Shown: one piece after another, positions 1-64,000 of the stretch
Position numbering within the stretch: position 1 is the stretch's first letter
How the letters are laid out: each line of letters begins with the position of its first letter
From: Methanomicrobiales archaeon HGW-Methanomicrobiales-2
GTDB taxonomy: Archaea; Halobacteriota; Methanomicrobia; Methanomicrobiales; Methanoculleaceae
Assembly: GCA_002839645.1 (NCBI GenBank)
Contig: PGYL01000003.1
Coordinates: 1 to 64,000 of the forward strand
DNA length: 64,000 nt
Direction: 5' to 3'
Program-made: the position numbers and the translations under genes
Notes under the pieces: generated by a model
What the model saw: the letters and a program-made list of their open reading frames with translations, nothing else
What the model was told of the DNA's origin: nothing
Database searches by the model: none

Positions 1-525
1 GCCCGCGCAGAGGATGTTGAATTCGCCCGGGTGTTTCGGGGGGGGGGGGGCGGCGTTGGGGCCCGGGGAAACCGTGCCGCGCCCCCGCCGATCTCTCCGG
101 TAGACGTCATGGAGGTGCCCGGGGCCGTCCATGGAGAGGCCGATGAGGAAGTTGTTGTCGTGGAAGAACCGGCACCATTCGTCATCGAGAAGAATGCCGT
201 TTGTCTGGAAGGTGTTCTCGATACGGGTCCCGGGCCTCGCATACCGCTTCTGCACCTCCAGAGAACGCCGGAAGAACTCCAGCCCCATCAGGGTCGGTTC
301 TCCTCCCTGCCAGGCAATCGTCACATGGGGGACGCGATGCCCCTCAATGGTCTGGCGGATAAACTGCTCCATCACCTCATCGGTCATCCGGAAGTTACTG
401 TCCGGATACAGGTGCTCTTTCTTTAAGAAGAAGCAGTAGGCACAGTCAAGATTGCACCGTGCGCCGGTCGGTTTCGCCATGACGTGGAAGGCGAGGGGTG
501 CCTCGCCATCAGACCAGTCCATCAT
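1..525 (-). CDS. Radical SAM protein, anaerobic sulfatase-maturase-like (partial, runs off the left edge)
   Basis: N-terminal part of a radical SAM enzyme of the anaerobic sulfatase maturase (anSME/SPASM) family, which oxidises a Cys or Ser of a target protein to formylglycine. The cluster motif CNLDCAYC (CxxxCxxC) lies about 25 residues from the start. It is followed by the family-typical segments AWQGGEPTLMGLEFF and TNGILLDDEWC, then a GLSMDGP strand. The start is one of two adjacent ATGs (525 or 522). The frame stays open to position 1, but between about 36 and 75 it crosses a run of 13 G and encodes a Pro-rich stretch unlike the family. Recognisable sequence (GEFNILCA) returns after it, so an indel error or decay there is likely. 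No sulfatase gene is visible in the window. Confidence 0.8.
   Translation of the reverse strand, partial: MMDWSDGEAPLAFHVMAKPTGARCNLDCAYCFFLKKEHLYPDSNFRMTDEVMEQFIRQTIEGHRVPHVTIAWQGGEPTLMGLEFFRRSLEVQKRYARPGTRIENTFQTNGILLDDEWCRFFHDNNFLIGLSMDGPGHLHDVYRRDRRGRGTVSPGPNAAPPPPKHPGEFNILCAG
38..50. repeat. Homopolymer run of 13 G
   Basis: Thirteen consecutive G residues lie inside the radical SAM gene at the window edge. The residues encoded around it are mostly Pro, Gly and Ala where the family normally has a helix. This fits a mis-assembled or mis-called homopolymer, or a phase-variable tract. Confidence 0.7.
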
Positions 526-689
526 GCCACTCCGTTCTCATACTGCCGGACATCCCACAGGCGAAGACACTCAGGTAGACCGTTGCAGTGGTGGCCGTCA
601 TCAGCGTACGGCATCCTCGTGCTTTTCAGCTCAGCCGCTATGCGACACCTCCTGATCTGCCAGGACCCGGTCGATTCCTCGAGCCTCTA

Positions 690-1106
690 TCACTGCCCCG
701 TGCAGTTCAGGTCCGCGTAAAGGTTCTGCTGTTCCTCCCGGACGGCCTGTACCTGCGGGCGGATGGCCTGGATGCCCTCAATGATGGTCACATCGTCAGG
801 AAGACCCTCTACGGCCTGATCGAGGTCTTCATACGCCGCGTTGAGTTCGTCGACCCGGACGTTGGCGAGCTGGCCTGCGGACTCCCTGACACTCTCCATG
901 GCGGACTGGACCTGGTCCCGTCCCTCCCGGAGATCTCCTACAGAAGTCCTCAGACTGGTGTTCTCCATACTCTCAAGCGCTGCTCCAAGTTCTTCAAGAT
1001 CCTGGCAGAGCTGCGCCTCTGCCTCTTCCTCGGACGGTTGGACGCATCCGGCGCCGGCACAGGCCAGGATGAGGACCATAGCAACAAAAAGGATCCGCGT
1101 TTTCAT
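690..1106 (-). CDS. Small secreted lipoprotein with a coiled-coil-like body, function unknown
   Basis: A 138-residue protein. The N-terminus MKTRILFVAMVLILACAG is a signal peptide ending in a lipobox-like AGAGC, so the mature protein is probably lipid-anchored outside the membrane at that Cys. The rest is hydrophilic, rich in Glu, Gln, Leu and Asp with heptad-like spacing, suggesting a helical coiled coil. The ATG at 1106 was chosen because GAGGT sits just upstream and the signal peptide begins there; the open frame extends further upstream without looking like coding sequence. I recognise no family. The 163 bases between this gene and the radical SAM start show nothing else. Confidence 0.65.
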   Translation of the reverse strand: MKTRILFVAMVLILACAGAGCVQPSEEEAEAQLCQDLEELGAALESMENTSLRTSVGDLREGRDQVQSAMESVRESAGQLANVRVDELNAAYEDLDQAVEGLPDDVTIIEGIQAIRPQVQAVREEQQNLYADLNCTGQ

Positions 1107-1341
1107 ACCTACCTCACGAGCAATCATTCTGCTCGGGGCCGGATAATAATGGAGATTATATAACATTATCGTGATAATCCGCGCCGACCTCAGCGGCTGG
1201 CGCTCCGGACTGATAGTACTCCCATAGTCCGTCATACCGGCGAAAACAACGTGCAGAATGCGCTTCTTCGGGAGCAAAGAGATGGGGGAGGTCGTGCCTG
1301 CACGTCCGGAGCACGGATCCCTCCTCTCCGGATCGCTCCCT

Positions 1342-1893
1342 TCACCCCGGCAGCCGGAACGACACGACGATGGCTGCGATTCCGCCGACGATGGCAAGTC
1401 CCGCAAGGAGCAGCACCAGGCCGACAGCGGCGATGAGCGGGTCTGCAATCAGGATAATCCCGAAGATGATGCTTAAGATGCCGAGGATCCCTGTGCCCCA
1501 CCCGCCACCGGAAAATCCCTGCGCCAGATAGACTGCCCCGATGATAAGCCCCTCCACGCCGATGATGATGGCGAAGACCGTCGGGATGAGGATGGCACTG
1601 TAGAGAGGATAGGTGAGCACGAGGATTCCTGCAAGGATACCGAGGATACTGACCAGCAGTTTCCAGCCCCGTCCAGTTGTATCTCCAAAGAGGCTGATGA
1701 ACACGACGATACCATTGAACAACCAGTAAAAGCCGAGGACGGTGACGAGGAGCGTCAGCGTCTGGACGGGGTAGACAAAGAAGAGAACGCCAAAGAGGAC
1801 CGCGATGATGCCGAGCAGCAGCACGAGCCAGCGTGACGGAGCCACAGCAACGCCGGTCTCAGGGGAGCCGGCACCGAACTTTACGTTAGCCAT
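1342..1893 (-). CDS. HdeD/DUF308-family integral membrane protein
   Basis: A 183-residue protein with about six hydrophobic segments in pairs, such as WLVLLLGIIAVLFGVLFFVY and LLVSILGILAGILVLTYPLY. This internal repetition is typical of the HdeD (DUF308) family, linked to acid or membrane stress in enterobacteria but of unknown role in archaea. The conserved pattern GLxxxxxGxxxxxxP is repeated along the chain. The ATG at 1893 (MANVKFG) has GGTG five bases upstream and begins the conserved region; a longer frame begins at 1923. It is read in the same direction as the lipoprotein, 235 bases upstream of it, and that gap holds no other gene that I can see. Confidence 0.75.
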   Translation of the reverse strand: MANVKFGAGSPETGVAVAPSRWLVLLLGIIAVLFGVLFFVYPVQTLTLLVTVLGFYWLFNGIVVFISLFGDTTGRGWKLLVSILGILAGILVLTYPLYSAILIPTVFAIIIGVEGLIIGAVYLAQGFSGGGWGTGILGILSIIFGIILIADPLIAAVGLVLLLAGLAIVGGIAAIVVSFRLPG

Positions 1894-2058
1894 AACAACA
1901 CCGTGCAAAGGGTTTGATAGCACTATAATAATGTATCTACTCCACCCCGGTACGATAAACCCTGCTCTGCTGAAAGTCTACCGGTATGAAGAGCATCCAG
2001 ATGGTCCTGGAATCGCCTGGTCGACATGCACGGTTCGAGATACCTTTCACCCGGATAG

Positions 2059-2217
2059 GGTTCATGCCCGGAGCATGCGGTATGTTTTATACCGTTCCAG
2101 GCCGGGATCCTCCGGTGGAACCGATTCCAGTTGGTTCTCTTCACCACCATCGGCTGGATTGGAGTCGTTACCTTCGTCCTCGCTCTCGCATTAGGGTTTA
2201 TCCATCTCGTCTTCTGA
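2059..2217 (+). pseudogene. Possible remnant of a short membrane protein
   Basis: From 2059 the + strand is open to a stop at 2215-2217. It ends in a convincing transmembrane stretch (QLVLFTTIGWIGVVTFVLAL, then ALGFIHLVF) with GC-ending codons typical of real genes here. There is no ATG or GTG in this frame; only TTG 2131 could start it. An ATG at 2082 lies in another frame. It may be a broken or frameshifted small membrane protein, or chance. The rest of 1894-2387 shows nothing. Confidence 0.25.
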
Positions 2218-2387
2218 GGGGTGCAGACTCGACCGGCACACCCACATCGCTCCCAGGCAGGAGACCCGGGAATGCCGATTTTCATCGATCCGGCCTGCAA
2301 CTCCCAGGGCATCATAACTGTTCTGGGATAACCCCATTCTCCGACGGCAGCGTAGTCTTCATTAATTACCAGGTTCAACAGGGCTCT

Positions 2388-2795
2388 ATGAGACTTCTGT
2401 CAGCAAACGCATGCCTTTGCTGCGCGTTACTATGTATTCTCTTTTCCAGTGGCTGTACGACCTATACCGAAGATCGGGATAACGGGAATCTGACATATTT
2501 CATGGAAACAGTGAACGAAAGCCAGGAATACTATGATAACCAGGTCGCATCGGAGCCGGACAACGCTACGGCGTGGTGCATTCGGGGGATGTACTACAAC
2601 GATAACTACGGCCAGTACGCCGAAGCACTGGAGAGCTGCAATAAGGCGCTTGAACTGGACCCGGAATACGGGATGGCCTGGTACCTGAAAGGAGTTATTC
2701 TGACGAATGTGAATATGACCGACGAGGCGGCGCTGTGTTTTGGAAATGCGACGAGATACGATCCCGGGCTGGCGCAACATCTGCCGTTGCTGTAA
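2388..2795 (+). CDS. Small TPR-repeat lipoprotein
   Basis: A 135-residue protein starting at ATG 2388, where a signal peptide begins (MRLLSANACLCCALLCILF) and ends in the lipobox SSGC, so it is probably a lipid-anchored extracytoplasmic protein. The mature part carries about two tetratricopeptide repeats: NATAWCIRGMYY..YAEALESCNKALELDP, then a second helix pair ending GNATRYDPG. TPRs bind proteins; the partner is unknown. Upstream in-frame sequence (from 1986) does not look coding. It converges with the broken HEPN gene, 25 bases away. Confidence 0.65.
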   Translation: MRLLSANACLCCALLCILFSSGCTTYTEDRDNGNLTYFMETVNESQEYYDNQVASEPDNATAWCIRGMYYNDNYGQYAEALESCNKALELDPEYGMAWYLKGVILTNVNMTDEAALCFGNATRYDPGLAQHLPLL

Positions 2796-2820
2796 ATATG
2801 TGATGCGGATTTATAGTGCA

Positions 2821-3187
2821 TCATCCAGGGACATCGTCATTCCCGGCTGGTGCGTCAAGAGCAACCAGGAGGGCTTGCACCTTCGGTTCGAGAACAGGGA
2901 TCTCGTTCTTAAGGATATTCCAGACGATTCTCCAATCTACCTCAAAGTAGGCATGAATCAGCTTGGCCCGTGAGCCGGCTATCAGCCGCCAGGGGATCAG
3001 GATATTGCTCTTTCAGGCGTTCGGAAACGTTCTTTGTAGCCTCTCCAATGATCTCGATTGAACGGACAATGGCACGTTGCCGCACCGGATCTGCGAGCAG
3101 CCCGTCATAAGTTAGTTCTCTGCCGACCTCGCGGAGAAAAACGATCTCGTCAAGGATATGCCGAAAAAAGAGTTCGTCACGCTTCAC
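2821..3187 (-). pseudogene. hepT: HEPN-domain toxin (HepT/DUF86-like), frameshifted
   Basis: HEPN ribonuclease-type toxin partner of the MNT gene whose 3' end it overlaps by 11 bases (GTG start at 3187). The first frame gives MKRDELFFRHILDEIVFLRE and runs well through ATKNVSERLKEQYPD. There the frame breaks at about 2994-2997, apparently by loss of two bases (GATATCCCC expected, GATCCCC present). The second frame restores the family sequence, PWRLIAGSRAKLIHAYFEVD, including the catalytic Rx4H motif (RAKLIH), and continues to a stop at 2821-2823. Read straight, the product is an 81-residue protein lacking the active site. Recent inactivation or a sequencing error are both possible. Confidence 0.75.
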
Positions 3188-3497
3188 ACCAGACGACCTC
3201 CCGTTCGACGTACGGCCGGAGGTATTGGCTGAGCCCTTGTTCGGTGACGAGGTCTACCCGGCGCCCGAAGAGGTCCTCGAGATAAAAGGCAAGTTCCATG
3301 AAGTTCCTAAACGTCGTCTGTCCCGGCGCGAACTCAACCAGCACATCCACGTCGCTCCCGGGCCGCTCCTCTCCCCGGGCGGTAGACCCGAAGATGCCGA
3401 TCTTCGCGACGCCGAACCGCTCCCGAATCTCCGGGAGCACTCGCTCAAGCCTCGCAACGAACTCGCCCTTCTCCTCCCGGCGTACCCGGACAGCCAT
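3177..3497 (-). CDS. mntA: MNT-type nucleotidyltransferase antitoxin
   Basis: Minimal nucleotidyltransferase of 106 residues, the antitoxin type that in characterised HepT-MntA pairs AMPylates the HEPN toxin. The Pol-beta signature GSTARG..SDVDVLVEF supplies the nucleotide-binding loop and two metal-binding Asp residues. The ATG at 3497 (MAVRVRREEK) matches the homologous locus at 5742. A GTG at 3560 would add 21 residues that are also conserved between the two loci, so the longer start cannot be excluded. It is followed by the frameshifted hepT (11-base overlap). This and the locus at 5.4 kb are a recent duplication. Confidence 0.8.
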   Translation of the reverse strand: MAVRVRREEKGEFVARLERVLPEIRERFGVAKIGIFGSTARGEERPGSDVDVLVEFAPGQTTFRNFMELAFYLEDLFGRRVDLVTEQGLSQYLRPYVEREVVWCEA

Positions 3498-3574
3498 ATG
3501 GGTTCTCTTTCCCTCCCGATCGTACCTGGGGGTGAGGAGATGATGAATGTTGTCGTCCACGGGATGGGCCTCCC

Positions 3575-3824
3575 TGCTCGATGACTGCGATTATGTCACC
3601 ATCGCTGGCCACGGTGTACATCAGTCCCCAGGGCCTGAAGAGATTGTAATTCCAGAGGTTCTTTACCGGGGGATGTCGTGCCGGAGGCGGCACTCCGCCC
3701 GGAGATCCGCGGGCAGGTCACCCGGGACCTTCTCTTCGCATGAGGGCAGATACCCTTTACCTCTCGGATATCGCCAGGGCTCTGGGTTGCCTCCCGGGGG
3801 CCATACCCGACCTTCACGCGACAT
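3575..3824 (-). pseudogene. Decayed small ORF upstream of the first MNT gene
   Basis: Reading minus from ATG 3824, 53 codons give protein-like sequence (VPGDLPADLRAECRLRHDIP) before a stop at 3663-3665. Another frame then continues with equally protein-like sequence, NLWNYNLFRPWGLMYTVASD followed by GDIIAVIEQ. The switch at about 3665-3680 suggests a single frameshifted gene. I do not recognise the family. It lies directly upstream of the MNT/HEPN pair and may have been a third member of that locus. Confidence 0.3.
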
Positions 3825-3914
3825 GATAACGTGGTATGCTCGGGGAATTATTGGGATGGCCTCCGGACAAACAGAAACGGTAATCTGCCGATAGCACTAT
3901 CCTCTCATCTAAGA

Positions 3915-5066
3915 ATGATGGCGTTGGACTGGTTGGAGGAACATTTTCCCCGGGATTTCTTCGATGAAAGAATTGCATTAAGAGCCCTCCGCCATCTGGG
4001 GTATCATGAAAAGCGTGCCCTCTTCTCTGACGACTATGTGCTCCAGCGCACGTCTGAAGGGCGCTGGTATGAACTCCTTGTGTATGAGATTATGCTTGAT
4101 CTCTCCTTAAAGACCGACTTGATACACTACATCGTGCAAAAGGGCGCCGATACACCGACCCCCTCTATCGGGATGCGCCACGGTCAGAACGGATTTTATT
4201 ACTCGAAAGAAGGGAACCTGACTGTCAGGGGAAACGGGCAGACCATCGCCGAGATGGACCTCCTGTTTGTGGATAACCGCGGGAACACGGGCTTTGTCGA
4301 GGTGACCACCTCAGCAATGGACTTAAAGACGTTTCACCAGGAGGTCTGCTATAAGAAAAGGTTGCTGGGCTCTCTGCTCGGGCAAAAGACCGTACCTTTT
4401 GTCCTGGTCTCGTCGGCAGACGTCTCCCGGGATCCCGGCATCCTCAAAATAGCACAGGAACCCGACTGCCTCATCCTGATCACCAGCCCGATCGAGGAGA
4501 TACGGGACCTGATCTACGAAGGGTCATTGCGAAGACGGACGGAGAAACTGGCCCCTCATCCGAAATTCATCGACCTCACCAGCATCTGCCCCGAGAATCG
4601 CTTCGACTACAAGAGGATCCATGATGGCAACAGAGATGCCGTCATCAGGATTCTGCTCTCCAGCAACGAAGGGGGAATTTCTGCGATCGCATCGGCCATC
4701 AATCCTCTTTCAAAGAAGATCATGCTGGGCACGCTCAAGGAGTCCGGCATCGAAGCGATGCTGCACGATAGGAGGATCAGGATAAAAGATGCTGTCCTTT
4801 ACGCCGAGGATGTGAACCAACGGTTCAGCAGGGTGGTGATCGCATTTGACGTCCCCGCATACACGCCGGTCATATATTTCAAGTCGAAAGGAAAGGAAGA
4901 GTACCTGAAAGTCGTTCAGGATACCGCCGGGGATCTGGTGTTTCAGGATAAGCGGACGCCCGCACCCTATATGTCGGGGTTCTATGAGTGGCTCAACGAC
5001 GATAAACCCACGGTCGATTCCCTGGTTGCAGAGAGATATGCGTCACTCTTTTTGAACGCAAACTGA
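3915..5066 (+). CDS. Unrecognised protein with a possible PD-(D/E)xK nuclease-like core
   Basis: A protein of 383 residues (411 if GTG 3831 is used; ATG 3915, MMALDWLEEHF, looks better because the upstream part is unlike protein and lies opposite the decayed ORF). I recognise no family by name. Near residues 110-130 the segment AEMDLLFVDNRGNTGFVEVT has the strand-D-strand-E pattern seen in restriction-endonuclease-like folds, followed by TTSAMDLKTFHQEVCYKK. That would be a nuclease core with the Lys replaced or displaced. No signal peptide or membrane segment is present. It sits alone between the two MNT/HEPN loci, which suggests a conflict or mobile-element role. Function is an inference. 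Confidence 0.7.
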   Translation: MMALDWLEEHFPRDFFDERIALRALRHLGYHEKRALFSDDYVLQRTSEGRWYELLVYEIMLDLSLKTDLIHYIVQKGADTPTPSIGMRHGQNGFYYSKEGNLTVRGNGQTIAEMDLLFVDNRGNTGFVEVTTSAMDLKTFHQEVCYKKRLLGSLLGQKTVPFVLVSSADVSRDPGILKIAQEPDCLILITSPIEEIRDLIYEGSLRRRTEKLAPHPKFIDLTSICPENRFDYKRIHDGNRDAVIRILLSSNEGGISAIASAINPLSKKIMLGTLKESGIEAMLHDRRIRIKDAVLYAEDVNQRFSRVVIAFDVPAYTPVIYFKSKGKEEYLKVVQDTAGDLVFQDKRTPAPYMSGFYEWLNDDKPTVDSLVAERYASLFLNAN

Positions 5067-5251
5067 ATGGGGCTTTTCTCGCACCGGAGTTGAGTTTTCC
5101 GGAACCGACGTATGCCTCGAAAAACGACTTCTTGCGCCTGGCAACCAGAGCATACTATCCAGTAAAATGAGAATTGAACGACATCACACCATCTGCTCGC
5201 GGGCGATGGACTTCAGGATCTCAATTGTCACTTGCCGCCTCTCATTTCCTC

Positions 5252-5299
5252 ATCCAGTACACCAACCATATCATAATTGTTAATTTCGGTGTACTGGAT
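5252..5299. repeat. Perfect 12-bp inverted repeat with an AT-rich centre
   Basis: ATCCAGTACACC at 5252-5263 is mirrored exactly by GGTGTACTGGAT at 5288-5299, separated by 24 AT-rich bases. It lies in the otherwise empty stretch 5067-5279 and overlaps the end of the HEPN remnant. It could be an operator, a transposon or recombination scar, or a transcript hairpin. Nothing else is seen between 5067 and 5279. Confidence 0.6.
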
Positions 5300-5432
5300 A
5301 TTGATCGCACTCTCCGTCCATGTGCAGAACCGCGATCATACCGGATCTCTCCTGGATCGGGAAAGCGAGATGCACCCGCCCTTCCGGTTTATTCGTGGGC
5401 ACGTGACGGAGAAAAATCGCGTCACGCTTCAC
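5280..5432 (-). pseudogene. Truncated HEPN toxin remnant
   Basis: The GTG at 5432 overlaps the MNT gene by 11 bases, exactly as in the locus at 3.2 kb. The first residues MKRDAIFLRHV match the start of the other HEPN protein. After about 11 codons the similarity stops and the frame runs to a stop at 5280 without the HEPN helices or the Rx4-6H motif. The toxin has evidently been replaced or deleted by a rearrangement whose right end is about position 5400. Confidence 0.6.
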
Positions 5433-5742
5433 ACCAGACCACCCCGCTCTCCACATCCTGCCGGATGAGAGGATCGATCCCTCCGACGGTGAGCAGGTCG
5501 ACCTTGCGCCCGTAGAGTTCCTCCAGGAAGTCTGCGAGCGCTGAAAAGTTCCGGAATGTAAGGTGGTCCGGCGACAGCTCGACCAGCACATCCACATCGC
5601 TCTCCGGCCGGTCATCGCCCCGGGCAATCGACCCGAAGATGCCGATCTTCGTCACGCCGAACCGCTCCCGAATCTCCGGGAGCACTGCTTCGAGCTTTGT
5701 GACGAAGTTGCTCTTCTCCTCCCGGCGCACTTGGACTGCCAT
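5422..5742 (-). CDS. mntA: MNT-type nucleotidyltransferase antitoxin, second copy
   Basis: A 106-residue paralogue of the protein at 3177-3497, same length and with most residues shared (LPEIRERFGV.KIGIFGS.AR, then SDVDVLVE). The Pol-beta GSIARG..SDVDV motif is intact, so the enzyme could still be active although its HEPN partner is reduced to a stub. ATG 5742 was chosen to match the first copy; the upstream in-frame sequence (NDNLHHLLTPRYDQE) is conserved between the copies but has no ATG or GTG nearby. It is transcribed on the minus strand, divergent from the HicB-like gene. Confidence 0.8.
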   Translation of the reverse strand: MAVQVRREEKSNFVTKLEAVLPEIRERFGVTKIGIFGSIARGDDRPESDVDVLVELSPDHLTFRNFSALADFLEELYGRKVDLLTVGGIDPLIRQDVESGVVWCEA

Positions 5743-5805
5743 ACGGGTTCTGCTCGCCTCCTGATCGTACCTGGGGGTGAGGAGATGATGAAGATTGTCG
5801 TTCGC
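5422..5805 (-). repeat. Diverged direct repeat of the 3177-3560 segment
   Basis: This segment and 3177-3560 share gene order, the 11-base overlap with the HEPN start and long identical stretches, for example the block encoding LPEIRERFGV and the roughly 60 bases upstream of the MNT ATG. It is a duplication of about 380 bp; the copies have since diverged and both HEPN halves have decayed. Confidence 0.7.
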
Positions 5806-5903
5806 GGGAGGGGTCTGCCTTCGGGTCGAAGGTAGACGACCATTCGAACACTTCGGTCAAGTATAATCACCCTGAAGAGAGATGCTATTCTATCGGTGAG
5901 ATC

Positions 5904-6116
5904 GTGAGAACGTTCACGGCCGTGCTCTTCAGGGAAGAAGATATGTACGTGGCGGAGTGCCCGGAGGTCGGCACCGTCAGCCAGGGCAGGACGGTGGAAG
6001 AAGCAGTGGCCAACCTGAAGGAGGCTACGGAGATGTACTTAGAGGAAGCCCCCCCCTTTGGCGTGAAAGGGCCGATCATCACGACGTTTGAGGTGGCCGA
6101 GAGTGCCCGGGCATAA
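5904..6116 (+). CDS. hicB: HicB-like antitoxin-fold protein
   Basis: A 70-residue protein with the HicB N-terminal fold: MRTFTAVLFREEDMYVAECP..GTVSQGRTVEEAVANLKEAT, a degenerate RNase-H-like beta-sheet plus helix. In HicAB pairs it neutralises the HicA mRNA interferase. No HicA gene (about 60 residues with a GSH motif) is next to it: upstream is the divergent MNT gene and downstream the 3' end of hsdR. There is also no C-terminal DNA-binding domain. Start GTG 5904 has GGTGA five bases upstream. It is probably an orphan antitoxin or a stand-alone HicB-like protein. The gap 6117-6258 shows no gene. Confidence 0.75.
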   Translation: MRTFTAVLFREEDMYVAECPEVGTVSQGRTVEEAVANLKEATEMYLEEAPPFGVKGPIITTFEVAESARA

Positions 6117-6258
6117 ACCCGTTTCGGACGAGACGGGGGTAGCAATACTCTCGAAAACTATGGCGATCCACGGCCCTGGTTTATTTGGTTCATCTTTTCC
6201 GGGCCCTTAAACTCCGGCGCGGCCTGTCCGCATCCGATACTGCGATTATTTTTCCGAT

Positions 6259-9200
6259 TCACACCACCGCTCTCTTTTCGTAGAACGGTGACGGGAGCGT
6301 GGGATATGCACGGTATACGTGACGATACACATCGTCCGCTCTGGCCTGCACGTCATCTTCAGTGTAGTGATCCACCGGTAGGCCAGTTAATTCACTCCAT
6401 AGGAAATCATGGATAGTAAGGCGAACGGCATCGCGGGTAGCTTCCTTGTCACGCCAGTGATCGATGCGAAGTCTCTCCTCCTTGAGAGTCTCAAGCAACT
6501 CGATGGCCACTTTCTTGATGCGCTGGATTTCAGTGGACGAAAGATCCGGCTTCTTCAGAAGGTCAAAAACAGCCAGTGATTCCTCATCGAGGCCTTCACC
6601 CACAGCCCGGCTTTCCTCCTCTTCCATCTCGTTCATGAATCGCAACAGAGCCTCAAATGTCTTCTCGATGGTCACTCGATCCTTCTCACGATTATACCCG
6701 GCTACGATCTCCTCATAGTGTTGTTGGAAATCAGTGCGCAGTGGGTTCTGCTGCAGGAGTCGCAGAAGTCGTTTATCGATGGCCTGCTTGAGATTCTGTA
6801 CAGTTGTTCGTTTCGCCGGACTTCGTTCGAACTCCTGCCGGAGCCGATTAAAGTCGATTTTGCTGATGTCGTAGGGTGCGGTCTCTTCGGCAATACCATC
6901 GGACCGGGTTTCAATCGCTTCATCTACCACCCCGTGAAGCTGGCGAATGATCTCGGTGATATCCGCCTTATCACGATCCTGTTGCAGGCTCCTGTAGACG
7001 ACGTTGATCGCGTCGTAATCGCTTCGGTGCGCATTCACCCCATTTACGTTGATACATGCCTTGAATTTCGTGAACACCGCCCGGCACATCACCTCAAACC
7101 GCTTACGTGTCTCGTCGTTCTCGTTGACCGCTTCCTTAGCGGCAAGGATAGCCGCGTTCCGTTCAAAGCCTGTCCGGGAGATGATATTGTCCAGCGATGC
7201 GCCGCGTTCAGTCAGGAACGTCCGGATGAGCATGATCACCTCGGCCAGATCGGCAAGTAACTCCTCCTCGGGCTTCGCGGGTTCGATCTCCCCGCCATCC
7301 CCGGGTTCTGTAAACGTCGCCAGCGCTTTGCGCAGGTTTTTGAGGATGCCGCAGTAGTCCACGATCATGCCGTTGTTCTTTCCTTCGTTCACGCGGTTGG
7401 CCCGGGCGATGGCCTGCATCAGTGTGTGCGCCTTGAGCGGCTTATCCAGATACAGCGTAGACAGGCTCGGAACGTCAAACCCCGTCAGCCACATTGCACA
7501 GACTATCGCTATCCGGAATGGGTGTTTTGCCTCCTTGAAAGCGTCGTCCAGCGCCAGTCTCTGCATGTTGCGGAACTGAGGCTGCTCCCGCATGAACTCC
7601 GGCAGGTCAATACCCTCCTTGATAAGACGGCGATGGGGGGTAATGTCCAGGCCCCACTTGCGGAACTTATCGACCTCACCCTGCTCTTCGCTTATCACGA
7701 CAACCGTGCGGGTCTCACGCATCCATTCCAACTGCCGCTGCAGGTAGATCTCCTCCTGCTCGTCGGCTGCACAGGAGATCGCGGTCTCCAACTCAGCGAT
7801 GCGCTCGTCCCAACACGTGCTGATCAGGCCCTGCATCCGCACGCAGGTGATCTTGTCGATGCACACCACCATCGCCTTGCCGGTTTCCCAGGCCGTTGAA
7901 TAGTGCTTCACGAAGTCGCGGGCCACCTGGTCGAGTCGCTTTCCGGCGGTGATGATGTGGTAATCCCGCTTGAGTTCCCGCTCCAGCCGTTGCTCCACAT
8001 CGATGTCGTTAATCTCCAGTTTTTCAAGTACCTCAGCGATCCGCTCGTTCAGGTCACCTATGGCCACACCGAGCTTCTCGCCCCGGGCGTCGTAGTACAG
8101 CGGGACCGTGGCCTTATCGTCGACCGCTCGCTGGAAGTCGTACGTCGAGACGTAGTCCCCGAACACCCGCCGCGTGATCTCGTCGTCCTTAAACAGCGGT
8201 GTGCCCGTGAACCCGATGTAACTGGCGTTCGGCAGTGCATTACGCATGTTCAGCGCCAGGGTCCCATACTGTGTGCGATGCGCCTCGTCCGTGATGACGA
8301 TGATGTCATCCCGTGGGCTGTAGGGTTGCTCCGGTTCGACTTCCTGATTGAACTTCTGAATCAGCGAGAAGACGTACGACTTATGCTCTGCGAGCAGGCG
8401 GCCAAGGTGATCGCCGCTGGACGCCCGGCAGGGGTCACGGTCATTGTCCACAACGCCACATCGGGCAAACGTTTTGTAAATCTGCGCATCAAGGTCGTCG
8501 CGGTCGGTCAGCACGAGGAACGTATAGTTCCCGCCGAGCTTGCGGTGGACCTTCCGCGTGAACATTGCCATCGAGTAACTCTTACCTGCTCCCTGGGTAT
8601 GCCAAAACACGCCCAACTTGCCCTGGCGGTTCTTGCGGTCCTTTACCGCTTCGATGGCACGGTTGACGCCGAGAAACTGGTGGTTGCGGGCCAGGATCTT
8701 CTTCGGCTCGCCGACCGGGTCATCAAAGAGGATGAAGTTCTCGAAGAGGTCGATGAAGTTCGCCCTGGCACACACACCCTTGAGTAGTGTCTCCATCTCC
8801 ACCACGCCCGGCTGATCCTCATCAAGGCGCTTCCACTCATGAAAATGCTCGAAACGGCTGGTCATCGAGCCGATCTTTGCGTCCACGCCGTTCGCCAGCA
8901 CGACGAAAGCATTGTGATGGAAGAGGTGCGGCACCGTGTCCTTGTAGTCCTTGAAATTTCGCTCGTAAGCCGCCCGGATATCCTTGTTGACGTTCTTCAA
9001 TTCCATGAACAGCAGCGGCAGGCCGTTGACGAAGCCCACAATGTCGGCCCGCCGCCGGTAGAGGTCGCCCCGCACCCAGAACTCCCGCACACAGAGGAAG
9101 TGATTGTTCTCCGGTTTGGCAAAGTCGAAGACCCGCAGCCGCTGCCGCACCCGCTCGCCCTTTTCGTTGTGGAACGTGACCTGCACGCCGTCGCGGATGA

Positions 9201-9489
9201 GATCGTACTTCTCGCGGTTCGTCGCTACCATCGACTGCATCGCCGATGTCATGACGATCTGCCGCACGGCGTCGTCATAGGCCTCGCGAGGCAACCCCGG
9301 GTTCAACTCGACCAGTTTGCCCCGGAGATAGCGCGTCAGGACGACCTCGCGGTCCGATGCACGGCCGAGCAGGCTATCCGGCCCGAAGTCCTCGTTGTTG
9401 TAGGCGTACACCGAGTCCCACCCGAGGTGCTGCTCCAGGTACTCAGCGGTGGTCTGCTGAACGAGGGTGTCCTCGGTGTAGGGGTTCAT
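6259..9489 (-). CDS. hsdR: Type I restriction enzyme, R (restriction/translocase) subunit
   Basis: Motor and nuclease subunit of a type I restriction-modification complex, 1076 residues, full length. The N-terminal PD-(D/E)xK nuclease has GFVNGLPLLFMELKNVN around residue 160. Walker A WHTQGAGKSYS is near residue 300, the DEAH box ITDEAHRTQYG near 400, and motif III GFTGTPLF follows. An SF2 C-terminal lobe (TGFDVPSLSTLYLDKPL) and a helical HsdM-binding tail complete it. It cleaves unmodified DNA after translocation. It is the last gene of the operon; its ATG overlaps the stop of the ABC ATPase (ATGA), so the conflict genes between hsdS and hsdR are translationally coupled to it. Confidence 0.95.
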   Translation of the reverse strand: MNPYTEDTLVQQTTAEYLEQHLGWDSVYAYNNEDFGPDSLLGRASDREVVLTRYLRGKLVELNPGLPREAYDDAVRQIVMTSAMQSMVATNREKYDLIRDGVQVTFHNEKGERVRQRLRVFDFAKPENNHFLCVREFWVRGDLYRRRADIVGFVNGLPLLFMELKNVNKDIRAAYERNFKDYKDTVPHLFHHNAFVVLANGVDAKIGSMTSRFEHFHEWKRLDEDQPGVVEMETLLKGVCARANFIDLFENFILFDDPVGEPKKILARNHQFLGVNRAIEAVKDRKNRQGKLGVFWHTQGAGKSYSMAMFTRKVHRKLGGNYTFLVLTDRDDLDAQIYKTFARCGVVDNDRDPCRASSGDHLGRLLAEHKSYVFSLIQKFNQEVEPEQPYSPRDDIIVITDEAHRTQYGTLALNMRNALPNASYIGFTGTPLFKDDEITRRVFGDYVSTYDFQRAVDDKATVPLYYDARGEKLGVAIGDLNERIAEVLEKLEINDIDVEQRLERELKRDYHIITAGKRLDQVARDFVKHYSTAWETGKAMVVCIDKITCVRMQGLISTCWDERIAELETAISCAADEQEEIYLQRQLEWMRETRTVVVISEEQGEVDKFRKWGLDITPHRRLIKEGIDLPEFMREQPQFRNMQRLALDDAFKEAKHPFRIAIVCAMWLTGFDVPSLSTLYLDKPLKAHTLMQAIARANRVNEGKNNGMIVDYCGILKNLRKALATFTEPGDGGEIEPAKPEEELLADLAEVIMLIRTFLTERGASLDNIISRTGFERNAAILAAKEAVNENDETRKRFEVMCRAVFTKFKACINVNGVNAHRSDYDAINVVYRSLQQDRDKADITEIIRQLHGVVDEAIETRSDGIAEETAPYDISKIDFNRLRQEFERSPAKRTTVQNLKQAIDKRLLRLLQQNPLRTDFQQHYEEIVAGYNREKDRVTIEKTFEALLRFMNEMEEEESRAVGEGLDEESLAVFDLLKKPDLSSTEIQRIKKVAIELLETLKEERLRIDHWRDKEATRDAVRLTIHDFLWSELTGLPVDHYTEDDVQARADDVYRHVYRAYPTLPSPFYEKRAVV

Positions 9490-11357
9490 TGAGATGTCAC
9501 CTTATCTGACTGCGATGGAACTGGAATAAAACCACGCCTTCCCTGATTTGTTCCGGTAAATCGGATTACATTGACTGCGTTGGCAGTGTCTAGATCATCG
9601 GGGGGAGCGTCGTTTTCGATAACAATAACTTGAGCATCTTGGTAAGACTGCGAAAGATCATAGTAAAAAGCCAATTTGACATCACTAGAAAAACCCTCCT
9701 CACCTGCATCTGGCTGTCTGTAAACAACAAGAGGAGAATCAATCACGACAACTCCAGAATGCGGAAGATCGCTGTCTAGGCAATACCTGAGTAGTGAAAG
9801 TGTAAATGCTGCATGTGTTACGGCGCGAACCCCTTTACCGTGACTGCTTCTGTTTCGTCCAGATATGACAATGTCCCAATTCTGCTTGTCGAAAGTGACC
9901 CTATCCAGATTAGGGAACTTCCATGCTTCCAGTCTCCCCTGAACCGCTTTTGCGAATGCCTCCAGATGATGATCTCTAAGACCGGCGAATGTTGGCTTTG
10001 TAGCTTGCTTTTGCTTCGTAGTCTCTTTCTGAAGATCCTCGAGTAGCTCCTCGAGCTCATTTAACTGTTCATATAGGGAAATGGCCTTCAGAAGATGCTC
10101 TTTTTGTTCTTGATGCATTTTCAGATTATTGATGGCATCACTAATGCGAGGGCTGTGGTAATCTTCTAGTATCTGGGTTACCCTTGTCAATTCATCCCGA
10201 CATTGTGATCTGGAACTACTGAGTTTCTCGATTTCAATTTTAACATCATCCTGAGTCAGTTCCAGATCAGAGATCAATCCTTTAATCTTTGATATTTCGG
10301 AGATACAGGATCTAGCAACATCCAATGGTTCGATTTGACATTCCTGGTGGTCTTTATCTTGATCTTCCGGTAAAGCCCCACAAACAGGGCAGCGGTCCAA
10401 GCTCATTTCACCAAGGCGCGCGCCAGACTCCGCGATTGCCTGTAAACGTAGTATATCTGATTGATACTGATCGTAGAGTAGGAAAAACCTTGACTGCAAT
10501 TCAGATAGAACCCCTAATCTCGATTCTATCTTATTCAATTTTCCCCAGACCGTGTGGCGAATTTCCTCAAACGGCGCAGCTGATTCCATTCTCTCATTGA
10601 GGGACGCTTCGCATTCATGGATTGAATGCTCCAACCTGCCGAGTTGTTTATTGAGGGTCGGCAGGTCAACGTCGATACTTATTTCTTCAATTTTTGATTT
10701 TGTACTAGCGATTACCCCGACTAATACCTCTTCTTTCGCCTCAAAATGCCCCTTGATCTCTCTGGGGTCTGGAACTTCAACGATTGAAGAGTCATCTGAA
10801 CCGGACAAAAGAAGGCTATATGCTGATTTCTCCTCAGTCGCTTTTACATATTGGCCTGATAGGATTGGGGATCTATTCTTTATTACTTCCTCTTCAGAGA
10901 TCACAGAGAGATGAGCCATATGTCGGAAGCTAAAAGCCCTTGTTTGTCCACTTGCATTCTTCCGGATCATCTTGTTCTGAAGATTTGAGAGTTTAAGGAG
11001 GAATTGAGATGCCGTATCCTCATTTTCAGCCTTATATTTGTCTCCAAGAATCTTTTTTTTGCCACCTATATCGAGCTTGAATGAACCACCCTTCAAGCTC
11101 CGAGTAAGCGAAATTTCCTCGTTGGTCTGACGGTCACGAATGTCGAGGCAAACAGAATCGTATCCATCTGCCTCCGGAATTGTCTTCGGAGACCTACTAG
11201 CACCAAGCATGAAATCGATGCATTCAAATGCAAATGTTTTGCCCGTGTCTGAAGGACCGGTGATCACGTTCAATCCGGCGCGAAATCGTAACTCTGCAGC
11301 TTCAACGGTAGGACCAGTCAGTGCTAGGCGAGTGATCATAAAGCCATGGCGCGTCAT
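9486..11357 (-). CDS. SMC/RecN-like ABC ATPase, ABC-three-component (ABC-3C) type
   Basis: A 623-residue ATPase with an N-terminal half-site (ITRLALTGPTVEAAELRF, then Walker A GPSDTGKT near residue 35) and a long coiled coil. A zinc-hook-like CPVCG..C pair lies near residue 321, and a C-terminal half has VVVIDSPLVVYRQPDAGEEG (Walker B/D-loop region, near 535). This layout matches the DUF3732-like ATPases of ABC-3C conflict systems. In those, the ATPase is thought to sense invading nucleic acid and license an effector; the mechanism here is inferred. It overlaps both neighbours by ATGA. Its codon and base use is richer in AT than hsdR. A second in-frame ATG at 11339 is a possible start. Confidence 0.8.
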   Translation of the reverse strand: MTRHGFMITRLALTGPTVEAAELRFRAGLNVITGPSDTGKTFAFECIDFMLGASRSPKTIPEADGYDSVCLDIRDRQTNEEISLTRSLKGGSFKLDIGGKKKILGDKYKAENEDTASQFLLKLSNLQNKMIRKNASGQTRAFSFRHMAHLSVISEEEVIKNRSPILSGQYVKATEEKSAYSLLLSGSDDSSIVEVPDPREIKGHFEAKEEVLVGVIASTKSKIEEISIDVDLPTLNKQLGRLEHSIHECEASLNERMESAAPFEEIRHTVWGKLNKIESRLGVLSELQSRFFLLYDQYQSDILRLQAIAESGARLGEMSLDRCPVCGALPEDQDKDHQECQIEPLDVARSCISEISKIKGLISDLELTQDDVKIEIEKLSSSRSQCRDELTRVTQILEDYHSPRISDAINNLKMHQEQKEHLLKAISLYEQLNELEELLEDLQKETTKQKQATKPTFAGLRDHHLEAFAKAVQGRLEAWKFPNLDRVTFDKQNWDIVISGRNRSSHGKGVRAVTHAAFTLSLLRYCLDSDLPHSGVVVIDSPLVVYRQPDAGEEGFSSDVKLAFYYDLSQSYQDAQVIVIENDAPPDDLDTANAVNVIRFTGTNQGRRGFIPVPSQSDKVTSQ

Positions 11358-11860
11358 ATAGAATCCTCCGACCAGAGCACCGATTCCATTTCAAATTCCG
11401 CACCCCACTTGTCAATGTGCGAGTGTACGAAGGTTTCCATCTCAGCATCGGTCATTGATCCAAAATGGCTTATTAACCAGGCCGCACGCTCTCTCAAGGC
11501 ATAAATATACTCGGCTTCTAGTGTGTCGAGAAATGCGCCTGTATATTCAGTGGCAGCATAAAGGATGCCCGTATCTCGAAACTTACGTTCTACCAGATTT
11601 CTGCTCATGTAAAGATATAGACCCTTCTGGATAACATCTCGCCTTACGAGAAGCTCTCCGCTCCGGTGAGGGGTCTTAGGGTGGAGGCCTTTAGGTCCAC
11701 CGTCAATATCATCAGAATGTACAACCAAGTAGTCGAAGAGAGTTAATCGCTGAAGTGAGTGTGCATCCGGATATGCATCGTTCAGGATGGCAATCATCCG
11801 GAGCCCGATTTCAAGTGGTCCGTTGAATGGCGCTATGCATCGGTCATTAGGTATGGGCAT
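11354..11860 (-). CDS. ABC-3C system middle component
   Basis: A 168-residue protein resembling the ABC-3C middle component families. It starts with GPLEIGLRMIAILNDAYPDA and LQRLTLFDYLVVHSDD, then has the characteristic LHPKTPHRSGELLVRRDVI and a helical C-terminus. The middle component is believed to link the SMC-like ATPase to the effector. The start at ATG 11860 (TAATG overlap with the effector's stop) has an excellent GGTGA four bases upstream; an ATG at 11872 would add four residues. No catalytic motif is visible. The family match is from memory of its sequence pattern. Confidence 0.72.
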   Translation of the reverse strand: MPIPNDRCIAPFNGPLEIGLRMIAILNDAYPDAHSLQRLTLFDYLVVHSDDIDGGPKGLHPKTPHRSGELLVRRDVIQKGLYLYMSRNLVERKFRDTGILYAATEYTGAFLDTLEAEYIYALRERAAWLISHFGSMTDAEMETFVHSHIDKWGAEFEMESVLWSEDSI

Positions 11861-12939
11861 TATTTCACCCATTTTACATCATCTCGCTCATTTGCCAATT
11901 GGTGGCAAATACCACCACGATCTCTAGTGTGGAGTCTTTGCACAAGAGCATGTGAAGTTAGTTGGAGATTTCTCGCTGCTCTGATCACAGCGACAACCCG
12001 TCGATATCCGTCATCGTATTTGTCTCTGATAACGTCACGTATTCCATCATGAACTTCCTCTTGCAGTTCTTCGTATGTTCCTTCAGGCAGGGTGTCTCTA
12101 GAGAAATTACGAAGTGCCTCGGCACTGTAGAACTCAAGTCGCGAGTCCGCATAGTGTCCCTTCAGGTCCTGCTCTTTTTCGATGTCGGAATGGCTTCGCA
12201 CGTCGCGATTAAGATGATCTCCGTAAGCCTCGAAGAGTTTTCGCAAATATCCCACCTCAGTGGGAGCCGGTGTATCCGGTGGAACTGGACATTCTGGACG
12301 GACAGGCAACGCGCCACCAAACCGAACCTGATAGTATGCGGTTGATCGGTGTCCGTCGATCAGACAAAGGGGTGTAATATAACCAAAGATAGTGAAATCT
12401 AGTCCATTGAGATATTCCAACAAGTTGGCAGTGAGAGGGACCTCCTCAGTGCTTGTAATTCGCATTCTACAATGGCCATCCCAGTTCTCGATAAGCTTCT
12501 GTCGGAGTTGTTCTGGGTTTCTCAATAGTTTAGCCAATGATGTACCAGCGCCCTGTGGAGCAACGAACTGATACTCGTTGGGGTATGTGAACTCGCGATG
12601 ATAGGTGTAGTACACCAATTTGCCTAATTCGATCCAAATATCGCTGGGACGCAACGGGTGTTCATAGTGCTTGCACTGATAGTTGTCCCAGACATTAGTG
12701 TTGTTTTCGTCGGGATAGGCGATGATATCTCGTCCCATGTCACCAGCGCCCCCACAACGTTCTACTGACGAGTATTTTGATTCGAGGCCATGAGCCCATT
12801 CAAGCACAAATTCCTCCCACTGTGTATCGCTGAACAGTTTGATCCGATCGATCGGCAGTATTAGAGGCCCCATTGTGACCGTATCTACGTAAGCCCGCGG
12901 GGGATCAGGTAATGTCGGTAATGGGGCAGTTTTTCTCAT
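11860..12939 (-). CDS. Restriction-endonuclease-like effector with ABC-3C C-terminal domain
   Basis: A 359-residue protein with an N-terminal nuclease core: GGAGDMGRDIIAYPDE (catalytic Asp near residue 69), then WDNYQCKHYEHPL (QxK pair near 90), a PD-(D/E)xK-type arrangement in which Gln replaces Glu. The C-terminal half (GLDFTIFGY, then RFGGALPVRPE and FYSAEALRNFSRD) looks like the shared C-terminal domain that couples ABC-3C effectors to the middle component. The predicted role is DNA cleavage once the ABC ATPase signals. Its ATG overlaps the hsdS stop (ATGA). The sequence is AT-richer than hsdM. Confidence 0.75.
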   Translation of the reverse strand: MRKTAPLPTLPDPPRAYVDTVTMGPLILPIDRIKLFSDTQWEEFVLEWAHGLESKYSSVERCGGAGDMGRDIIAYPDENNTNVWDNYQCKHYEHPLRPSDIWIELGKLVYYTYHREFTYPNEYQFVAPQGAGTSLAKLLRNPEQLRQKLIENWDGHCRMRITSTEEVPLTANLLEYLNGLDFTIFGYITPLCLIDGHRSTAYYQVRFGGALPVRPECPVPPDTPAPTEVGYLRKLFEAYGDHLNRDVRSHSDIEKEQDLKGHYADSRLEFYSAEALRNFSRDTLPEGTYEELQEEVHDGIRDVIRDKYDDGYRRVVAVIRAARNLQLTSHALVQRLHTRDRGGICHQLANERDDVKWVK

Positions 12940-14162
12940 ACCGCCACCTCCCCGTTCATCAGGCGGGGAAGGATGAGGTCACGGGCCTTCCGAAGTTGCA
13001 GATTCTCTTGAGTCAGTGTGAATATCTGCCCAAAGATTGGTTCAACAACTGAGTTGAAGTGATCGAGGAGCGCGGGAGAAACGGGCAACAGCACTTCTTG
13101 TCGACCAATATAGTCTGTATTCAGGTTTTTCTGTGTTGCACCTTCTCCAATGCCAGCGAGGATTGCTCGCTGTTTGGCATATAAGCAGCAATACAGGAAC
13201 CACTTAGACAATCGCTTTAGATTCTTGAAATAAAGCCAGCCGTCGTGAATACACCCCATAATCCCGGTGAAACACGGTATGCCGCATGTCGCACTATTTG
13301 AGAGGATCAACTCCTGTGGATGAAGGAGCACACTCTTTCTGATACCATCCTCGACAATCTTTTCAGCGGTACAAAACACAAATGGACTTTCTGATGCAGT
13401 AGCGTCACCAATTTTGTACCATGGAACGGTTCCATCCAGAAAGTTCTTGATTGGACGCGGCGAGCCACCACGCCCAACTGTGCAAAAACTTGAGATTGGA
13501 ACCCATTCCCACCCCTCCGGCACGCCGTCCATCATCCTGACGTGCTCGTGGCCGGGGAAGCGGAGGTGGACGAACCATTCCCGGTAGACCAGCCGCGCCG
13601 CCTGTTCGAGCAGCGCAATCCGCCGCCGGTTGTTCTCGATCAAGTCGTCGTAAGCGGAGAGAATAGAGGCTATAAGATCCTGAGTTTTCCGTTCTGGCAG
13701 ATCAATCTTTACGACCTTTAGGTCAGATCCTCGGATTGTACGAACTGCAGTACCGTTTGATATGGAGAGGATTCGCCCTCGACCAACCGGCGATTGAAAA
13801 AAGTAGAAGACATAGGCAGGGTTTGCCTTGATCTTGTTAAGGCGAACACGGATCAGATTGGATTCAAATGCTAAATCATCTTCTAATGTGCATATGAGTG
13901 AGCATTTGCCGACACCATTTGGAACAACTGACGTTCTTGCAAAGATCAGATCATCAGTTTGAAGGTGAAAAGTCCGTAATTCATCCGAAGTGAGCTGAAA
14001 TCGATCAAGTTCGAAGTCACCAGCATGTATCTTCTGGTTTGCAAAGATTTGGTTCATCTTCACGACAGGGGTACCAGTGCCTTGATACTCCTTCGACTTG
14101 TAGACCCCATTACGCGAAGGTTCAGCGTAGAGTTCCTCAAACCACATGGTCGTCCAACTCAT
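12936..14162 (-). CDS. hsdS: Type I restriction enzyme, S (specificity) subunit
   Basis: Specificity subunit of 408 residues with two target recognition domains. TRD1 spans about residues 1-170. A central conserved helix follows (DLIENNRRRIALLEQAARLV, then YREWFVHLRFPGHEH), then TRD2 from GVPEGWEWVPISSF, and a distal conserved helix ends RKARDLILPRLMNGEVAV. The bipartite DNA target cannot be read from sequence. Base composition is mosaic: the central conserved region is GC-rich like hsdM, while both TRDs are AT-rich, as expected for recombined TRDs. Its ATG overlaps the 35-codon ORF upstream. Confidence 0.93.
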   Translation of the reverse strand: MSWTTMWFEELYAEPSRNGVYKSKEYQGTGTPVVKMNQIFANQKIHAGDFELDRFQLTSDELRTFHLQTDDLIFARTSVVPNGVGKCSLICTLEDDLAFESNLIRVRLNKIKANPAYVFYFFQSPVGRGRILSISNGTAVRTIRGSDLKVVKIDLPERKTQDLIASILSAYDDLIENNRRRIALLEQAARLVYREWFVHLRFPGHEHVRMMDGVPEGWEWVPISSFCTVGRGGSPRPIKNFLDGTVPWYKIGDATASESPFVFCTAEKIVEDGIRKSVLLHPQELILSNSATCGIPCFTGIMGCIHDGWLYFKNLKRLSKWFLYCCLYAKQRAILAGIGEGATQKNLNTDYIGRQEVLLPVSPALLDHFNSVVEPIFGQIFTLTQENLQLRKARDLILPRLMNGEVAV

Positions 14163-14266
14163 GCCCTCGCCTCCTCGGAGTTTCTATCAATCGCCACAAT
14201 CACCGACGCCAACTGCACCACTACAGTCTTGAGATCATCCGGTTCTCTGCAAAGATTATTCCTCAT
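14159..14266 (-). CDS. 35-residue protein between the DUF1016 nuclease and hsdS
   Basis: A short ORF (MRNNLCREPDDLKT, then VVVQLASVIVAIDRNSEEARA). Its ATG overlaps the stop of the DUF1016 gene in ATGA, and its stop overlaps the hsdS start in ATGA. The double four-base coupling is the same device used at the other junctions of this operon, which supports it being translated. No family is recognised; it has one hydrophobic helix-like stretch and a charged end. It may be a structural adaptor, a small regulator of restriction, or simply a coupling peptide that keeps ribosomes moving into hsdS. Confidence 0.6.
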   Translation of the reverse strand: MRNNLCREPDDLKTVVVQLASVIVAIDRNSEEARA

Positions 14267-15285
14267 TCCCCATCCTCCAGAAGCCTCGCGATCTCCTCTG
14301 GCCCGGGGAGTTGATCCCGGAGTTCCCGGGGCAGTTCTCTGACCATCCGGTAGGTGGCGACGCCGATAGGCGAGGTGGAGGACTGCAGGGCGTACTCGAC
14401 GATGGTGCGGTTCTTCTCCTTGCACAGGATGATGCCGATCGGGGGATTCTCGCCCTCTTCGTGCTCCTGCCGGTCCAGAGCGGCCAGGTAGAACTGCATC
14501 TTGCCGACGAACTCGGGCTGGAACTCACCGATCTTCAGTTCGACGGCCACCAGGCAGCGAAGCCGCCGGTGAAACAGCAGCAGATCGATGAAATACTCCC
14601 TGTCCTCGACCTCCAGCCGGAACTGGCTCCCGATGAAGGCAAAGACTCCGCCCATGGCCCGCAGGAAGTCTTCGACCCTGCCAATCAGAGCACGCTCCAG
14701 CTCACGCTCGGAGTGCGCCTCGCTGAGTTCCAGGAAATCGAAGGTGTACTCGTCCTTGACGGCAAGTCTGGCCTGCGCCTGCAGTTCCGGCGTGAGTGCC
14801 CGATCAAAGTTGGTCTGGCCGAGGAGTGTTTTTTCGTAGCTCTGGTTCTCGATCTGGTGGATCAGTACGTTCCGGGACCAGCCGAATTTACGGGTCATGC
14901 GAAGGTAAAACTCACGTTCCAGCGGGTCCTTGCACCGCGACATGATGACAAGGTTGTGGCTCCAGCTAATTTCTCCAACCAGTGGTTGGAGTTTTACGTT
15001 GTCGTGGTATTCCTGGTAGAACTGCCGCATATACCAGAGATTTTGGACTGAAAAGCCTTTGATTCCGGGAAACTCCCGCTGAAGGTCATCTGAAAGCTGC
15101 TCGACTACCGACTTTCCCCACCCTTCGTACTCCTGTCTTTGGGCAATCATCCCGCCGACATCCCAGTACAGGCCGACCAGTTCCTTGTTGACCGCCCTGA
15201 GCGCCCGATACTGGGCGGCACGAATGCGCTCTTTGACCTCGAGAAGCAGCGAGCCGTAATCGTCCGGCAGAGTTGAGCCCGTCAT
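14263..15285 (-). CDS. DUF1016 (YhcG-type) PD-(D/E)xK nuclease
   Basis: A 340-residue protein of the DUF1016/YhcG family. It has the N-terminal helical domain typical of the family (LVGLYWDVGGMIAQRQEYEG, WGKSVVEQLSDDLQREFPG, NLWYMRQFYQEY) and the conserved SWSHNLVIMSRCKDPLEREF segment. The C-terminal nuclease core is YFIDLLLFHRRLRCLVAVEL followed by K, giving Asp near 231 and ExK near 249. Such genes are often embedded in type I restriction operons, and their exact role there is not settled. It overlaps hsdM upstream (ATGA) and the 35-codon ORF downstream (ATGA). Confidence 0.9.
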   Translation of the reverse strand: MTGSTLPDDYGSLLLEVKERIRAAQYRALRAVNKELVGLYWDVGGMIAQRQEYEGWGKSVVEQLSDDLQREFPGIKGFSVQNLWYMRQFYQEYHDNVKLQPLVGEISWSHNLVIMSRCKDPLEREFYLRMTRKFGWSRNVLIHQIENQSYEKTLLGQTNFDRALTPELQAQARLAVKDEYTFDFLELSEAHSERELERALIGRVEDFLRAMGGVFAFIGSQFRLEVEDREYFIDLLLFHRRLRCLVAVELKIGEFQPEFVGKMQFYLAALDRQEHEEGENPPIGIILCKEKNRTIVEYALQSSTSPIGVATYRMVRELPRELRDQLPGPEEIARLLEDGE

Positions 15286-17381
15286 ATTCCGAGTTCCTCG
15301 AAGTTCTTCTTGATCGTCGCCGCCAGCCGCACGGCCTCGGCGTTGAGGTCTTCCAACTCCACGTGGATCTCACGGAGGGCCTCCTCGAAGTCGAAGTTCT
15401 CGTCCTCTTCCTCAGGGGCGACACCGACGTAGCGGCCGGGTGTCAGCGACCAGTCATTGGCCTCGATCTCGGTCGGGTCCACCAGTTTGACCAGACCCTC
15501 GACGTCGCAGAGCTTCGCTTCGGGGAAACGCTCGGTCAGCCAGTCGGCCTGCCGCCAGAAGTAGCGCACCTGCTTGAGCTGCTCGACAGCCATTTGGCGA
15601 GCAGCGTCAGCGATCTTCCGGGCGCGGGTGATCTCGCGGCTGGCCCGGGTGTCACATTCGTTCTCGCAGGTTTCGATGAGGCGGCAGGCGAGTTTGTAGA
15701 GCAGGTCGCTCTGCTTGATCATGTCGCGGCTGGACTCAGCCAGCGGGGCGAGGCGGTCGACCGCCTTCTTGAGTTCGCCGTTGGTGGTCCTCTGATTCCG
15801 CCACACAGCCTGCTGCTCGGATACCGCGTTCTGGAAACTCTCCACGTCGGCCTTGAACGCGGGCATCGCATCGTCGAGTTCCCTGAGGGCCTCGGCGTGG
15901 GCAGCATCGGCAGGCAGGATTGCCAGAAACGGTCGCAATGCATCTCGTAACCCATCCAGAGAGGTGATGAAAGATGGCAGCGGCTCTATCATTTCGCCGT
16001 CATCGTCCCGGGCAGTGAAGCAGCCCTCCCCTTCATCCAGCATGCGACGGCAGTAACCGGCTACGAGATCGAGGTATTTCTCGGTGTGGCCGCGATATAG
16101 CCAGACGATGGCGAGGATGTTCTGCTCCTGCTCGGGCGAAAAGTCGTAAATCTTGCGGGTGACCTTGCGGTAGATGTTTCGGGCGTCGATCATCAGCACC
16201 TTGTCGCGATACTCCTCGGGCTTATCCCTGTTGAGGAACCAGAGTTCGCACGGCACGGAGCGAGTGTAGAAGAAGTTGGAGCGGATGGCGACCATGAGGT
16301 CCACATCACCCGTTTCAACGAGTTTCTGCCGGACCCTGGCTTCAGTATGCCCGGCGCTGGAGGCCTGGGAGGACATGACGAAGCCCGCCCGCCCGTGTTC
16401 GTTCAGATAACTGTAAAAGTAACTGATCCAGATGTAATTGCCATTGGAGACCTTGTCCCTCTGATTAACCCCCGGCAGGCCGAAAGGAAGGCGCGGGTCT
16501 TTCTTGACCTTGTCCGCGTCGATCTCATCGACGTTGAAGGGAGGATTGGCCATCACGAAGTTGGCCTTGCCCAGCAGTTCATGAGGGTCCTCGTAGTAGG
16601 TGATGGCCTTCTGGATGTCGCCTTCCAGCCCGTGGACGGCCAGGTTCATCTTCGCCAGGCGGATGGTGGTGGCGTTCTTTTCCAGCCCATAGAAGGTGAG
16701 CTTGTCGACCGGGTTTTCCTGTTGGCGCTCGACGAAGCGGGCACTCTGGACGAACATACCGCCGGAACCGCAGGCCGGGTCCAGAACGGTGCCCCCTTTG
16801 GGTTCGAGGACGTTGGCGATGAGCGAGACCAGCGAAACCGGTGTGAAAAACTCGCCGGCGTCGTGGGCTTTCTGGTCGGCGAACTGGGTGAGGAAGTACT
16901 CATAGATGCGACCAAATACATCGCCGGAGACACGCTTGAGTTCATCAGGGTTGAGTGTGCGGAGGAGCTGACCGAGCACACTGTTGTCCAGTTCCTGGTA
17001 TTCGCTCTTTGGCAGAACGCCCCTGAGGTTGTCGTAGTCGCTCTCAATGGACTCCATCGCCTTGATGATAGCTCTGGCGCGATCGTCGCTGTCCGTGAGG
17101 GAAACCAGGTGGTCGAACTGTGCCTTCGGCTGCAGGAAGATGGCGCTCTTCTGGGAGAAGTCTTCCTTGGTCAATGCCCGCGTCTTGCCGCCGCGCTTTG
17201 GAAGGTTTGCTTCAACGACGTCCTTGACCGCCAGGAACCGGCTGTATGCGTGCCTCAGAAATATCAGGCCCATGACGGGCAGGAAGTACTCATTGCTTGC
17301 ATAGTTTGAGTTCGCCCGCAATGTGTCCGCCGCGGTCCAGAGTCGTTTTTCGATTGCTTCGATATGTTCCAGTTGAGCCAT
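15282..17381 (-). CDS. hsdM: Type I restriction enzyme, M (DNA adenine methylase) subunit
   Basis: Modification subunit of 699 residues. The N-terminal HsdM domain (EKRLWTAADTLRANSNYASN) precedes the N6-adenine methylase core, with SAM motif I VLDPACGSGGMF near residue 200 and catalytic motif IV NPPF near 278. A long helical C-terminal extension with many Arg/Glu residues makes it longer than the usual 500-residue HsdM and may include the helices that contact HsdS. It is the first gene of the operon, and all eight genes follow on the same strand with overlaps. The ATG at 17381 has GGTAG upstream. Confidence 0.95.
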   Translation of the reverse strand: MAQLEHIEAIEKRLWTAADTLRANSNYASNEYFLPVMGLIFLRHAYSRFLAVKDVVEANLPKRGGKTRALTKEDFSQKSAIFLQPKAQFDHLVSLTDSDDRARAIIKAMESIESDYDNLRGVLPKSEYQELDNSVLGQLLRTLNPDELKRVSGDVFGRIYEYFLTQFADQKAHDAGEFFTPVSLVSLIANVLEPKGGTVLDPACGSGGMFVQSARFVERQQENPVDKLTFYGLEKNATTIRLAKMNLAVHGLEGDIQKAITYYEDPHELLGKANFVMANPPFNVDEIDADKVKKDPRLPFGLPGVNQRDKVSNGNYIWISYFYSYLNEHGRAGFVMSSQASSAGHTEARVRQKLVETGDVDLMVAIRSNFFYTRSVPCELWFLNRDKPEEYRDKVLMIDARNIYRKVTRKIYDFSPEQEQNILAIVWLYRGHTEKYLDLVAGYCRRMLDEGEGCFTARDDDGEMIEPLPSFITSLDGLRDALRPFLAILPADAAHAEALRELDDAMPAFKADVESFQNAVSEQQAVWRNQRTTNGELKKAVDRLAPLAESSRDMIKQSDLLYKLACRLIETCENECDTRASREITRARKIADAARQMAVEQLKQVRYFWRQADWLTERFPEAKLCDVEGLVKLVDPTEIEANDWSLTPGRYVGVAPEEEDENFDFEEALREIHVELEDLNAEAVRLAATIKKNFEELGI

Positions 17382-17902
17382 TTTACTACCTTTCAGTTAT
17401 ATGGGAGCCGACAATGATTGATCCGCATAAGACGCATTGTTCTGCTTTTCTGCCCGGGTAAGGCGCCCTTATATTCATAGATATTGACCCTGTAATCGCT
17501 TTATTCTAAGTTAGTTTGTAATATCCGCCGCTGGCATTAGTTAATTTATCAAAAAGTCCATGCTTTATACTATAAATCTTACTGTTAGTTATTATAGAGT
17601 TTGTCCCAAAACGATCCCGGCTCTGAGGATCACTCTGGATCTGAGCAATACAAGCCAATTTTTGCAGACTATCGCTAAACCGCGATTCAATTTCCTGCCG
17701 GAGAAAATCCAGGCTACTGCGCCTGAGGAAGAGGCCGGAGGTTCAACCAAAGGGAGCGTGAGAGACTTGAAAAGTTTTGACCGGGTGCCTTCCCCAAGGT
17801 ACGGGAATTATGGGATAACCTCTCAATCTGGGGAAAGTAAGTGCATGAGAAATTCTCAACCGGGAACTTCGCTATTCAAAAACAGGAACAAATCAAAACT
17901 GA
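17382..17902. other. AT-rich spacer and probable promoter region of the restriction operon
   Basis: Five hundred bases without a convincing gene. On the minus strand a TATA-like GAATATAAGG at about 17471-17480 would give a leader of some 65 bases before hsdM, ending in GGTAG. The stretch 17460-17600 is markedly AT-rich. No repeat of the neighbouring tRNA 3' end was found. I see nothing else. Confidence 0.35.
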
Positions 17903-18012
17903 TGCTGCGGGTGGGATCCGAACCCACGATTTCCAGATGTCCCAGGCTTGGACGCACCGTTTTCTCGAAAACCCTATGAGTCTGGCGCCCTAACCGACTA
18001 GGCCACCGCAGC
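17903..18012 (-). tRNA. tRNA-Met (CAT), with a 36-base intron
   Basis: The acceptor stem GCTGCGG/CCGCAGC, D arm, anticodon stem CCAGA/TCTGG with loop CTCATAA, T arm GTGGG-TTCGGAT-CCCAC and discriminator A all fold. A 36-base intron follows A37 (canonical position 37/38). Both splice sites fall in 3-base bulges (UA^G and AC^A) around a 4-bp helix CUCA/UGGG, with a second helix GGUUU/AAGCC: a complete bulge-helix-bulge motif. Elongator methionine is most likely; an Ile2 (CAT) tRNA is less likely from the stem sequences. Its 3' end faces the defence island. Confidence 0.9.
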
Positions 18013-18084
18013 ATACAAAGTGCAGTATAACAATGGTGTATTGGCAAATAAACCTTGTGGCTCAACGGAAAAAGGGATGGAGGG

Positions 18085-19560
18085 TTACTTCATGTTCTTC
18101 CGCACATACACGTCGACCGCTGCCGTGATCGCCGCGATATGCTTCCCCTGCCGGAGCGATGCCGCGAGCGTCTGCATACGCGCCTCCTCCTCGTGGAGGT
18201 AGCGGTTCAGGCTCGTTGTGATATGCTCCTCCTGCAGGAAGTGCGTGTGCGTGTCGCCGGCGATGAAGTGGGCGTTATGCATGATCGCGTAGTGGAGCGG
18301 GAGCGTCGTCTTCACGCCCAGGATGACATACTCGTAGATGGCCCGGCGCATCCGCTGGATCGCCTCCTCGCGGTTGGAACCCAGAGCGCAGAGTTTGGAG
18401 ATCATCGAATCGTAGTGCGGGGGGATCGTGTAGCCCATGTGGATACCCGAGTCGACCCGGATTCCCGGCCCTCCCGGGGACCGGTAGCGGACGATCTTGC
18501 CCGGATCGGCGGTGAAGTTGTTGAGCGGGTCCTCCGCGTTGATCCGGCACTCGATCGCGTGCCCCCGGATGCTGATATCCTCCTGGCCCATCGCGAGGTC
18601 CTCGCCGGCGGCGACGGCGATCTGCTGCTTCACGATATCGATCCCTGTGATGAACTCCGTGATGGTGTGCTCCACCTGGAGCCGGGTGTTCACCTCCATG
18701 AAGTAGTAGTTGCCGCTCGCGTAGAGAAACTCCACCGTGCCGGTGTTCTTGTAGTTCGCCGCCTTTGCCGCGGTGATAGCCGACGCCGTCATCTGCTCCC
18801 GGAGAGCGGGCGTCATGATCGGACAGGGCGCCTCTTCGAGCAGTTTCTGGTGCCGGCGCTGGATAGAGCACTCGCGGTCGTAGAGGTGGACGGTGTGCCC
18901 TTTCGCGTCGGCAAGGACCTGGATCTCGATGTGGCGCGGCTTCGTGAGGTACTTCTCCACGAGGATCGTCGGGTCACCGAAGGCAGACTCCGCAATCCGC
19001 CTCCCCTGCTCGATCGCCTCCTCGAGTTCTCCCTCGTTTTCGGCGATATGCATCCCGATACCGCCGCCGCCGGCACTCGCCTTCACGATCACCGGATAGC
19101 CGATCTCGGCGGCGACCTTCTTCGCCGCATCGACGCTGGTGACGCCTTCGGGCGTGCCCGGAAGGACCGGGACACCGGCCTCGCGCATCATCTGCTTCGA
19201 CCCGATCTTCGAACCCAGCGCCTCGATCGTCTTCCACGAAGGCCCGATGAACGTCAGGCCTTCGTCCTCGACCAGCTTCGCAAACCCGGAGTTCTCGGCG
19301 AGGAACCCATACCCCGGGTGAATCGCCTCGGCCCCGGTCTTCCTCGCCACATCGCAGATCCGCTCCTTGTTGAGGTAACTCTTGGACGGGTGCGCCTCCC
19401 CGACACAGAACGCCTCGTCGGCGTACTTGACGTGGAGTGCATTACTGTCCGGCTGGGAGTAGATCGCGACCGTGTCGATCCCCAGCTCCCGGCAGGCACG
19501 CATAACCCGGATGGCGATCTCACCCCGGTTGGCGATCAGAATCTTATCAAAGTACTTCAT
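18085..19560 (-). CDS. pycA: Pyruvate carboxylase subunit A (biotin carboxylase)
   Basis: Biotin carboxylase of 491 residues that carboxylates biotin on PycB with ATP and bicarbonate. In methanogens this makes oxaloacetate for the incomplete TCA cycle. The N-terminus KILIANRGEIAIRVMRACRE and the CIHPGYGFLAE-type segment are present. So are the ATP-grasp glycine loop KASAGGGGIGMHIAE, the biotin-carboxylase loop YDRECSIQRRHQK and the MEVNTRLQVEHTITE metal site. It follows pycB by 14 bases in one operon. The stop is at 18085, 72 bases from the tRNA. Confidence 0.96.
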   Translation of the reverse strand: MKYFDKILIANRGEIAIRVMRACRELGIDTVAIYSQPDSNALHVKYADEAFCVGEAHPSKSYLNKERICDVARKTGAEAIHPGYGFLAENSGFAKLVEDEGLTFIGPSWKTIEALGSKIGSKQMMREAGVPVLPGTPEGVTSVDAAKKVAAEIGYPVIVKASAGGGGIGMHIAENEGELEEAIEQGRRIAESAFGDPTILVEKYLTKPRHIEIQVLADAKGHTVHLYDRECSIQRRHQKLLEEAPCPIMTPALREQMTASAITAAKAANYKNTGTVEFLYASGNYYFMEVNTRLQVEHTITEFITGIDIVKQQIAVAAGEDLAMGQEDISIRGHAIECRINAEDPLNNFTADPGKIVRYRSPGGPGIRVDSGIHMGYTIPPHYDSMISKLCALGSNREEAIQRMRRAIYEYVILGVKTTLPLHYAIMHNAHFIAGDTHTHFLQEEHITTSLNRYLHEEEARMQTLAASLRQGKHIAAITAAVDVYVRKNMK

Positions 19561-19574
19561 CGCCTAAACAGCCC

Positions 19575-21329
19575 TCACTCAATGACCATCAGCACGTCGC
19601 CGTTCTGCACGACGTCCCCGGCATCCACGAAGATCTCCGAGACAGTACCGTCACGGGGACTGCGGATGGGGTTCTCCATCTTCATTGCCTCGAGGACGAT
19701 GAGGGTATCTCCCTTCTTGACGGTGCTGCCCCGCGGGAACATCACTTTGAGGACCATGCCCTGCATGTTGCTCTTGACCCCGCCGGCGACCTCCCCGCGG
19801 GGTATCCTCTCTTTGGCCGACGGAGTGCACACCGAAGCCCCGACCGAGTCTCCCTCTACGGTGACGATCCGGACCGAGAAGATCTCGCCGTCCACCTCCA
19901 CCTCCATGGAGCGGGGGAAGTCTGCAACTCCCACCGGTCCGGCGGGTGCCGCCGCTTCAGGGATCACTTCGGCCTGGCGCTCGCCCCGGAGGAACGACGG
20001 AGCGATGCTCGGGTAGAGGATGTAGGTGAGAACATCTTCGTCCCTGGTGACCAGACCCTGTTCCACCGCCTGCGCTCGCATCTGCTCGTAGATGGGCTCA
20101 AGAAGGTCTGCCGGGCGGACCGTGACCGGCTCCTCGTCGCCGACGATCAACGCCCGCACCTCGGGGCTGATCGGGGCCGGAGAACGACCGTAGAGGCCGA
20201 GAACGTAGTCCTTCACCTCCCTTGTCACGTTCCGGTAGCGCTCCCCGTCCATGAGGACGTTGAAGACCGCCTGGGTACCGACGATCTGGCTCGTCGGCGT
20301 CACGAGCGGCGGGTAGCCGAGGTCCTTCCTCACCCGGGGAACCTCATGGAACACGTCGTCCAGGCGATCGAGCGCATTCTGCTCCTTTAACTGGGAGACA
20401 AGATTGGAGATCATGCCGCCCGGGAGCTGGTAGATCAGCACGTCCGAATCGACCCGGTCCGTGATCGCGGAGAAGAGCGGTTCGTACTTCTCCCGCATCT
20501 CCCGGCAGATGTTCCTCACATTCCGGAGCGTTATCAGGTCGATGCCGGTATCGCGGGGCGTCCCGAGGACACTTGCAACGATGCTCTCCGTCGGAGGCTG
20601 GGAAGTCCCGAAGGCGAACGGCGACATCGCCGTATCAAGGATATCCACGCCCGCATCGATCGCCGCCTGGTAACTCAGGGGCGCGACGCCGCTCGTGCAG
20701 TGGGAGTGGAGGCAGACCTTGACGTCCGCCGTCTTCTTGATCCCGGCGATCAGGTCGCGGGCATCGTGAGGCATGATCAGGCCGGCCATGTCCTTGATAC
20801 AGATCGAGTCGCAGCCAAGCGTATAGAGCTCCTGCGCCATATCGATGAACGTCGCCACAGAGTGGACCGGACTCGTCGTGTAGGATATCGCACCCTGCAG
20901 GTGCCCCCCGACGTTCTTGACCTCCTCCATCGCCTTTTTCATGTTGCGGATATCGTTCAACGCATCAAAGACCCGGAAGATATCGACCCCGTTTCGTGCC
21001 GACGCTTCCACAAACTTCTCCACCACATCGTCGGGATAGTGCCGGTAGCCTACGAGATTCTGGCCTCGCAGGAGCATCTGGATAGGGGTGTGCTTCAGCT
21101 CGGCCTTCAGCATCCGGAGACGATCCCAGGGATCGTCGTTGAGGAACCTGATGCAGCTGTCAAAGGTCGCTCCTCCCCAGGCCTCGACAGAGAAGAAACC
21201 TGCCTGATCGATGGCCCGGGCAAGAGGGAGCATGTCCTCAGTCCGGAGTCGGGTGGCGATAAGCGACTGATGCGCGTCCCTAAGCGTGGTATCGGTAATA
21301 TTGAGTGAATCAAATTTGGCAGCACACAT
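19575..21329 (-). CDS. pycB: Pyruvate carboxylase subunit B (carboxyltransferase plus biotin carrier)
   Basis: A 584-residue subunit that transfers carboxyl from biotin to pyruvate. The carboxyltransferase TIM barrel begins ITDTTLRDAHQSLIATRLRT and includes LRGQNLVGYRHYPDD and LHSHCTSGVAPLSY. The C-terminal biotinyl domain carries LEAMKMENPIRSPRDG, in which the Lys between the two Met is biotinylated, presumably by the nearby BirA. Start ATG 21329 (MCAAKFDSLNITD) has GAGGTG nine bases upstream; an earlier in-frame ATG at 21386 lacks a good site. A TATA-like element (TTTTTATATTAG, about 21391-21403 on the minus strand) lies inside the end of ecfT, so pycBA has its own promoter. Confidence 0.95.
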   Translation of the reverse strand: MCAAKFDSLNITDTTLRDAHQSLIATRLRTEDMLPLARAIDQAGFFSVEAWGGATFDSCIRFLNDDPWDRLRMLKAELKHTPIQMLLRGQNLVGYRHYPDDVVEKFVEASARNGVDIFRVFDALNDIRNMKKAMEEVKNVGGHLQGAISYTTSPVHSVATFIDMAQELYTLGCDSICIKDMAGLIMPHDARDLIAGIKKTADVKVCLHSHCTSGVAPLSYQAAIDAGVDILDTAMSPFAFGTSQPPTESIVASVLGTPRDTGIDLITLRNVRNICREMREKYEPLFSAITDRVDSDVLIYQLPGGMISNLVSQLKEQNALDRLDDVFHEVPRVRKDLGYPPLVTPTSQIVGTQAVFNVLMDGERYRNVTREVKDYVLGLYGRSPAPISPEVRALIVGDEEPVTVRPADLLEPIYEQMRAQAVEQGLVTRDEDVLTYILYPSIAPSFLRGERQAEVIPEAAAPAGPVGVADFPRSMEVEVDGEIFSVRIVTVEGDSVGASVCTPSAKERIPRGEVAGGVKSNMQGMVLKVMFPRGSTVKKGDTLIVLEAMKMENPIRSPRDGTVSEIFVDAGDVVQNGDVLMVIE

Positions 21330-21382
21330 CGAATTTTGCACCTCGAAGGGCTGAGAAGATATCGATAAAGCCTCTAAAAAAT

Positions 21383-22036
21383 TCATCCTACTAATATAAA
21401 AACGTCACGAAGAGGCAGACAGGATAAAACCCCGGGAATTATGGCTGTTAGGAAAGCCGGAATGTCTCGCGGGTCTGCACTGAACCGGGGGCAGATCCGA
21501 CCTCCGATCGCGTATCCCCGTACCACAAGCAGCCGGGCTATCTCGTCGGACCGCCGGATCTGCGTGACGATGAGGGTGACGGCGAGCGGCACGATCGAGC
21601 GGGCACCGGGCCGGATTCCCTTCAGCGCCATTGCAACCCGCATCTGCTCGATCTCCTGCCGGAGCACGGCGAGGCTCGTAAGCCCCATCTCGGCAATCAG
21701 CCCGATCTCGAACCCCACCCGGTTTCCGAGGGCCCAGACCGCCACGGCAAGCACCTCGCCGTCCTCTGTCCCGGCATACGTCCATGCGGCGAGGAGGAGG
21801 AGCGCGAGCATCCGGATCAGGTAGGAGAGCCCTGCCCCGCCCCCCCACGCGGAGAGGAGCGCTGTTGCGACGATCATCGCGATGAGGGGGAGAAACACCC
21901 CCAGACGCGGAAGGACCTTCGTGCGCGGCGTAAAAATCAGCCACCAGACCAGGACGGCGACGGCTCCCGTCGTGCTTGCAAACGCCGCCAGCGAGAGGAC
22001 CACGGCGGCAAGAAGCCTCAGCCGCGGATCCTGCAT
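21383..22036 (-). CDS. ecfT: ECF transporter transmembrane T component
   Basis: A 217-residue membrane protein of the CbiQ/EcfT family with about five hydrophobic segments and the cytosolic Ala-Arg-Gly-type coupling motifs (RVAMALKGIRPG and LLVVRGYAI). With the two ATPases and BioY it forms an energy-coupling factor importer, here almost certainly for biotin given the neighbours. It overlaps the 3' end of the upstream ATPase gene by 19 bases and is the last gene of the bioY operon. A plausible start is the ATG at 22036 (MQDPRLRLLAAVVL). Confidence 0.88.
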   Translation of the reverse strand: MQDPRLRLLAAVVLSLAAFASTTGAVAVLVWWLIFTPRTKVLPRLGVFLPLIAMIVATALLSAWGGGAGLSYLIRMLALLLLAAWTYAGTEDGEVLAVAVWALGNRVGFEIGLIAEMGLTSLAVLRQEIEQMRVAMALKGIRPGARSIVPLAVTLIVTQIRRSDEIARLLVVRGYAIGGRICPRFSADPRDIPAFLTAIIPGVLSCLPLRDVFILVG

Positions 22037-22716
22037 AGCGCCTCCCGGGCATCGGCCAGTCTGATATTCTCCGGGCGAGCCCCCTCATCTAAGGCGTACC
22101 TGAGGTAGGGCGGGGCGTGCCGCCACCGCGGAATCGCACCAGGAACGCTGCCGCAGGCCGTCAGGCTCCCGGCTTCCATCTCCCAGAGGGCATCCACCCG
22201 GGGGAGGACCGCGCGCTCGTGCGAGAAGATGATGGTGATCCCCTCCTTCCTCTCCTCGATCATCCTGCAGGCCTTCCTCTTCGCGGTGCAGTCCAGGGAG
22301 CTGAACGGTTCGTCCAGCATCAGCAGGTCCGGGTTCCGCATGAGCGTGCAGGCCAGTACCAACCGTTTGAGTTCGCCGCGGGAGAGGTGGAACGGGTCGT
22401 CGTCCCCCCGCCGGAGAAGGTCCGCCTGCGCGAGCACGTCCTCCGGCGCAAGTCCCCAGGACCTGATCTCTTCGGCAACGGTCGGGCAGGTGATCTGGTG
22501 TTCGGGGAACTGCAGCAGAAGCAGGGCCGACGAGACGTTGTGCTGCCGGACGGCGCCGCTTTCTGGAAGAAGCAGTTTCGCGAGCAGAAGGGCGAGCGTC
22601 GATTTTCCGCTTCCCACCGGCCCGCTGACCAGGTGTACGCCCTCTTCAAAGGTGCCGCTGCCCCGGAGGCTGAACGGACCGCGGGAGAAGAGGAGGTCCT
22701 CGAGGTCGACCCTCAC
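22018..22716 (-). CDS. ecfA2: ECF transporter ATP-binding protein
   Basis: A 232-residue ABC ATPase. Walker A GPVGSGKST, Q-loop LQFPEHQI, a degenerate signature HLSRGELKRL, Walker B LLMLDEPFSSLD and the H-loop FSHE are all present. It powers biotin uptake with the paired ATPase and EcfT. GTG 22716 was chosen because it overlaps the preceding stop (GTGA); the frame continues upstream but only as a shadow of the neighbour. The C-terminal tail after about residue 190 is short, as in EcfA2-type subunits. Confidence 0.9.
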   Translation of the reverse strand: MRVDLEDLLFSRGPFSLRGSGTFEEGVHLVSGPVGSGKSTLALLLAKLLLPESGAVRQHNVSSALLLLQFPEHQITCPTVAEEIRSWGLAPEDVLAQADLLRRGDDDPFHLSRGELKRLVLACTLMRNPDLLMLDEPFSSLDCTAKRKACRMIEERKEGITIIFSHERAVLPRVDALWEMEAGSLTACGSVPGAIPRWRHAPPYLRYALDEGARPENIRLADAREALCRIRG

Positions 22717-23384
22717 CGGCGGACCCTCCACATCGTGGGGTAGAAGCAGGTCTCCTCGAGCCTCGCGAAGACCTCTTCGGGCGTGCCGTGGTGGCGGACT
22801 GCACCACTCTCCATGAAGAGGAGATAGTCCGCACGAGCCGCGGTATCCATCGACTGCGTGCACCAGAGCACATGGGCCGCCGTGGCCTCCTGCACGACAC
22901 GGCCGACGCGTTCTGCCGTCACGCCATCCAGGTGCGAGTCGGCCTCGTCCAGGACAAGCACCTCGGGGTCGCCGGCACAGGCCGCAGCCAGGGCGACGAG
23001 GGCCTTCTCACCCCCGGAGAGGGCCGAGACCTTCGCATCAAGGAGGTGGGGGATGCCGACCGTCCGTGCAGCCGCTCTGACCAGTTCGTCGGTCTCCCTG
23101 CACGGTCGGTGACGGAACCGGGGAGTCGATGCGATCTCGTCGTATACCCGGGAGAAGAGGAGCGTCCGGTCGGGGAACTCCCCCACCCACCCGACCTTCA
23201 CGGCAGACGGCGGACGGTCGAGGAGCCGGACCGATCCTGCTTCGGGCTCTTCGATGCCTGAGCAGACCGTAAGAAGCGTCGTCTTGCCGCTCCCGTTCGG
23301 CCCGATCACGGCGATATGGCGCGCGCCCACTGTAAGATCGGGGATATCGAGCAGCCGGTGTCGCAGACCGGTAATGCGGATCAT
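22713..23384 (-). CDS. ecfA1: ECF transporter ATP-binding protein
   Basis: A 223-residue ABC ATPase with Walker A GPNGSGKTT, signature LSGGEKALVAL, Walker B VLVLDEADSHLD and switch region. It is the second ATPase of the biotin ECF module. The start at ATG 23384 (MIRITGLRHRLLD) overlaps the bioY stop in ATGA. It differs from the classical EcfA in having Ala after Glu in Walker B (DEAD rather than DEPF), which still keeps the catalytic Glu. Together with bioY, ecfA2 and ecfT it makes a full transporter. Confidence 0.9.
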   Translation of the reverse strand: MIRITGLRHRLLDIPDLTVGARHIAVIGPNGSGKTTLLTVCSGIEEPEAGSVRLLDRPPSAVKVGWVGEFPDRTLLFSRVYDEIASTPRFRHRPCRETDELVRAAARTVGIPHLLDAKVSALSGGEKALVALAAACAGDPEVLVLDEADSHLDGVTAERVGRVVQEATAAHVLWCTQSMDTAARADYLLFMESGAVRHHGTPEEVFARLEETCFYPTMWRVRR

Positions 23385-23881
23385 GCCACCCGCTTTCCTA
23401 TGGTGTACGCGGCCGTAACCTTCACGACCTCGCCGACGGCGAACGGGGCGACCCCGAGCAGGACCGCCTGGGGAAGCGAGAGCGATGCCGACCAGGCGAG
23501 CCATGCGACGCCTGAGAGGTAGATCACGCCGGTCGCTGCGATCAGGCCTGCGACCCGGGACTTCGGCGATTCATGCTCGTAGGCGAGCCCGACGATGAGG
23601 GCGGCAGGGATAAAACCGAGCAGGAACCCCCCCGTGGGCCCGAGGAGCACCCCGAGGCCCGCCGTGCCGTTATGAAAGACCGGGAGGCCTGCCGCTCCGA
23701 AGAGGACGTAGAGAGCGACGGGAATCACCGCGTACCGCTTCATGACGATCCCGGAGAGGAGCACGAAAAGGGTCTGGAGCGTGAGTGGGACCGGGGGAAG
23801 CGGGATGGAGATCCAGCTCCCGGCAGCGATCAGCGCGATGAGCGTACCGCTGTAGGCGAGGATCCGGGCACGGTGTATCAT
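23381..23881 (-). CDS. bioY: Biotin transporter substrate-binding subunit BioY
   Basis: A 166-residue membrane S-component that binds biotin. It has six hydrophobic stretches with the BioY hallmarks: SWISIPLPPVPLTLQTLFVL near the N-terminus, then GTAGLGVLLGPTGGFLLGF. Start ATG 23881 (MIHRARILAYSG) lies about 31-38 bases downstream of a TATA box, so the mRNA is probably leaderless or nearly so; an upstream ATG at 23926 would lie inside the operator. It is the first gene of bioY-ecfA1-ecfA2-ecfT, with an adjacent BirA-type operator. Confidence 0.93.
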   Translation of the reverse strand: MIHRARILAYSGTLIALIAAGSWISIPLPPVPLTLQTLFVLLSGIVMKRYAVIPVALYVLFGAAGLPVFHNGTAGLGVLLGPTGGFLLGFIPAALIVGLAYEHESPKSRVAGLIAATGVIYLSGVAWLAWSASLSLPQAVLLGVAPFAVGEVVKVTAAYTIGKRVA

Positions 23882-23910
23882 GGGGATAACAACAGGTTGG
23901 AGGGTTGGCG

Positions 23911-23951
23911 ATAAATATCTTGTCAACCGGAAAAATATGGGGCGGTTGACA
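23911..23951 (-). promoter_or_regulatory. bioY promoter with a BirA-operator-like palindrome
   Basis: TGTCAACC (23921-23928) and GGTTGACA (23944-23951) form a perfect inverted repeat with a 15-base spacer. The bacterial and archaeal BirA operator is TTGTAAACC, 14-16 bases, GGTTTACAA, so both half-site type and spacing fit. On the minus strand the proximal half directly abuts a TATA box (ATATTTAT, 23912-23919). Bound BirA would therefore block TBP/TFB. It lies 14 bases from the 3' end of birA. Confidence 0.75.
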
Positions 23952-23964
23952 GGGCCCGGAGGCT

Positions 23965-24951
23965 CTAGAGCTGGAAACAGTCGCCGGCGATAACGCGCTC
24001 TATCTTCCCGTTATCCTTCCGGACAATCAGGGCGCCGTGGTCATCGATATCGATGGCCTCTCCCTCGAAGGTCTTGTTAACGGTCTTGATGGCCACCCGG
24101 CGGTCGAGCGTCAGGGAGAGGCTCTTCCACTCACGGATGATGGAATCATACTCGCCATCCTCGAGCTGCTGATAACGCAGTTCGAACTCCCGCAGGATCC
24201 GGGTAAGAAGCGCCACGCGGTCGACCGGGCGGCCGACCTCCGCCTCGAGTGAGGTCACGGTCTCCTGCAGGTTCAGCGAGAGTTCTGCAAGAGAGATGTT
24301 CGCGTCGATCCCGATCCCGAGGAGGCCGTAGTGGACCGTATCAGCCTCTGCAGCAAGTTCCAGGAGCAGCCCGGCGACCTTCTTATCCCCGACGAAGATG
24401 TCGTTGGGCCACTTGATGAGCACGCTGATGTTGTACTCCTTCCGGATAGCACGGGCAATCGCGACCGACCCGGCCATGGTGATCATGAAGAGGTGATCGA
24501 GCGGGACCTTCGGTTTTAAGACGATGGTGGCCCAGATGCCGCCGGCAGGCGAGACCCAGGCGCGTCCAAGCCTTCCCACCCCGCCGGTCTGCTGTTCGGC
24601 GATGATCACCATGCCGTGCAGTTTCTCAGGGTCGGTCTCGCCGGCAAGTTTCTTCCCGATCCAGCTCGTGGAGGCGGTACTGTCGAAGTGGCGGATCTGT
24701 CGTCCGATGAACCGGGTACGGAGGTGCTTATGGATCTCGTACGGAAGGAGCCTGTCGGTCTTCGTCTCAAGGCGGTAACCTTCCGCCCGCGACGAGGATA
24801 TACCGTATCCCAGCCTCCGGAGTTCGCGTATCTGTTTCCAGACAGCCGATCGGGTGATACCAAGTTGCTCTGCAATCCTCTCACCCGATACCGGGCCGGG
24901 CGACTCTTCGAGAATCTTCAGTACGTTGATTGCCGTATCCTTCATAGCCAT
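23965..24951 (-). CDS. birA: Bifunctional biotin-protein ligase / biotin operon repressor
   Basis: A 328-residue BirA of the regulatory (group II) type. An N-terminal winged helix (residues 1-60, SGERIAEQLGITRSAVWKQI) precedes the catalytic domain with the GRGRxGR-like loop TGGVGRLGRAWVSPAGG, KWPNDIFVGDKKVAGLLLEL and a small C-terminal SH3-like domain. It makes biotinyl-5'-AMP, biotinylates PycB and, when biotin is plentiful, would repress bioY through the palindrome just downstream. The gene overlaps DUF2111 by one base (TAATG). Confidence 0.94.
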   Translation of the reverse strand: MAMKDTAINVLKILEESPGPVSGERIAEQLGITRSAVWKQIRELRRLGYGISSSRAEGYRLETKTDRLLPYEIHKHLRTRFIGRQIRHFDSTASTSWIGKKLAGETDPEKLHGMVIIAEQQTGGVGRLGRAWVSPAGGIWATIVLKPKVPLDHLFMITMAGSVAIARAIRKEYNISVLIKWPNDIFVGDKKVAGLLLELAAEADTVHYGLLGIGIDANISLAELSLNLQETVTSLEAEVGRPVDRVALLTRILREFELRYQQLEDGEYDSIIREWKSLSLTLDRRVAIKTVNKTFEGEAIDIDDHGALIVRKDNGKIERVIAGDCFQL

Positions 24952-25397
24952 TACCTTTTCGCTGCAGGCGACCTGGTCGGGAGCGGAGACGGGCCTTCGC
25001 CACCCACCTGCCTCCGGATAACCGCGGTCTGCTCCATAAAATCCGCCAGATCAAAGATACCGGTCACATCGACGATGCCGATCGCACCGATAGCCCTGCC
25101 TTCGTCGTCCTTCACCGGCCCCACCACCACCGGGATGCCTTTGTAAGGGCCCCCGGAGGGTCTGACCCTCACCGTGGCGTTCTCCGCCAGAACCTCCTCG
25201 AGGACAGGGCCCGTATAGGCCTCATCTATGACCTTCCCGTCCTCGATCCTGATCCCCGGGCGATCACGAGATCGTGCCGTGACGGGCAGACCGCCAAGAA
25301 GATCGTGGATGCAGAGCATGATGGGAGCGAGATCGCGCGAGCTCGAAGACGCAGAGATGACGTATTGCTCCATGGTCGTATCCCTACTTTTCATCAT
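24951..25397 (-). CDS. DUF2111 protein, methanogen-conserved
   Basis: A 148-residue protein of DUF2111, found in methanogens with no assigned function. Conserved segments are LAPIMLCIHDLLGGLPVTAR, GIRIEDGKVIDEAYTGPVLEE and PVVVGPVKDDEGRAIGAIGI. The last resembles the sensor half of a PAS/cache-like domain that binds a small ligand (inference). The start is uncertain: ATG 25397 has AGGT five bases upstream, while ATG 25373 also has a weak site. It is coupled to birA, which suggests co-expression with biotin metabolism. Confidence 0.8.
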   Translation of the reverse strand: MMKSRDTTMEQYVISASSSSRDLAPIMLCIHDLLGGLPVTARSRDRPGIRIEDGKVIDEAYTGPVLEEVLAENATVRVRPSGGPYKGIPVVVGPVKDDEGRAIGAIGIVDVTGIFDLADFMEQTAVIRRQVGGEGPSPLPTRSPAAKR

Positions 25398-25404
25398 GGT
25401 TTAC

Positions 25405-25983
25405 CTAGAATAAGGTTTCCTTCTCGCCGCACGAGAACTCCTTCAAAAATTCACGCGACGGGTATTCATGGATGCTGGAGATCAGGATCATGCCTTCCCC
25501 GATCGCCTTCCCGATCAGGAGCGCCTCCCCGGCAGCCGAGGCAGCAAGTGTCTCCCCGCCGTGGGCCGGGAACGAGCCGTCGCACTCGACGGCGTCGAGG
25601 TCATACCCGGAGAACAGGGAGGTGTAGGTGCTCTCCTTGGTGAACCGGACGGCACGCGGTCCGTACGAGAACGTGTAGGTTACCGGGAACGGGAGCCAGT
25701 TGTAGGCGTCCTCGCGGCAGCACCCCGCGCCGAAGACCAGCAGCCGCCCTCCGTTCTCGACGAAACGCCGGATGCGCCCCTCTGCAGACCGAAGAGCGGG
25801 GAGGAGGTTTGAGTAGTCCGGGTTCGCAAACCCCGTCGGCACGATGAGCGAGACGAACTTCCCGCGCCAGAAGGGGGAGGCGAGCATGTAGGGGTTGACC
25901 GCTTCGCAGCAGGCGCCGCAGTCCTCGATGAGCCGCGAGAACATAAGGGGGCTGTCCCAGAGCAGCCCGGTCCTGCAGGTCAC
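25405..25983 (-). CDS. Unknown archaeal protein with glutamine-amidotransferase-like core
   Basis: A 192-residue protein resembling the class I amidotransferase-like fold: KFVSLIVPTGFANPDYSNLL is followed by IRRFVENGGRLLVFGAGCCR, the strand-loop that in amidotransferases holds the nucleophile Cys. It starts at GTG 25983, overlapping the rtcB stop (GTGA). The late segment GEGMILISSIHEYPSREFLK is also typical. Function unknown; coupling to rtcB and archease suggests RNA or cofactor work, but this is only context. Confidence 0.6.
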   Translation of the reverse strand: MTCRTGLLWDSPLMFSRLIEDCGACCEAVNPYMLASPFWRGKFVSLIVPTGFANPDYSNLLPALRSAEGRIRRFVENGGRLLVFGAGCCREDAYNWLPFPVTYTFSYGPRAVRFTKESTYTSLFSGYDLDAVECDGSFPAHGGETLAASAAGEALLIGKAIGEGMILISSIHEYPSREFLKEFSCGEKETLF

Positions 25984-27416
25984 CCCTTGATCACTCCGAG
26001 CGGCTCCAGCCTGGCGACGATCTTCGAGAGTCCTGCCTCATGCACGACACGCACCACTTCGCGGCTCGGCTTATAGACCTCGGGCGCCTCCTCTGCGAGG
26101 GCGGAGTCGCTGTGAGCCCGCACCAGGATGCCTTCTCCCGCGAGGTGTTCCCGGAGTTCTTTCCCGCTGACCTCTTTTTTTGCCTTCGACCGGCTGAGCA
26201 CCCTCCCGGAGCCATGGCAGGTGCTCCCGAAGGTCTTCTGCATCGCAGTCGTCGTGCCGTGGAGGAGGTAGGAGGACGTCCCCATGCTCCCGGGGATGAT
26301 CACCGGCTGCCCGACCGCGGCATACTCGTGGGGGATACCAGGAGCGCCGGGGCCAAACGCCCGCGTCGCACCTTTGCGGTGGACACAGACCTCCATTGAA
26401 GTGCCGTTGACGTCGTGGCGCTCGAACTTGGCGACGTTGTGCGCGACGTCGTAGATGAGCCGCATCTCATCGTAGTCGATCCCGAAGAGATCGGCAAAGA
26501 CCGTCCGGGTCTCGTGCATGATGACCTGCCGGTTTGCCCAGGCATAATTTGCAGCGCAGACCATGCCGCCGTAGTAGGCGCGGCCTTCCGGGGAGTCGAT
26601 CGGAGCGCAGGCAAGCTGCCGGTCGGGGATCTGTATCTGATATTTGGCGAGCGCACTCTCGAGCGTCCGTAAATGGTCGGTAGCGACCTGGTGGCCGAGG
26701 CCCCGTGAACCGCAGTGGACCATGAAACAGACCTGTCCCTCGGTGATCTTAAAGGCCTTTGCCGCTTCAGGGTCGACGATCTCCCTCGCCACCTGGACCT
26801 CCAGGAAGTGGTTTCCCGCGCCGAGCGTCCCGATCTGCGGCACGCCCCGCTGGCGCGCTTTGGCACTGACCGCGTCGGGGTCCGCGCCCGGCATCGCCCC
26901 CTCTCCCTCGCACCGGACGAGGTCGGCGTCGGTGCCGAGCCCGCGTTCAACCGCCCACCGTGCGCCGTCGACCATGACCTCAGAGAGTTCCTTGTTCGAG
27001 ACCCGCAGGGTGCTTTTGGCACCCACACCGGTCGGCACGGCGGTAAAGAGCCTCTCGATCAGTTCCCGTTTCTTGCCGGCGAGATCGGCCTCGGTCAGGG
27101 GCGTCGTGATGAGCCGGACGCCGCAGTTGATGTCGAACCCGACGCCGCCGGGAGAGATGACCCCTTCAGTCATATCGAATGCGGCAACCCCGCCGATGGG
27201 GAACCCGTATCCCCAGTGGATGTCGGGCATGGCAAGCGAGTGGTTCACGATCCCCGGCAGGGTTGCGACATTTGCGAGCTGACGGACGGCCCCTTCTTCG
27301 AGCGTCTCCGCCAGTGTCCGGGAGAGGAAGAAACGTCCTGACACCCGCATATTGGGGACATATCCAATGGGGACCTCCCATTCGAGGTCTCCGATCTTAT
27401 TGATTCCTTCAAGCAT
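25980..27416 (-). CDS. rtcB: RNA-splicing ligase RtcB
   Basis: GTP-dependent RNA ligase of 478 residues that joins 2',3'-cyclic phosphate and 5'-OH ends, the tRNA exon ligase of archaea. Visible are GVGFDINCGVRLITTPL with the metal-binding Cys, GTLGAGNHFLEVQVA, the HCGSRGLGHQVATD site, IPGSMGTSSYLLHG, and TCHGSGRVLSRSKAKK, in which the His of HGSGR takes GMP. It would ligate exons of the intron-bearing tRNA-Met and tRNA-Tyr of this window. It is followed by archease 10 bases upstream in the transcript. Confidence 0.97.
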   Translation of the reverse strand: MLEGINKIGDLEWEVPIGYVPNMRVSGRFFLSRTLAETLEEGAVRQLANVATLPGIVNHSLAMPDIHWGYGFPIGGVAAFDMTEGVISPGGVGFDINCGVRLITTPLTEADLAGKKRELIERLFTAVPTGVGAKSTLRVSNKELSEVMVDGARWAVERGLGTDADLVRCEGEGAMPGADPDAVSAKARQRGVPQIGTLGAGNHFLEVQVAREIVDPEAAKAFKITEGQVCFMVHCGSRGLGHQVATDHLRTLESALAKYQIQIPDRQLACAPIDSPEGRAYYGGMVCAANYAWANRQVIMHETRTVFADLFGIDYDEMRLIYDVAHNVAKFERHDVNGTSMEVCVHRKGATRAFGPGAPGIPHEYAAVGQPVIIPGSMGTSSYLLHGTTTAMQKTFGSTCHGSGRVLSRSKAKKEVSGKELREHLAGEGILVRAHSDSALAEEAPEVYKPSREVVRVVHEAGLSKIVARLEPLGVIKG

Positions 27417-27425
27417 AGGGATCCC

Positions 27426-27833
27426 TCAGATATCGAAGATGATCTCCACCACATAAGCCTCTTCTTCTTTAACGATTTCGAGCCCGAAGTAGGATATGCC
27501 CTTGACGAGCGACCCCGCGGAGTGCCGTGCAGGGTCGAAAGGCTCCCCCCTGAGAGCGGCGATGAGGCGGGTGCCCTGGATATCGACGTCGAAGGTGCAG
27601 AATACGGTGTTCTCGACCTCGGTGATAAAGAGCAGTTCCGAGAGGTAGTCGATGAGGAGGGACTCCAGGTTCTCCGCATCGAGCGAGATCTGCCGTTCGA
27701 TGCCCCGGTCCTCGCAGGGGCCGTACATTACGTGAAACATGGCCCGGCCTGCATCGGCGAAGAGCTCGCCTAAGGTTGCGCCCCGCACCCGCATGAGGAC
27801 GTCGGCGGTATGATCCAGTTCTTCAAAACTCAT
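27426..27833 (-). CDS. Archease, RtcB activator
   Basis: A 135-residue protein with the archease N-terminus (SFEELDHTADVLMRVRGATL) and the acidic residues used for GTP/metal handling. Archease stimulates RtcB guanylylation and multiple turnover. It lies directly upstream of rtcB in one operon (10-base gap). The C-terminal SYFGLEIVKEEEAYVVEIIF is also typical. The start is ATG 27833. Confidence 0.95.
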   Translation of the reverse strand: MSFEELDHTADVLMRVRGATLGELFADAGRAMFHVMYGPCEDRGIERQISLDAENLESLLIDYLSELLFITEVENTVFCTFDVDIQGTRLIAALRGEPFDPARHSAGSLVKGISYFGLEIVKEEEAYVVEIIFDI

Positions 27834-27836
27834 GGT

Positions 27837-28106
27837 CTAGAAGTCTTCATAGAATATAGGAATCATTCCCCGGTGGATGGAGTCGATGTAGCGGGCCTGA
27901 TATTTCGAGATGTAGACGGTATAATCGCCGACCGGAACCTGCAGGTCGGTCGCCTTGGCCGGCTTTACCGATGTCGGCAGCAGGATCGGTCCGCTGCAGG
28001 CTGTGCTCACCCTGAAGTCGCGTTTCCTCTGGAGAACATACGAGCGGACGTCGTCCGTGACATATATGCCCCGTGACGGTCCTGACTCTCCAACGTCGCT
28101 CTGCAT
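27837..28106 (-). CDS. Small conserved protein preceding archease, function unknown
   Basis: An 89-residue soluble protein. Start ATG 28106 has a perfect GGAGG six bases upstream. It begins MQSDVGESGPSRGIYVTDDV, followed by RSYVLQRKRDFRVSTACSG and the Cys-containing GPILLP segment; the rest is VPVGDYTVYISKYQARYIDS. No family is recognised. The next gene, archease, starts four bases after its stop, so it shares the RNA-ligase operon and may act on RNA. Confidence 0.6.
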   Translation of the reverse strand: MQSDVGESGPSRGIYVTDDVRSYVLQRKRDFRVSTACSGPILLPTSVKPAKATDLQVPVGDYTVYISKYQARYIDSIHRGMIPIFYEDF

Positions 28107-28134
28107 GGTAGTCCTCCATATTGGTTCTGGGTGT

Positions 28135-28141
28135 AAAAAAA
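28135..28141 (-). terminator. T-run after the DUF2551 gene
   Basis: Seven T on the minus strand follow the stop of the DUF2551 gene by about 20 bases and precede the start site of the next operon. Archaeal RNA polymerase stops at such oligo-T runs without needing a hairpin. Confidence 0.5.
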
Positions 28142-28160
28142 GAGGTATGGTTTTCGAGTA

Positions 28161-28475
28161 CTAGGTTGTCCCCAGGATATTCGCCACCACGTCCACGTAC
28201 TGGTCTTTCAACTCGTAGATGGAGTTTGTCCCCTCCGCGTTCCGCCTCACGTGCAGGATGCCTATCCTGGACGCGATGATGCCTACCATGGATGCGAGGG
28301 AGTGGTAACTGACTGAGAATTGCGTCTGCAGCTTCTCGTAGATCTGAGGTATGGTGAGGGATTTTACTTTTACGAAGAGGTTGAGCAGCTCATGCCGGAT
28401 TCCGTCCCGGTCCCGTGAGAGATAACCTTTGAGTCGAGCTTCTATCTCTTTTTTGAGCTCATAGGGTGATCTCAT
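28161..28475 (-). CDS. DUF2551 protein, probable winged-helix regulator
   Basis: A 104-residue archaeal protein of DUF2551. The N-terminal helix MRSPYELKKEIEARLKGYL is followed by LLNLFVKVKSLTIPQIYEKL and VSYHSLASMVGIIASRIGIL, a helix-turn-helix-like pattern suggesting DNA binding. The role is unknown. A TATA-like stretch (GATATATATAAAAT on the minus strand, about 28495-28508) lies about 20-30 bases upstream of ATG 28475, so the mRNA is probably leaderless. Confidence 0.75.
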   Translation of the reverse strand: MRSPYELKKEIEARLKGYLSRDRDGIRHELLNLFVKVKSLTIPQIYEKLQTQFSVSYHSLASMVGIIASRIGILHVRRNAEGTNSIYELKDQYVDVVANILGTT

Positions 28476-28654
28476 ATGTGCTTGTGATTCGGTATTTTAT
28501 ATATATCTTTTCTTTTCAACCATTTACTTGGAGATTATGCCAGGAGGACGACAATTGTCTGACGAAATACGATCAGGCGGGATATAATTGACCCGTTTGT
28601 CACAGTGTCCGACATCCGGGGTCTGATGAGCGTTTAAATACCAGATAACCCCGG

Positions 28655-28960
28655 TTCCATGACACTCCCCCCTCCCCCGGATCGATCTTCCTGCGCGCGT
28701 CTGCAGCGCCGCCCCGTGGGGACCGGTTCTCCCTCGTGGGAGCGCATGCACCGGAGCGGTATCCCGTGAAGGAACGCTCCGAAGAAGGCTCCGGTTGTAC
28801 AGACCGTCGCACTCTGGAAATGGGGTTTAAGCACCGGTAACTGCGAGTTGCGACCGGCAAAATGTCCGGAGCTTGAGAGGCCATCAGACCGGCCGCGACG
28901 GTTCGCCAGGACCGGGGTCCAGGTACCCTCGGGCCCGACCGGGCCCCTTTCCGAACAGGC
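28655..28960 (+). ncRNA. Candidate structured non-coding transcript (weak)
   Basis: The 585-base gap 28476-29060 has no convincing protein gene. A TTTAAATA box at about 28633-28640 on the + strand is followed by a very GC-rich, hairpin-forming stretch. Examples are CGGAGCG/CGCTCCG (28752-28758 with 28775-28781) and GGGCCC-GACC-GGGCCC at 28931-28946, the latter followed by a short T run. The 36-codon open frame beginning there is not protein-like. The RNase P GGAAAGTCC box and the SRP helix 8 core were looked for and not found. Confidence 0.25.
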
Positions 28961-29060
28961 GATTCCCGGGGCATTACAGCGCGATCCAGGCGAATCCTGA
29001 TTCCCTTCTTATATCCATGAGCAACCCTTTAACCTTTCACAATCGTAACACTAATACAGC

Positions 29061-29915
29061 ATGGAATTTGCCAGATTTGATATCAACAAATACTCTCCGC
29101 GGCAGATGGTAGTGCTACCCCTCGTTCTTCTCCTCCTTGCCGGGATCCTGCTGGGCTATACCACGCTCACCACCGGCCTGCCCTTAACACCGGGCATCGA
29201 CTTTGCGGGAGGAACGGCGGTCACCGCATTCACCTCTGATAGCAGAGAGACAATAGAGGCAGTCTTCGCAGAATATCCGCTCTTATCGGTGGGTGAGGGT
29301 ATCGGCGACGGAAAGTACATCCAGTTCGGCCCCATGGAAGAAGCCCAGCACCGGAGCCTCGTTGCGCTCATCAACGAGAAGTACCCCGATGCGAAGGTGG
29401 ACCAGATCGGCGAGACGTTCGGAAAGACGCTCCAGAGCCAGGCCTTTCTCGCCCTGATATTCTCGTTCATCGGGGTGGCCCTCGTGATCTTCCTCGCGTA
29501 CAGGAACCCGATTTCGTCGGGCACGATCGTCCTCGCGGCCATCTCGGATATCGCCATCACTGCCGCAGCGATGCAGGTCCTCGGTATCCCGCTCTCCCTC
29601 GGGACGACGGCAGCCCTGCTGATGCTGATCGGCTACTCTGCGGACAGTAACGTCCTCTTAACCACCCGCCTCCTCAAGCGTAAGGGCAAACTCGACGAGA
29701 AACTCTCCGGGGCCTTCAGGACCGGGATCATCATGACGACCACGACCCTCGCGGCCATCGCCGCCATGTGGGTCGTCACTACGCTGGGACAGATCCAGAT
29801 CATCAGCGCGATCGCGAGCGTCCTCATCATCGGGCTCATCGTCGACATGATGAACACCTGGATGCTGAACGCCGGGATTCTCAAGGAGTACATCCTCCGG
29901 GGGGGTAAGAAATGA
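29061..29915 (+). CDS. secF: Protein translocase subunit SecF
   Basis: Export membrane protein of 284 residues with six predicted transmembrane segments and a periplasmic loop. It works with SecD to use ion gradients to pull polypeptides out of SecYEG. TM1 holds MVVLPLVLLLLAGILLGY, then TPGIDFAGGTAVTAF is the family-typical loop. The last membrane block includes LLMLIGYSADSNVLLTTRLL, the conserved TM4 region. Start ATG 29061. The gene overlaps secD by ATGA; the order secF-secD is the archaeal arrangement. Confidence 0.95.
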   Translation: MEFARFDINKYSPRQMVVLPLVLLLLAGILLGYTTLTTGLPLTPGIDFAGGTAVTAFTSDSRETIEAVFAEYPLLSVGEGIGDGKYIQFGPMEEAQHRSLVALINEKYPDAKVDQIGETFGKTLQSQAFLALIFSFIGVALVIFLAYRNPISSGTIVLAAISDIAITAAAMQVLGIPLSLGTTAALLMLIGYSADSNVLLTTRLLKRKGKLDEKLSGAFRTGIIMTTTTLAAIAAMWVVTTLGQIQIISAIASVLIIGLIVDMMNTWMLNAGILKEYILRGGKK

Positions 29916-31372
29916 ACCGCGAAACCATCATCAATCTCGTCAAAGACTGGCGGGTGGCCCTGCTGCTCCTGCTGGTCGTCGGCTCCCTCATAGGCATCTA
30001 CCTGGCCCCCCCGAGTCCGGAGAAAGGGCTTGAGGGGAACCTCCAGTTCGGTCTCGACCTCCAGGGCGGCTCCTGGCTGCAGATGGAGTTCCAGTCCGTG
30101 ATCGTGGCCTATTCGACCGACGGATCGGTCAGCGACCTCGTTGAGAACCTGCAGACCAGCCTTGAGACGGATGTCATCCAGGTCGACGAGGACCATCTCG
30201 AGATCCGCAAAAACGTCTCCCGTGCTGAGTTAGAACCGCTCTTCGCGGCATCGGACGCCTCGATCGTCACCTACCAGAAGGGCGTATCGCCCTTCACCGC
30301 AGACGAGGTGAAACGGATCCTGAGCGAGAAGGTGAACGCCCTCGGTATGCAGGACGCGAGGATCAACCTGCTCACCCCGACGGGAAGCGAGTATCCACAG
30401 TACGTGCGGATAGAACTCGCCGGCGTGGATATGACGACGGCACAGGAGATCGTCGGCAGGCAGGGCCTGTTCGAGATCCGGGTCCAGACAACCGGAAACG
30501 AGACCGAGCATGTCCTCTTCGGGGACCAGATCACCAGTGTCGGCACCCCGCAGAGAGAACCCGGAACCCAGGCGTGGGGCGTCGGGTTCTCCCTCTCCGA
30601 GACGGGCGCTCAGGCGTTCCGGGAGGCCGCCCTCGAATCCGGGGCGATCGACAACCCGAACGCTCACAACCTCGTGATGATCCTCGATAACGAGACCGTC
30701 TACAGCGCTCCACTCTCCGGCGGCCTTGCGTCGGAACTCCGGGCGGCACCGGTCAGGTCGCTCTCCGCAAGCACCGGTACCGGTGACGCCGGGCTTGATG
30801 ATGCGATGGCGCTCGAGATCCACCTGCGGGCCGGCGCCCTGCCGGTGAACGTGGAGATCGTCGGTTCCGGCTCCGTCCCGGCAGCGCTCGGTGAGCAGTT
30901 CAAGATAACGGTCCTCCTGGCCGGGATCATCGCGCTGCTCGCCGTGGGGGTCGTCGTCTACTACCGCTACCGCGAGCCTTCGATCGTTCTCCCCATGCTC
31001 CTCATTAACTTCTCCGAGATCATCATCCTGCTCGGGATCTCCCGGTTCATCGTGCAACTCGATCTCGCCACCATCGCCGGCCTGATAGCGGTGGTGGGTA
31101 CCGGCATCGACCAGCTGGTCATCATCACGGACGAGGTTCTTCACGAAGGGCGTGTCCCATCGCCGAACCTCTACATGAAGCGGTACGGGCGGGCGCTCGG
31201 GATCATCTTCATCTCTGCGGCGACGGTCTTCATCGCCATGCTCCCGCTGGCGCTGATGGACCTTTCCACCCTCAGAGGGTTCGCCATCATCACCATACTC
31301 GGTGTCCTGATCGGTGTCCTGGTCACCAGGCCCGCGTACGGGAAGATCATCATGGCGATCCTCTCAAAATAA
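29912..31372 (+). CDS. secD: Protein translocase subunit SecD
   Basis: A 486-residue partner of SecF. TM1 (VALLLLLVVGSLIGIYLAPP) precedes FGLDLQGGSWLQME, the family signature, a large extracytoplasmic P1 domain (residues about 40-320), and the TM2-6 block with the GLIAVVGTGIDQLVIITDEV motif in TM4. ATG 29912 overlaps the secF stop. The P1 domain is shorter than in many bacterial SecD proteins but typical of archaea. Confidence 0.95.
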   Translation: MNRETIINLVKDWRVALLLLLVVGSLIGIYLAPPSPEKGLEGNLQFGLDLQGGSWLQMEFQSVIVAYSTDGSVSDLVENLQTSLETDVIQVDEDHLEIRKNVSRAELEPLFAASDASIVTYQKGVSPFTADEVKRILSEKVNALGMQDARINLLTPTGSEYPQYVRIELAGVDMTTAQEIVGRQGLFEIRVQTTGNETEHVLFGDQITSVGTPQREPGTQAWGVGFSLSETGAQAFREAALESGAIDNPNAHNLVMILDNETVYSAPLSGGLASELRAAPVRSLSASTGTGDAGLDDAMALEIHLRAGALPVNVEIVGSGSVPAALGEQFKITVLLAGIIALLAVGVVVYYRYREPSIVLPMLLINFSEIIILLGISRFIVQLDLATIAGLIAVVGTGIDQLVIITDEVLHEGRVPSPNLYMKRYGRALGIIFISAATVFIAMLPLALMDLSTLRGFAIITILGVLIGVLVTRPAYGKIIMAILSK

Positions 31373-31387
31373 CAACCCTACAATAAT

Positions 31388-31419
31388 CTTTATTACCCCG
31401 TTCACACACAATGTGTGAA
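31388..31419 (+). promoter_or_regulatory. Thioredoxin promoter with an operator-like palindrome
   Basis: A TATA-like TTTATTA at about 31390-31396 is followed by a perfect palindrome TTCACACA-CAA-TGTGTGAA (31401-31419). The expected transcription start (about 25 bases after the TATA box) falls inside the palindrome, a good position for a repressor. No regulator gene is next to it. Confidence 0.5.
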
Positions 31420-31431
31420 TGGGGTAGAATT

Positions 31432-31719
31432 ATGGGAAAACCGGTTTTAATGGACTTCTTTGCCGAGTGGTGCGGTCCGTGCCACCAGCAGACACCGATC
31501 ATCGATGAGCTCAAAGCGAAAATGGGCGACCAGGTCGAGATCAAAAAAATCGATGTCGGTGTCGATTCCGAACAGACGCGGCAGTATGCCGCGAAATACG
31601 ACATCCAGTTCGTACCGACGCTCATCATCGAGAAAGACGGGAACCTCGTCCAGAAACTGGTGGGCGTCCAGGACCTCGCCAGGCTTGAGAGCATCTTAAA
31701 GCCGCTGGTGGAGCAGTGA
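31432..31719 (+). CDS. Thioredoxin-like protein
   Basis: A 95-residue thioredoxin with the active site EWCGPCHQQTP; His replaces the usual Lys after CGPC. The rest of the fold is normal (KKIDVGVDSEQTRQYAAKYD, then IQFVPTLIIEKDG with the cis-Pro). Start ATG 31432 (MGKPVLMDFFAEW) follows GGGGTAG; an earlier ATG at 31411 lies in the palindrome. It overlaps npdG by GTGA, so it is made with the F420/NADP enzyme. Confidence 0.92.
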   Translation: MGKPVLMDFFAEWCGPCHQQTPIIDELKAKMGDQVEIKKIDVGVDSEQTRQYAAKYDIQFVPTLIIEKDGNLVQKLVGVQDLARLESILKPLVEQ

Positions 31720-32366
31720 AGATCGGCATCGTCGGCGGGACCGGTGACATCGGAGAGGGGATGGCGCTCCGGCTCTCGTCGAAGTACGATGTGATCGTGG
31801 GGTCGCGTGAAGAGACAAAGGCGCTCGCAACCTGTGAGACCTGCCGGGAGACCCTGCAGGAGCGGGACCTCGCATGCAGCCTGCTCGGTGTCTCCAACCA
31901 GCACGCGGTCGATGAGGCAGATATCGTCGTCCTTGCGATACCCTTCAAGCACGTGGCTCCCACCTTAAAGACCCTGACCGGGTTTGAGGGCAAGATCGTC
32001 GTCAGCCCTGTCAACCCGCTCGAGCGGGCGACCTACTTCTACTTCGCCCCTCCGCCGGAGGGGTCGGCGGCGATGATGATCAAGGGGATGCTCCCCGAAA
32101 GCGCGACCGTCTGTGCCGCGTTCAACAACATTGCCGCAAACAGGTGGCAGGTGCTCGACGAGGAGCTTGACTACTCCGTCGCCGTCTGTTGCGATGATGA
32201 CAGTGCGAAGCAACAGGTCATGGAGATCGTCAACAACGTATCAAGCCTCCGTGCCTACGACGCGGGACCGCTTGCGGCCGCATCCATGGTCGAGAGCATC
32301 ACACCCCTCCTCCTCAACATCGCCCGGTTCAACAAGATGAAGGACGTCGGCGTGAAATTCGTATAA
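31716..32366 (+). CDS. npdG: F420H2:NADP+ oxidoreductase
   Basis: A 216-residue enzyme that transfers hydride between coenzyme F420 and NADP. It has a Rossmann N-terminus MKIGIVGGTGDIGEGMALRL, the second-strand NADP phosphate-binding GSREE, and AFNNIAANRWQVL in the F420-binding region. Start GTG 31716 overlaps the thioredoxin stop. The product supplies NADPH for biosynthesis and perhaps for the thioredoxin system; the link to thioredoxin is inferred from coupling. Confidence 0.93.
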   Translation: MKIGIVGGTGDIGEGMALRLSSKYDVIVGSREETKALATCETCRETLQERDLACSLLGVSNQHAVDEADIVVLAIPFKHVAPTLKTLTGFEGKIVVSPVNPLERATYFYFAPPPEGSAAMMIKGMLPESATVCAAFNNIAANRWQVLDEELDYSVAVCCDDDSAKQQVMEIVNNVSSLRAYDAGPLAAASMVESITPLLLNIARFNKMKDVGVKFV

Positions 32367-32367
32367 T

Positions 32368-32380
32368 TTTCTTTTTTTTG
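32368..32380 (+). terminator. Oligo-T terminator after npdG
   Basis: A TTTTC run followed by eight T lies one base after the npdG stop. This is the usual archaeal intrinsic terminator. Confidence 0.65.
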
Positions 32381-32456
32381 CCCGGGCGGGGGCGGAGAAC
32401 CGGACTTCCGTGAGTTCTGGTTAGATCTCGGAAGTTGAGCCTATCGCATCCCCTGG

Positions 32457-32627
32457 CACGGCTTTCCAGTGGATATCGCGATTGGGGGTGGGGCCGACGG
32501 GGAGGGGGCTCGCCCCCCTCCCCTGTCATTAGATGATGCCTGTAACCCCCACCCCACCCGGCCTTCGGCCTCCTCCCCCGCCCCTGAGGGCGGGGGCAGT
32601 GCGTGGCGATACCCATGGAAAGCCGTG
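32457..32627. repeat. Palindromic intergenic element, copy 1
   Basis: A 171-bp element in the 436-base gap between npdG and the aldolase. A 12-bp outer stem (CACGGCTTTCCA 32457-32468 with TGGAAAGCCGTG 32616-32627) encloses a G/C-rich hairpin of the GGGAGGGGG type and a second hairpin CCCCCGCCCC-TGA-GGGCGGGGG. It shares its interior with copies at 48164 and 53813, but its outer stem sequence differs from theirs. The rest of 32381-32802 shows nothing. Confidence 0.85.
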
Positions 32628-32802
32628 TGCCGGAGCGCGAGAAATAGACAAAGGTGCGAAGTGGAGGAAACCGAGTAGATGTTCAAACTCCTGTCTTTCC
32701 GACAGTCGCAGACCTCCCACCTTCACCGACACCCCTCATGCCCCCGGGGCATGCACATATCCGGGGATACGCCAAAGCATTCTGTACGAAAGGGTGTAGT
32801 GA

Positions 32803-33345
32803 ATGCTGGATCAGGAATTTGAGCGGATAGGAAAGCGGCTCTTCCTCGAAGGGCTGGTCGGAGCGAATTTCGGAAACATGAGCCTGCGCACCGAGGGCGG
32901 GTTTCACATCACCCGGACCGGCGCATATCTCGACGCGGGGGAGATGCCGGTCTTTGTGCCGGAGACGGGCGATGCCCCGCGCGAAGCATCAAGCGAGTAC
33001 CGGGTCCACCGGGCGGTCTACCGGGAGACGCTCCATTGTGCGATCGTCCACGCCCACCCGGTCCACGCCGTCGCCGCCTCGCTCGACGCCGACCTCCTCC
33101 GGCCGGCCGACAGCGAAGGGGGGATGCTCTGCCCGGAGATCCCGGTAGTTGCAGGAAACCCCGGGACCGACGAGATCGCAGAGAACGTTGCCGGGGCCCT
33201 CCGGGGGGGGCATATCGTCATCGTCCGGGGACACGGGACGTTTGCCGCCGGAAAAACGATGGATGAGGCGTATATCTACACCTCGATCGCCGAGTACGCC
33301 TGCAAGATCCTCTTCCTATCGGGGCGACTTCGGAGGGGTCTGTAA
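32803..33345 (+). CDS. Class II aldolase/epimerase-family protein (L-fuculose-phosphate aldolase-like)
   Basis: A 180-residue metal-dependent aldolase. It has the N-terminal GLVGANFGNMSLRTEGGFHI, the zinc-binding HAHPVHAV pair, and the third His in VRGHGTFAAGKTMDEAY. In methanogens relatives have been linked to lactaldehyde formation for coenzyme F420; the substrate here is not certain. The GTG (32800) or ATG (32803) start is near a weak GTGTAGTG; ATG is chosen. The 3' end overlaps the convergent glycosyltransferase gene by 30 bases. Confidence 0.85.
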   Translation: MLDQEFERIGKRLFLEGLVGANFGNMSLRTEGGFHITRTGAYLDAGEMPVFVPETGDAPREASSEYRVHRAVYRETLHCAIVHAHPVHAVAASLDADLLRPADSEGGMLCPEIPVVAGNPGTDEIAENVAGALRGGHIVIVRGHGTFAAGKTMDEAYIYTSIAEYACKILFLSGRLRRGL

Positions 33346-34242
33346 CTGCTCGATCTGGCGGGTGGTCTCGCGGTGGAATCCAAGCAGCATGTCGCTGATC
33401 ACCCCGAACATGAAGATCTGAAAGCCTATCGTTATCAGGAGGACTGTGAGGATGGTGAGCGGCAGGTGCTCGATGTTCCTGAGCCATTCAAGAATGACAT
33501 AGAGGCCGATGACCCCACCGGCAAGCGATATGAAGAGGCCGATGATCCCGAAGTAAAAGATCGGGTTGTTCATCTTCGCGAGCCGATATATGGTCGAAAA
33601 TATCCTGAAGCCATCCTGGAGGGGGTTTAGTTTGGTGATGGTGCCGGGCCTCGCCAGATACCGGACCGGGACGACCGTGACCCGTTGTCCGTTCCTCACC
33701 GCCTCGACCGCCATCTCCGTCTCGATCTCGAACCCCGCCTCTTTGAGGGTCATCTGCCGGACCGAGCGAAGGGTAAAGGCACGGTAGCCGGAGAGGATGT
33801 CGCTGAGGTCTTTTCCGTGCGCTATTCGAAACATCACGTTGAGGAGCTGGTTGCCAAGGAGGTTTAGGCGGGTGAACGCCCCCGGCTCAGGGTTCGCGAG
33901 GCGGTCGCCGATGACGTGGTCGAACCCCCGGCCGAGGGGTTCAAGCATCTTCTCCGCGTCAGCCGGCGAGTAGGTGCCGTCGCCATCGAGCATGAGAACG
34001 TAAGGCTCATCGATAAATTCTACGGCCTCGATGATAGCGTTGCCCTTTCCCTTTCCCGCCTGCGTCCGGACAACCGCCCCTGCGGATCGCGCGATATCGG
34101 GTGTTTTGTCGGTGCTGTTCCCGTCCATGATCAGGATATGGAGAAAACCGCGCTGCCTGAACCCCTCGATCAACTCACCGATCGTCGGGGCCTCGTTTAA
34201 CGTGGGGATGAAGATGCATACCTCATCTCGCTCGACGCTCAT
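33316..34242 (-). CDS. Membrane glycosyltransferase family 2 (dolichyl-phosphate sugar synthase-like)
   Basis: A 308-residue GT2 enzyme. A cytosolic catalytic domain (FIPTLNEAPTIGELIEGFRQ, then LDGDGTYSPADAEKM with the DxD metal site) is followed by two C-terminal hydrophobic segments (IFYFGIIGLFISLAGGVIGL and LPLTILTVLLITIGFQIFM). This resembles DPM1/AglD-type enzymes that charge polyprenyl phosphate for N-glycosylation. The donor sugar is unknown. No other glycosylation gene is nearby. ATG 34242. Confidence 0.85.
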   Translation of the reverse strand: MSVERDEVCIFIPTLNEAPTIGELIEGFRQRGFLHILIMDGNSTDKTPDIARSAGAVVRTQAGKGKGNAIIEAVEFIDEPYVLMLDGDGTYSPADAEKMLEPLGRGFDHVIGDRLANPEPGAFTRLNLLGNQLLNVMFRIAHGKDLSDILSGYRAFTLRSVRQMTLKEAGFEIETEMAVEAVRNGQRVTVVPVRYLARPGTITKLNPLQDGFRIFSTIYRLAKMNNPIFYFGIIGLFISLAGGVIGLYVILEWLRNIEHLPLTILTVLLITIGFQIFMFGVISDMLLGFHRETTRQIEQLQTPPKSPR

Positions 34243-34281
34243 CGGTGTACTATATCCAATTTAGTATCATAAGGGCTTCGC

Positions 34282-34860
34282 ATGCACGTAGCCAAATCGG
34301 GGCTCCGCGCCCTCGGTATCGCCGAGAGTTATTCGGGGCGGGAGCAATCCACCCTTGCCGGCGTCGTCATGCGTAAGGATCTCTTAATCGACGGGGTAGC
34401 CTTCGCCCGGGTGACTGTCGGGGGGTGTGATGCAACCGATGCAGTCATCCGGGTCTTCACCGATCTCGCCCGCCGGGACATCAACCTCCTGATGCTCAGC
34501 GGGAGCATCATCGCCTGGTACAATATCATCGACCCGGTGGCGGTGCAGGACGCGACCGGTCTTCCCGTCATCGTCATCACCTACGAGGAGTCGGAGGGGC
34601 TCGAGGAGGATATCCGCCGTCACTTCCCAGAGGACCCCGGCAGGCTCGCGGCATACCAGCGGCTCGGCGACCGGATCCCGGTTTTGCTGCATTCCGGATA
34701 CACATTGTTCATCCGCCCCTACGGCCTCTCTCCCGGCGACGCAGCACGGCTCTGCAACGACTTCACCCGTGAAGGAAGGGTGCCCGAGCCGGTCAGGGTG
34801 GCGCGGCTCATCGCCCGGGGCGTTGTGAGGTCGTCAGCCCCTGACGACCATGACCGTTGA
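34282..34860 (+). CDS. DUF99 family protein
   Basis: A 192-residue protein of DUF99 (UPF0215), conserved in archaea and related to endonuclease V-like folds. Conserved are KSGLRALGIAESYSGREQST, LAGVVMRKDLLIDGVAF and the mid-section LLMLSGSIIAWYNIIDP. Nuclease activity is not demonstrated for the family, and I do not see a complete catalytic set to claim it. Start ATG 34282. It converges on the universal stress gene and overlaps it by 27 bases. Confidence 0.85.
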   Translation: MHVAKSGLRALGIAESYSGREQSTLAGVVMRKDLLIDGVAFARVTVGGCDATDAVIRVFTDLARRDINLLMLSGSIIAWYNIIDPVAVQDATGLPVIVITYEESEGLEEDIRRHFPEDPGRLAAYQRLGDRIPVLLHSGYTLFIRPYGLSPGDAARLCNDFTREGRVPEPVRVARLIARGVVRSSAPDDHDR

Positions 34861-35280
34861 CGTCGCGTGATCGACGACGTAGGAACTGACGCTCCCGAGG
34901 AAGAACCGGTCGATCCGGCCCCTCCCATGCGACCCGACCACGGTCAGGTCGGCGCCGAGTTCCTGTGCGAGCGCAGTGATCTCCGCTCCCGGGTGCCCCC
35001 ACCGCTTGTAGATGGTCATCCGGACACCGGCAGCGGCAGCCTTCCGTTCCGCGTCGGCGAGGATCTCGTTCGCCTCCAAGTCGAGCGAGTCGAGGAGCAC
35101 CTGCTGGGTGAGGTCCGGCGGTTCGAGCTCGCTGAGGAGCAGCGTGGGATACGTGCCGGTCTGGACGACGTGCACGGCGTGCACGGGGGCCTGCATGGCG
35201 CGGGCGATATCCAGGGCCTCTTCGAGCGCCCGGTGACCTATCTCCGATCCGTCGACTGCCACGAGTATCGATCTGAACAT
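34834..35280 (-). CDS. Universal stress protein (UspA family)
   Basis: A 148-residue single Usp domain with the start FRSILVAVDGSEIGHRALEE and the ATP-binding C-terminal motif VVGSHGRGRIDRFFLGSVSS (G-2x-G-9x-G-S). It is an ATP-binding stress protein of unknown specific role. ATG 35280 was chosen because the domain begins there; an upstream ATG at 35313 adds 11 unlikely residues. Confidence 0.93.
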   Translation of the reverse strand: MFRSILVAVDGSEIGHRALEEALDIARAMQAPVHAVHVVQTGTYPTLLLSELEPPDLTQQVLLDSLDLEANEILADAERKAAAAGVRMTIYKRWGHPGAEITALAQELGADLTVVGSHGRGRIDRFFLGSVSSYVVDHATSTVMVVRG

Positions 35281-35334
35281 ACAGTCTCTAGAAGCGTCCC
35301 GATACAAAAACATGGTCTTTGGTGCCGGCCGGCC

Positions 35335-35910
35335 TCATGCCCTCACCGTATGCTTCGAGATCACCATCCCGGTGCGTTTGTCCAGAATCTCCATGGTGAC
35401 CTGTGCTCCCGGGTAGAGGGTGTTATCGGTGAGATCCAGCACCATCGCCTCGCCAGGGTTCCAGTAGGGGCTGCGGCAGCCCTCGCCACCGAGAGTCTTC
35501 ACCCCGTAGTGGTGCGACGGGATGAGGAGGTAACCGTTCAGGGTATACACGATGCAGGCTTTCTGGCCGTTTACGTAGAAGACCGCTTTCAGGGCATCGT
35601 TCTCGTACACAGTACTGCCGTTGTTCTTGAGGGTGACCCTGCTTGCACAGGTAAGCAGCCCTGTCGCCTGACTGGTGTGGGTAATCCCGGTCATGACGAT
35701 CGGGGGCTGCGCGGGCTCGTCCCACGACCAGGGAGGGAGCATCGCAAGCAGCATCAGCAGGACGAGAGCGGCGAGGATGATGGTGACGGCGACCATCACG
35801 AAGACGCCGTGCGTATCCGAGAGAGCGCCCTCGCCCCTGGTGGGGGGTGGCGGTGAGCCGGAGGGGTGCGGCGCCCTCCGCGCGGTACCGGGCGGCCGGG
35901 CCCTACTCAT
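35335..35910 (-). CDS. Type IV pilin-like membrane-anchored protein
   Basis: A 191-residue protein with one N-terminal hydrophobic helix (HGVFVMVAVTIILAALVLLM) preceded by a basic, Pro-rich segment (ARRAPHPSGSPPPPTRGEGA), and an extracellular beta-rich domain. This is the archaeal class III signal/pilin layout, in which cleavage would occur just before the hydrophobic helix. The Pro-rich stretch before it is unusually long for a pilin. ATG 35910 overlaps the end of the upstream gene; an ATG at 35922 is also possible. Confidence 0.65.
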   Translation of the reverse strand: MSRARPPGTARRAPHPSGSPPPPTRGEGALSDTHGVFVMVAVTIILAALVLLMLLAMLPPWSWDEPAQPPIVMTGITHTSQATGLLTCASRVTLKNNGSTVYENDALKAVFYVNGQKACIVYTLNGYLLIPSHHYGVKTLGGEGCRSPYWNPGEAMVLDLTDNTLYPGAQVTMEILDKRTGMVISKHTVRA

Positions 35911-36184
35911 ACGGTATCCCATACGCCTGAGCCAGGTTCCGGTAACGCCCGTAATTGTACGGATCCAGTTCTCTACCCATGCTCCGGATCCTGTGTCCGG
36001 CCTCCAAATATTCGGCAGTAACCCGGGGTGATTCAGGTCCTGATGCATCCAGCGTCCCGGTTACCAGTGTTCCTGCGGACGAAGAGATCTGCCCACCCCG
36101 GATGACGGCTATGCCGATGAGAGCAAGGATGACGAACTCCCTGCCGACAGGGTTCCTGCGCGGACGGTTACGATCGCCGGACAT
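35903..36184 (-). CDS. Small membrane protein coupled to the pilin-like gene
   Basis: A 93-residue protein with a basic N-terminus (MSGDRNRPRRNPVGREF), a hydrophobic segment VILALIGIAVIRGG, and a polar, Tyr-rich tail ending YGRYRNLAQAYGIPYE. Its stop overlaps the start of the pilin-like gene, so the two are probably made together. The short hydrophobic segment could be a second pilin-type signal. No family is recognised. The gap 36185-36435 shows only a weak T-rich stretch. Confidence 0.55.
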   Translation of the reverse strand: MSGDRNRPRRNPVGREFVILALIGIAVIRGGQISSSAGTLVTGTLDASGPESPRVTAEYLEAGHRIRSMGRELDPYNYGRYRNLAQAYGIPYE

Positions 36185-36435
36185 ACATTGAGAGATTTAT
36201 TACCTGAGACATAAAGATTTTCAAAATAATCCGCTGTCTGCGGAGGAAAATGGGAAATATTATTCGAGAGGATCGGCAGTCAGGTTTTATGGCCCGGCAG
36301 TCTGCGAGAGGTTCCCCGAGCTCCGTAGCAGCGAGCACGGATACCCCTCCGGCACCCGTCGCCGGCTCAATGCACCGGGTGCCCCCACCAGGGGGAGAGG
36401 GTAAACCTTCTTCTTCTTTAAGCCAAGGGGGGATC

Positions 36436-37377
36436 ATGGCTGAAGCAGAACAGAACCAGCTGCCAGGATACGTACGCCTATCCCGGAGCGGCGAACTGGA
36501 GGAGCGGGCGCGGCGGGCTTACGAGATGCTCCGCGACTGCGTCGTCTGCCCCCAGGAGTGCCGCGTGAACCGTGTCGAGGACGAACTTGGGTTCTGCCGG
36601 ACCGGCCTCCTGCCGAGAGTCTCCAGTTACAGCCCGCACTTCGGCGAAGAGCCCCCGCTGGTGGGGAGGAACGGGTCGGGGACGATATTCTTCTCCGGCT
36701 GCAACATGCGATGCGAGTTCTGCCAGAACTACGAAGTCAGCCAGTGCGGGGTCGGCGGCGCGGTCCCGTGCGAAGACCTCGCCGCGATCATGCTTCCCCT
36801 GCAGGACCGCCGATGCCACAACATCAACTTCGTCTCCCCCTCGCATGTCGTCCCCCAGATACTCCGTGCGGTCGCCCTCGCCGCCCCCCAGGGCCTCAGC
36901 CTCCCGCTGGTCTACAACAGCGGGGGCTACGACTCCGTGGATACCCTGCGGCTCCTCGACGGCGTCATCGACATCTACATGCCGGACGCGAAGTACGGGC
37001 AAGACGACGTGGCGTGGGAACTCTCGCACGCGAAAGGCTACGTCGAGCATATGCAGGCCGCGCTCAAGGAGATGCACCGGCAGGTCGGAGACCTGGTCGT
37101 CGGCGCCGACGGTGTAGCCGTGCGGGGGATGATCATCAGGCACCTGGTGCTCCCCGGCAACCTTGCTAACACCGAGATCGTGATGAAGTTCATCGCCGAC
37201 GAGATCTCGCGGGACTCCTACGTGAACGTCATGGCCCAGTACCACCCGGCATGGCAGGCGGCGGAGGGAGGAAGGAGCCCGGTGCTTGCGGCGCTGCAGC
37301 GCCCGATCACGGCGCGGGAGTACCGGTATGCCATCGATTGCGCAAAGGAAAACGGCCTCTCACGGGGATTTCCGTGA
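36436..37377 (+). CDS. Radical SAM protein, pyruvate-formate-lyase-activase-like (PflX/COG1313 type)
   Basis: A 313-residue radical SAM protein. The cluster motif is CNMRCEFC near residue 90, preceded by a Cys-rich CVVCPQECRVNRVEDELGFC region that probably binds another cluster. Other typical segments are NINFVSPSHVVPQILRAVAL, YNSGGYDS, and DIYMPDAKYG. It activates an unknown partner, or acts alone. ATG 36436 has GGGGGGATC directly upstream. Its stop is followed, in the same frame, by the PP2C gene 54 bases later. Confidence 0.85.
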   Translation: MAEAEQNQLPGYVRLSRSGELEERARRAYEMLRDCVVCPQECRVNRVEDELGFCRTGLLPRVSSYSPHFGEEPPLVGRNGSGTIFFSGCNMRCEFCQNYEVSQCGVGGAVPCEDLAAIMLPLQDRRCHNINFVSPSHVVPQILRAVALAAPQGLSLPLVYNSGGYDSVDTLRLLDGVIDIYMPDAKYGQDDVAWELSHAKGYVEHMQAALKEMHRQVGDLVVGADGVAVRGMIIRHLVLPGNLANTEIVMKFIADEISRDSYVNVMAQYHPAWQAAEGGRSPVLAALQRPITAREYRYAIDCAKENGLSRGFP

Positions 37378-37431
37378 GAGACGGGTGGTGCCGCCACCAA
37401 AAGAATATTCGTTCGAGCAGCCCAGGATCGT

Positions 37432-38160
37432 GTGGTGCAGGGCAGGGGAGAGTCCGGGACCCGTTACGCGGCGATGAGCGATATCGGGGGCAGGGAACAG
37501 AATGAGGACGCTTACTTTGCCGGCCGGATGGACGGGTATCACGTCTTCGCCGTCGCGGACGGGCTGGGGGGGCATGCCAGCGGGGAGGTTGCGAGCAGGA
37601 TGGCGGTTGAGATCCTCACGGAGGCTGCCCGCGAAGGTCTGCCGGAGACCTCGCCCGCCGCAGTCCTCGAGCGCGCGTTCCAGCGCATAAACGCCGCAGT
37701 GTACTCTTATAACCAGGAGAGGAACCTGAACGCCGGAACAACGCTCTCGGCGGCGATCGTCAGCGGCTCCGGCAGGTGCTGGATAGGCACGGTAGGCGAC
37801 TGCAGGACCCACATCATCACGTCGTCGTCCGTCTGGCATACGCGCGACCAGAGTTACGTCCAGGATCTCGTGGACGCAGGGGTTCTCTCCCCTGCGGAGG
37901 CGATGCTCCACCCGAAAAAGAATATCCTGACCCAGGCGCTCGGCCTCGCGGCCCGGGTGCAGGTCGACCTCGATCGCGCGGAACTCGCAGGGGCGGTTCT
38001 CGTCATCAGTTCGGACGGGCTCCACGACTACGTCCCGGCGAGGACCATCCAGGAGATCGTGCTCGCCGGCGATCCCGACACGGCATGCCGGAGACTGATC
38101 GGTGCCGCCAGGGGCGCGGCAAGCACCGATAACACCACGGTGATCGTCGCGCGGTTCTAA
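37432..38160 (+). CDS. PP2C-family serine/threonine protein phosphatase
   Basis: A 242-residue metal-dependent phosphatase with all PP2C motifs: SDIGGREQNEDAYF, VADGLGGHASGEVASRMAVE, a VGDCRTHI strand, ISSDGLHDYV and the last Asp in STDNTTVIVARF. It removes phosphate from Ser/Thr. Start GTG 37432 is chosen because the residues before ATG 37474 (GTRYAAM) belong to the domain. No kinase is visible nearby. The radical SAM gene is immediately upstream on the same strand. Confidence 0.93.
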   Translation: MVQGRGESGTRYAAMSDIGGREQNEDAYFAGRMDGYHVFAVADGLGGHASGEVASRMAVEILTEAAREGLPETSPAAVLERAFQRINAAVYSYNQERNLNAGTTLSAAIVSGSGRCWIGTVGDCRTHIITSSSVWHTRDQSYVQDLVDAGVLSPAEAMLHPKKNILTQALGLAARVQVDLDRAELAGAVLVISSDGLHDYVPARTIQEIVLAGDPDTACRRLIGAARGAASTDNTTVIVARF

Positions 38161-38187
38161 ACCCCGTCCCGCTCGCACCTCTGGTGC

Positions 38188-38697
38188 TTAAACTCCGACT
38201 CCGTTCCTGCGGAGCGCCGCAACGATTGCAGCACGGACGCCGTCGGCCGCCTCGTCTCCGAGAGCCGCACGCAGCAGTCCGATCGCCTCTTCGCCGCCGA
38301 TCTTACCGAGGGATGAGGCAGCACTCCGCCGCACGAACTCGTTCTCGTCGCGCTGCATGACCCCAAGAAGTGTAACCGCGCGCGGGTCGCCGAGCAGCCC
38401 GAGCCCCTTCGCCGCCATATAGCGGACATGGTCCTTCCCGTCGTCGAGGGCAGCGGTGAGAGGCGCATACGCTTCACCGTCGCCAATCAATCCAAGGACC
38501 TCCGCCGCACGGTAGCGCACCTTCCAGTCGCTGTTCTGCAGCAGGGCTATGCAGGCGGATATGGCCGATCGTCCGGCCGCCGCGAGCTCGCCCGCTGCCT
38601 CCGCCCGCACCGCCTTATCCGGATCGGATAATCGGGACAACAGGGTCTGCAGGTCCTGCTCATTCAAACGATCGTCTTCAGTCTTGCTCTGCGTCAT
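38188..38697 (-). CDS. HEAT-repeat (PBS-lyase-like) protein
   Basis: A 169-residue protein of about five short HEAT repeats of roughly 31 residues, such as LSDPDKAVRAEAAGELAAAG, WKVRYRAAEVLGLIGDGEA and VRYMAAKGLGLLGDPRAVTL. It is probably a protein-binding scaffold. It converges on the PP2C gene 27 bases away. The start ATG 38697 is plausible. Confidence 0.85.
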   Translation of the reverse strand: MTQSKTEDDRLNEQDLQTLLSRLSDPDKAVRAEAAGELAAAGRSAISACIALLQNSDWKVRYRAAEVLGLIGDGEAYAPLTAALDDGKDHVRYMAAKGLGLLGDPRAVTLLGVMQRDENEFVRRSAASSLGKIGGEEAIGLLRAALGDEAADGVRAAIVAALRRNGVGV

Positions 38698-38819
38698 CTT
38701 GTGTCACATCCGTAGGGTAAGCCCGGGCTTACATCACACGTTGAGGCGGATTTGTAATAAGTTCTTAGGACCGCCGGGACCCGTTGCAGGCACGGTATCC
38801 CGGCGGGCGCCTTCTGCCG

Positions 38820-38945
38820 TCAGGTCAGAAACCCGGAGGCATATATGACCAGACTTGCAAAAACAAGAAGACCTATCCCGAGGATGAGCGTCCCCAGACT
38901 GTCGAATAGGGGACCGCTCTCAATCCATTTACCTGGAGCGTGCAT
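38820..38945 (-). CDS. 41-residue membrane protein
   Basis: A short ORF (MHAPGKWIESGPLFDSLG, then a TM segment TLILGIGLLVFASLVIYA and SGFLT). A TATA-like run (AAAATATATATACC) lies about 22-35 bases upstream of ATG 38945 on the minus strand, so a leaderless mRNA is likely. This is the main support for a real gene. No family is recognised. The rest of 38698-39160 shows nothing. Confidence 0.55.
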   Translation of the reverse strand: MHAPGKWIESGPLFDSLGTLILGIGLLVFASLVIYASGFLT

Positions 38946-39160
38946 GGCACCGGATACTGCATCAAGGTATATATATTTTATCCAAAGAATAAAAATAAAA
39001 TCTCCCATATAATAGTTTTCATCAAGCCGACTGCTGGACAGGAGCCTTTGAGGATTATCGCCGGACTTACGAGACGTTCCGGCAGATCCCGGGGGGTTCA
39101 GCGCCCGCCGTCATCCCCGGGGAGGATGCGCTCTGCTCGAACAAGTAAAAATGAAAATGA

Positions 39161-39233
39161 CGCCCAGGACGGAATTCGAATCCGTGTCGATGGCGTGACA
39201 GGCCATCATGATAGGCCACTACACTACCTGGGC
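39161..39233 (-). tRNA. tRNA-Asp (GTC)
   Basis: A 73-base cloverleaf: acceptor GCCCAGG/CCTGGGC, anticodon arm ATGGC-CTGTCAC-GCCAT (anticodon GTC), T arm ACGGA-TTCGAAT-TCCGT, discriminator G. Confidence 0.95.
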
Positions 39234-39249
39234 ACTCTTTGTTGAGGGA

Positions 39250-39356
39250 TCCCGCCTCCCGGATTCGAACCGGGGACATCGCGGTAGCCGCGCAGTTCGC
39301 CCGAGAGCGATGACTATACTACAGCCGCGCACTCTACCAGTCTGAGTTAAGGCGGG
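39250..39356 (-). tRNA. tRNA-Tyr (GTA), with a 33-base intron
   Basis: Exons of 38 and 36 bases fold into a cloverleaf with acceptor CCCGCCT/AGGCGGG, anticodon stem CGCGG/CCGCG, anticodon GTA, T arm CCCGG-TTCGAAT-CCGGG and discriminator A. The 33-base intron is at position 37/38. A short helix CUGU/GCGG (with G-U pairs) beside bulges AG^T and CT^A fits a relaxed bulge-helix-bulge. It lies 16 bases upstream of tRNA-Asp in the same direction, suggesting a joint precursor. Confidence 0.92.
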
Positions 39357-39439
39357 TCTCTGCTCTAATAATGTTAGCGGGAGTTGTTATTAAATATTTC
39401 CCCAAATCCTCCCGGCTCCGCACGACCCGGATGTTATTC

Positions 39440-39447
39440 TTTAAATA
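39440..39447 (+). promoter_or_regulatory. TATA box of the isopropylmalate-synthase-family gene
   Basis: TTTAAATA ends about 22 bases before ATG 39470. A start of transcription at or just before this ATG is expected, giving a leaderless mRNA. This argues that 39470 is the true start although the frame is broken soon after it. Confidence 0.6.
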
Positions 39448-39469
39448 CTACCCCGGATAATGGATCGGT

Positions 39470-41048
39470 ATGAACCCTACAAACGCTGAGGCACCCAGGA
39501 ACGCTGAAGCGTACTGTCTTCTTCGCCGATAGCCGTGCGAAAAGTAACGTCACTGTTTTCGACACCACACTGCGCGACGGTGAACAAACACCGGGCATCT
39601 CATTCACGCTGGAAGAGAAACTCGGTATTGCAGAGCAGCTCTCCGCGATAGGAGTACACGCCATCGAAGCGGGCTTTCCCGCATCATCCGATGCCGAGCG
39701 CGAGAGCGTCAGGGCCATCAGAGGTCTCGCGCTCGACGCGCAGGTCTGCGGCCTCGCAAGGTCGCTACGGGCCGATGTGGATGTCTGCATCGACTGCGAC
39801 GTCGACATGGTCCATGTCTTCATCCCGACCTCCGACGTCCAGCGCGAGTACACCATCAAAAAGACCCGCCAGCAGGTCCTCGAGGCCACCGGCGATATCA
39901 TCGCGTATACCCGCGACCATATCGGCCAGTGCATGTTCTCCGCCATGGACGCCACCAGGACCGACCCGGATTACCTGATAGAGGTATACCGCGTTGCGGT
40001 GGACGCCGGGGCCACGATCATCAACGTGCCCGACACGGTCGGTGTGATCACCCCGACGGCCATGAAAAACCTCATCGAGCGGATCGCCCGGGAAGTGGAC
40101 TGTCCGATCGATGTCCACTGCCACAACGACTTCGGGCTTGCGGTAGCAAACACCATCGCAGCGGTCGAGGCCGGCGCCTCTCAGGTGCAGGTGACGGTGA
40201 ACGGCATCGGTGAACGTGCAGGAAACGCCGATCTCGCGCAGACTGTGATGGCATTATCGTCCATCTACGGGATCGATACCGGCATCCGGACGACGAGCCT
40301 CGTGGAGACCTCCAGGCTCGTCTCACGCTACGCAGGGATGAGCATTCCCTCCACGCAGCCGATCGTCGGCGAGAACGCCTTCGCCCACGAGAGCGGGATC
40401 CACTCCCACGGCGTGATCACCAGGTCGGATACGTTCGAGCCCGGGATCATGACCCCCGAGATGGTCGGTCACCGGCGCAGGCTGAAACTCGGCAAGCACG
40501 CCGGCAGGCATGCGGTCAGGCAGATGCTGGCCGAGGTGCATATGGAGCCCGGCGACGCCCAGCTCGACGAGATCGTCGTGCGGGTGAAGGAGATTGCCGG
40601 CAAGGGCAAGCGGGTGACGGACGCGGACCTCTACGAGATCGCCGGAAGCGTCATGCAGCTCGCACCCGACGAAAAGATCCTGCAACTCCAGGACGTCGCC
40701 ATTATGACCGGCAACCATATGCTCCCGACAGCCAGCGTCAGGGCGCTCATCGACGGAAAAGAGCGGATCTTCTCGAGCGTCGGGAACGGGCCGGTGGATG
40801 CGGCCGTGCGAGCGATCCTCGGCATCATCCCGGCCCCGGTTCACTTGAAAGAGTTCAACATCGAGGCGATCTCCGGGGGCACCGACGCTCTCGGCCACGT
40901 CACCATCGCCGTCGAGGATGAAAAGGGCCGGGTCTTTGATGCCAGCGCCTCAAGCGACGACATCATCCTCGCATCGGTCGAGGCGGTGATCAACGCGATC
41001 AACCTCGTCTGCCGGACACGAAAGAACGACAGCGAGCGGGAGGAGTGA
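39470..41048 (+). CDS. leuA: 2-isopropylmalate/citramalate synthase family enzyme, frame broken near the start
   Basis: Condenses acetyl-CoA with a 2-oxo acid. The conserved domain starts VFDTTLRDGEQTPGISF, has the HxH pair DVHCHNDFG, and ends with the LeuA-type regulatory domain (DALGHVTIAVEDEKGRVFDA), so it is LeuA or CimA rather than AksA. The frame of this domain is open only from after 39471, with no ATG or GTG before 39777. The well-placed ATG 39470 (MNPTNAEAPRNAEAY) is in another frame and stops after 20 codons. One extra base between about 39495 and 39530 would join them (for example AGGAACG instead of AGGACG). A broken gene, a sequencing error, or start at a non-standard codon are the options. 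Confidence 0.8.
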
Positions 41049-41079
41049 GTTCCTCACTCCCCGTCTCCAGAAAAGAACT

Positions 41080-41451
41080 TCAGGCGGCGCCGGGAGGCTG
41101 CTGTTTGCCTTCCAGCGCTCCCCGGATCTGCGAGGATAACTGCTCGAACCTGCTCTGCAGGGCCTTCTCCTGCTTCTCGAGCGACTTAACCCGGAGATCC
41201 AGCGTCTCGACGCGGTCATTTAAGGAAGCAAGCACCTGCTCCTTGCTCTTCTGCATCATGATGCTGCCGACGTTCATGAAGACCGCCGCATCCTCGGGGA
41301 CATCGGCCAGATCCTCGACCGCCCGCTTTGCTTCACGGATCGTCATTTCGTACTGTGCTTTCTGCGAGACCACAGTCTGCAGCTGCTGCTGCATCTGCTG
41401 GAGCATCGCCAGCTGGTTCTGTACTTTCGGTGGGATATTTTCCATATTCAT
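41080..41451 (-). CDS. pfdB: Prefoldin subunit beta
   Basis: A 123-residue subunit with two long coiled-coil helices, QNQLAMLQQMQQQLQTVVSQ at the start and LDLRVKSLEKQEKALQSRFE near the end, linked by the beta hairpin region (AVFMNVGSIMMQ). It forms a jellyfish-shaped chaperone with PfdA that passes unfolded proteins to the thermosome. Start ATG 41451 (MNMENIPP) sits just after GGAGGGTTG; ATG 41445 is nearby. The gap to pcc1, 41452-41609, contains a weak hairpin (GGGGCC..GGCCCT) that may end or attenuate the pcc1 transcript. Confidence 0.93.
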   Translation of the reverse strand: MNMENIPPKVQNQLAMLQQMQQQLQTVVSQKAQYEMTIREAKRAVEDLADVPEDAAVFMNVGSIMMQKSKEQVLASLNDRVETLDLRVKSLEKQEKALQSRFEQLSSQIRGALEGKQQPPGAA

Positions 41452-41609
41452 CAACCCTCCTGAAATAGGACGAAGATCGGTAACAATATTTCGGGTGGCG
41501 GACAGGGGCCTTCCCGGCCCTCTGCCCTTTCTCTACATGGTAGGGGCGTGGAGCCCATAAAATGTGAGGGTTCGCGGCAGAGATCTCCGTCGCGTGCCTT
41601 CTGCGGCCG

Positions 41610-41861
41610 TCACGTGCGCAAGGCCGGGGCTGCGATCTCCCGCATCTCGACGGCTATGGTGATCAGCCGCAGCCAGGTGTTGAGGGCCGCCCGGAGCGCG
41701 GGTATATCGGAGGCAGTCACCTCAAGAACGAGCGTATCGTCACCTGCGAGGCGTACACGGGCGGACGACCGGTCCCCCACGTCGCCCATCTCCTGACAGA
41801 CGGAGAGGTAGAGGGCGCGGGCATCGTCGGCAGTGAACCGGAAGACCGCCGTATGTTTCAC
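41610..41861 (-). CDS. pcc1: KEOPS complex subunit Pcc1
   Basis: An 83-residue protein of the Pcc1 fold (FRFTADDARALYLSVCQEMG, then SSARVRLAGDDTLVLEVTAS, DIPALRAALNTWLRLITIAV). With Kae1, Bud32 and Cgi121 it makes the t6A modification of tRNA; Pcc1 dimerises the complex. It overlaps the Brix gene by ATGA. Length is typical for archaeal Pcc1. Confidence 0.88.
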   Translation of the reverse strand: MKHTAVFRFTADDARALYLSVCQEMGDVGDRSSARVRLAGDDTLVLEVTASDIPALRAALNTWLRLITIAVEMREIAAPALRT

Positions 41862-42262
41862 CGGATAACCTTCAGGGTGTAGCGCTTCCGTTGCGTCCCG
41901 TCAAAGACGATACGATGTTCCGGGAGAGCCTCGCCGGCAAACACAACGTCGATCCGATCTTTGAGCGCCTCGTATAGGGGGCGGTCCGAGACGAAGACCC
42001 CGCGCGCGATCACGCCCGGGCGCTCTTCGACATTGAAGGACTTAACAGCGATCTCCACCAGCGGCTCTCCGCTCGAAAAAGCCTGGATGAGAAAAAGAGG
42101 GCCGGATTTGGAGACGATCAGAATCGTCTCGTCGAGGGAGAAGAGGTCGCCCATGCCCGCCTTGCCACGGGTGACATACTCCCCGCCGATCGAGAACGCC
42201 AGATCCCGGGAGAGGGAGCGCACCTCAGGGACCGGCTTACGTGACGTCGTGACGACCGTCAT
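41858..42262 (-). CDS. Brix-domain ribosome-biogenesis protein
   Basis: A 134-residue minimal Brix-domain protein related to Imp4. [20 protein letters not shown] is the typical beginning, with two halves of similar fold ([20 protein letters not shown] and [14 protein letters not shown]). In archaea it is thought to help rRNA folding. Its ATG 42262 overlaps the rpoP stop (ATGA) and its end overlaps pcc1. Confidence 0.88.
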
Positions 42263-42390
42263 CGAGCCTTCAGATCTTTTATTCCGGCTCCGCGTTCCTT
42301 GAAGAGGATGCGGTGTCCACAGTAGGGACAGCGTATATTGACGTCGATTTCTACTTTCTGTTTACAACGAGCGCACTTATAGGCAGCCAC
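42259..42390 (-). CDS. rpoP: DNA-directed RNA polymerase subunit P
   Basis: A 43-residue zinc-ribbon subunit, too short to stand out by length alone. It reads [20 protein letters not shown] followed by [14 protein letters not shown]; the two CxxC pairs bind zinc and the ILFKERG end is diagnostic. It starts at GTG 42390 with GGAGGG in the end of rpl37ae about 11 bases upstream, and its stop overlaps the Brix ATG. Confidence 0.93.
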
Positions 42391-42396
42391 GACTGA

Positions 42397-42687
42397 TTAA
42401 CCCTCCTTCTGCAGCGAGCGCTCGATACTCCTTGTAGCGACGCGCATCGCCGGTGTCTCCGGAACGTAGCTCCCGCCTGCAAATTTAAATCCGCACTTGC
42501 GGCACGCCCAGATTCCTGTTCCCTCACGCTTGACTGCGACCTGATCGCAGCGGGGGCAGGGGTGGCTCGCGCGGGAGACCTGCTCGATCTGGTTTATTCT
42601 CTTCCGGATAAACCGGCCATACCTCGGGCCCATACGCCCGGCACTTCCGACTACCCTGCCCTTGGCACTCTGTTTGTGGCTTGCCAT
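42397..42687 (-). CDS. rpl37ae: Ribosomal protein L37Ae (eL43)
   Basis: A 96-residue large-subunit protein. MASHKQSAKGRVVGSAGRMG is followed by RYGRFIRKRINQIEQ and a zinc ribbon CPRCDQVAVKREGTGIWACR, then KCGFKFAGGSY. ATG 42687 has GGAGGT nine bases upstream, which decides the start over an ATG at 42702. Confidence 0.96.
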   Translation of the reverse strand: MASHKQSAKGRVVGSAGRMGPRYGRFIRKRINQIEQVSRASHPCPRCDQVAVKREGTGIWACRKCGFKFAGGSYVPETPAMRVATRSIERSLQKEG

Positions 42688-42742
42688 TTCGCTTACCTCC
42701 AATACGTCCTCTAATTTTTGTGTTGTCGATTAATATAGTTAA

Positions 42743-43447
42743 TCACGACATGCGTTCGATGATCCGCGTCTCTGCATTTCCCCTGGAGAGTTTGTTGACC
42801 AGATCGTAGAACTCGTCCTGGATGCCTGCCGGAATTCTGGCGACGGCAATCAGGGAGCCATCCTTCTGCCACTCGCTCTGCTCGAGCGTCACCGCGGTCT
42901 GGAGTTCCCCGTAGGCCCTTGCGGCATAGTCTGATGGGATCTTCACGGCGATACGGACTTCCTCGAACCGGATGGGGAGAAGCGGCCGGAGTGCTTTGAC
43001 CACTTCTTTGACCTGCTCCTCGACGGATTTGAAGGGGTCGATGCTCACCCTCGCCTCTTCCATGGCAAGTTCGATGCGCTGCGGGGGGTGAGGGAACCCG
43101 GACTGCGGGTTGACGGCGTTCCTCGCGATGAACGTGATGACCCGGTTCCGCTTCTCTGCAATAAGGTGGCGGCGCTGTTCGGAGGTGAGATGGATCTCGC
43201 CCTTCTTGATGATCCGGAGCGCAGCCGGTTCGAACTCGGTCGTCTTGAAGACCTTTACGAGGGATTCGTCGGAGGCCCGTTCGGCGTGGGCGGAGTTTGA
43301 GAAGATGGAGTCGGCTGCAACCACATCCTCGAGATCGATCTCCTCCCCCTGCCGGATACGCATGGCCTGATCGGGGTCGACGAGCACTTCGAACCGTTCT
43401 CCGTAGCTCTCAAGCCGGGCTACGACTGCCTGATCCAGGGGTATCAT
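42743..43447 (-). CDS. Ribosome maturation factor SBDS (SDO1)
   Basis: A 234-residue SBDS orthologue with the usual three domains. The FYSH domain begins DQAVVARLESYGERFEVLVD; the segment RRHLIAEKRNRVITFIARNA and QSGFPHPPQRIELAMEEARV lie in the middle. A ferredoxin-like C-terminal domain ends GNAETRIIERMS. It releases aIF6 from the large subunit. It lies between psmA and rpl37ae; in most archaea the exosome genes rrp4-rrp41-rrp42 follow it, but only 55 bases separate it from rpl37ae here. Confidence 0.95.
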   Translation of the reverse strand: MIPLDQAVVARLESYGERFEVLVDPDQAMRIRQGEEIDLEDVVAADSIFSNSAHAERASDESLVKVFKTTEFEPAALRIIKKGEIHLTSEQRRHLIAEKRNRVITFIARNAVNPQSGFPHPPQRIELAMEEARVSIDPFKSVEEQVKEVVKALRPLLPIRFEEVRIAVKIPSDYAARAYGELQTAVTLEQSEWQKDGSLIAVARIPAGIQDEFYDLVNKLSRGNAETRIIERMS

Positions 43448-43459
43448 AGAAGGTAACGC

Positions 43460-44182
43460 TCACTCCTCGAACTGGTCGACGTAACTCTTCACTTCGTCCT
43501 TCTCCAGCTTCCGGAACTCCTGGTTCGCGATGGAGACAACGCCGATCTCGATGGCGCTCACGTCAAGCTTGCCCTCTGTCGCGGCATGCAGGGCCTTGAT
43601 ACCGAGTACGATGGCGCCGGCGAAGTCCGCCTCCTCACGGTACTCGTCCTCGAAGACCTTCATGACCGCAGGCCGGCCCGTGCCGATCCCGGTCGCCTTG
43701 TACTCGAGCAGCGTACCGCTCGGATCGGTCTCGAACAGCCGGGCCTCCCCGTCGTTGACTCCTGCGATCAGGAGAGCAGTCCCGTAGGGGCGCGCACCGC
43801 CGAACTGGGTGTAGGTCTGCATGTGGTCGCAGAGTTTCTTGGCCAGGGTCTCGACGTTGATCGGTTCGTTGTAAGAGACCCGGTTGATCTGCGACTCGAC
43901 CCGTGCCCTGTCCACGAGAGACCGTGCATCGCCGACGAGGCCGGAGGACGCCACACCGATATGCGTGTCGATCTTGAAGATCTTCTCAATAGAGACCGGC
44001 TCGAGGAGACGGGACGTCACCCTCTTATCAACGATCAGCACGACGCCTTCGCTGCACTTGATTCCAACGGCTGTCGTGCCCCGCTTCACCGCTTCTCTGG
44101 CGTACTCGACCTGGTAGAGCCTTCCGTCCGGGCTGAAGACTGTGATCGCCCGGTCATATCCCATTTGATATTGTGGTTGCAT
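43460..44182 (-). CDS. psmA: Proteasome subunit alpha
   Basis: A 240-residue alpha subunit with the typical N-terminus QYQMGYDRAITVFSPDGRLY then QVEYAREAVKRGTTAVGIKC, forming the gated outer ring of the 20S proteasome. The gate residues near the N-terminus (YDRAITVFSP) are present. ATG 44182 shares one base with the stop of rnp2. The end KDEVKSYVDQFEE is acidic as in most archaeal alpha subunits. Confidence 0.97.
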   Translation of the reverse strand: MQPQYQMGYDRAITVFSPDGRLYQVEYAREAVKRGTTAVGIKCSEGVVLIVDKRVTSRLLEPVSIEKIFKIDTHIGVASSGLVGDARSLVDRARVESQINRVSYNEPINVETLAKKLCDHMQTYTQFGGARPYGTALLIAGVNDGEARLFETDPSGTLLEYKATGIGTGRPAVMKVFEDEYREEADFAGAIVLGIKALHAATEGKLDVSAIEIGVVSIANQEFRKLEKDEVKSYVDQFEE

Positions 44183-44664
44183 TATCGTTCCTCCAAATCG
44201 ACTTCGGTGAAAAACAATGACTTCTGATGCTTAATACCTTTTTCGACCAAATCAACCTTTTGACGGGGATAGCGGTACACCGTGAAATAGGTTTCCCCGA
44301 ACTTCACTTCCCCGGCCTCGGAGAGAGGCCGGATCGGTTTCATCCGGCGCCGCAGTGCATGAATGGTCCCGGAGGTGGCGACAGTCCGGAGTGCGACCCG
44401 CGCATCGGCGATCGCGTTGACCGTTGCAAGAGCGGTGGCGATATCCTTCTCCGTTCCCCGCCGGCACCGGACCACGATGTACCCTCCGTCGCAGAAGACC
44501 ACCGCTGGTTGTGCAAAACCGATAGCCGCATCGCCCCAGAGGGAGGTCGCGGCCTCGATGACCGAAAGGTAGACCTGTTTCTGGTCCCACGCCACCCCGT
44601 ACGGGAGAATTCGTGCCAGGATGTAACGCCGCTTTGCCCGCATCGCCGGGGGCCTCGGTTTCAT
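44182..44664 (-). CDS. rnp2: Ribonuclease P protein component 2 (Pop5/Rpp14)
   Basis: A 160-residue protein of the Pop5 family; PPAMRAKRRYILARILPYGV at the start, then a ferredoxin-like core with FCDGGYIVVRCRRGTEKDIA. It is a protein part of RNase P, which matures tRNA 5' ends. It overlaps rnp3 by ATGA and touches psmA (TAATG). The C-terminal extension of about 30 residues after PIRPLSEAGEVKF is longer than in some relatives. Confidence 0.92.
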   Translation of the reverse strand: MKPRPPAMRAKRRYILARILPYGVAWDQKQVYLSVIEAATSLWGDAAIGFAQPAVVFCDGGYIVVRCRRGTEKDIATALATVNAIADARVALRTVATSGTIHALRRRMKPIRPLSEAGEVKFGETYFTVYRYPRQKVDLVEKGIKHQKSLFFTEVDLEER

Positions 44665-45305
44665 CTGACCACCTTCACAGGCTGGTCCGGCCGGGTGATC
44701 CGGTCGATGGACGAGAGGGCCTCACTCACTTCCTCCCCGGTCATACCGAAGAGTGCGCAGAGACCCCGGAGATCGCGGACTGACCGCTGCTCGAGGATCG
44801 AGCGTGCACCCGACGATATCGTCAGGGGAAAGCCGTAGCGCCGCTGCAGCGAGAGGATGTCCGTGTACCGCTGCAGTGCCCTCTGGCGCTTCGTCCCGCG
44901 GAGCTGAATGATAGGGGCCATCGAGAGATCTACTGCCACGTTATGCTCCGCCGCCGACCGTGCGGCGACGTGATCGAAGGCGTTCCTCCGGGTGGCATGG
45001 ATGCTCCTGACGACGTGCACCCCTTTCAACGTAACGATGGACCGGTTGAAGGAGATATCTCCTGCATTGACATAGACCACATCGGCACGCCGGGCGGCGG
45101 GCTCGCGCACCTGCTTGATGACCTCTTTTTGGGATGCAGCGCTGATCACGGCACCCCGGAGGACCTCCGGCCCGTCAGGTCGATGCCCGACGTCTCCGAT
45201 AGCAACGATGCTATCGAACCCGAGCCCTGCTGCCTCAAGCGCCATCCGCGCAAGCGTCGAGTCACCGACAGGATAGGGGTGTATACTTGCGTCTGTGATC
45301 TTCAT
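44661..45305 (-). CDS. rnp3: Ribonuclease P protein component 3 (Rpp30)
   Basis: A 214-residue Rpp30 TIM-barrel protein. Seen are ITDASIHPYPVGDSTLARMA, the conserved VAVDLSMAPIIQLRGTKRQR region, and SGARSILEQRSVRDLRGLC. It binds the specificity part of RNase P RNA together with Rpp21-type proteins. It starts at ATG 45305; a run of seven T lies between it and rpl15e, possibly a partial terminator in the transcript. Confidence 0.9.
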   Translation of the reverse strand: MKITDASIHPYPVGDSTLARMALEAAGLGFDSIVAIGDVGHRPDGPEVLRGAVISAASQKEVIKQVREPAARRADVVYVNAGDISFNRSIVTLKGVHVVRSIHATRRNAFDHVAARSAAEHNVAVDLSMAPIIQLRGTKRQRALQRYTDILSLQRRYGFPLTISSGARSILEQRSVRDLRGLCALFGMTGEEVSEALSSIDRITRPDQPVKVVR

Positions 45306-45332
45306 CGGAGTAAACCGTATACAAAAAAAGGG

Positions 45333-45923
45333 TTATTTGCCGCGGTTCGCATGGGAACGTAGGCTCGGGCGTGTCTTCTCGGTTCCACGTCCGCGCGTCC
45401 GCATCCCGCGCCCCTTCATGCCGGCAGAGGTCTTGCCGCGCTCTGCCCGGCCCCGGTGAACCGGGTTGGCCAGCCATGCGAGGTTCCGGTCGCTCCGGAC
45501 CGACGGGTGGTGCCCATCGACCAGGATCACCTCAAACCACCTGGACCGTCCGTCCTCTCCAACCCAGTAGGAGTTCAATGCCTCCATGTTCGGGAACTTG
45601 CGGGACGCACGCTCTTCGGCCATGCGCTGCAGGCTCTTTGCCGGGGTCATCCGGCGCATACCCATGCGGGCGGACCTGCGCCCGCGGATGTACCTGGGCT
45701 TCCTTCGGCCACCGCGGCGGATCTTGACCCGCACAACGATGATTCCCTGCTTGGCCTTGAATCCGAGCGAGCGGGCCCGGTCGATCCGGGTCGGGTGCTC
45801 GACACGTACGATACTCCCTTCGCGCCGCCAGACCTGGAGACGCTGCCAGAGGAGGCCTTTCACCTCAGACCTGTCAGGCCGCTTCCATGCCTCGCGAACG
45901 TAGGCATACATTGACTTTGCCAT
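45333..45923 (-). CDS. rpl15e: Ribosomal protein L15e (eL15)
   Basis: A 196-residue basic protein, first gene of the superoperon. [20 protein letters not shown] and the conserved [19 protein letters not shown] segment are visible, with GVRKPRY-like [20 protein letters not shown] 45923 has GAGGTGA seven bases upstream, a near-perfect ribosome site. It is followed by rnp3-rnp2-psmA-SBDS. Confidence 0.97.
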
Positions 45924-46051
45924 CTTTTAATCACCTCAGGTTCAGCGTTTCCGCCACATTCCTATCCGGGACGTGTCCCGTGGTTCCTAACAGGTTGGCG
46001 AGAGCGCTAATAAAGGATTCCTTTCGGCGGCATGGGTGGCCGCACGAGAGC

Positions 46052-46579
46052 CTAGACACCCTTGCGCTTCTCCACGACATGGATGGCATCCATCCGGGTG
46101 ACGGGGTACTGTCCGTTCTCGTCTTTCTCTGCCGACTTGACCATATCCCAGACGGTGAGGAGAGCAACGGAGACGCCGGTGAGCGCTTCCATCTCGACAC
46201 CCGTCTTCCCGTAGGACTTCACGCGGGCGATCGCCTCGATGTAGCCGTCACCCTCCTCGAAATCGACGGTGATGCTCCCAAGCGGTATGGGATGGCACAT
46301 GGGAATGATGCGCGGCGTGTCTTTCACCGCGAGGGTGGCCGCCACCCGTGCGGTCGCGAGGACGTTGCCCTTGACTGCGGTTCCTTCCCATATGGCCCGG
46401 AGCGTCTCGCTCCGCAGGTAAATTCTGCCGCTGGCAACCGCTTCACGGACGACCTCAGGCTTTGCCGAGATGTCCACCATCTGCGCGCGGTCGTTCTCGA
46501 TGTGGGTGAAGACCGGGGTCTCGCCGTGTTTGCCGGACTCGTTCATGTGTATCAGGAGATCTTCTCTTTTTTTGGGCAT
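46052..46579 (-). CDS. moaC: Cyclic pyranopterin monophosphate synthase MoaC
   Basis: A 175-residue MoaC that forms cPMP in molybdopterin (or tungstopterin) synthesis, needed for formate dehydrogenase and formylmethanofuran dehydrogenase. FTHIENDRAQMVDISAKPEV at the start, RIIPMCHPIPLGSITVDFE with the active-site His region, and EMEALTGVSVALLTVWDMVK, the DIxK-like end of the family, are all present. ATG 46579 is the first in-frame start that begins the domain. It lies 23 bases after nnr on the same strand. Confidence 0.94.
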   Translation of the reverse strand: MPKKREDLLIHMNESGKHGETPVFTHIENDRAQMVDISAKPEVVREAVASGRIYLRSETLRAIWEGTAVKGNVLATARVAATLAVKDTPRIIPMCHPIPLGSITVDFEEGDGYIEAIARVKSYGKTGVEMEALTGVSVALLTVWDMVKSAEKDENGQYPVTRMDAIHVVEKRKGV

Positions 46580-46602
46580 AAAAGAGGACGTCTCCGGGCA
46601 GG

Positions 46603-48006
46603 TCACTCCGGTGCTCCCCGCCGGAAGAGTTCTTCCGGGATGTAGTCCAGCATATCGGTGGCGAGCATACCGTTCCCTCGCCCTTCGCTCGCCCGCATGC
46701 CGGCCCTGCCGCTTGCGTACGCAGCGGTGCAGGCTGCCTCGAACGCCGGAACCTGGCAGAAGAGCGCCCCCGCGACACCGGCAAGCAGGTCGCCCGTTCC
46801 TCCGGTGGTCATGGCAGGAGTCCCGGTCCGGTTGAACCTGACCCTCCTCCCATCGGAGACGACGTCGACCGGGCCTTTGAGCAGGATGGTCCCCCCCGCG
46901 GCGGCAGCCTTCACGCACCGGCCCCGCGCGACGAGGTCCGCCGGGGGTTCCGTCCCGGTCATCCGCGCGAACTCGCCCGCGTGCGGGGTGTAGATCGTTT
47001 CTTTCGCCGCCGGCAGGGGGCAGACGAGTGCATCGGCATCAAAGACCGCCCTCTTCGCCGCCCCGGCGATGGCGAGCACGACATCGTGGCTCTCTTTCCC
47101 AAGGCCCATGCCGCAGACGACCACGTCGGCCCGCCCGACGAGCGAAAGGATCGTCTCCAGGTGGTCGCCCGTGATCGCGTCCCCCCCCAGGCGCTCGTAG
47201 ATCAGGTCGGGCATGGGGATATATGCGGGGGATGCAATCCGCACGATATCGGCCCCGGCACGGAGCGCCCCCATCGCCGCGATGTAGGGCGCCCCCTGGT
47301 AGGGCCCGCCGCCGACGACGAGGACCTCGCCGCCGGCACCCTTGTGGGCTCCGGTCGCCCTCGCCGGGACGAGCAGAAGATCGCCGGGGCCGGTGTAGAC
47401 CTCGGCCTCGAGCGGGATACCGATATCCACGACATCGGCACCCTCCACCTTGGGCCGGTGGAACGAGACGATCCGGCTCGCCCGCATACCGGGGGTGGGG
47501 ATATCGACGGCGACGACCGGCGCAGGGCTTCTATTCGCCCGGGCAACAAGGGTTGCGAGCGGCTCCCGCACCGCGCCCGATGCCCCGGTCCCGAGCATCG
47601 CATCGACGATGACGTCAGTTTCCTCAAAAATGCGGGAGAGCGCGTCGACGTCTGAGGCACACCGGACCGGGTGGAGGGCGACGGAGCAGTGCCGGAGGAG
47701 CGATGCCTGGACGGCGGCCGAGGTGGTCATCGGACCGCAGTCGGGGTAGACGACGTCGACCGAATCAAGGTGCTGGAGGTACCGGGCCGCCACCATCCCG
47801 TCGCCGCCGTTGTTCCCCCTCCCGCAGAGGACAAGGACGCGGGAGGGGCCGTAGGCCTGCACGGCATCCGCGAGCGCCTTGCCTGCGCTCTCCATCATCG
47901 AAAGGGTGGAGTGGCCCAGCGCGACGGCATTCTCTTCGACTGCCCGCATCCGCCCGGCGCCGATCACGCCGGCCTCCAGAAACTCCCGCATATCGTCTGC
48001 TGCCAT
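46603..48006 (-). CDS. nnr: Bifunctional NAD(P)HX epimerase/dehydratase
   Basis: A 467-residue fusion. N-terminal YjeF-type epimerase (LVLCGRGNNGGDGMVAARYL at about residues 57-77) and C-terminal ADP-dependent dehydratase, a ribokinase-like fold (IYTPHAGEFARMTG, then TGGTGDLLAGVAGALFCQ with the catalytic Asp). It repairs damaged NADH and NADPH. ATG 48006. It precedes moaC on the same strand. Confidence 0.95.
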   Translation of the reverse strand: MAADDMREFLEAGVIGAGRMRAVEENAVALGHSTLSMMESAGKALADAVQAYGPSRVLVLCGRGNNGGDGMVAARYLQHLDSVDVVYPDCGPMTTSAAVQASLLRHCSVALHPVRCASDVDALSRIFEETDVIVDAMLGTGASGAVREPLATLVARANRSPAPVVAVDIPTPGMRASRIVSFHRPKVEGADVVDIGIPLEAEVYTGPGDLLLVPARATGAHKGAGGEVLVVGGGPYQGAPYIAAMGALRAGADIVRIASPAYIPMPDLIYERLGGDAITGDHLETILSLVGRADVVVCGMGLGKESHDVVLAIAGAAKRAVFDADALVCPLPAAKETIYTPHAGEFARMTGTEPPADLVARGRCVKAAAAGGTILLKGPVDVVSDGRRVRFNRTGTPAMTTGGTGDLLAGVAGALFCQVPAFEAACTAAYASGRAGMRASEGRGNGMLATDMLDYIPEELFRRGAPE

Positions 48007-48163
48007 CTACCGCCTCTCCAGGAGTGTTGTCTGATCGGTGCTATGGCGGTATGATCTTAGATATCTTTTGAAAAGAGGGTGTGCGGGAGGACAACGATGG
48101 GAAAAGCGAGGACAGGGTTTGGAAGAAACAAAGTGACCGAAGCGAGGGAATGATCCCGGTAAA

Positions 48164-48341
48164 CTGGACCGTGGGGATATCGCCATTGGGGGTGGGGCTG
48201 ACGGGGAGGGGGGAGCATCCCCCCTCCCCTGTCTCAACACGCAAGAGCGCACATCTCATCAACCCCACCCCGCCCGGCCTCCGGCCTCCTCCCCCGCCCC
48301 TCGGGGCGGGGGCAGTGCGTGGCGATATCCCCACGGTCCAG
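48164..48341. repeat. Palindromic intergenic element, copy 2
   Basis: A 178-bp element in the 537-base gap between the nnr and RecJ-like genes. The ends are perfect 22-bp inverted repeats (48164-48185 with 48320-48341, CTGGACCGTGGGGATATC at the left). Inside are an 11-bp hairpin GGGGAGGGGGG-AGCAT-CCCCCCTCCCC (48203-48229) and a 10-bp hairpin CCCCCGCCCC-TC-GGGGCGGGGG. It is the best-preserved copy. The rest of 48007-48543 shows nothing more than the promoters of the two divergent genes. Confidence 0.9.
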
Positions 48342-48543
48342 CGTACGGAGCTCTTCATCGTTGCAGTTGTTCTGAGATTGGGATCGTATTAGGCACGCCC
48401 AGACGGTCACTGGAGCAGGTTGGCTAGTCCTTCGCTTGAAGACTTAAGCCACTCATGCTCCAACTCTGTATTTTATCCACCCCTTCCAAACCCCCCCGAT
48501 CCCCCACACTCACATGCTTTATTGACACTCACGATGCACTACT

Positions 48544-49947
48544 ATGGAGATGGGCCTCGAAACAGATGTGCGGAGAGCGGCAGATACTATCTGCGAAGCG
48601 GAGTCGGTGACGATCATCTCCCACATCGACGCCGACGGCATCAGCACGGAGTCGATCCTCTCGCAGGTGCTCACCCGCGAGGGGATACCGGTCGACTCGG
48701 TCTTCGTCCGCCAGCTCGAGCCGATGGCGATGCGCCATGTCCAGAAGGACGACTCGCTAAAACTCTTCACCGACCTCGGGGCCGGCCAGCAGAGCCTTCT
48801 TGAGGAACACGGTCTTTCTGCTGACGAGGTCCTGATCCTCGACCACCACGTCAGCCAGCCCTGCGCCACACCCTACCCCCAGGTGAACTGCCTGGATTAC
48901 GGGTTTACCCGGATGAGCGCCGCCGGCATCGCCTATCTGGTCGCAAAGGCGATCGACCCGACAGGCACCGACCTTGCCAAACTCGCCGTGGTCGGGAACG
49001 TCGGAGATATGATGGCCCGGGAGAACCGCGGGCTGGTCGGCCCGGCACGCGAGATCGTCCAGGACGGCGTCGAGTACGGCAACATCGTCGTGCATAAACC
49101 GGACCTGAACTGCTACGGGACGTCCACCCGCCCGGTCCACGTCTGCCTCGGCTACTGCGACGACCCCTACATCGACGGGATCTCGAACAGCACGAGCGGG
49201 GCGCTCCGGTTCCTGGAGAAACTCGGCGTTGCGCTAAAGACGCCCCGGGGCGGCTGGCTCGTCTGGGAAGAACTCCCCTTCGACGACAAGCGCAAGATCA
49301 TCAGCGCCCTTGCCCAGCAGCTCATCGCGCACGGGAGGGAGACCGACCGCCTGCTCGCCGAGACCTACATCTTCCCCGACGAGCCGGAACGGACGCCGCT
49401 CCGGAACGCCTCGGAATACGCCACCCTCTTGAACGCCTGCGGCCGGTGGGCAAAGCCCAGGGTCGGGGGCAGCATCTGCCGCGGGGACCGCGGGGACGCC
49501 TACCGCGATGCGGAGCAGATGCTCGCGCACCACCGGACGGTCATCCGCGACCTGCTCCAGTACATCCTCGATACCGGGGTGACCGAGTTATCCCACCTGC
49601 AGTACATCCACACCGGCGACCGGTTCCCCGACACCATCGTCGGGATCGGGGCGGGCATGGCGCTCTCCAAACTGAACTGGCAAAAACCGATGATGGTGCT
49701 CAGCGCAATGGTGGACGAACCTGAGGTCACCAAGGTCTCGATGCGGACGAACGAGTGGGCGCTCGCCCGGGGCGTCGACCTCCAGGAGGCGCTTGTCGAG
49801 GCGTCAGGCGAGGTGGGCGGCGCAGGCGGCGGGCACCGGATTGCGGCCGGGGCATTTATTCCGCATGATAGAGAAGAGGAGTTTGTTGACAGTGTTAACC
49901 GAATACTCAAACGACAGTGCGCTTCAGCGGATCCGGGTAATAGCTGA
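48544..49947 (+). CDS. RecJ-like DHH/DHHA1 phosphoesterase
   Basis: A 467-residue DHH-family protein of the archaeal RecJ-like (GAN) type, predicted to remove nucleotides from single-stranded DNA or RNA. Motif I VTIISHIDADGISTESI (HxDxDG), motif III DEVLILDHHVSQP (DHH) and the later VGNVGDMMARENRGL and TGGxGGGH-like GGAGGGHRIAAGAF (DHHA1) are present, so it is probably active. A TTTATT box about 22-27 bases before ATG 48544 suggests a leaderless mRNA. It starts the plus-strand cluster with PUA, NAC and TrmI. Confidence 0.9.
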   Translation: MEMGLETDVRRAADTICEAESVTIISHIDADGISTESILSQVLTREGIPVDSVFVRQLEPMAMRHVQKDDSLKLFTDLGAGQQSLLEEHGLSADEVLILDHHVSQPCATPYPQVNCLDYGFTRMSAAGIAYLVAKAIDPTGTDLAKLAVVGNVGDMMARENRGLVGPAREIVQDGVEYGNIVVHKPDLNCYGTSTRPVHVCLGYCDDPYIDGISNSTSGALRFLEKLGVALKTPRGGWLVWEELPFDDKRKIISALAQQLIAHGRETDRLLAETYIFPDEPERTPLRNASEYATLLNACGRWAKPRVGGSICRGDRGDAYRDAEQMLAHHRTVIRDLLQYILDTGVTELSHLQYIHTGDRFPDTIVGIGAGMALSKLNWQKPMMVLSAMVDEPEVTKVSMRTNEWALARGVDLQEALVEASGEVGGAGGGHRIAAGAFIPHDREEEFVDSVNRILKRQCASADPGNS

Positions 49948-50389
49948 CTTCCAGTTCGGCGCCGGGGCAGGAGCTGCGGTATTTCCCGACGAATGCACCT
50001 TTCAGTTCTCGACGACGGGACGCGTCCGCCAGATTCGCCTCGGGAAAGAGAGGCTTGCCACCGTCAGAGCACAGGACGGCCGCCTGACCCTCGGGGTCGC
50101 CGGAGCGGCTCGTCTCGCAGCGGTTCTTGCCCCCCCGGCCTACCGGGTGGCGGTGCAGGAGGATGTGGCCCCGTTCATTGCAGACGGAAAGAATGCGATG
50201 GCGAAACACATCATCGCCGCCGATGACGGCATCCGCGCAGGGGACGAGGTGCTGGTGGTGACCGGAGACGACGTGCTCCTCGCCACCGGGGGAGCCCTGC
50301 TCTCCGGCCGGGAGATGCTGGCATTTAATTACGGTGTAGCGGTAAAAGTACGACAGGGGAGAGGATCGGAATGTTTCCAGGAAAGATAA
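49892..50389 (+). CDS. PUA-domain protein
   Basis: A 165-residue protein. An N-terminal module of about 80 residues (YSNDSALQRIRVIADFQFGA) is followed by a PUA domain (VAVQEDVAPFIADGKNAMAK, then GIRAGDEVLVVTGDD..LLATGGALL), an RNA-binding fold. A role in tRNA or rRNA modification is likely but unknown. The GTG at 49892 follows GAGGAG by 10 bases and lies inside the end of the RecJ-like gene (56-base overlap); ATG 49865 is the other option. Followed by nac with an 18-base overlap. Confidence 0.75.
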   Translation: MLTEYSNDSALQRIRVIADFQFGAGAGAAVFPDECTFQFSTTGRVRQIRLGKERLATVRAQDGRLTLGVAGAARLAAVLAPPAYRVAVQEDVAPFIADGKNAMAKHIIAADDGIRAGDEVLVVTGDDVLLATGGALLSGREMLAFNYGVAVKVRQGRGSECFQER

Positions 50390-50712
50390 ACCCGAAAAAG
50401 ATGAAGCAGATGATGAAGCAGATGGGCATGGAGATGGAGGAGATCGAGGGCGTAGAGAAGGTCGTGATCTACACGCCCGCGGGAAACTACGTCTTTGATG
50501 AGGCCCAGGTCGTCGCGACCACCATGCAGGGGGCCACGAGTTACCAGCTCACGGGAGAGGCCCGATTCGAAGAGGCAGTCCCGGAGATCCCCGACGAAGA
50601 CGTCGCACTCGTCGCATCCCAGACCGGTAAAACAGACGAGGTTGCAAAGGCGACGCTCATCGAGACCCGTGGCGACATCGCCGAAGCGATCCTGAAACTC
50701 TCGCAGCAATGA
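50371..50712 (+). CDS. nac: Nascent polypeptide-associated complex protein
   Basis: A 113-residue archaeal NAC, a homodimer that binds nascent chains at the ribosome exit. The N-terminal FPGKINPKKMKQMMKQMGME anchors it to the ribosome; the NAC barrel is EEIEGVEKVVIYTPAGNYVF and a UBA domain closes it (DEDVALVASQTGKTDEVAKA). ATG 50371. It overlaps trmI by ATGA. Confidence 0.95.
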   Translation: MFPGKINPKKMKQMMKQMGMEMEEIEGVEKVVIYTPAGNYVFDEAQVVATTMQGATSYQLTGEARFEEAVPEIPDEDVALVASQTGKTDEVAKATLIETRGDIAEAILKLSQQ

Positions 50713-51434
50713 TCGAAGAAGGTGAACGCCTCCTGCTCGTCAGTGAGGACCGCGAGTACTTCGTGAAGGCAGGCGAAGGAAAGTTCTCCACCGACCGGGG
50801 CATGATCGACCTCGGAGCGCTCGCAGGTATGAACTCCGGGGACGAGATACGGACCCATCTCGACGTCCCGTTCAGGGTTCTCCGCCCCCGGCCGACCGAC
50901 TTCTTCGTCCACGCGAAACGGAGCGGGGCACCCATGCTCCCGAAGGATATCGGGATCGTGATCGCCTACACGGGCATGAACCACGAGGACTCAGTCCTCG
51001 ATGCCGGCACCGGGAGCGGTGTTGCCGCAATCTACTTCGGAAACATTGCCCGCGAGGTGAAGACCTACGAGGTGCGCCCGGAGTTTGCCAGACTCGCGGC
51101 CAAAAACGTCGAGAACGCCCGGCTCAAGAACGTCGAGGTGGTCGCGGCCGACATGCTCGAGGCAACCGGCGAATTCGACGTCGTCCACCTGGACCTGACG
51201 ATTACGCCGGCACACGTGGAGCACGCCTTCTCACTCCTCCGGCCCGGCGGCTACCTGGCATGCTACACCCCGTTCCTCGAGCATACGTTCGTCGCGCTCG
51301 ATGCCGCAACGCCGCTCTTCCGCGACGTCCACTGCTACGAGTGCATGGAACGGGAGCTGACACGCTCCGCACGGGGAACCCGCCCATCGACCCGGGTCGC
51401 CCACAGCGGCTACGTCACAATCGCACGAAAATAA
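50709..51434 (+). CDS. trmI: tRNA (adenine-57/58-N1)-methyltransferase TrmI
   Basis: A 241-residue SAM methyltransferase. An N-terminal small domain (ERLLLVSEDREYFVKAGEGK, then ADFFVH-like PTDFFVHAKRSGAPMLPKDI) precedes the Rossmann domain with DAGTGSGVAAIYFG and the YEVRPEFARLAAKNVE strand. It makes m1A at tRNA position 58 (and 57 in some archaea). ATG 50709 overlaps nac. Downstream gap is only 5 bases to the convergent zinc-ribbon gene. Confidence 0.93.
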   Translation: MIEEGERLLLVSEDREYFVKAGEGKFSTDRGMIDLGALAGMNSGDEIRTHLDVPFRVLRPRPTDFFVHAKRSGAPMLPKDIGIVIAYTGMNHEDSVLDAGTGSGVAAIYFGNIAREVKTYEVRPEFARLAAKNVENARLKNVEVVAADMLEATGEFDVVHLDLTITPAHVEHAFSLLRPGGYLACYTPFLEHTFVALDAATPLFRDVHCYECMERELTRSARGTRPSTRVAHSGYVTIARK

Positions 51435-51439
51435 AGGGG

Positions 51440-51625
51440 TTACTCCCGCAGCGGGTGCTCCCACCCGGTGTAGCCGCAGTAGATGCAGCAATCCCCACCA
51501 CAGTGCCGGCATTTCTGCGACGGCTGCGGCACCATCACGGTACCCATTTTATTGCAGTACATACACCCAAGCCCCCCGCAGTGGGAACAGACTTCAGGGG
51601 CATACTCTACGTTCTCTTCGGACAC
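51440..51625 (-). CDS. Small double zinc-ribbon protein
   Basis: A 61-residue protein with two zinc clusters of the type CSHCGGLGCMYCN and CRHCGGDCCIYCG. GTG 51625 has GGAGGAG five bases upstream, which decides the start over longer frames. The tail is YTGWEHPLRE. It may be a nucleic-acid-binding or protein-binding regulator; function unknown. Confidence 0.7.
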   Translation of the reverse strand: MSEENVEYAPEVCSHCGGLGCMYCNKMGTVMVPQPSQKCRHCGGDCCIYCGYTGWEHPLRE

Positions 51626-51828
51626 GAGTTCTCCTCCAGAATTATATGGGGCGGGCGAAGGTGACAAAGGTTGTTGTGGGGGCCGGGCACGCACCCGAAA
51701 AAAAGGTATTAGTGGGTGGGGGGCGAACCACTACTCAGGAGAGAAGAGGGGCTTTGTCCGTGTCATGGCGGGAGGGGCGGAAAATTCGGGCGCCCGCCGG
51801 ACGAAAAGCCCCGGAAGGTAGCCGCACG

Positions 51829-52725
51829 ATGTACCATATTATCTCTATCCGCGATTTTGAAAGGAGCGATCTCGATTATCTGCTGGACCGGGCAGGGGAG
51901 TTCGATACCGGGAAGTATCGGCCCCAGGCGCTTGATGATAAACTTGTGGCCCTCCTCTTCTTTGAGCCCAGCACCAGGACGAGGATGTCGTTTGCGACGG
52001 CCATGGCCCGGCTCGGCGGGCGGTCGATCGGTGTCGATTCCGTTGAGGCAAGTTCTATCGTCAAGGGAGAGACACTTGCAGATACCATCCGGGTGGTGAG
52101 CAGCTATGTGGATGCCATCGTGCTCCGTCACCCCAAGGAAGGGGCGGCACGGCTGGCAAGCGAGTTCGCCTCGGTGCCGGTCATCAACGCCGGCGACGGC
52201 GCGGGGCAGCACCCGAGCCAGACGCTGCTCGACCTCTACACCATCCGGCAGTCGATGCCGATCGACGGGACCGATGTCGGGCTCCTCGGGGATCTCCGCT
52301 ACGGCAGGACCGCACACTCGCTGGCGCTCGCCCTCTCCCTCTACGGCGTCACCCTGCACACGATCGCGCCAGGAGGGCTCGAGATGCCGGCGAACATAAC
52401 CCTCGAACTCCGGGAGCGCGGCATGGAGGTGATCGAGCATGCAAACGTCGAGGAGGCGATCCGGGAGCTCGATGTTCTCTACGTCACGAGGATCCAGCGC
52501 GAACGGTTCCCGGACTCGGCGTCGTACTACAACGTCGCGTCCAGTTACCGGATCACGCCCGACCTTTTCGCCGGGGTCCGGGATCACCTGATGATCCTCC
52601 ACCCTCTCCCACGCGCCGGGGAGATCGACCCGGCGGTGGACCAGACACCATATGCACGCTACTTTGAGCAGGCAAGAAACGGTGTGCCCGTCAGAATGGC
52701 ACTCCTCCATGAGGTGATGAAGTGA
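51829..52725 (+). CDS. pyrB: Aspartate carbamoyltransferase catalytic subunit
   Basis: A 298-residue enzyme joining carbamoyl phosphate and aspartate in pyrimidine synthesis. The carbamoyl-phosphate loop FFEPSTRTRMSFATAM, the AGDGAGQHPSQTLLDLYTIR strand, and LHPLPRAGEIDPAVDQTPYA are all there. ATG 51829 (MYHIISIRDFERSDL) begins the fold; the upstream in-frame residues are not part of it. It overlaps pyrI by ATGA-type coupling (GTGA). Confidence 0.97.
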   Translation: MYHIISIRDFERSDLDYLLDRAGEFDTGKYRPQALDDKLVALLFFEPSTRTRMSFATAMARLGGRSIGVDSVEASSIVKGETLADTIRVVSSYVDAIVLRHPKEGAARLASEFASVPVINAGDGAGQHPSQTLLDLYTIRQSMPIDGTDVGLLGDLRYGRTAHSLALALSLYGVTLHTIAPGGLEMPANITLELRERGMEVIEHANVEEAIRELDVLYVTRIQRERFPDSASYYNVASSYRITPDLFAGVRDHLMILHPLPRAGEIDPAVDQTPYARYFEQARNGVPVRMALLHEVMK

Positions 52726-53189
52726 CCAGGAAAGACCCGTCAGGGGGGCTGATCATCAGCCCTATCAGGAACGGCACGGTCATCGACCATATCACGGCCG
52801 GTGAGGCGCTGAACGTCCTGCGGATACTCGGTATCACCGGGTCGACCCGGGAGTGCCTGAGCATCGCGACGAACGTCAGGAGCAAACGGATGGGGCGGAA
52901 GGATGTCGTCAAGATCGAGAACCGGGAACTTCGCACGGAGGAGGTCGACCGGATCGCCCTGCTTGCGCCGCAGGCGAAGATCAACATCATTCGGGACTAC
53001 CGGGTGGTGGAGAAGAAGGGCGTGGAGATCCCGGAGATCCTCAAAGGCGTGGTCAGGTGCCCGAACCCCGGGTGCATCACGAACACGAACGAGCCGGTGG
53101 AGAGCACGTTCGAGGTGCTCCCTAAAGGGCTGCACTGCCTCTACTGTGACTGGCTGGTCAAGGACGATATCGCAAACCACATCATCTGA
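52722..53189 (+). CDS. pyrI: Aspartate carbamoyltransferase regulatory subunit
   Basis: A 155-residue regulatory chain. The nucleotide-binding domain (GLIISPIRNGTVIDHITAGE, then ALNVLRILGI) is followed by a zinc domain: RCPNPGCITNTNEPVES and LHCLYCDW give the four Cys. It binds CTP and ATP to control pyrB. GTG 52722 overlaps the pyrB stop. Its 3' end overlaps the convergent coaD by 8 bases. Confidence 0.97.
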   Translation: MTRKDPSGGLIISPIRNGTVIDHITAGEALNVLRILGITGSTRECLSIATNVRSKRMGRKDVVKIENRELRTEEVDRIALLAPQAKINIIRDYRVVEKKGVEIPEILKGVVRCPNPGCITNTNEPVESTFEVLPKGLHCLYCDWLVKDDIANHII

Positions 53190-53640
53190 TCAGGCGTCCG
53201 TGCCGGTCGATCTCTCCCCGGTAGACCCGGGTGCTCGAGATCCGCCGGCCGTCTTCGGCGAGGACGCATGAGATCTCATGGAGGTCCACTTTTCTTTGCC
53301 CCCGCTCACGCCGGAGGTCGTTGATCTCCACGGCAACCGGAAAAGTCTCCTCGGAGACGACGAGAATGTCGAAGTCCGCATCGAGGGCGCTGCCGTAACG
53401 GTCGGTGAGCGGCTCGACGTTCCACGCCGCAGTGTAGCCGTGCTCCCGGATGAAGGACGCAATGTTTGCCAGCCGTTCCGGATAGGAGTGGACGGGATGC
53501 ACCTTTGCGCCGGCAAACTCATCGGTCGTCAACCCGATGATCACCTCCCCGTCAGGCCCGGCGAGCTCAAATGACCGGGCGAGGAGTTTCCTGTGCCCGG
53601 CATGCAGGGGATCGAACGTCCCCCCGACCATCACTTTCAT
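53182..53640 (-). CDS. coaD: Phosphopantetheine adenylyltransferase (archaeal type)
   Basis: A 152-residue nucleotidyltransferase (HIGH-type) making dephospho-CoA. MKVMVGGTFDPLHAGHRKLL contains the (T/H)xGH motif, and RRISSTRVYRGEIDRHGRL holds the ISSTR motif. ATG 53640 is the first in-frame start that begins the fold; an ATG two codons later is equally possible. The upstream gap, 53641-54296, holds element copy 3 and little else. Confidence 0.93.
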   Translation of the reverse strand: MKVMVGGTFDPLHAGHRKLLARSFELAGPDGEVIIGLTTDEFAGAKVHPVHSYPERLANIASFIREHGYTAAWNVEPLTDRYGSALDADFDILVVSEETFPVAVEINDLRRERGQRKVDLHEISCVLAEDGRRISSTRVYRGEIDRHGRLIR

Positions 53641-53812
53641 TTGGAGGCGTTTGCCGCGAGGGGACTTATGGGTAGTGATCGGTGGGTGATATTTGCCGGG
53701 AGCATGAGTGGCTGATGCTGGGACATTGCGGTGCATCCATGGATCAATTTGAGAAGTTGTCTGGTCTCTACTGTGGTTATCCGAATGTTTAATACTGGAG
53801 GAGCCCGGTACA

Positions 53813-53980
53813 CTGGACCGTGGGGATATCGCCATAGGGGGAGGGGCTCGCGGGGAGGGGGAGCATCCCCCCTCCCCTGTCTCTACCTTAGAAGTTGATG
53901 CCTACAACCCCCACTCCGCCCGGCCTCCGACCTCCTCCCCCGCCCCCCGGGGCGGGGGCAGTGCGTGGGGATGTCCTCTC
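53813..53980. repeat. Palindromic intergenic element, copy 3
   Basis: An element of about 168 bp with the same left end as copy 2 (CTGGACCGTGGGGATATC) and the same two inner hairpins (GAGGGGGAGCATCCCCCCTC type, and CCCCCGCCCC-CC-GGGGCGGGGG). Its right end diverges, so the outer stem is broken. It lies between coaD and the gamma-carbonic-anhydrase-like gene. The rest of 53641-54296 shows nothing. Confidence 0.85.
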
Positions 53981-54296
53981 GAAATCCGTGCATGCGCATG
54001 TGTGGTTAAGCAGAGTTCGAGCACCATAGGGTGCGAAGTCCGAATACGGAAATAACTGCTCCCCTTTTGCGGCTCTTGTTCGCTTCAGCACTCCTGAGAA
54101 TTCTTGGAGCACTTCTCCGAATCGCCTCTCCACCCAACAAAATCCCAAGGACTCCCCACGCCTCACCACCGGGCCACCCCCGACACCCAACCCCTGTTTA
54201 CCCCTCGCCTCCCGCCCCTCACCAGGACACACACGCACCTCCCCCCTGCGCCGAGGGAGAAGATTTTGTATCGAAGCAACCAATGGTAGACATACT

Positions 54297-54788
54297 ATGG
54301 AGAGCGGATCAGTCGTGGGGGACCGCGTCTTTATTGCGGAGAACGCAACCGTCATCGGAGATGTGACGCTCGCCGACGATGTGAACATCTGGTTTGGGGC
54401 CGTGGTCCGGGCCGACAGGGATACGATCACGGTAGGAGCCGGCTCAAACATACAGGACAACGCCGTCGTCCACACCACGATCGGGTTCCCGGTCGGGATC
54501 GGGGCGGAGGTCTCGGTCGGTCACGGCGCCATCCTGCACGGCTGCACCATCCGCGATCGGGTGCTCGTCGGGATGGGCGCCGTCGTCCTGAACGGCGCGG
54601 TGGTGGGGGAAGGCTCCATCATCGGCGCCGGCGCCGTGGTGACGGAAGGCAAGGAGATCCCGGCGCACTCGCTGGTCCTCGGCGTGCCCGGCAAAGTGGT
54701 CAGGGAGACGACGCCCGAGCAGCAGGAGGGCATCGTCCACAACGCGCGTGAATACGTCAAACTCGCAGGGAGGTACCGCCATGGCTGA
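54297..54788 (+). CDS. Gamma-carbonic-anhydrase-like hexapeptide-repeat protein
   Basis: A 163-residue left-handed beta-helix protein of the gamma-CA/PaaY/CaiE group. Hexapeptide turns include NATVIGDVTLADDVNIWFGA and the metal-type His residues lie in IQDNAVVHT and VSVGHGAILHG. It could be a zinc or iron carbonic anhydrase or an acyl-carrier protein; the family alone does not say. ATG 54297. It overlaps the HdrA-like gene by 8 bases, which is unusual for a carbonic anhydrase. Confidence 0.85.
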   Translation: MESGSVVGDRVFIAENATVIGDVTLADDVNIWFGAVVRADRDTITVGAGSNIQDNAVVHTTIGFPVGIGAEVSVGHGAILHGCTIRDRVLVGMGAVVLNGAVVGEGSIIGAGAVVTEGKEIPAHSLVLGVPGKVVRETTPEQQEGIVHNAREYVKLAGRYRHG

Positions 54789-56055
54789 CGTCGCGGTCAT
54801 CGGTGCCGGGGTTGCCGGCATCCAGGCGGCGCTCGACCTTGCGGACCACAACATCCACGTCCACCTCATCGAGCGCGAACCGACCATCGGCGGGCATATG
54901 GCCCAGCTCGACAAGACATTCCCCACCAACGACTGCTCGATGTGCATCCTCTCTCCAAAGATGGTGGAGGTGGCCCGGCACAAAAACGTCACCATCCACA
55001 CCTGCTCCGAGGTCGAGTCGGTCGAGGGAGAGGTCGGCAGGTTCCTCGTCCGGGTCAGGAAGCACCCCCGCTATATCATCGAGGACGAGTGCAACGGGTG
55101 CGGCGACTGCATCCGGATCTGCCCGGTGGAGGTCTACAACCGGTTCGACGCCGGCATCGGCGTGCGGAAAGCAATCTATAAGCCCCATGCACAGGCAGTC
55201 CCCGATATCGTCGTCAAGGACAAGGAGCACTGCATCGAGTGCGGCCTCTGCTACGACGCCTGCGGCAAGGAGGCGATCCTCCGCGAGGAAGAGGAGCGCC
55301 TGATCGAGATAGAGGCGGCAAGCATCATCGTCGCGACCGGCTACAAGACGTTTGACGCCCGGAATAAAACGCAACTGCGCTACCTCATCATCCCCGACGT
55401 GATCACGAGCCTCGAGTTCGAGCGGATGATCAACGCGAGCGGCCCCACAGGCGGCAAACTCAAGCGGCTCTCGAACGGCAAACCACCCCGGAGCATAGCG
55501 TTCGTCCAGTGCGTCGGTTCCCGCGACATCTCCATCAACCACCCTTACTGCTCGGGGGTCTGCTGCATGTATGCGATGAAGAACGCCATGCTTATCCGGG
55601 AGAAGAACCCCGATATCGAGGTGACCGTCTTTTATAACGACGTCCGGGCATACGGCAAGGGTTACGAGGAGTACTACGAGCGGGCGAGGAGCCTCGGGGT
55701 CAGGTTCGTCCGCGGGTTCCCGGGCGAGGTGCTCGAGGAGAACGACCACCTGATGATGGTCGCGGAGAACACCGAGACCCGTGAGGTGGAGACGTTCCAC
55801 CCGGACCTGGTGGTCCTCTCCGTCGGGCTTGAACCAGCCAATGGAGCGGAGGAGATCAGCCGGATGCTCGGGATCCCGAGGGACGAGTCCGGGTTCTTCA
55901 GCGTTACCGACCAGAAAGTCGGCCCCGTGCTCACGGTGAAGCCCGGGGTCTACGTGACCGGGACGGCCACCGCACCAAGGGATATTCCCGACTCGGTTGC
56001 CATGGGGGGAGCGGCCGCGATGCGGGCGTACCTGGACACGGTCAGGGTGGGATAG
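54781..56055 (+). CDS. HdrA-like FAD/iron-sulfur protein, short form
   Basis: A 424-residue relative of heterodisulfide reductase subunit A. It has the FAD-binding start VAVIGAGVAGIQAALDLADH, the HdrA Cys region TNDCSMCILSPKMVEVARHK, an inserted 2[4Fe-4S] ferredoxin (CNGCGDCIRICPVEVYN and CIECGLCYDACGKEAI), and the YCSGVCCMYAMKNAMLIREK segment. Full HdrA proteins have about 650 residues; the C-terminal ferredoxin part is missing. No hdrB or hdrC lies nearby. ATG 54781 has GGGAGGT upstream. It is likely to bifurcate or transfer electrons with an unknown partner. Confidence 0.85.
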   Translation: MADVAVIGAGVAGIQAALDLADHNIHVHLIEREPTIGGHMAQLDKTFPTNDCSMCILSPKMVEVARHKNVTIHTCSEVESVEGEVGRFLVRVRKHPRYIIEDECNGCGDCIRICPVEVYNRFDAGIGVRKAIYKPHAQAVPDIVVKDKEHCIECGLCYDACGKEAILREEEERLIEIEAASIIVATGYKTFDARNKTQLRYLIIPDVITSLEFERMINASGPTGGKLKRLSNGKPPRSIAFVQCVGSRDISINHPYCSGVCCMYAMKNAMLIREKNPDIEVTVFYNDVRAYGKGYEEYYERARSLGVRFVRGFPGEVLEENDHLMMVAENTETREVETFHPDLVVLSVGLEPANGAEEISRMLGIPRDESGFFSVTDQKVGPVLTVKPGVYVTGTATAPRDIPDSVAMGGAAAMRAYLDTVRVG

Positions 56056-56057
56056 GC

Positions 56058-57113
56058 ATGCCGGAGAGGGAAGAGCCCTACACCATCGAGTGGGATGCAG
56101 AGACCGGCTGCATTGTCTATATCGACCAGACCCTCCTCCCGGGCCGGTACGAGCAGATGCGGTGCGCAACCGTCGATGACCTCGCCCGGGCAATCAAGAG
56201 GCTTGAGATCCGGGGGGCACCTGCGCTCGGCATCGCCGGTGCGATGGGGGTGGCGCTCGCGGCCGTCCGGAGCACCGAGCAGGACCTCGGGCGGTTCTCG
56301 GGCGAGATCGGCCGTGCCGCCGACCTGCTCAGGAGCACCCGCCCGACCGCGGTGAACCTCGCATGGGGGATCGACCGCGTGGCAAGAAAGGTGGCGATGG
56401 CCGCATCGGTCGCCGAGGCAAAGGCGCTCGCGGTCGCCGAGGCGAACACCGTCGCACAAGAAGACGAACTGACCTGCCGGAGGCTCGGTGCGTTCGGTGA
56501 AGAACTCTTCCCGACAGAGTGCACGGTGCTCACCCACTGCAACGCGGGAGCGCTCGCCTGCCGGTGCTGGGGAACGGCGCTCGGGACGATCCGGTCGGCG
56601 GTTGCGGCCGGAAAGAGCGTGCGGGTGCTCGCCTGCGAGACCCGCCCGCTGAACCAGGGGTCCCGGCTCACCTGCTGGGAACTCGCTCGCGACGGGATCG
56701 ACGTGACCCTCATCCCCGACTCCTCGGCGGCATACCTGATGCGGAAGGGGAAGATCGACCTCGTCATCGTCGGTGCGGACCGGATCACCAAAGATGCGGT
56801 CTTTAACAAGATCGGGACCTACATGCACGCCGTTGCCGCCCATCACCATAAGATCCCGTTCTACGTTGCGGCGCCCATCTCCACGTTCGACCTTGCCCGG
56901 ACGGAGTCGGATATCACCGTCGAAGAGCGGGACCGCTCTGAACTTGCCTGCTGCGGCGACCGAAAACTCGTGCCCGACGGCGTGAACGTGCTCAACTACG
57001 CCTTCGACGCCACCCCGCTCGACCTCGTCGATGCGATCGTCACCGAGATCGGGGTGCTGCGGCCGCCGTATGCCAAGTCTTTTCAACTAGTCGGGAAAAA
57101 AGAGGGGGCCTGA
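56058..57113 (+). CDS. mtnA: S-methyl-5-thioribose-1-phosphate isomerase (aIF-2B-like)
   Basis: A 351-residue enzyme of the MtnA family. The domain begins YTIEWDAETGCIVYIDQTLL and has RLEIRGAPALGIAGAMGVAL. The catalytic Cys lies in LTHCNAGALA and the catalytic Asp in GADRITKDAVFNKIGTY. It isomerises methylthioribose-1-phosphate in methionine salvage; a ribose-1,5-bisphosphate isomerase role is less likely because of the N-terminal MtnA domain. It starts 2 bases after the HdrA-like stop. Confidence 0.92.
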   Translation: MPEREEPYTIEWDAETGCIVYIDQTLLPGRYEQMRCATVDDLARAIKRLEIRGAPALGIAGAMGVALAAVRSTEQDLGRFSGEIGRAADLLRSTRPTAVNLAWGIDRVARKVAMAASVAEAKALAVAEANTVAQEDELTCRRLGAFGEELFPTECTVLTHCNAGALACRCWGTALGTIRSAVAAGKSVRVLACETRPLNQGSRLTCWELARDGIDVTLIPDSSAAYLMRKGKIDLVIVGADRITKDAVFNKIGTYMHAVAAHHHKIPFYVAAPISTFDLARTESDITVEERDRSELACCGDRKLVPDGVNVLNYAFDATPLDLVDAIVTEIGVLRPPYAKSFQLVGKKEGA

Positions 57114-57115
57114 CG

Positions 57116-57796
57116 ATGACCTTCTTCGACTCCGGGATCTGGGTCCAGTTGATGACCATCATCGGGGAAATTACGTTCTTCCTCATCCTCGGGATGCTGC
57201 TTGCCGCAGTAGCTCTCGCAATCATCGCTGCCGCCTCGATCACGAACGGAAAGTTCTACTTACCGAGGATCCTGATACCCGGCATGGTCCTCTTAGAGGG
57301 GCTCGTGAAGGCGTTCTGCAAGCTCCTCGGCCTGGACGACAAAGACCTCGTCACGTTCTTCATAACGCTCCGAAACACCATGAACACGAAGGCGTTCTCG
57401 GAGACTCCTGTGGAGCAGCGGGCAGTCTTCCTGCCCCAGTGCCTGCGGTCGGCGCAGTGTCCGGCACACCTGACCCCCGAAGGCTTAAAATGCCGGAACT
57501 GCGGCCGCTGTTCGGTCGGGGAGAACGCAGCGTGGCTGGAGCGTATCGGGTATCGCGTCTTCATCGTCCCGGGATCGACGTTCATCAAACGGATGGTCAA
57601 GAAATATCGTCCGCGGGCGATCATCGGCGTCGGCTGCCTCATGGAGGTAAAAGACGGGATCGACATGGGTGACCGGATAGGGCTTACCGCCATCGGTGTC
57701 GTGAACTTAAAAGACGGGTGCGTGGAGACGGTAGCAGACTGGACCGGAGTAAGGGATGCCGCCCTGCTCGGCATCGAGCCCCCTCAGGTGCCGTAG
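57116..57796 (+). CDS. DUF116 membrane protein
   Basis: A 226-residue protein. Two N-terminal transmembrane helices (LMTIIGEITFFLILGMLLAA, LPRILIPGMVLLEGLV) precede a cytosolic DUF116 domain: LPQCLRSAQCPAHLTPEGLK and CRNCGRCSVGENAAWLERIG, with several Cys that may bind metal, and VGCLMEVKDGIDMGD. Found mostly in methanogens and anaerobic bacteria; no known function. It follows mtnA after 2 bases and may be in the same transcript. Confidence 0.88.
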   Translation: MTFFDSGIWVQLMTIIGEITFFLILGMLLAAVALAIIAAASITNGKFYLPRILIPGMVLLEGLVKAFCKLLGLDDKDLVTFFITLRNTMNTKAFSETPVEQRAVFLPQCLRSAQCPAHLTPEGLKCRNCGRCSVGENAAWLERIGYRVFIVPGSTFIKRMVKKYRPRAIIGVGCLMEVKDGIDMGDRIGLTAIGVVNLKDGCVETVADWTGVRDAALLGIEPPQVP

Positions 57797-58194
57797 ACTT
57801 TCACGGCCCTGCCGAATAGACGCTCGCTCGTGACCTTGCCGTAGACGAAGATCGTCTCGGCACTGTTCACATCCCCGATCATGACGCCCGGCCGAAGGGT
57901 GATATCGCCTCCTGCCTGGATAGAATGGAGACACGCGTTGTCACAGATGGTTGCGGTCTCCGAAACCCGGACCGGCCCTTTTATCCTGGCGTCATGACCG
58001 ACGACGATGCTCGCGGCCTCGATGGAACCGCCGACCGTTGAGCCCGGCCCGAGTTCAAGGCAGCCGGCAACTACCATGTTCCCCCAGACATGCGTCTCCG
58101 CGGGGACGATGAAATTTCCATCTATCTTCACGTTTCCGTCAAAAAAGGAACCATTCGGTGCTATATACGTGTCCCCGTGCCGGTAAACTTTCAT
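57784..58194 (-). CDS. Bactofilin-like polymer-forming protein
   Basis: A 136-residue beta-helical protein of the bactofilin/DUF583 type: KVYRHGDTYIAPNGSFFDGN, then VKIDGNFIVPAETHVWGNMV and GGSIEAASIVVGHDARIKGP. Such proteins polymerise on the membrane in bacteria; archaeal forms are poorly known. ATG 58194 has GGAGAT five bases upstream. Its 3' end overlaps the DUF116 gene by 13 bases. Confidence 0.8.
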   Translation of the reverse strand: MKVYRHGDTYIAPNGSFFDGNVKIDGNFIVPAETHVWGNMVVAGCLELGPGSTVGGSIEAASIVVGHDARIKGPVRVSETATICDNACLHSIQAGGDITLRPGVMIGDVNSAETIFVYGKVTSERLFGRAVKVYGT

Positions 58195-58372
58195 GAAGAT
58201 CTCCTGGATAACAGATCGGCCCATGACCAGATAAAATTATCAGTAAGTTATCCCGGACGTCGGAAGGCCGTACCGGATATCTACCCTGGCACTGAGGATA
58301 AAAATGAACCCGGACTCTCCACGAGAGGTCCGGGGTCCTGCCGGAGGGGGCGTCCCAACGGGCACGTTTTGA

Positions 58373-59212
58373 TCATATCACCGCAGCAATCGCAAAGACC
58401 GCGAGCGCGGCAAACATTCCGGTTCGCAGGATTGACGTCGCTCCGGAATCCCGGACGCAGGCCGATGTCGTGCACCGGAGGCCCCGGGAGGCCCCGAAGA
58501 GGATGACGATATCCACCACCGCGATGGCGGCGAGGTAGAAGGGACCCCACCAGTTGCCGAAGGGGAGGACGCTTGCCACCACGGCGCCGCAGGCACAGGC
58601 GAACGCAAGCGTTCCCGTCCGCCGGATACCGACGATCATCGGGAGGGTGCGTGCCCCTCCCGCCGCATCCCCGTCCACGTCCTCTGCATCTTTTAAGACC
58701 TCTCTTGCGATGGTGGCAAGGAACGTGATCGCCGCGAGCGAGAGGTTCTGGACGAGCCCCTCGATACCCGCAAACGCTCCGCCGAAGAGGAAGACGCTGG
58801 CGGTCAGGTAGGCGACGGCCATGTTGCCGAGAGCCGGGGTCCGCTTCAACCAGACGGCGTATGCGATCAGGACGACCGCGTTTGCGAGGGCGATCAGAAG
58901 GCAGAGCGGTATCGTCAGGGTGGCGGCAAGAAGCCCGACGGCAAAGAGCGCCACCGCATACGCCTTTGCACCGGCAAGGCTGATCTCTCCTGACGGGATG
59001 GGTCTCTCGGGCCGGTTGATTCGGTCGATCTCAACATCGTAGATGTCGTTGATCACGTTCCCGCCGGCGGTGATGAGCGCCACGGCCACGGCGAGCAGGA
59101 GCGACGGCGGCGTAAGAGTTCCTGTGGCGATGAGGTATCCCAGGAGCGCCGTAAGGCCGGCAACGACGGCGTTGTGCGGGCGGGTAACCCTGATGAAGGC
59201 GGAAGCGCTCAT
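58373..59212 (-). CDS. UbiA-family prenyltransferase, digeranylgeranylglyceryl phosphate synthase-like
   Basis: A 279-residue membrane protein with about eight hydrophobic helices. Two Asp-rich motifs of the family are clear: NDIYDVEIDRINRPERPIPS and DAEDVDGDAAGGARTLP. The type makes the second ether bond of archaeal lipids. ATG 59212 begins the domain. A TATA box (GGTTATTTATCTT on the minus strand, about 35 bases upstream) is present. The 178 bases between it and the bactofilin-like gene show nothing else. Confidence 0.9.
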   Translation of the reverse strand: MSASAFIRVTRPHNAVVAGLTALLGYLIATGTLTPPSLLLAVAVALITAGGNVINDIYDVEIDRINRPERPIPSGEISLAGAKAYAVALFAVGLLAATLTIPLCLLIALANAVVLIAYAVWLKRTPALGNMAVAYLTASVFLFGGAFAGIEGLVQNLSLAAITFLATIAREVLKDAEDVDGDAAGGARTLPMIVGIRRTGTLAFACACGAVVASVLPFGNWWGPFYLAAIAVVDIVILFGASRGLRCTTSACVRDSGATSILRTGMFAALAVFAIAAVI

Positions 59213-59284
59213 TCTCGAAGAGTTAGGTTCTCGGGCGGAAGATAAATAACCAGAGGTCTTCTGGAGCGGCATTTGGAAAAATGA

Positions 59285-59359
59285 CGGGCTTGGGGGGATT
59301 TGAACCCCCGACATTCAGCTTAGGAGGCTGACGCCATGTCCGGACTAGGCCACAAGCCC
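59285..59359 (-). tRNA. tRNA-Arg (CCT)
   Basis: A 75-base cloverleaf: acceptor GGGCTTG/CAAGCCC, anticodon arm TCAGC-CTCCTAA-GCTGA (anticodon CCT, reading AGG), T arm GGGGG-TTCAAAT-CCCCC, discriminator G. No intron. Confidence 0.95.
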
Positions 59360-59428
59360 ATACGCAGGAGTAAGAGTATTATTCATGAGAAGGTATAAGG
59401 GTATCGAGCATCCACCTTTTCCGGAAGC

Positions 59429-60544
59429 ATGGATGTTGTTGAGGTTACTGAAGGGAAAACCCGGTTTTTCGTGCCCAAGCAGGATCCTCACCTCCAGTTC
59501 CCGCCTGGAAGCGGTCCGGTCTTTTATAACTCGCGCATGGAGATGAACCGGGACGCTACGGTCCTCCTGCTCTCCGTCCTGCGGCCGAAGAGTTACCTCG
59601 ACGCCATGGCGGCGTCCGGGGTCCGGGGACTCCGGGTGGCGCATGAAGTCGGGATACCGGTGACGATCAACGACCGCAGCGCGAAGGCGGTCGAGCTGAT
59701 CCGGCAGAACGTGGAGGCGCTGGGTCTTGCCGCCGAGGTGACCGGAGAGGACGCGAACGCACTGATGAGCGCGAGAAGGTTCGATGCCGTCGACCTCGAC
59801 CCCTTCGGGACACCGGCACCGTTCGTCGACTCCGCGGCACGGAGCGCCGGAGACTACCTCTTCGTCACCGCCACCGACACCGCGCCGCTCTGCGGGGCGC
59901 ACTTAAAAGCAGGCATGCGCCGCTACTTCTCCCACCCCAAAAACACCGAGTACCACCCCGAGGTCGGCCTCCGGACGCTGCTCGGGTTCGTGGCGCGCGA
60001 GGTGATCAAGTATGACCGGGGCATCGAACCTCTCTTCTGCTACGCGCACGCGCACTTTCACCGGCTGCACCTGCGGGTCCGGTACGGGGCGGCGGCGGCC
60101 GACCGGACGCTTGCGCGGATCGGCTACGTGATGCAGTGCCCGCACTGCCTCTACCGGACAGAGCAGGCCGGGATGCTCCCAAAACAGGAGAAATGCGCGG
60201 ACTGCGGTGCGGACCTCGTGCCGGTCGGCCCCCTCTGGACAGGGAGCATCAACGACGACGGGACGCTTGCCGCGATGCAGGAGATGCTGCCGTCGGTCAC
60301 GGCCGGGACCGGTGCGCGGATCGCGCGGCTGCTCGATACCTGCCGCCATGAACTGGAGACCTCGAGCCATTACGACTACCACGTCATTGCAAAATCGCTG
60401 CGGGTCTCCCCAGGCGGCATCGAGACCGTCATCGGGAACCTCTCGGCTCTCGGCTACCGGGCAAGCCGTGCACACTACTCGGGAACAGCCATAAAGACCG
60501 ATGCACCTCTCCCGGTTCTAAAAAAAGTGATCAGCGGCGGGTGA
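59429..60544 (+). CDS. trm1: tRNA (guanine-26-N2)-dimethyltransferase
   Basis: A 371-residue Trm1. VTEGKTRFFVPKQDPHLQFP at the start, GPVFYNSRMEMNRDATVLLL, the SAM region YLDAMAASGVRGLRVAHEV and DLDPFGTPAPFVDSAARSAG as the catalytic DPFG motif. A zinc knuckle (CPHCLYRTEQAGMLPKQEKC, then ADCG) is near residue 235. It makes m2,2G26 on tRNA. ATG 59429. It overlaps the convergent GTPase gene by 14 bases. Confidence 0.95.
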   Translation: MDVVEVTEGKTRFFVPKQDPHLQFPPGSGPVFYNSRMEMNRDATVLLLSVLRPKSYLDAMAASGVRGLRVAHEVGIPVTINDRSAKAVELIRQNVEALGLAAEVTGEDANALMSARRFDAVDLDPFGTPAPFVDSAARSAGDYLFVTATDTAPLCGAHLKAGMRRYFSHPKNTEYHPEVGLRTLLGFVAREVIKYDRGIEPLFCYAHAHFHRLHLRVRYGAAAADRTLARIGYVMQCPHCLYRTEQAGMLPKQEKCADCGADLVPVGPLWTGSINDDGTLAAMQEMLPSVTAGTGARIARLLDTCRHELETSSHYDYHVIAKSLRVSPGGIETVIGNLSALGYRASRAHYSGTAIKTDAPLPVLKKVISGG

Positions 60545-61646
60545 CGACGGAGAGGACGTCGCCGTCCGCGAGTTGGTGGGTGAGACCGACACGCTGCGCG
60601 GCGTGTTTTGCAGAGTCACCCCAGACTTTTGCATACCGGAACTTGTCCGAGAATTCCCGGTGAAGACGGTTGCAGACATCCTCGACCGTGGCCGGGCTCC
60701 GGATGATCAGCGGCTCGTCCATATCCGCGGGGCCGCCGACCGGCTTTAAGTAGACACGCATGAACCCCAGGTTGTCGAATATGGCGTCTTTGAGTTCTTC
60801 GATGCGGTAGCCGCTGTGCGCCGACACCATGATGGGCGCATCACCGAACCGCTCGCCCAGCTCTTTCTCTATCTCCGCCCCGGTCTGCTCGTCTACCAGG
60901 TCGACTTTGTTGACCGCGATGAACGCGGGGACGTAGACACGGTTGCCGATCATGGCATCGATGAAGTCGTCCTGATCGACTTCGTTGCGGATCAGAACAT
61001 CCGCGTTGACGATCCTGCTCTCTGCGAGGATTGCGCGGATATCCTCGAGATCGAGGTCGACGGCGCCGACGGTGTTCAGCCTGATACCGCCGCACCCGGC
61101 CTTCTTGATGGTGATATCGGGTTCTGGCCGGTTGATCCGGATGCCGGCATCGTGGAGCTCGCGGAGAAGGACGTCCGTATGTTGCTCGTTGAATACGTCG
61201 ACTAAAACGAGGATCAGGTCGGCGCTCCGCACGACGGCGATGACCTCTTTCCCGCGGCCTTTACCCATGGCGGCACCGGCGATCAGGCCGGGAATATCCA
61301 GGATCTGGATCTTCGCGCCCCGGTGCTCCATCGAGCCCGGGATCACGGAGACGGTCGTGAAGGCATAGGCCGCCGTTTCGCTTATATCGGAGCCGGTGAG
61401 CCTGTTGAGCAGCGTACTTTTTCCCACGGACGGGAAGCCGACCAGAACAACGGTGGCATCTCCCGACTTCTTCACGGAGAACCCCTCGCCCCCTCCGGAG
61501 GAGGCCATGGCCCGGGTTACCGCTTCGTCACGAATTTTCGCGAGTTTTGCCTTGAGGCGACCGATGTGCTTGGAGGTCGCCTTGTTGTACGGGGTATTTT
61601 TGAGCTCGTCCTCAAGTTCCCGTATCTGCTCTTCGACACTGCTCAT
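60531..61646 (-). CDS. DRG-family GTP-binding protein
   Basis: A 371-residue GTPase of the DRG (OBG-like) family. P-loop GFPSVGKSTLLNRLTGSDIS, G3 ILDIPGLI, NKVDLVDEQTG and the C-terminal TGS domain (VEDVCNRLHREFSDKFRYAK) are present. It acts on the ribosome, probably in translation under stress. ATG 61646. The N-terminal QIRELEDELKNTPYNKATSK is the typical helical leader. Confidence 0.95.
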   Translation of the reverse strand: MSSVEEQIRELEDELKNTPYNKATSKHIGRLKAKLAKIRDEAVTRAMASSGGGEGFSVKKSGDATVVLVGFPSVGKSTLLNRLTGSDISETAAYAFTTVSVIPGSMEHRGAKIQILDIPGLIAGAAMGKGRGKEVIAVVRSADLILVLVDVFNEQHTDVLLRELHDAGIRINRPEPDITIKKAGCGGIRLNTVGAVDLDLEDIRAILAESRIVNADVLIRNEVDQDDFIDAMIGNRVYVPAFIAVNKVDLVDEQTGAEIEKELGERFGDAPIMVSAHSGYRIEELKDAIFDNLGFMRVYLKPVGGPADMDEPLIIRSPATVEDVCNRLHREFSDKFRYAKVWGDSAKHAAQRVGLTHQLADGDVLSVVTRR

Positions 61647-61786
61647 TGCTGCCGGTACACGTATGCTGGGAAGCTACTTATTGGTGCCTATGATGGAAAT
61701 CACGAAGCATAGAGGAAATCCTGACCCGTATAAGGCTCCGATTGTCCTGTTACCGGCAGGACCGGAGAGGGGAGGGCAGGAGACAG

Positions 61787-61794
61787 ATTTAAAT
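61787..61794 (+). promoter_or_regulatory. TATA box of tRNA-Glu
   Basis: TTTAAATA lies 41-48 bases before the tRNA start, which would give a short 5' leader of about 15-20 bases for RNase P to remove. Confidence 0.6.
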
Positions 61795-61834
61795 AGAATT
61801 ATGCCCAACAATGTAGAGCACGTTGGTGCAATGC

Positions 61835-61909
61835 GCTGCTATAGTGTAGACCGGCCAATCATGAGGGACTCTCACTCCCTCGACAGGGGTTCGAATCCCC
61901 TTAGCAGCA
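61835..61909 (+). tRNA. tRNA-Glu (CTC)
   Basis: A 75-base cloverleaf: acceptor GCTGCTA/TAGCAGC, anticodon arm AGGGA-CTCTCAC-TCCCT (anticodon CTC), T arm AGGGG-TTCGAAT-CCCCT, discriminator A. A T-rich run follows. Confidence 0.95.
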
Positions 61910-62075
61910 TCATTTTGCGACTGTTTTGAAGTTTTAATCCGATACGGCGTTCTTTTGCTTGTGATATCCGCCATTATCGACAACCGCTCGCGGTCCGTCC
62001 AGATCATGAATCCTGCTCATAAAGGCGGGAGAGAATACGAACGCTCATACCGGTTGCCGGCAGAATACAATCAGT

Positions 62076-63152
62076 ATGCTCTTCCTTTCAGCGCAGGAGA
62101 CGGCGGAGTGGTCCGGCCTTGCAGACGAGGTCCTCAGGAGCAGGACTGCGCCGGGCACCTATGACGGCGAGATCCGGCCGAATCTGCTCTCTGCCTTTGA
62201 CTACTACATAGGAACAGTGCTTGCCGCCCACGGGCAGGCCGCAGAGGGGATCGAATGGCTGAAGGCCGCTGCTCTTGGCGAGGAGAACGATCTCTTCTCT
62301 GCGGGATTTCTCCTCGGCTTCCTTGAGCGCCACAACGGGAAACTCGCCATGCCCACGGTGGCGTTTGCCGACCCGCGCCCGTTCATGCACTTTGCCGGTG
62401 TCCCCATGATGCGGGAGGCAAGAAAGCGATTCATTGCACAGTGCGGCAACACCCTGCCGCAGATCGATACGCCGTTTGCCATGATGGACATAGGGTGCGG
62501 CGACGGAGGGCTCACCGTATCGCTCTTACAGCACCTGCAAGACACCGGCAAGGTCACTGAGATTGCCGAAGTCCTCCTCATCGATCCGTCGCCTGCAATG
62601 GTGGCCCTTGCTGAAAAGACCGTCCGCGATGCATTCCCAGATGTCCGTATCGAGACCGTGAACAGCCGGATCCAGGACTGCTCCAGCAGCATCGATCACC
62701 GTTTCGATCTCGCCGTCAGCTCGCTTGCCTACCACCACATGCCCATCGAGCATAAGAAGATCCACCTCACAGAGCTCAAACCCTGGATCGACCACTTCGT
62801 CCTCTTCGAGATGGATGCGAACAACGACGCCCCGGAGATGTATTCCCCTGAGCTTGCGCTCTCGGTCTACCAGTCCTACGGGGGTGTCATCGATTTCGTC
62901 TTCTCGCACGACGCCCCGGTGGACGTAGCCGTCGCCTGCGTGGACCTCTTCCTGATGACGGAGGTCGTCTCGTTCTTCACGCAGCCCCGCGGTGAGCGGA
63001 CCGATTATCATATGCTGCAGAGCCAGTGGGATGCGCTCTTTGCGGAATGCCTGGGTCCGGAGTTCACTCCCTGCTGCCACTCACCCTGCTATGCGGACGA
63101 ACACACGACGCTCTTTACGATGCATTACGGGCGGGAAGATATTGACGGGTGA
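62076..63152 (+). CDS. Class I SAM-dependent methyltransferase, substrate unknown
   Basis: A 358-residue protein. The first 130 residues are helical (TPR-like, HGQAAEGIEWLKAAALGEEN); the middle is a methyltransferase with motif I MMDIGCGDGGLTVSLLQHLQ, LLIDPSPAMVALAEKTV and FDLAVSSLAYHHMPIEHKKI. The C-terminal part (TPCCHSPCYADEHTTLFTMH) is Cys/His-rich. No neighbour identifies the substrate. It ends 1 base before the TnpB stop, converging. Confidence 0.75.
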   Translation: MLFLSAQETAEWSGLADEVLRSRTAPGTYDGEIRPNLLSAFDYYIGTVLAAHGQAAEGIEWLKAAALGEENDLFSAGFLLGFLERHNGKLAMPTVAFADPRPFMHFAGVPMMREARKRFIAQCGNTLPQIDTPFAMMDIGCGDGGLTVSLLQHLQDTGKVTEIAEVLLIDPSPAMVALAEKTVRDAFPDVRIETVNSRIQDCSSSIDHRFDLAVSSLAYHHMPIEHKKIHLTELKPWIDHFVLFEMDANNDAPEMYSPELALSVYQSYGGVIDFVFSHDAPVDVAVACVDLFLMTEVVSFFTQPRGERTDYHMLQSQWDALFAECLGPEFTPCCHSPCYADEHTTLFTMHYGREDIDG

Positions 63153-63153
63153 A

Positions 63154-64000
63154 CTACCCCGCCCTGAAGGGCGGGGCTTCCTGCTTCATGGACAACACTT
63201 GCACCACAGAGATGTGATGTAGAGGTATCGTTTCCACAGGCTCGAAGGGCTGTTCCATCCCCACGCGGTGAATATTTACCGCAGCATTGTAGTCTCTCTC
63301 GGCAACAAACCCACAGTATGGACATTCGTGGACTCTCTCAGAGAGCGTTTTTTTCACGATGCTTCCGCAGTTTGCGCACATCTGTGATGTATTCCGGGGA
63401 TCGACTTTGATGAGATTCGTACCAGCACTTTCAGCCTTGTACGCAAGATAAGAATAGAATCGTCCCCATGAGGCGTCATGGATGCTCCGGTGCAATCCAG
63501 GAAAGTTGCCTTTCTCCTTCAGACCTTTGACATCCAGGTCTTCAACGCAGATCGTTGCATAGGTGTCAACGTACTGGCGGGAGAGTTTATGCAGGAAATC
63601 TCTCTTCTGGTTCGTGATATGATCATAGACCTTTTCCAGTCTGCATTTTGCCTTCTTCCAGTTCTGCGAGAGCCGTTTCTTTCGGGCAATGCTCTGTTGC
63701 AACTTCTTGATCCTATACAGTGAATGCTCATAGAACCGGGGATTCTCGATCACCGCACCGTCGCTATCGACTGCAAACGAGTTCAGACCAACATCAATCC
63801 CAACTGACCGCCCTTCTCGTTTCGGTTCAGAGACCTCCTGTTCCGCCTGAACGATCACATACCAGCGATCCCCTGAACGGGTGATCAGGACGCCCTTCAC
63901 CTTTCTGGTATACGGTCGGTGCATGGTGAACGGAAATGTTCCGATCTTTGAGAACGTGATCGCGCTGTGTTCACGGTCGATCTTGAACCCGGACTGGTTG
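63154..64000 (-). mobile_element. tnpB: IS200/IS605-family TnpB (OrfB) protein, partial, runs off the right edge
   Basis: C-terminal 282 codons of a TnpB RNA-guided nuclease, an ancestor-type of Cas12. RuvC Asp in SVGIDVGLNSFAVDSDG, Glu in TICVEDLDVKGLKEKGN, the zinc ribbon CANCGSIVKKTLSERVHECP followed by YCG, and the last Asp in AERDYNAAVNIHRVG are all intact, so the catalytic triad is complete. The frame is open to the window edge (KIDREHSAITFSKIGTFPF before MHRPY), so an internal ATG at 63924 is not the start. No tnpA is visible on this side. The 3' end normally overlaps a guide (omega) RNA scaffold. Confidence 0.9.
63157..63176. repeat. Hairpin CCCCGCCC-TGAA-GGGCGGGG at the TnpB end
   Basis: A perfect 8-bp stem with a TGAA loop, placed inside the last codons of tnpB (encoding ..APPFRAG). 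IS200/IS605-type elements carry imperfect palindromes near their ends that the transposase recognises; this could be the right-end palindrome, and it may also end the methyltransferase transcript. Confidence 0.6.

Follow-up and report, generated by a model that had tools for sequence, protein, structure and literature searches.

A predicted BirA operator before bioY and a second candidate BirA site before the PEP carboxylase gene in Methanomicrobiales

The window analysed here is a stretch of 64,000 nucleotides from Methanomicrobiales archaeon HGW-Methanomicrobiales-2 (contig PGYL01000003.1). The genes of interest all lie on its minus strand:

23965..24951, minus: birA, biotin protein ligase with an N-terminal winged helix, the proposed repressor (Pfam HTH_11, BPL_LplA_LipB and BPL_C over cut-off)
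23381..23881, minus: bioY, biotin-specific transporter subunit, the proposed regulated gene (Pfam BioY PF02632, E 4e-38)
22713..23384, minus: ECF-type ATPase gene 1 (Pfam ABC_tran), overlapping the end of bioY
22018..22710, minus: ECF-type ATPase gene 2 (Pfam ABC_tran)
21383..22036, minus: putative EcfT transmembrane subunit, assigned from position and hydrophobic sequence only
19575..21332, minus: pycB, pyruvate carboxylase subunit B with biotin carrier (NCBIfam NF006761), start shifted to Met19 of the longest ORF
18085..19560, minus: pycA, pyruvate carboxylase biotin carboxylase subunit (NCBIfam NF006406 over cut-off, and its place beside pycB)

For bioY we used the ATG at 23879-23881 in place of the TTG start of the listed ORF, which is not conserved. 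The putative EcfT had no match in Pfam or NCBIfam. The model matched by pycA is itself named acetyl-CoA carboxylase biotin carboxylase subunit, and the PycA call rests on the adjacency to pycB. The latter probably starts at Met19 (ATG 21330-21332), because an in-frame TGA precedes this codon in relatives. The initial annotation had not noted that pycB and pycA follow bioY and the ECF genes; of 232 Methanomicrobiales genomes, 223 have a pyruvate carboxylase, typically about 2 kb beyond bioY. The stretch before pycB (21333-21386, minus strand; TTTTGAGAGGCTTTAT...) is non-coding, AT-rich and conserved in Methanoculleus and the genera g3 and g34, and could serve as an independent promoter or leader. 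A weak test, on an alignment of six rows of which two were mis-cut, gave no support for a consensus RNA structure in this stretch. Directly upstream of birA lies a DUF2111 gene (PF09884, 24951-25397, minus strand), which is possibly co-transcribed with it.

Three features occupy the space between birA and bioY:

23921..23951, no strand: predicted BirA-type operator (distal slot), TGTCAACC-N15-GGTTGACA, a perfect palindrome in a conserved slot that fits the published consensus
23911..23920, minus: putative TATA-like box of bioY, GATATTTATC, assigned from its sequence and a T-rich element in relatives
23879..23910, minus: proximal operator slot in decayed form, CGCCAACC...TATCCCCATG, which extends over the bioY start codon; the slot is intact in many relatives

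The letters at 23921-23951 are TGTCAACC GGAAAAATATGGGGC GGTTGACA, with two perfect 8-bp arms and a spacer of 15 bp. The initial annotation had drawn the palindrome from 23911 to 23951, at a distance of 14 bases from birA. A palindrome is indeed present, but positions 23911-23920 are the TATA-like GATATTTATC, and the gap to birA, which ends at 23965, is 13 bases. The annotation was right that the palindrome abuts the putative TATA box of bioY, as the box adjoins position 23921. Read along the minus strand, the birA stop is followed by these 13 bases, the palindrome and directly then the TATA-like box, and 39 bases separate the palindrome from the bioY ATG.

The proposal that half-site type and spacing are those of the known BirA operator agrees with the published BirA signal. 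The consensus is TTGTAAACC-[N14/15]-GGTTTACAA, to which TGTCAACC-N15-GGTTGACA is close, and the window palindrome has nearly the form of the Geobacter sites, TTGTcAACC-[N14]-GGTTgACgA (PMC545781). The exact pattern occurs once in the 2.78-Mb genome and a reversed control pattern not at all. As five perfect 8-bp inverted repeats with a spacing of 14-16 are found in the window, which is about the number expected by chance, the palindrome alone is uninformative, and it could be a chance repeat like the others. Its match to the BirA consensus and its retention in relatives speak against this: among the 39 genomes of the family that have bioY (genus Methanoculleus), 38 keep a site before this gene with at most two mismatches. 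We therefore rejected a chance palindrome, whose probability we put at practically nil. The count also covers the refuting condition named in the initial annotation, that relatives sharing the gene order would have lost the palindrome: within the family, all but one genome have kept it.

Comparison of the Methanoculleus bioY promoters revealed two slots that flank the TATA-like box, one or both of which are occupied, a layout that the initial annotation had missed. The distal slot begins some 69 bases ahead of the bioY start codon (ATG), on the upstream side of the T-rich TATA-like element; the proximal one begins some 29 bases ahead of that codon and ends inside it (GACATG). In relatives that have both, a T-rich TTTTTAT element lies between them, at the same place as the TATA-like box of the window. 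Occupancy varies by species, being distal only (as in the window), proximal only, or both; at least seven Methanoculleus species have both slots with at most one mismatch (e.g., L016, L035), and an intact proximal TGTCAACC-N14-GGTTGACATG is found in many relatives (e.g., L005, L008, L016, L035). Other families have a single site at the bioY start. The half-site there is TGTCAACC in family f5, CGTCAACC in most of f6 and in f3-g12, and TGTTAACC in f3-g13, and changes between families have usually been made in both arms. Most f3-g13 genomes (e.g., L219, L220), with half-sites TGTTAACC/GGTTAACA, have two BirA-type matches apiece, which might reflect a second ligase or an altered specificity. No such palindrome was found before bioY in the genomes examined of Methanofollis (f4), Methanospirillum (f6-g36), f6-g25, f6-g26 and f2.

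A scan of the genome for further sites, suggested in the initial annotation, yielded one other convincing BirA-type site, which that annotation had missed. It reads TGTCGACC-N14-GGTTGACA (contig C35, 49056-49085), with one mismatch and a 14-bp spacer, and precedes a gene for a full-length archaeal-type PEP carboxylase (PEPC; TIGR02751, E 5e-183). Matches with three mismatches and one asymmetric match elsewhere in the genome look like chance. Across the order, TGTNAACC-N14-16-GGTTNACA has matches in 63 of 232 Methanomicrobiales genomes, with few control matches, and among the matches listed all exact ones precede bioY or PEPC.

PEPC genes were recognised in the gene comparison by their start (...MSTQHPDN, archaeal-type PEP carboxylase). 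The PEPC site is present or absent together with the bioY site: 33 of 35 PEPC promoters have a site within 300 bases in lineages with a bioY site and 0 of 21 in lineages without one, counts that are not independent, as the genomes are related. Counted per genus, eight have both sites, three have neither and none is mixed, and dinucleotide shuffles lead to an expectation of 0.02 sites on average. One of the two exceptions is Candidatus Methanoculleus thermohydrogenotrophicum (G034), which has lost the bioY site too; the other concerns Methanoculleus sp. UBA303 (G018), in which a second copy of PEPC has its site slightly further upstream. This latter genome has two PEPC genes, on contigs C5 (L077) and C26 (L078), with a BirA-type site before each, and a possible short ORF separates site and gene in the C5 copy. 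Outside Methanomicrobiales, none of 62 named PEPC loci had a site that passed the scan, so the PEPC link looks restricted. PEPC is also absent from many Methanoculleus genomes, and a bypass of pyruvate carboxylase by this enzyme is therefore not general.

The site before PEPC bears on whether the bioY palindrome acts as RNA. Lying just 3' of birA, the palindrome could be the terminator of this gene or a leader structure of bioY, and when transcribed it folds (-13 kcal/mol, z -2.2). However, the sequence recurs ahead of PEPC, a long way from birA, and it is the letters of the half-sites that are conserved, with GGTTTACA right arms, which break one base pair, recurring in relatives. A T-tract terminator was not found at the palindrome, nor was an Rfam match. 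The hairpin reading, which we regard as very improbable, was rejected on account of the weak fold and the lack of a terminator and of an Rfam family. Taken as a DNA element, the palindrome is almost certainly a BirA operator, judged by half-site, spacing, position before a biotin gene, conservation and the winged-helix BirA encoded nearby.

The site at PEPC could be bound by BirA and nevertheless serve another purpose there, such as activation, or its regulatory effect could be negligible. Its position relative to the TATA-like element differs among Methanoculleus, Methanogenium and the genus g34, as such a reading would allow. We consider it unlikely, since the PEPC half-sites are strongly retained while the spacers diverge, and G034 lost its PEPC site together with the bioY site. 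Repression at both genes remains the preferred reading.

To relate the sites to their putative regulator, we compared the BirA proteins. The winged helix ascribed earlier to the birA product is borne out by an N-terminal match to Pfam HTH_11 over the cut-off. Residues 9-324 align with Staphylococcus aureus BirA (6apw, E 1.5e-40), and the protein was also aligned with 1bia. It has the winged helix-turn-helix, catalytic and C-terminal domains of a group II biotin protein ligase and exceeds the cut-off of TIGR00121. With the repressor-domain model TIGR00122 it scored 52.5 bits (E 3e-14) against a curated cut-off of 70, which is a database threshold and not a biological criterion, and its helix-turn-helix passes Pfam HTH_11.

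In lineages that bear the sites, the recognition helix of BirA is of the SRSAVWK or RSAVWK type. It is replaced in Methanofollis (e.g., PGSSVAR), and of three f2 genomes compared the domain is rewritten in two and missing in one, as its reading frame was extracted; the repressor function has apparently been lost in f2. L215 (G046, f2) appears to encode only the ligase part, with 270 aa as extracted, and the other helix-turn-helix domains of f2 are strongly diverged. In G034, which lost both the bioY and the PEPC site, the helix reads RSVVWK (A to V), and in the Methanoculleus genome G012, with weak bioY sites, it reads QSAVWK (R to Q). Small helix changes in G016, G020 and G037 are nevertheless accompanied by retained sites. 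Methanospirillum lacks sites at both bioY and PEPC although its helix is kept (SKSAVWK). It is an exception, as the BirA helix-turn-helix has changed or disappeared in most lineages that have no sites; this association supports the link to BirA but does not prove it.

The palindrome might instead be bound by some other protein that regulates biotin or oxaloacetate metabolism. PEPC is not a biotin gene, and Methanospirillum has a similar BirA helix without sites. Such a regulator is decidedly unlikely, however, as the palindrome has the published BirA signal and adjoins birA, and as the helix-turn-helix of BirA is changed or missing in most lineages that lack the palindrome.

In bacteria, BirA carrying biotinyl-5'-AMP dimerises and binds its operator once the biotin acceptor protein is saturated. 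PEPC and pyruvate carboxylase form the same product, and PEPC needs no biotin. We infer that BirA binds the archaeal sites with the same ligand and to the same effect, repression in the biotinyl-AMP-bound state being carried over from bacterial BirA. Very probably, BirA with biotinyl-AMP represses both biotin uptake through bioY and PEPC, a biotin-free bypass of pyruvate carboxylase. When biotin is plentiful and all PycB is biotinylated, BirA would keep its biotinyl-5'-AMP, dimerise and occupy the operator, thereby reading the biotinylation state of PycB. On the distal site it would cover the edge of the bioY TATA-like box, and at the proximal slot of those relatives that have one it would lie over the transcription start and the start codon, so that archaeal TBP, TFB and RNA polymerase would be unable to start. 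This would repress bioY, the ECF genes and perhaps read-through into pycBA, and pycB may have its own promoter besides. At its separate locus, the PEPC gene would be repressed by the same BirA complex. Under biotin shortage, PycB that still lacks biotin would consume biotinyl-AMP and BirA would leave the DNA, so that biotin uptake would be turned on together with the route to oxaloacetate that needs no biotin. BirA is likely to be a two-target switch in part of the Methanomicrobiales, through which PEPC replaces or supplements pyruvate carboxylase when biotin runs short.

If this is true, a vitamin-sensing ligase and repressor controls an enzyme that does without the vitamin and can stand in for the ligase's own substrate, and in methanogens common in digesters a vitamin signal is linked to which of two enzymes forms oxaloacetate. 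This would suggest a simple reason why some methanogens retain both PEPC and pyruvate carboxylase, and would provide a testable case of a bacterial-type ligase/repressor acting on archaeal promoters. The two slots, repeatedly gained and lost around one TATA-like box within a single genus, form a natural series for the placement of an archaeal repressor.

BirA sites in archaea were reportedly proposed by Rodionov, Mironov and Gelfand in 2002, and the bioY site is therefore of an already known kind. Like the biotin regulon of bacterial BirA, the system described here combines a bifunctional ligase/repressor with a TTGTAAACC-N14/15-GGTTTACAA palindrome before a biotin transport gene. It differs in that its promoter is archaeal, with up to two sites that flank a TATA-like box, and in having PEPC as a proposed second target. 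In Lactococcus lactis, the winged-helix BirA1 binds a palindrome over the bioY1 promoter, as observed by gel shift (PMC4861984). The combination of a winged-helix BirA and a palindrome in the bioY promoter is shared with our locus, where binding is predicted, whereas L. lactis has a bacterial -35/-10 promoter, the half-site GTTAAC and no PEPC in the system (PMC4861984). In Corynebacterium glutamicum, the biotin level shifts the balance between biotin-dependent pyruvate carboxylase and biotin-free PEPC as sources of oxaloacetate, as we propose here; the route there appears to be a different one, as the change was seen in the level of biotin-bound pyruvate carboxylase and the abstract mentions no BirA operator at PEPC (PMC11457263). 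The two-slot layout and control of PEPC by BirA are, as far as could be searched, new: open-access papers yielded neither such a layout nor any link between BirA and PEPC. A vitamin-controlled choice of isoenzymes is known from the B12 riboswitch that controls MetE against MetH. There, as would be the case here, vitamin shortage leads a sensor to turn on a vitamin-independent enzyme; in Methanomicrobiales, the sensor would be a protein repressor instead of a riboswitch, the vitamin biotin instead of B12, and the product oxaloacetate instead of methionine.
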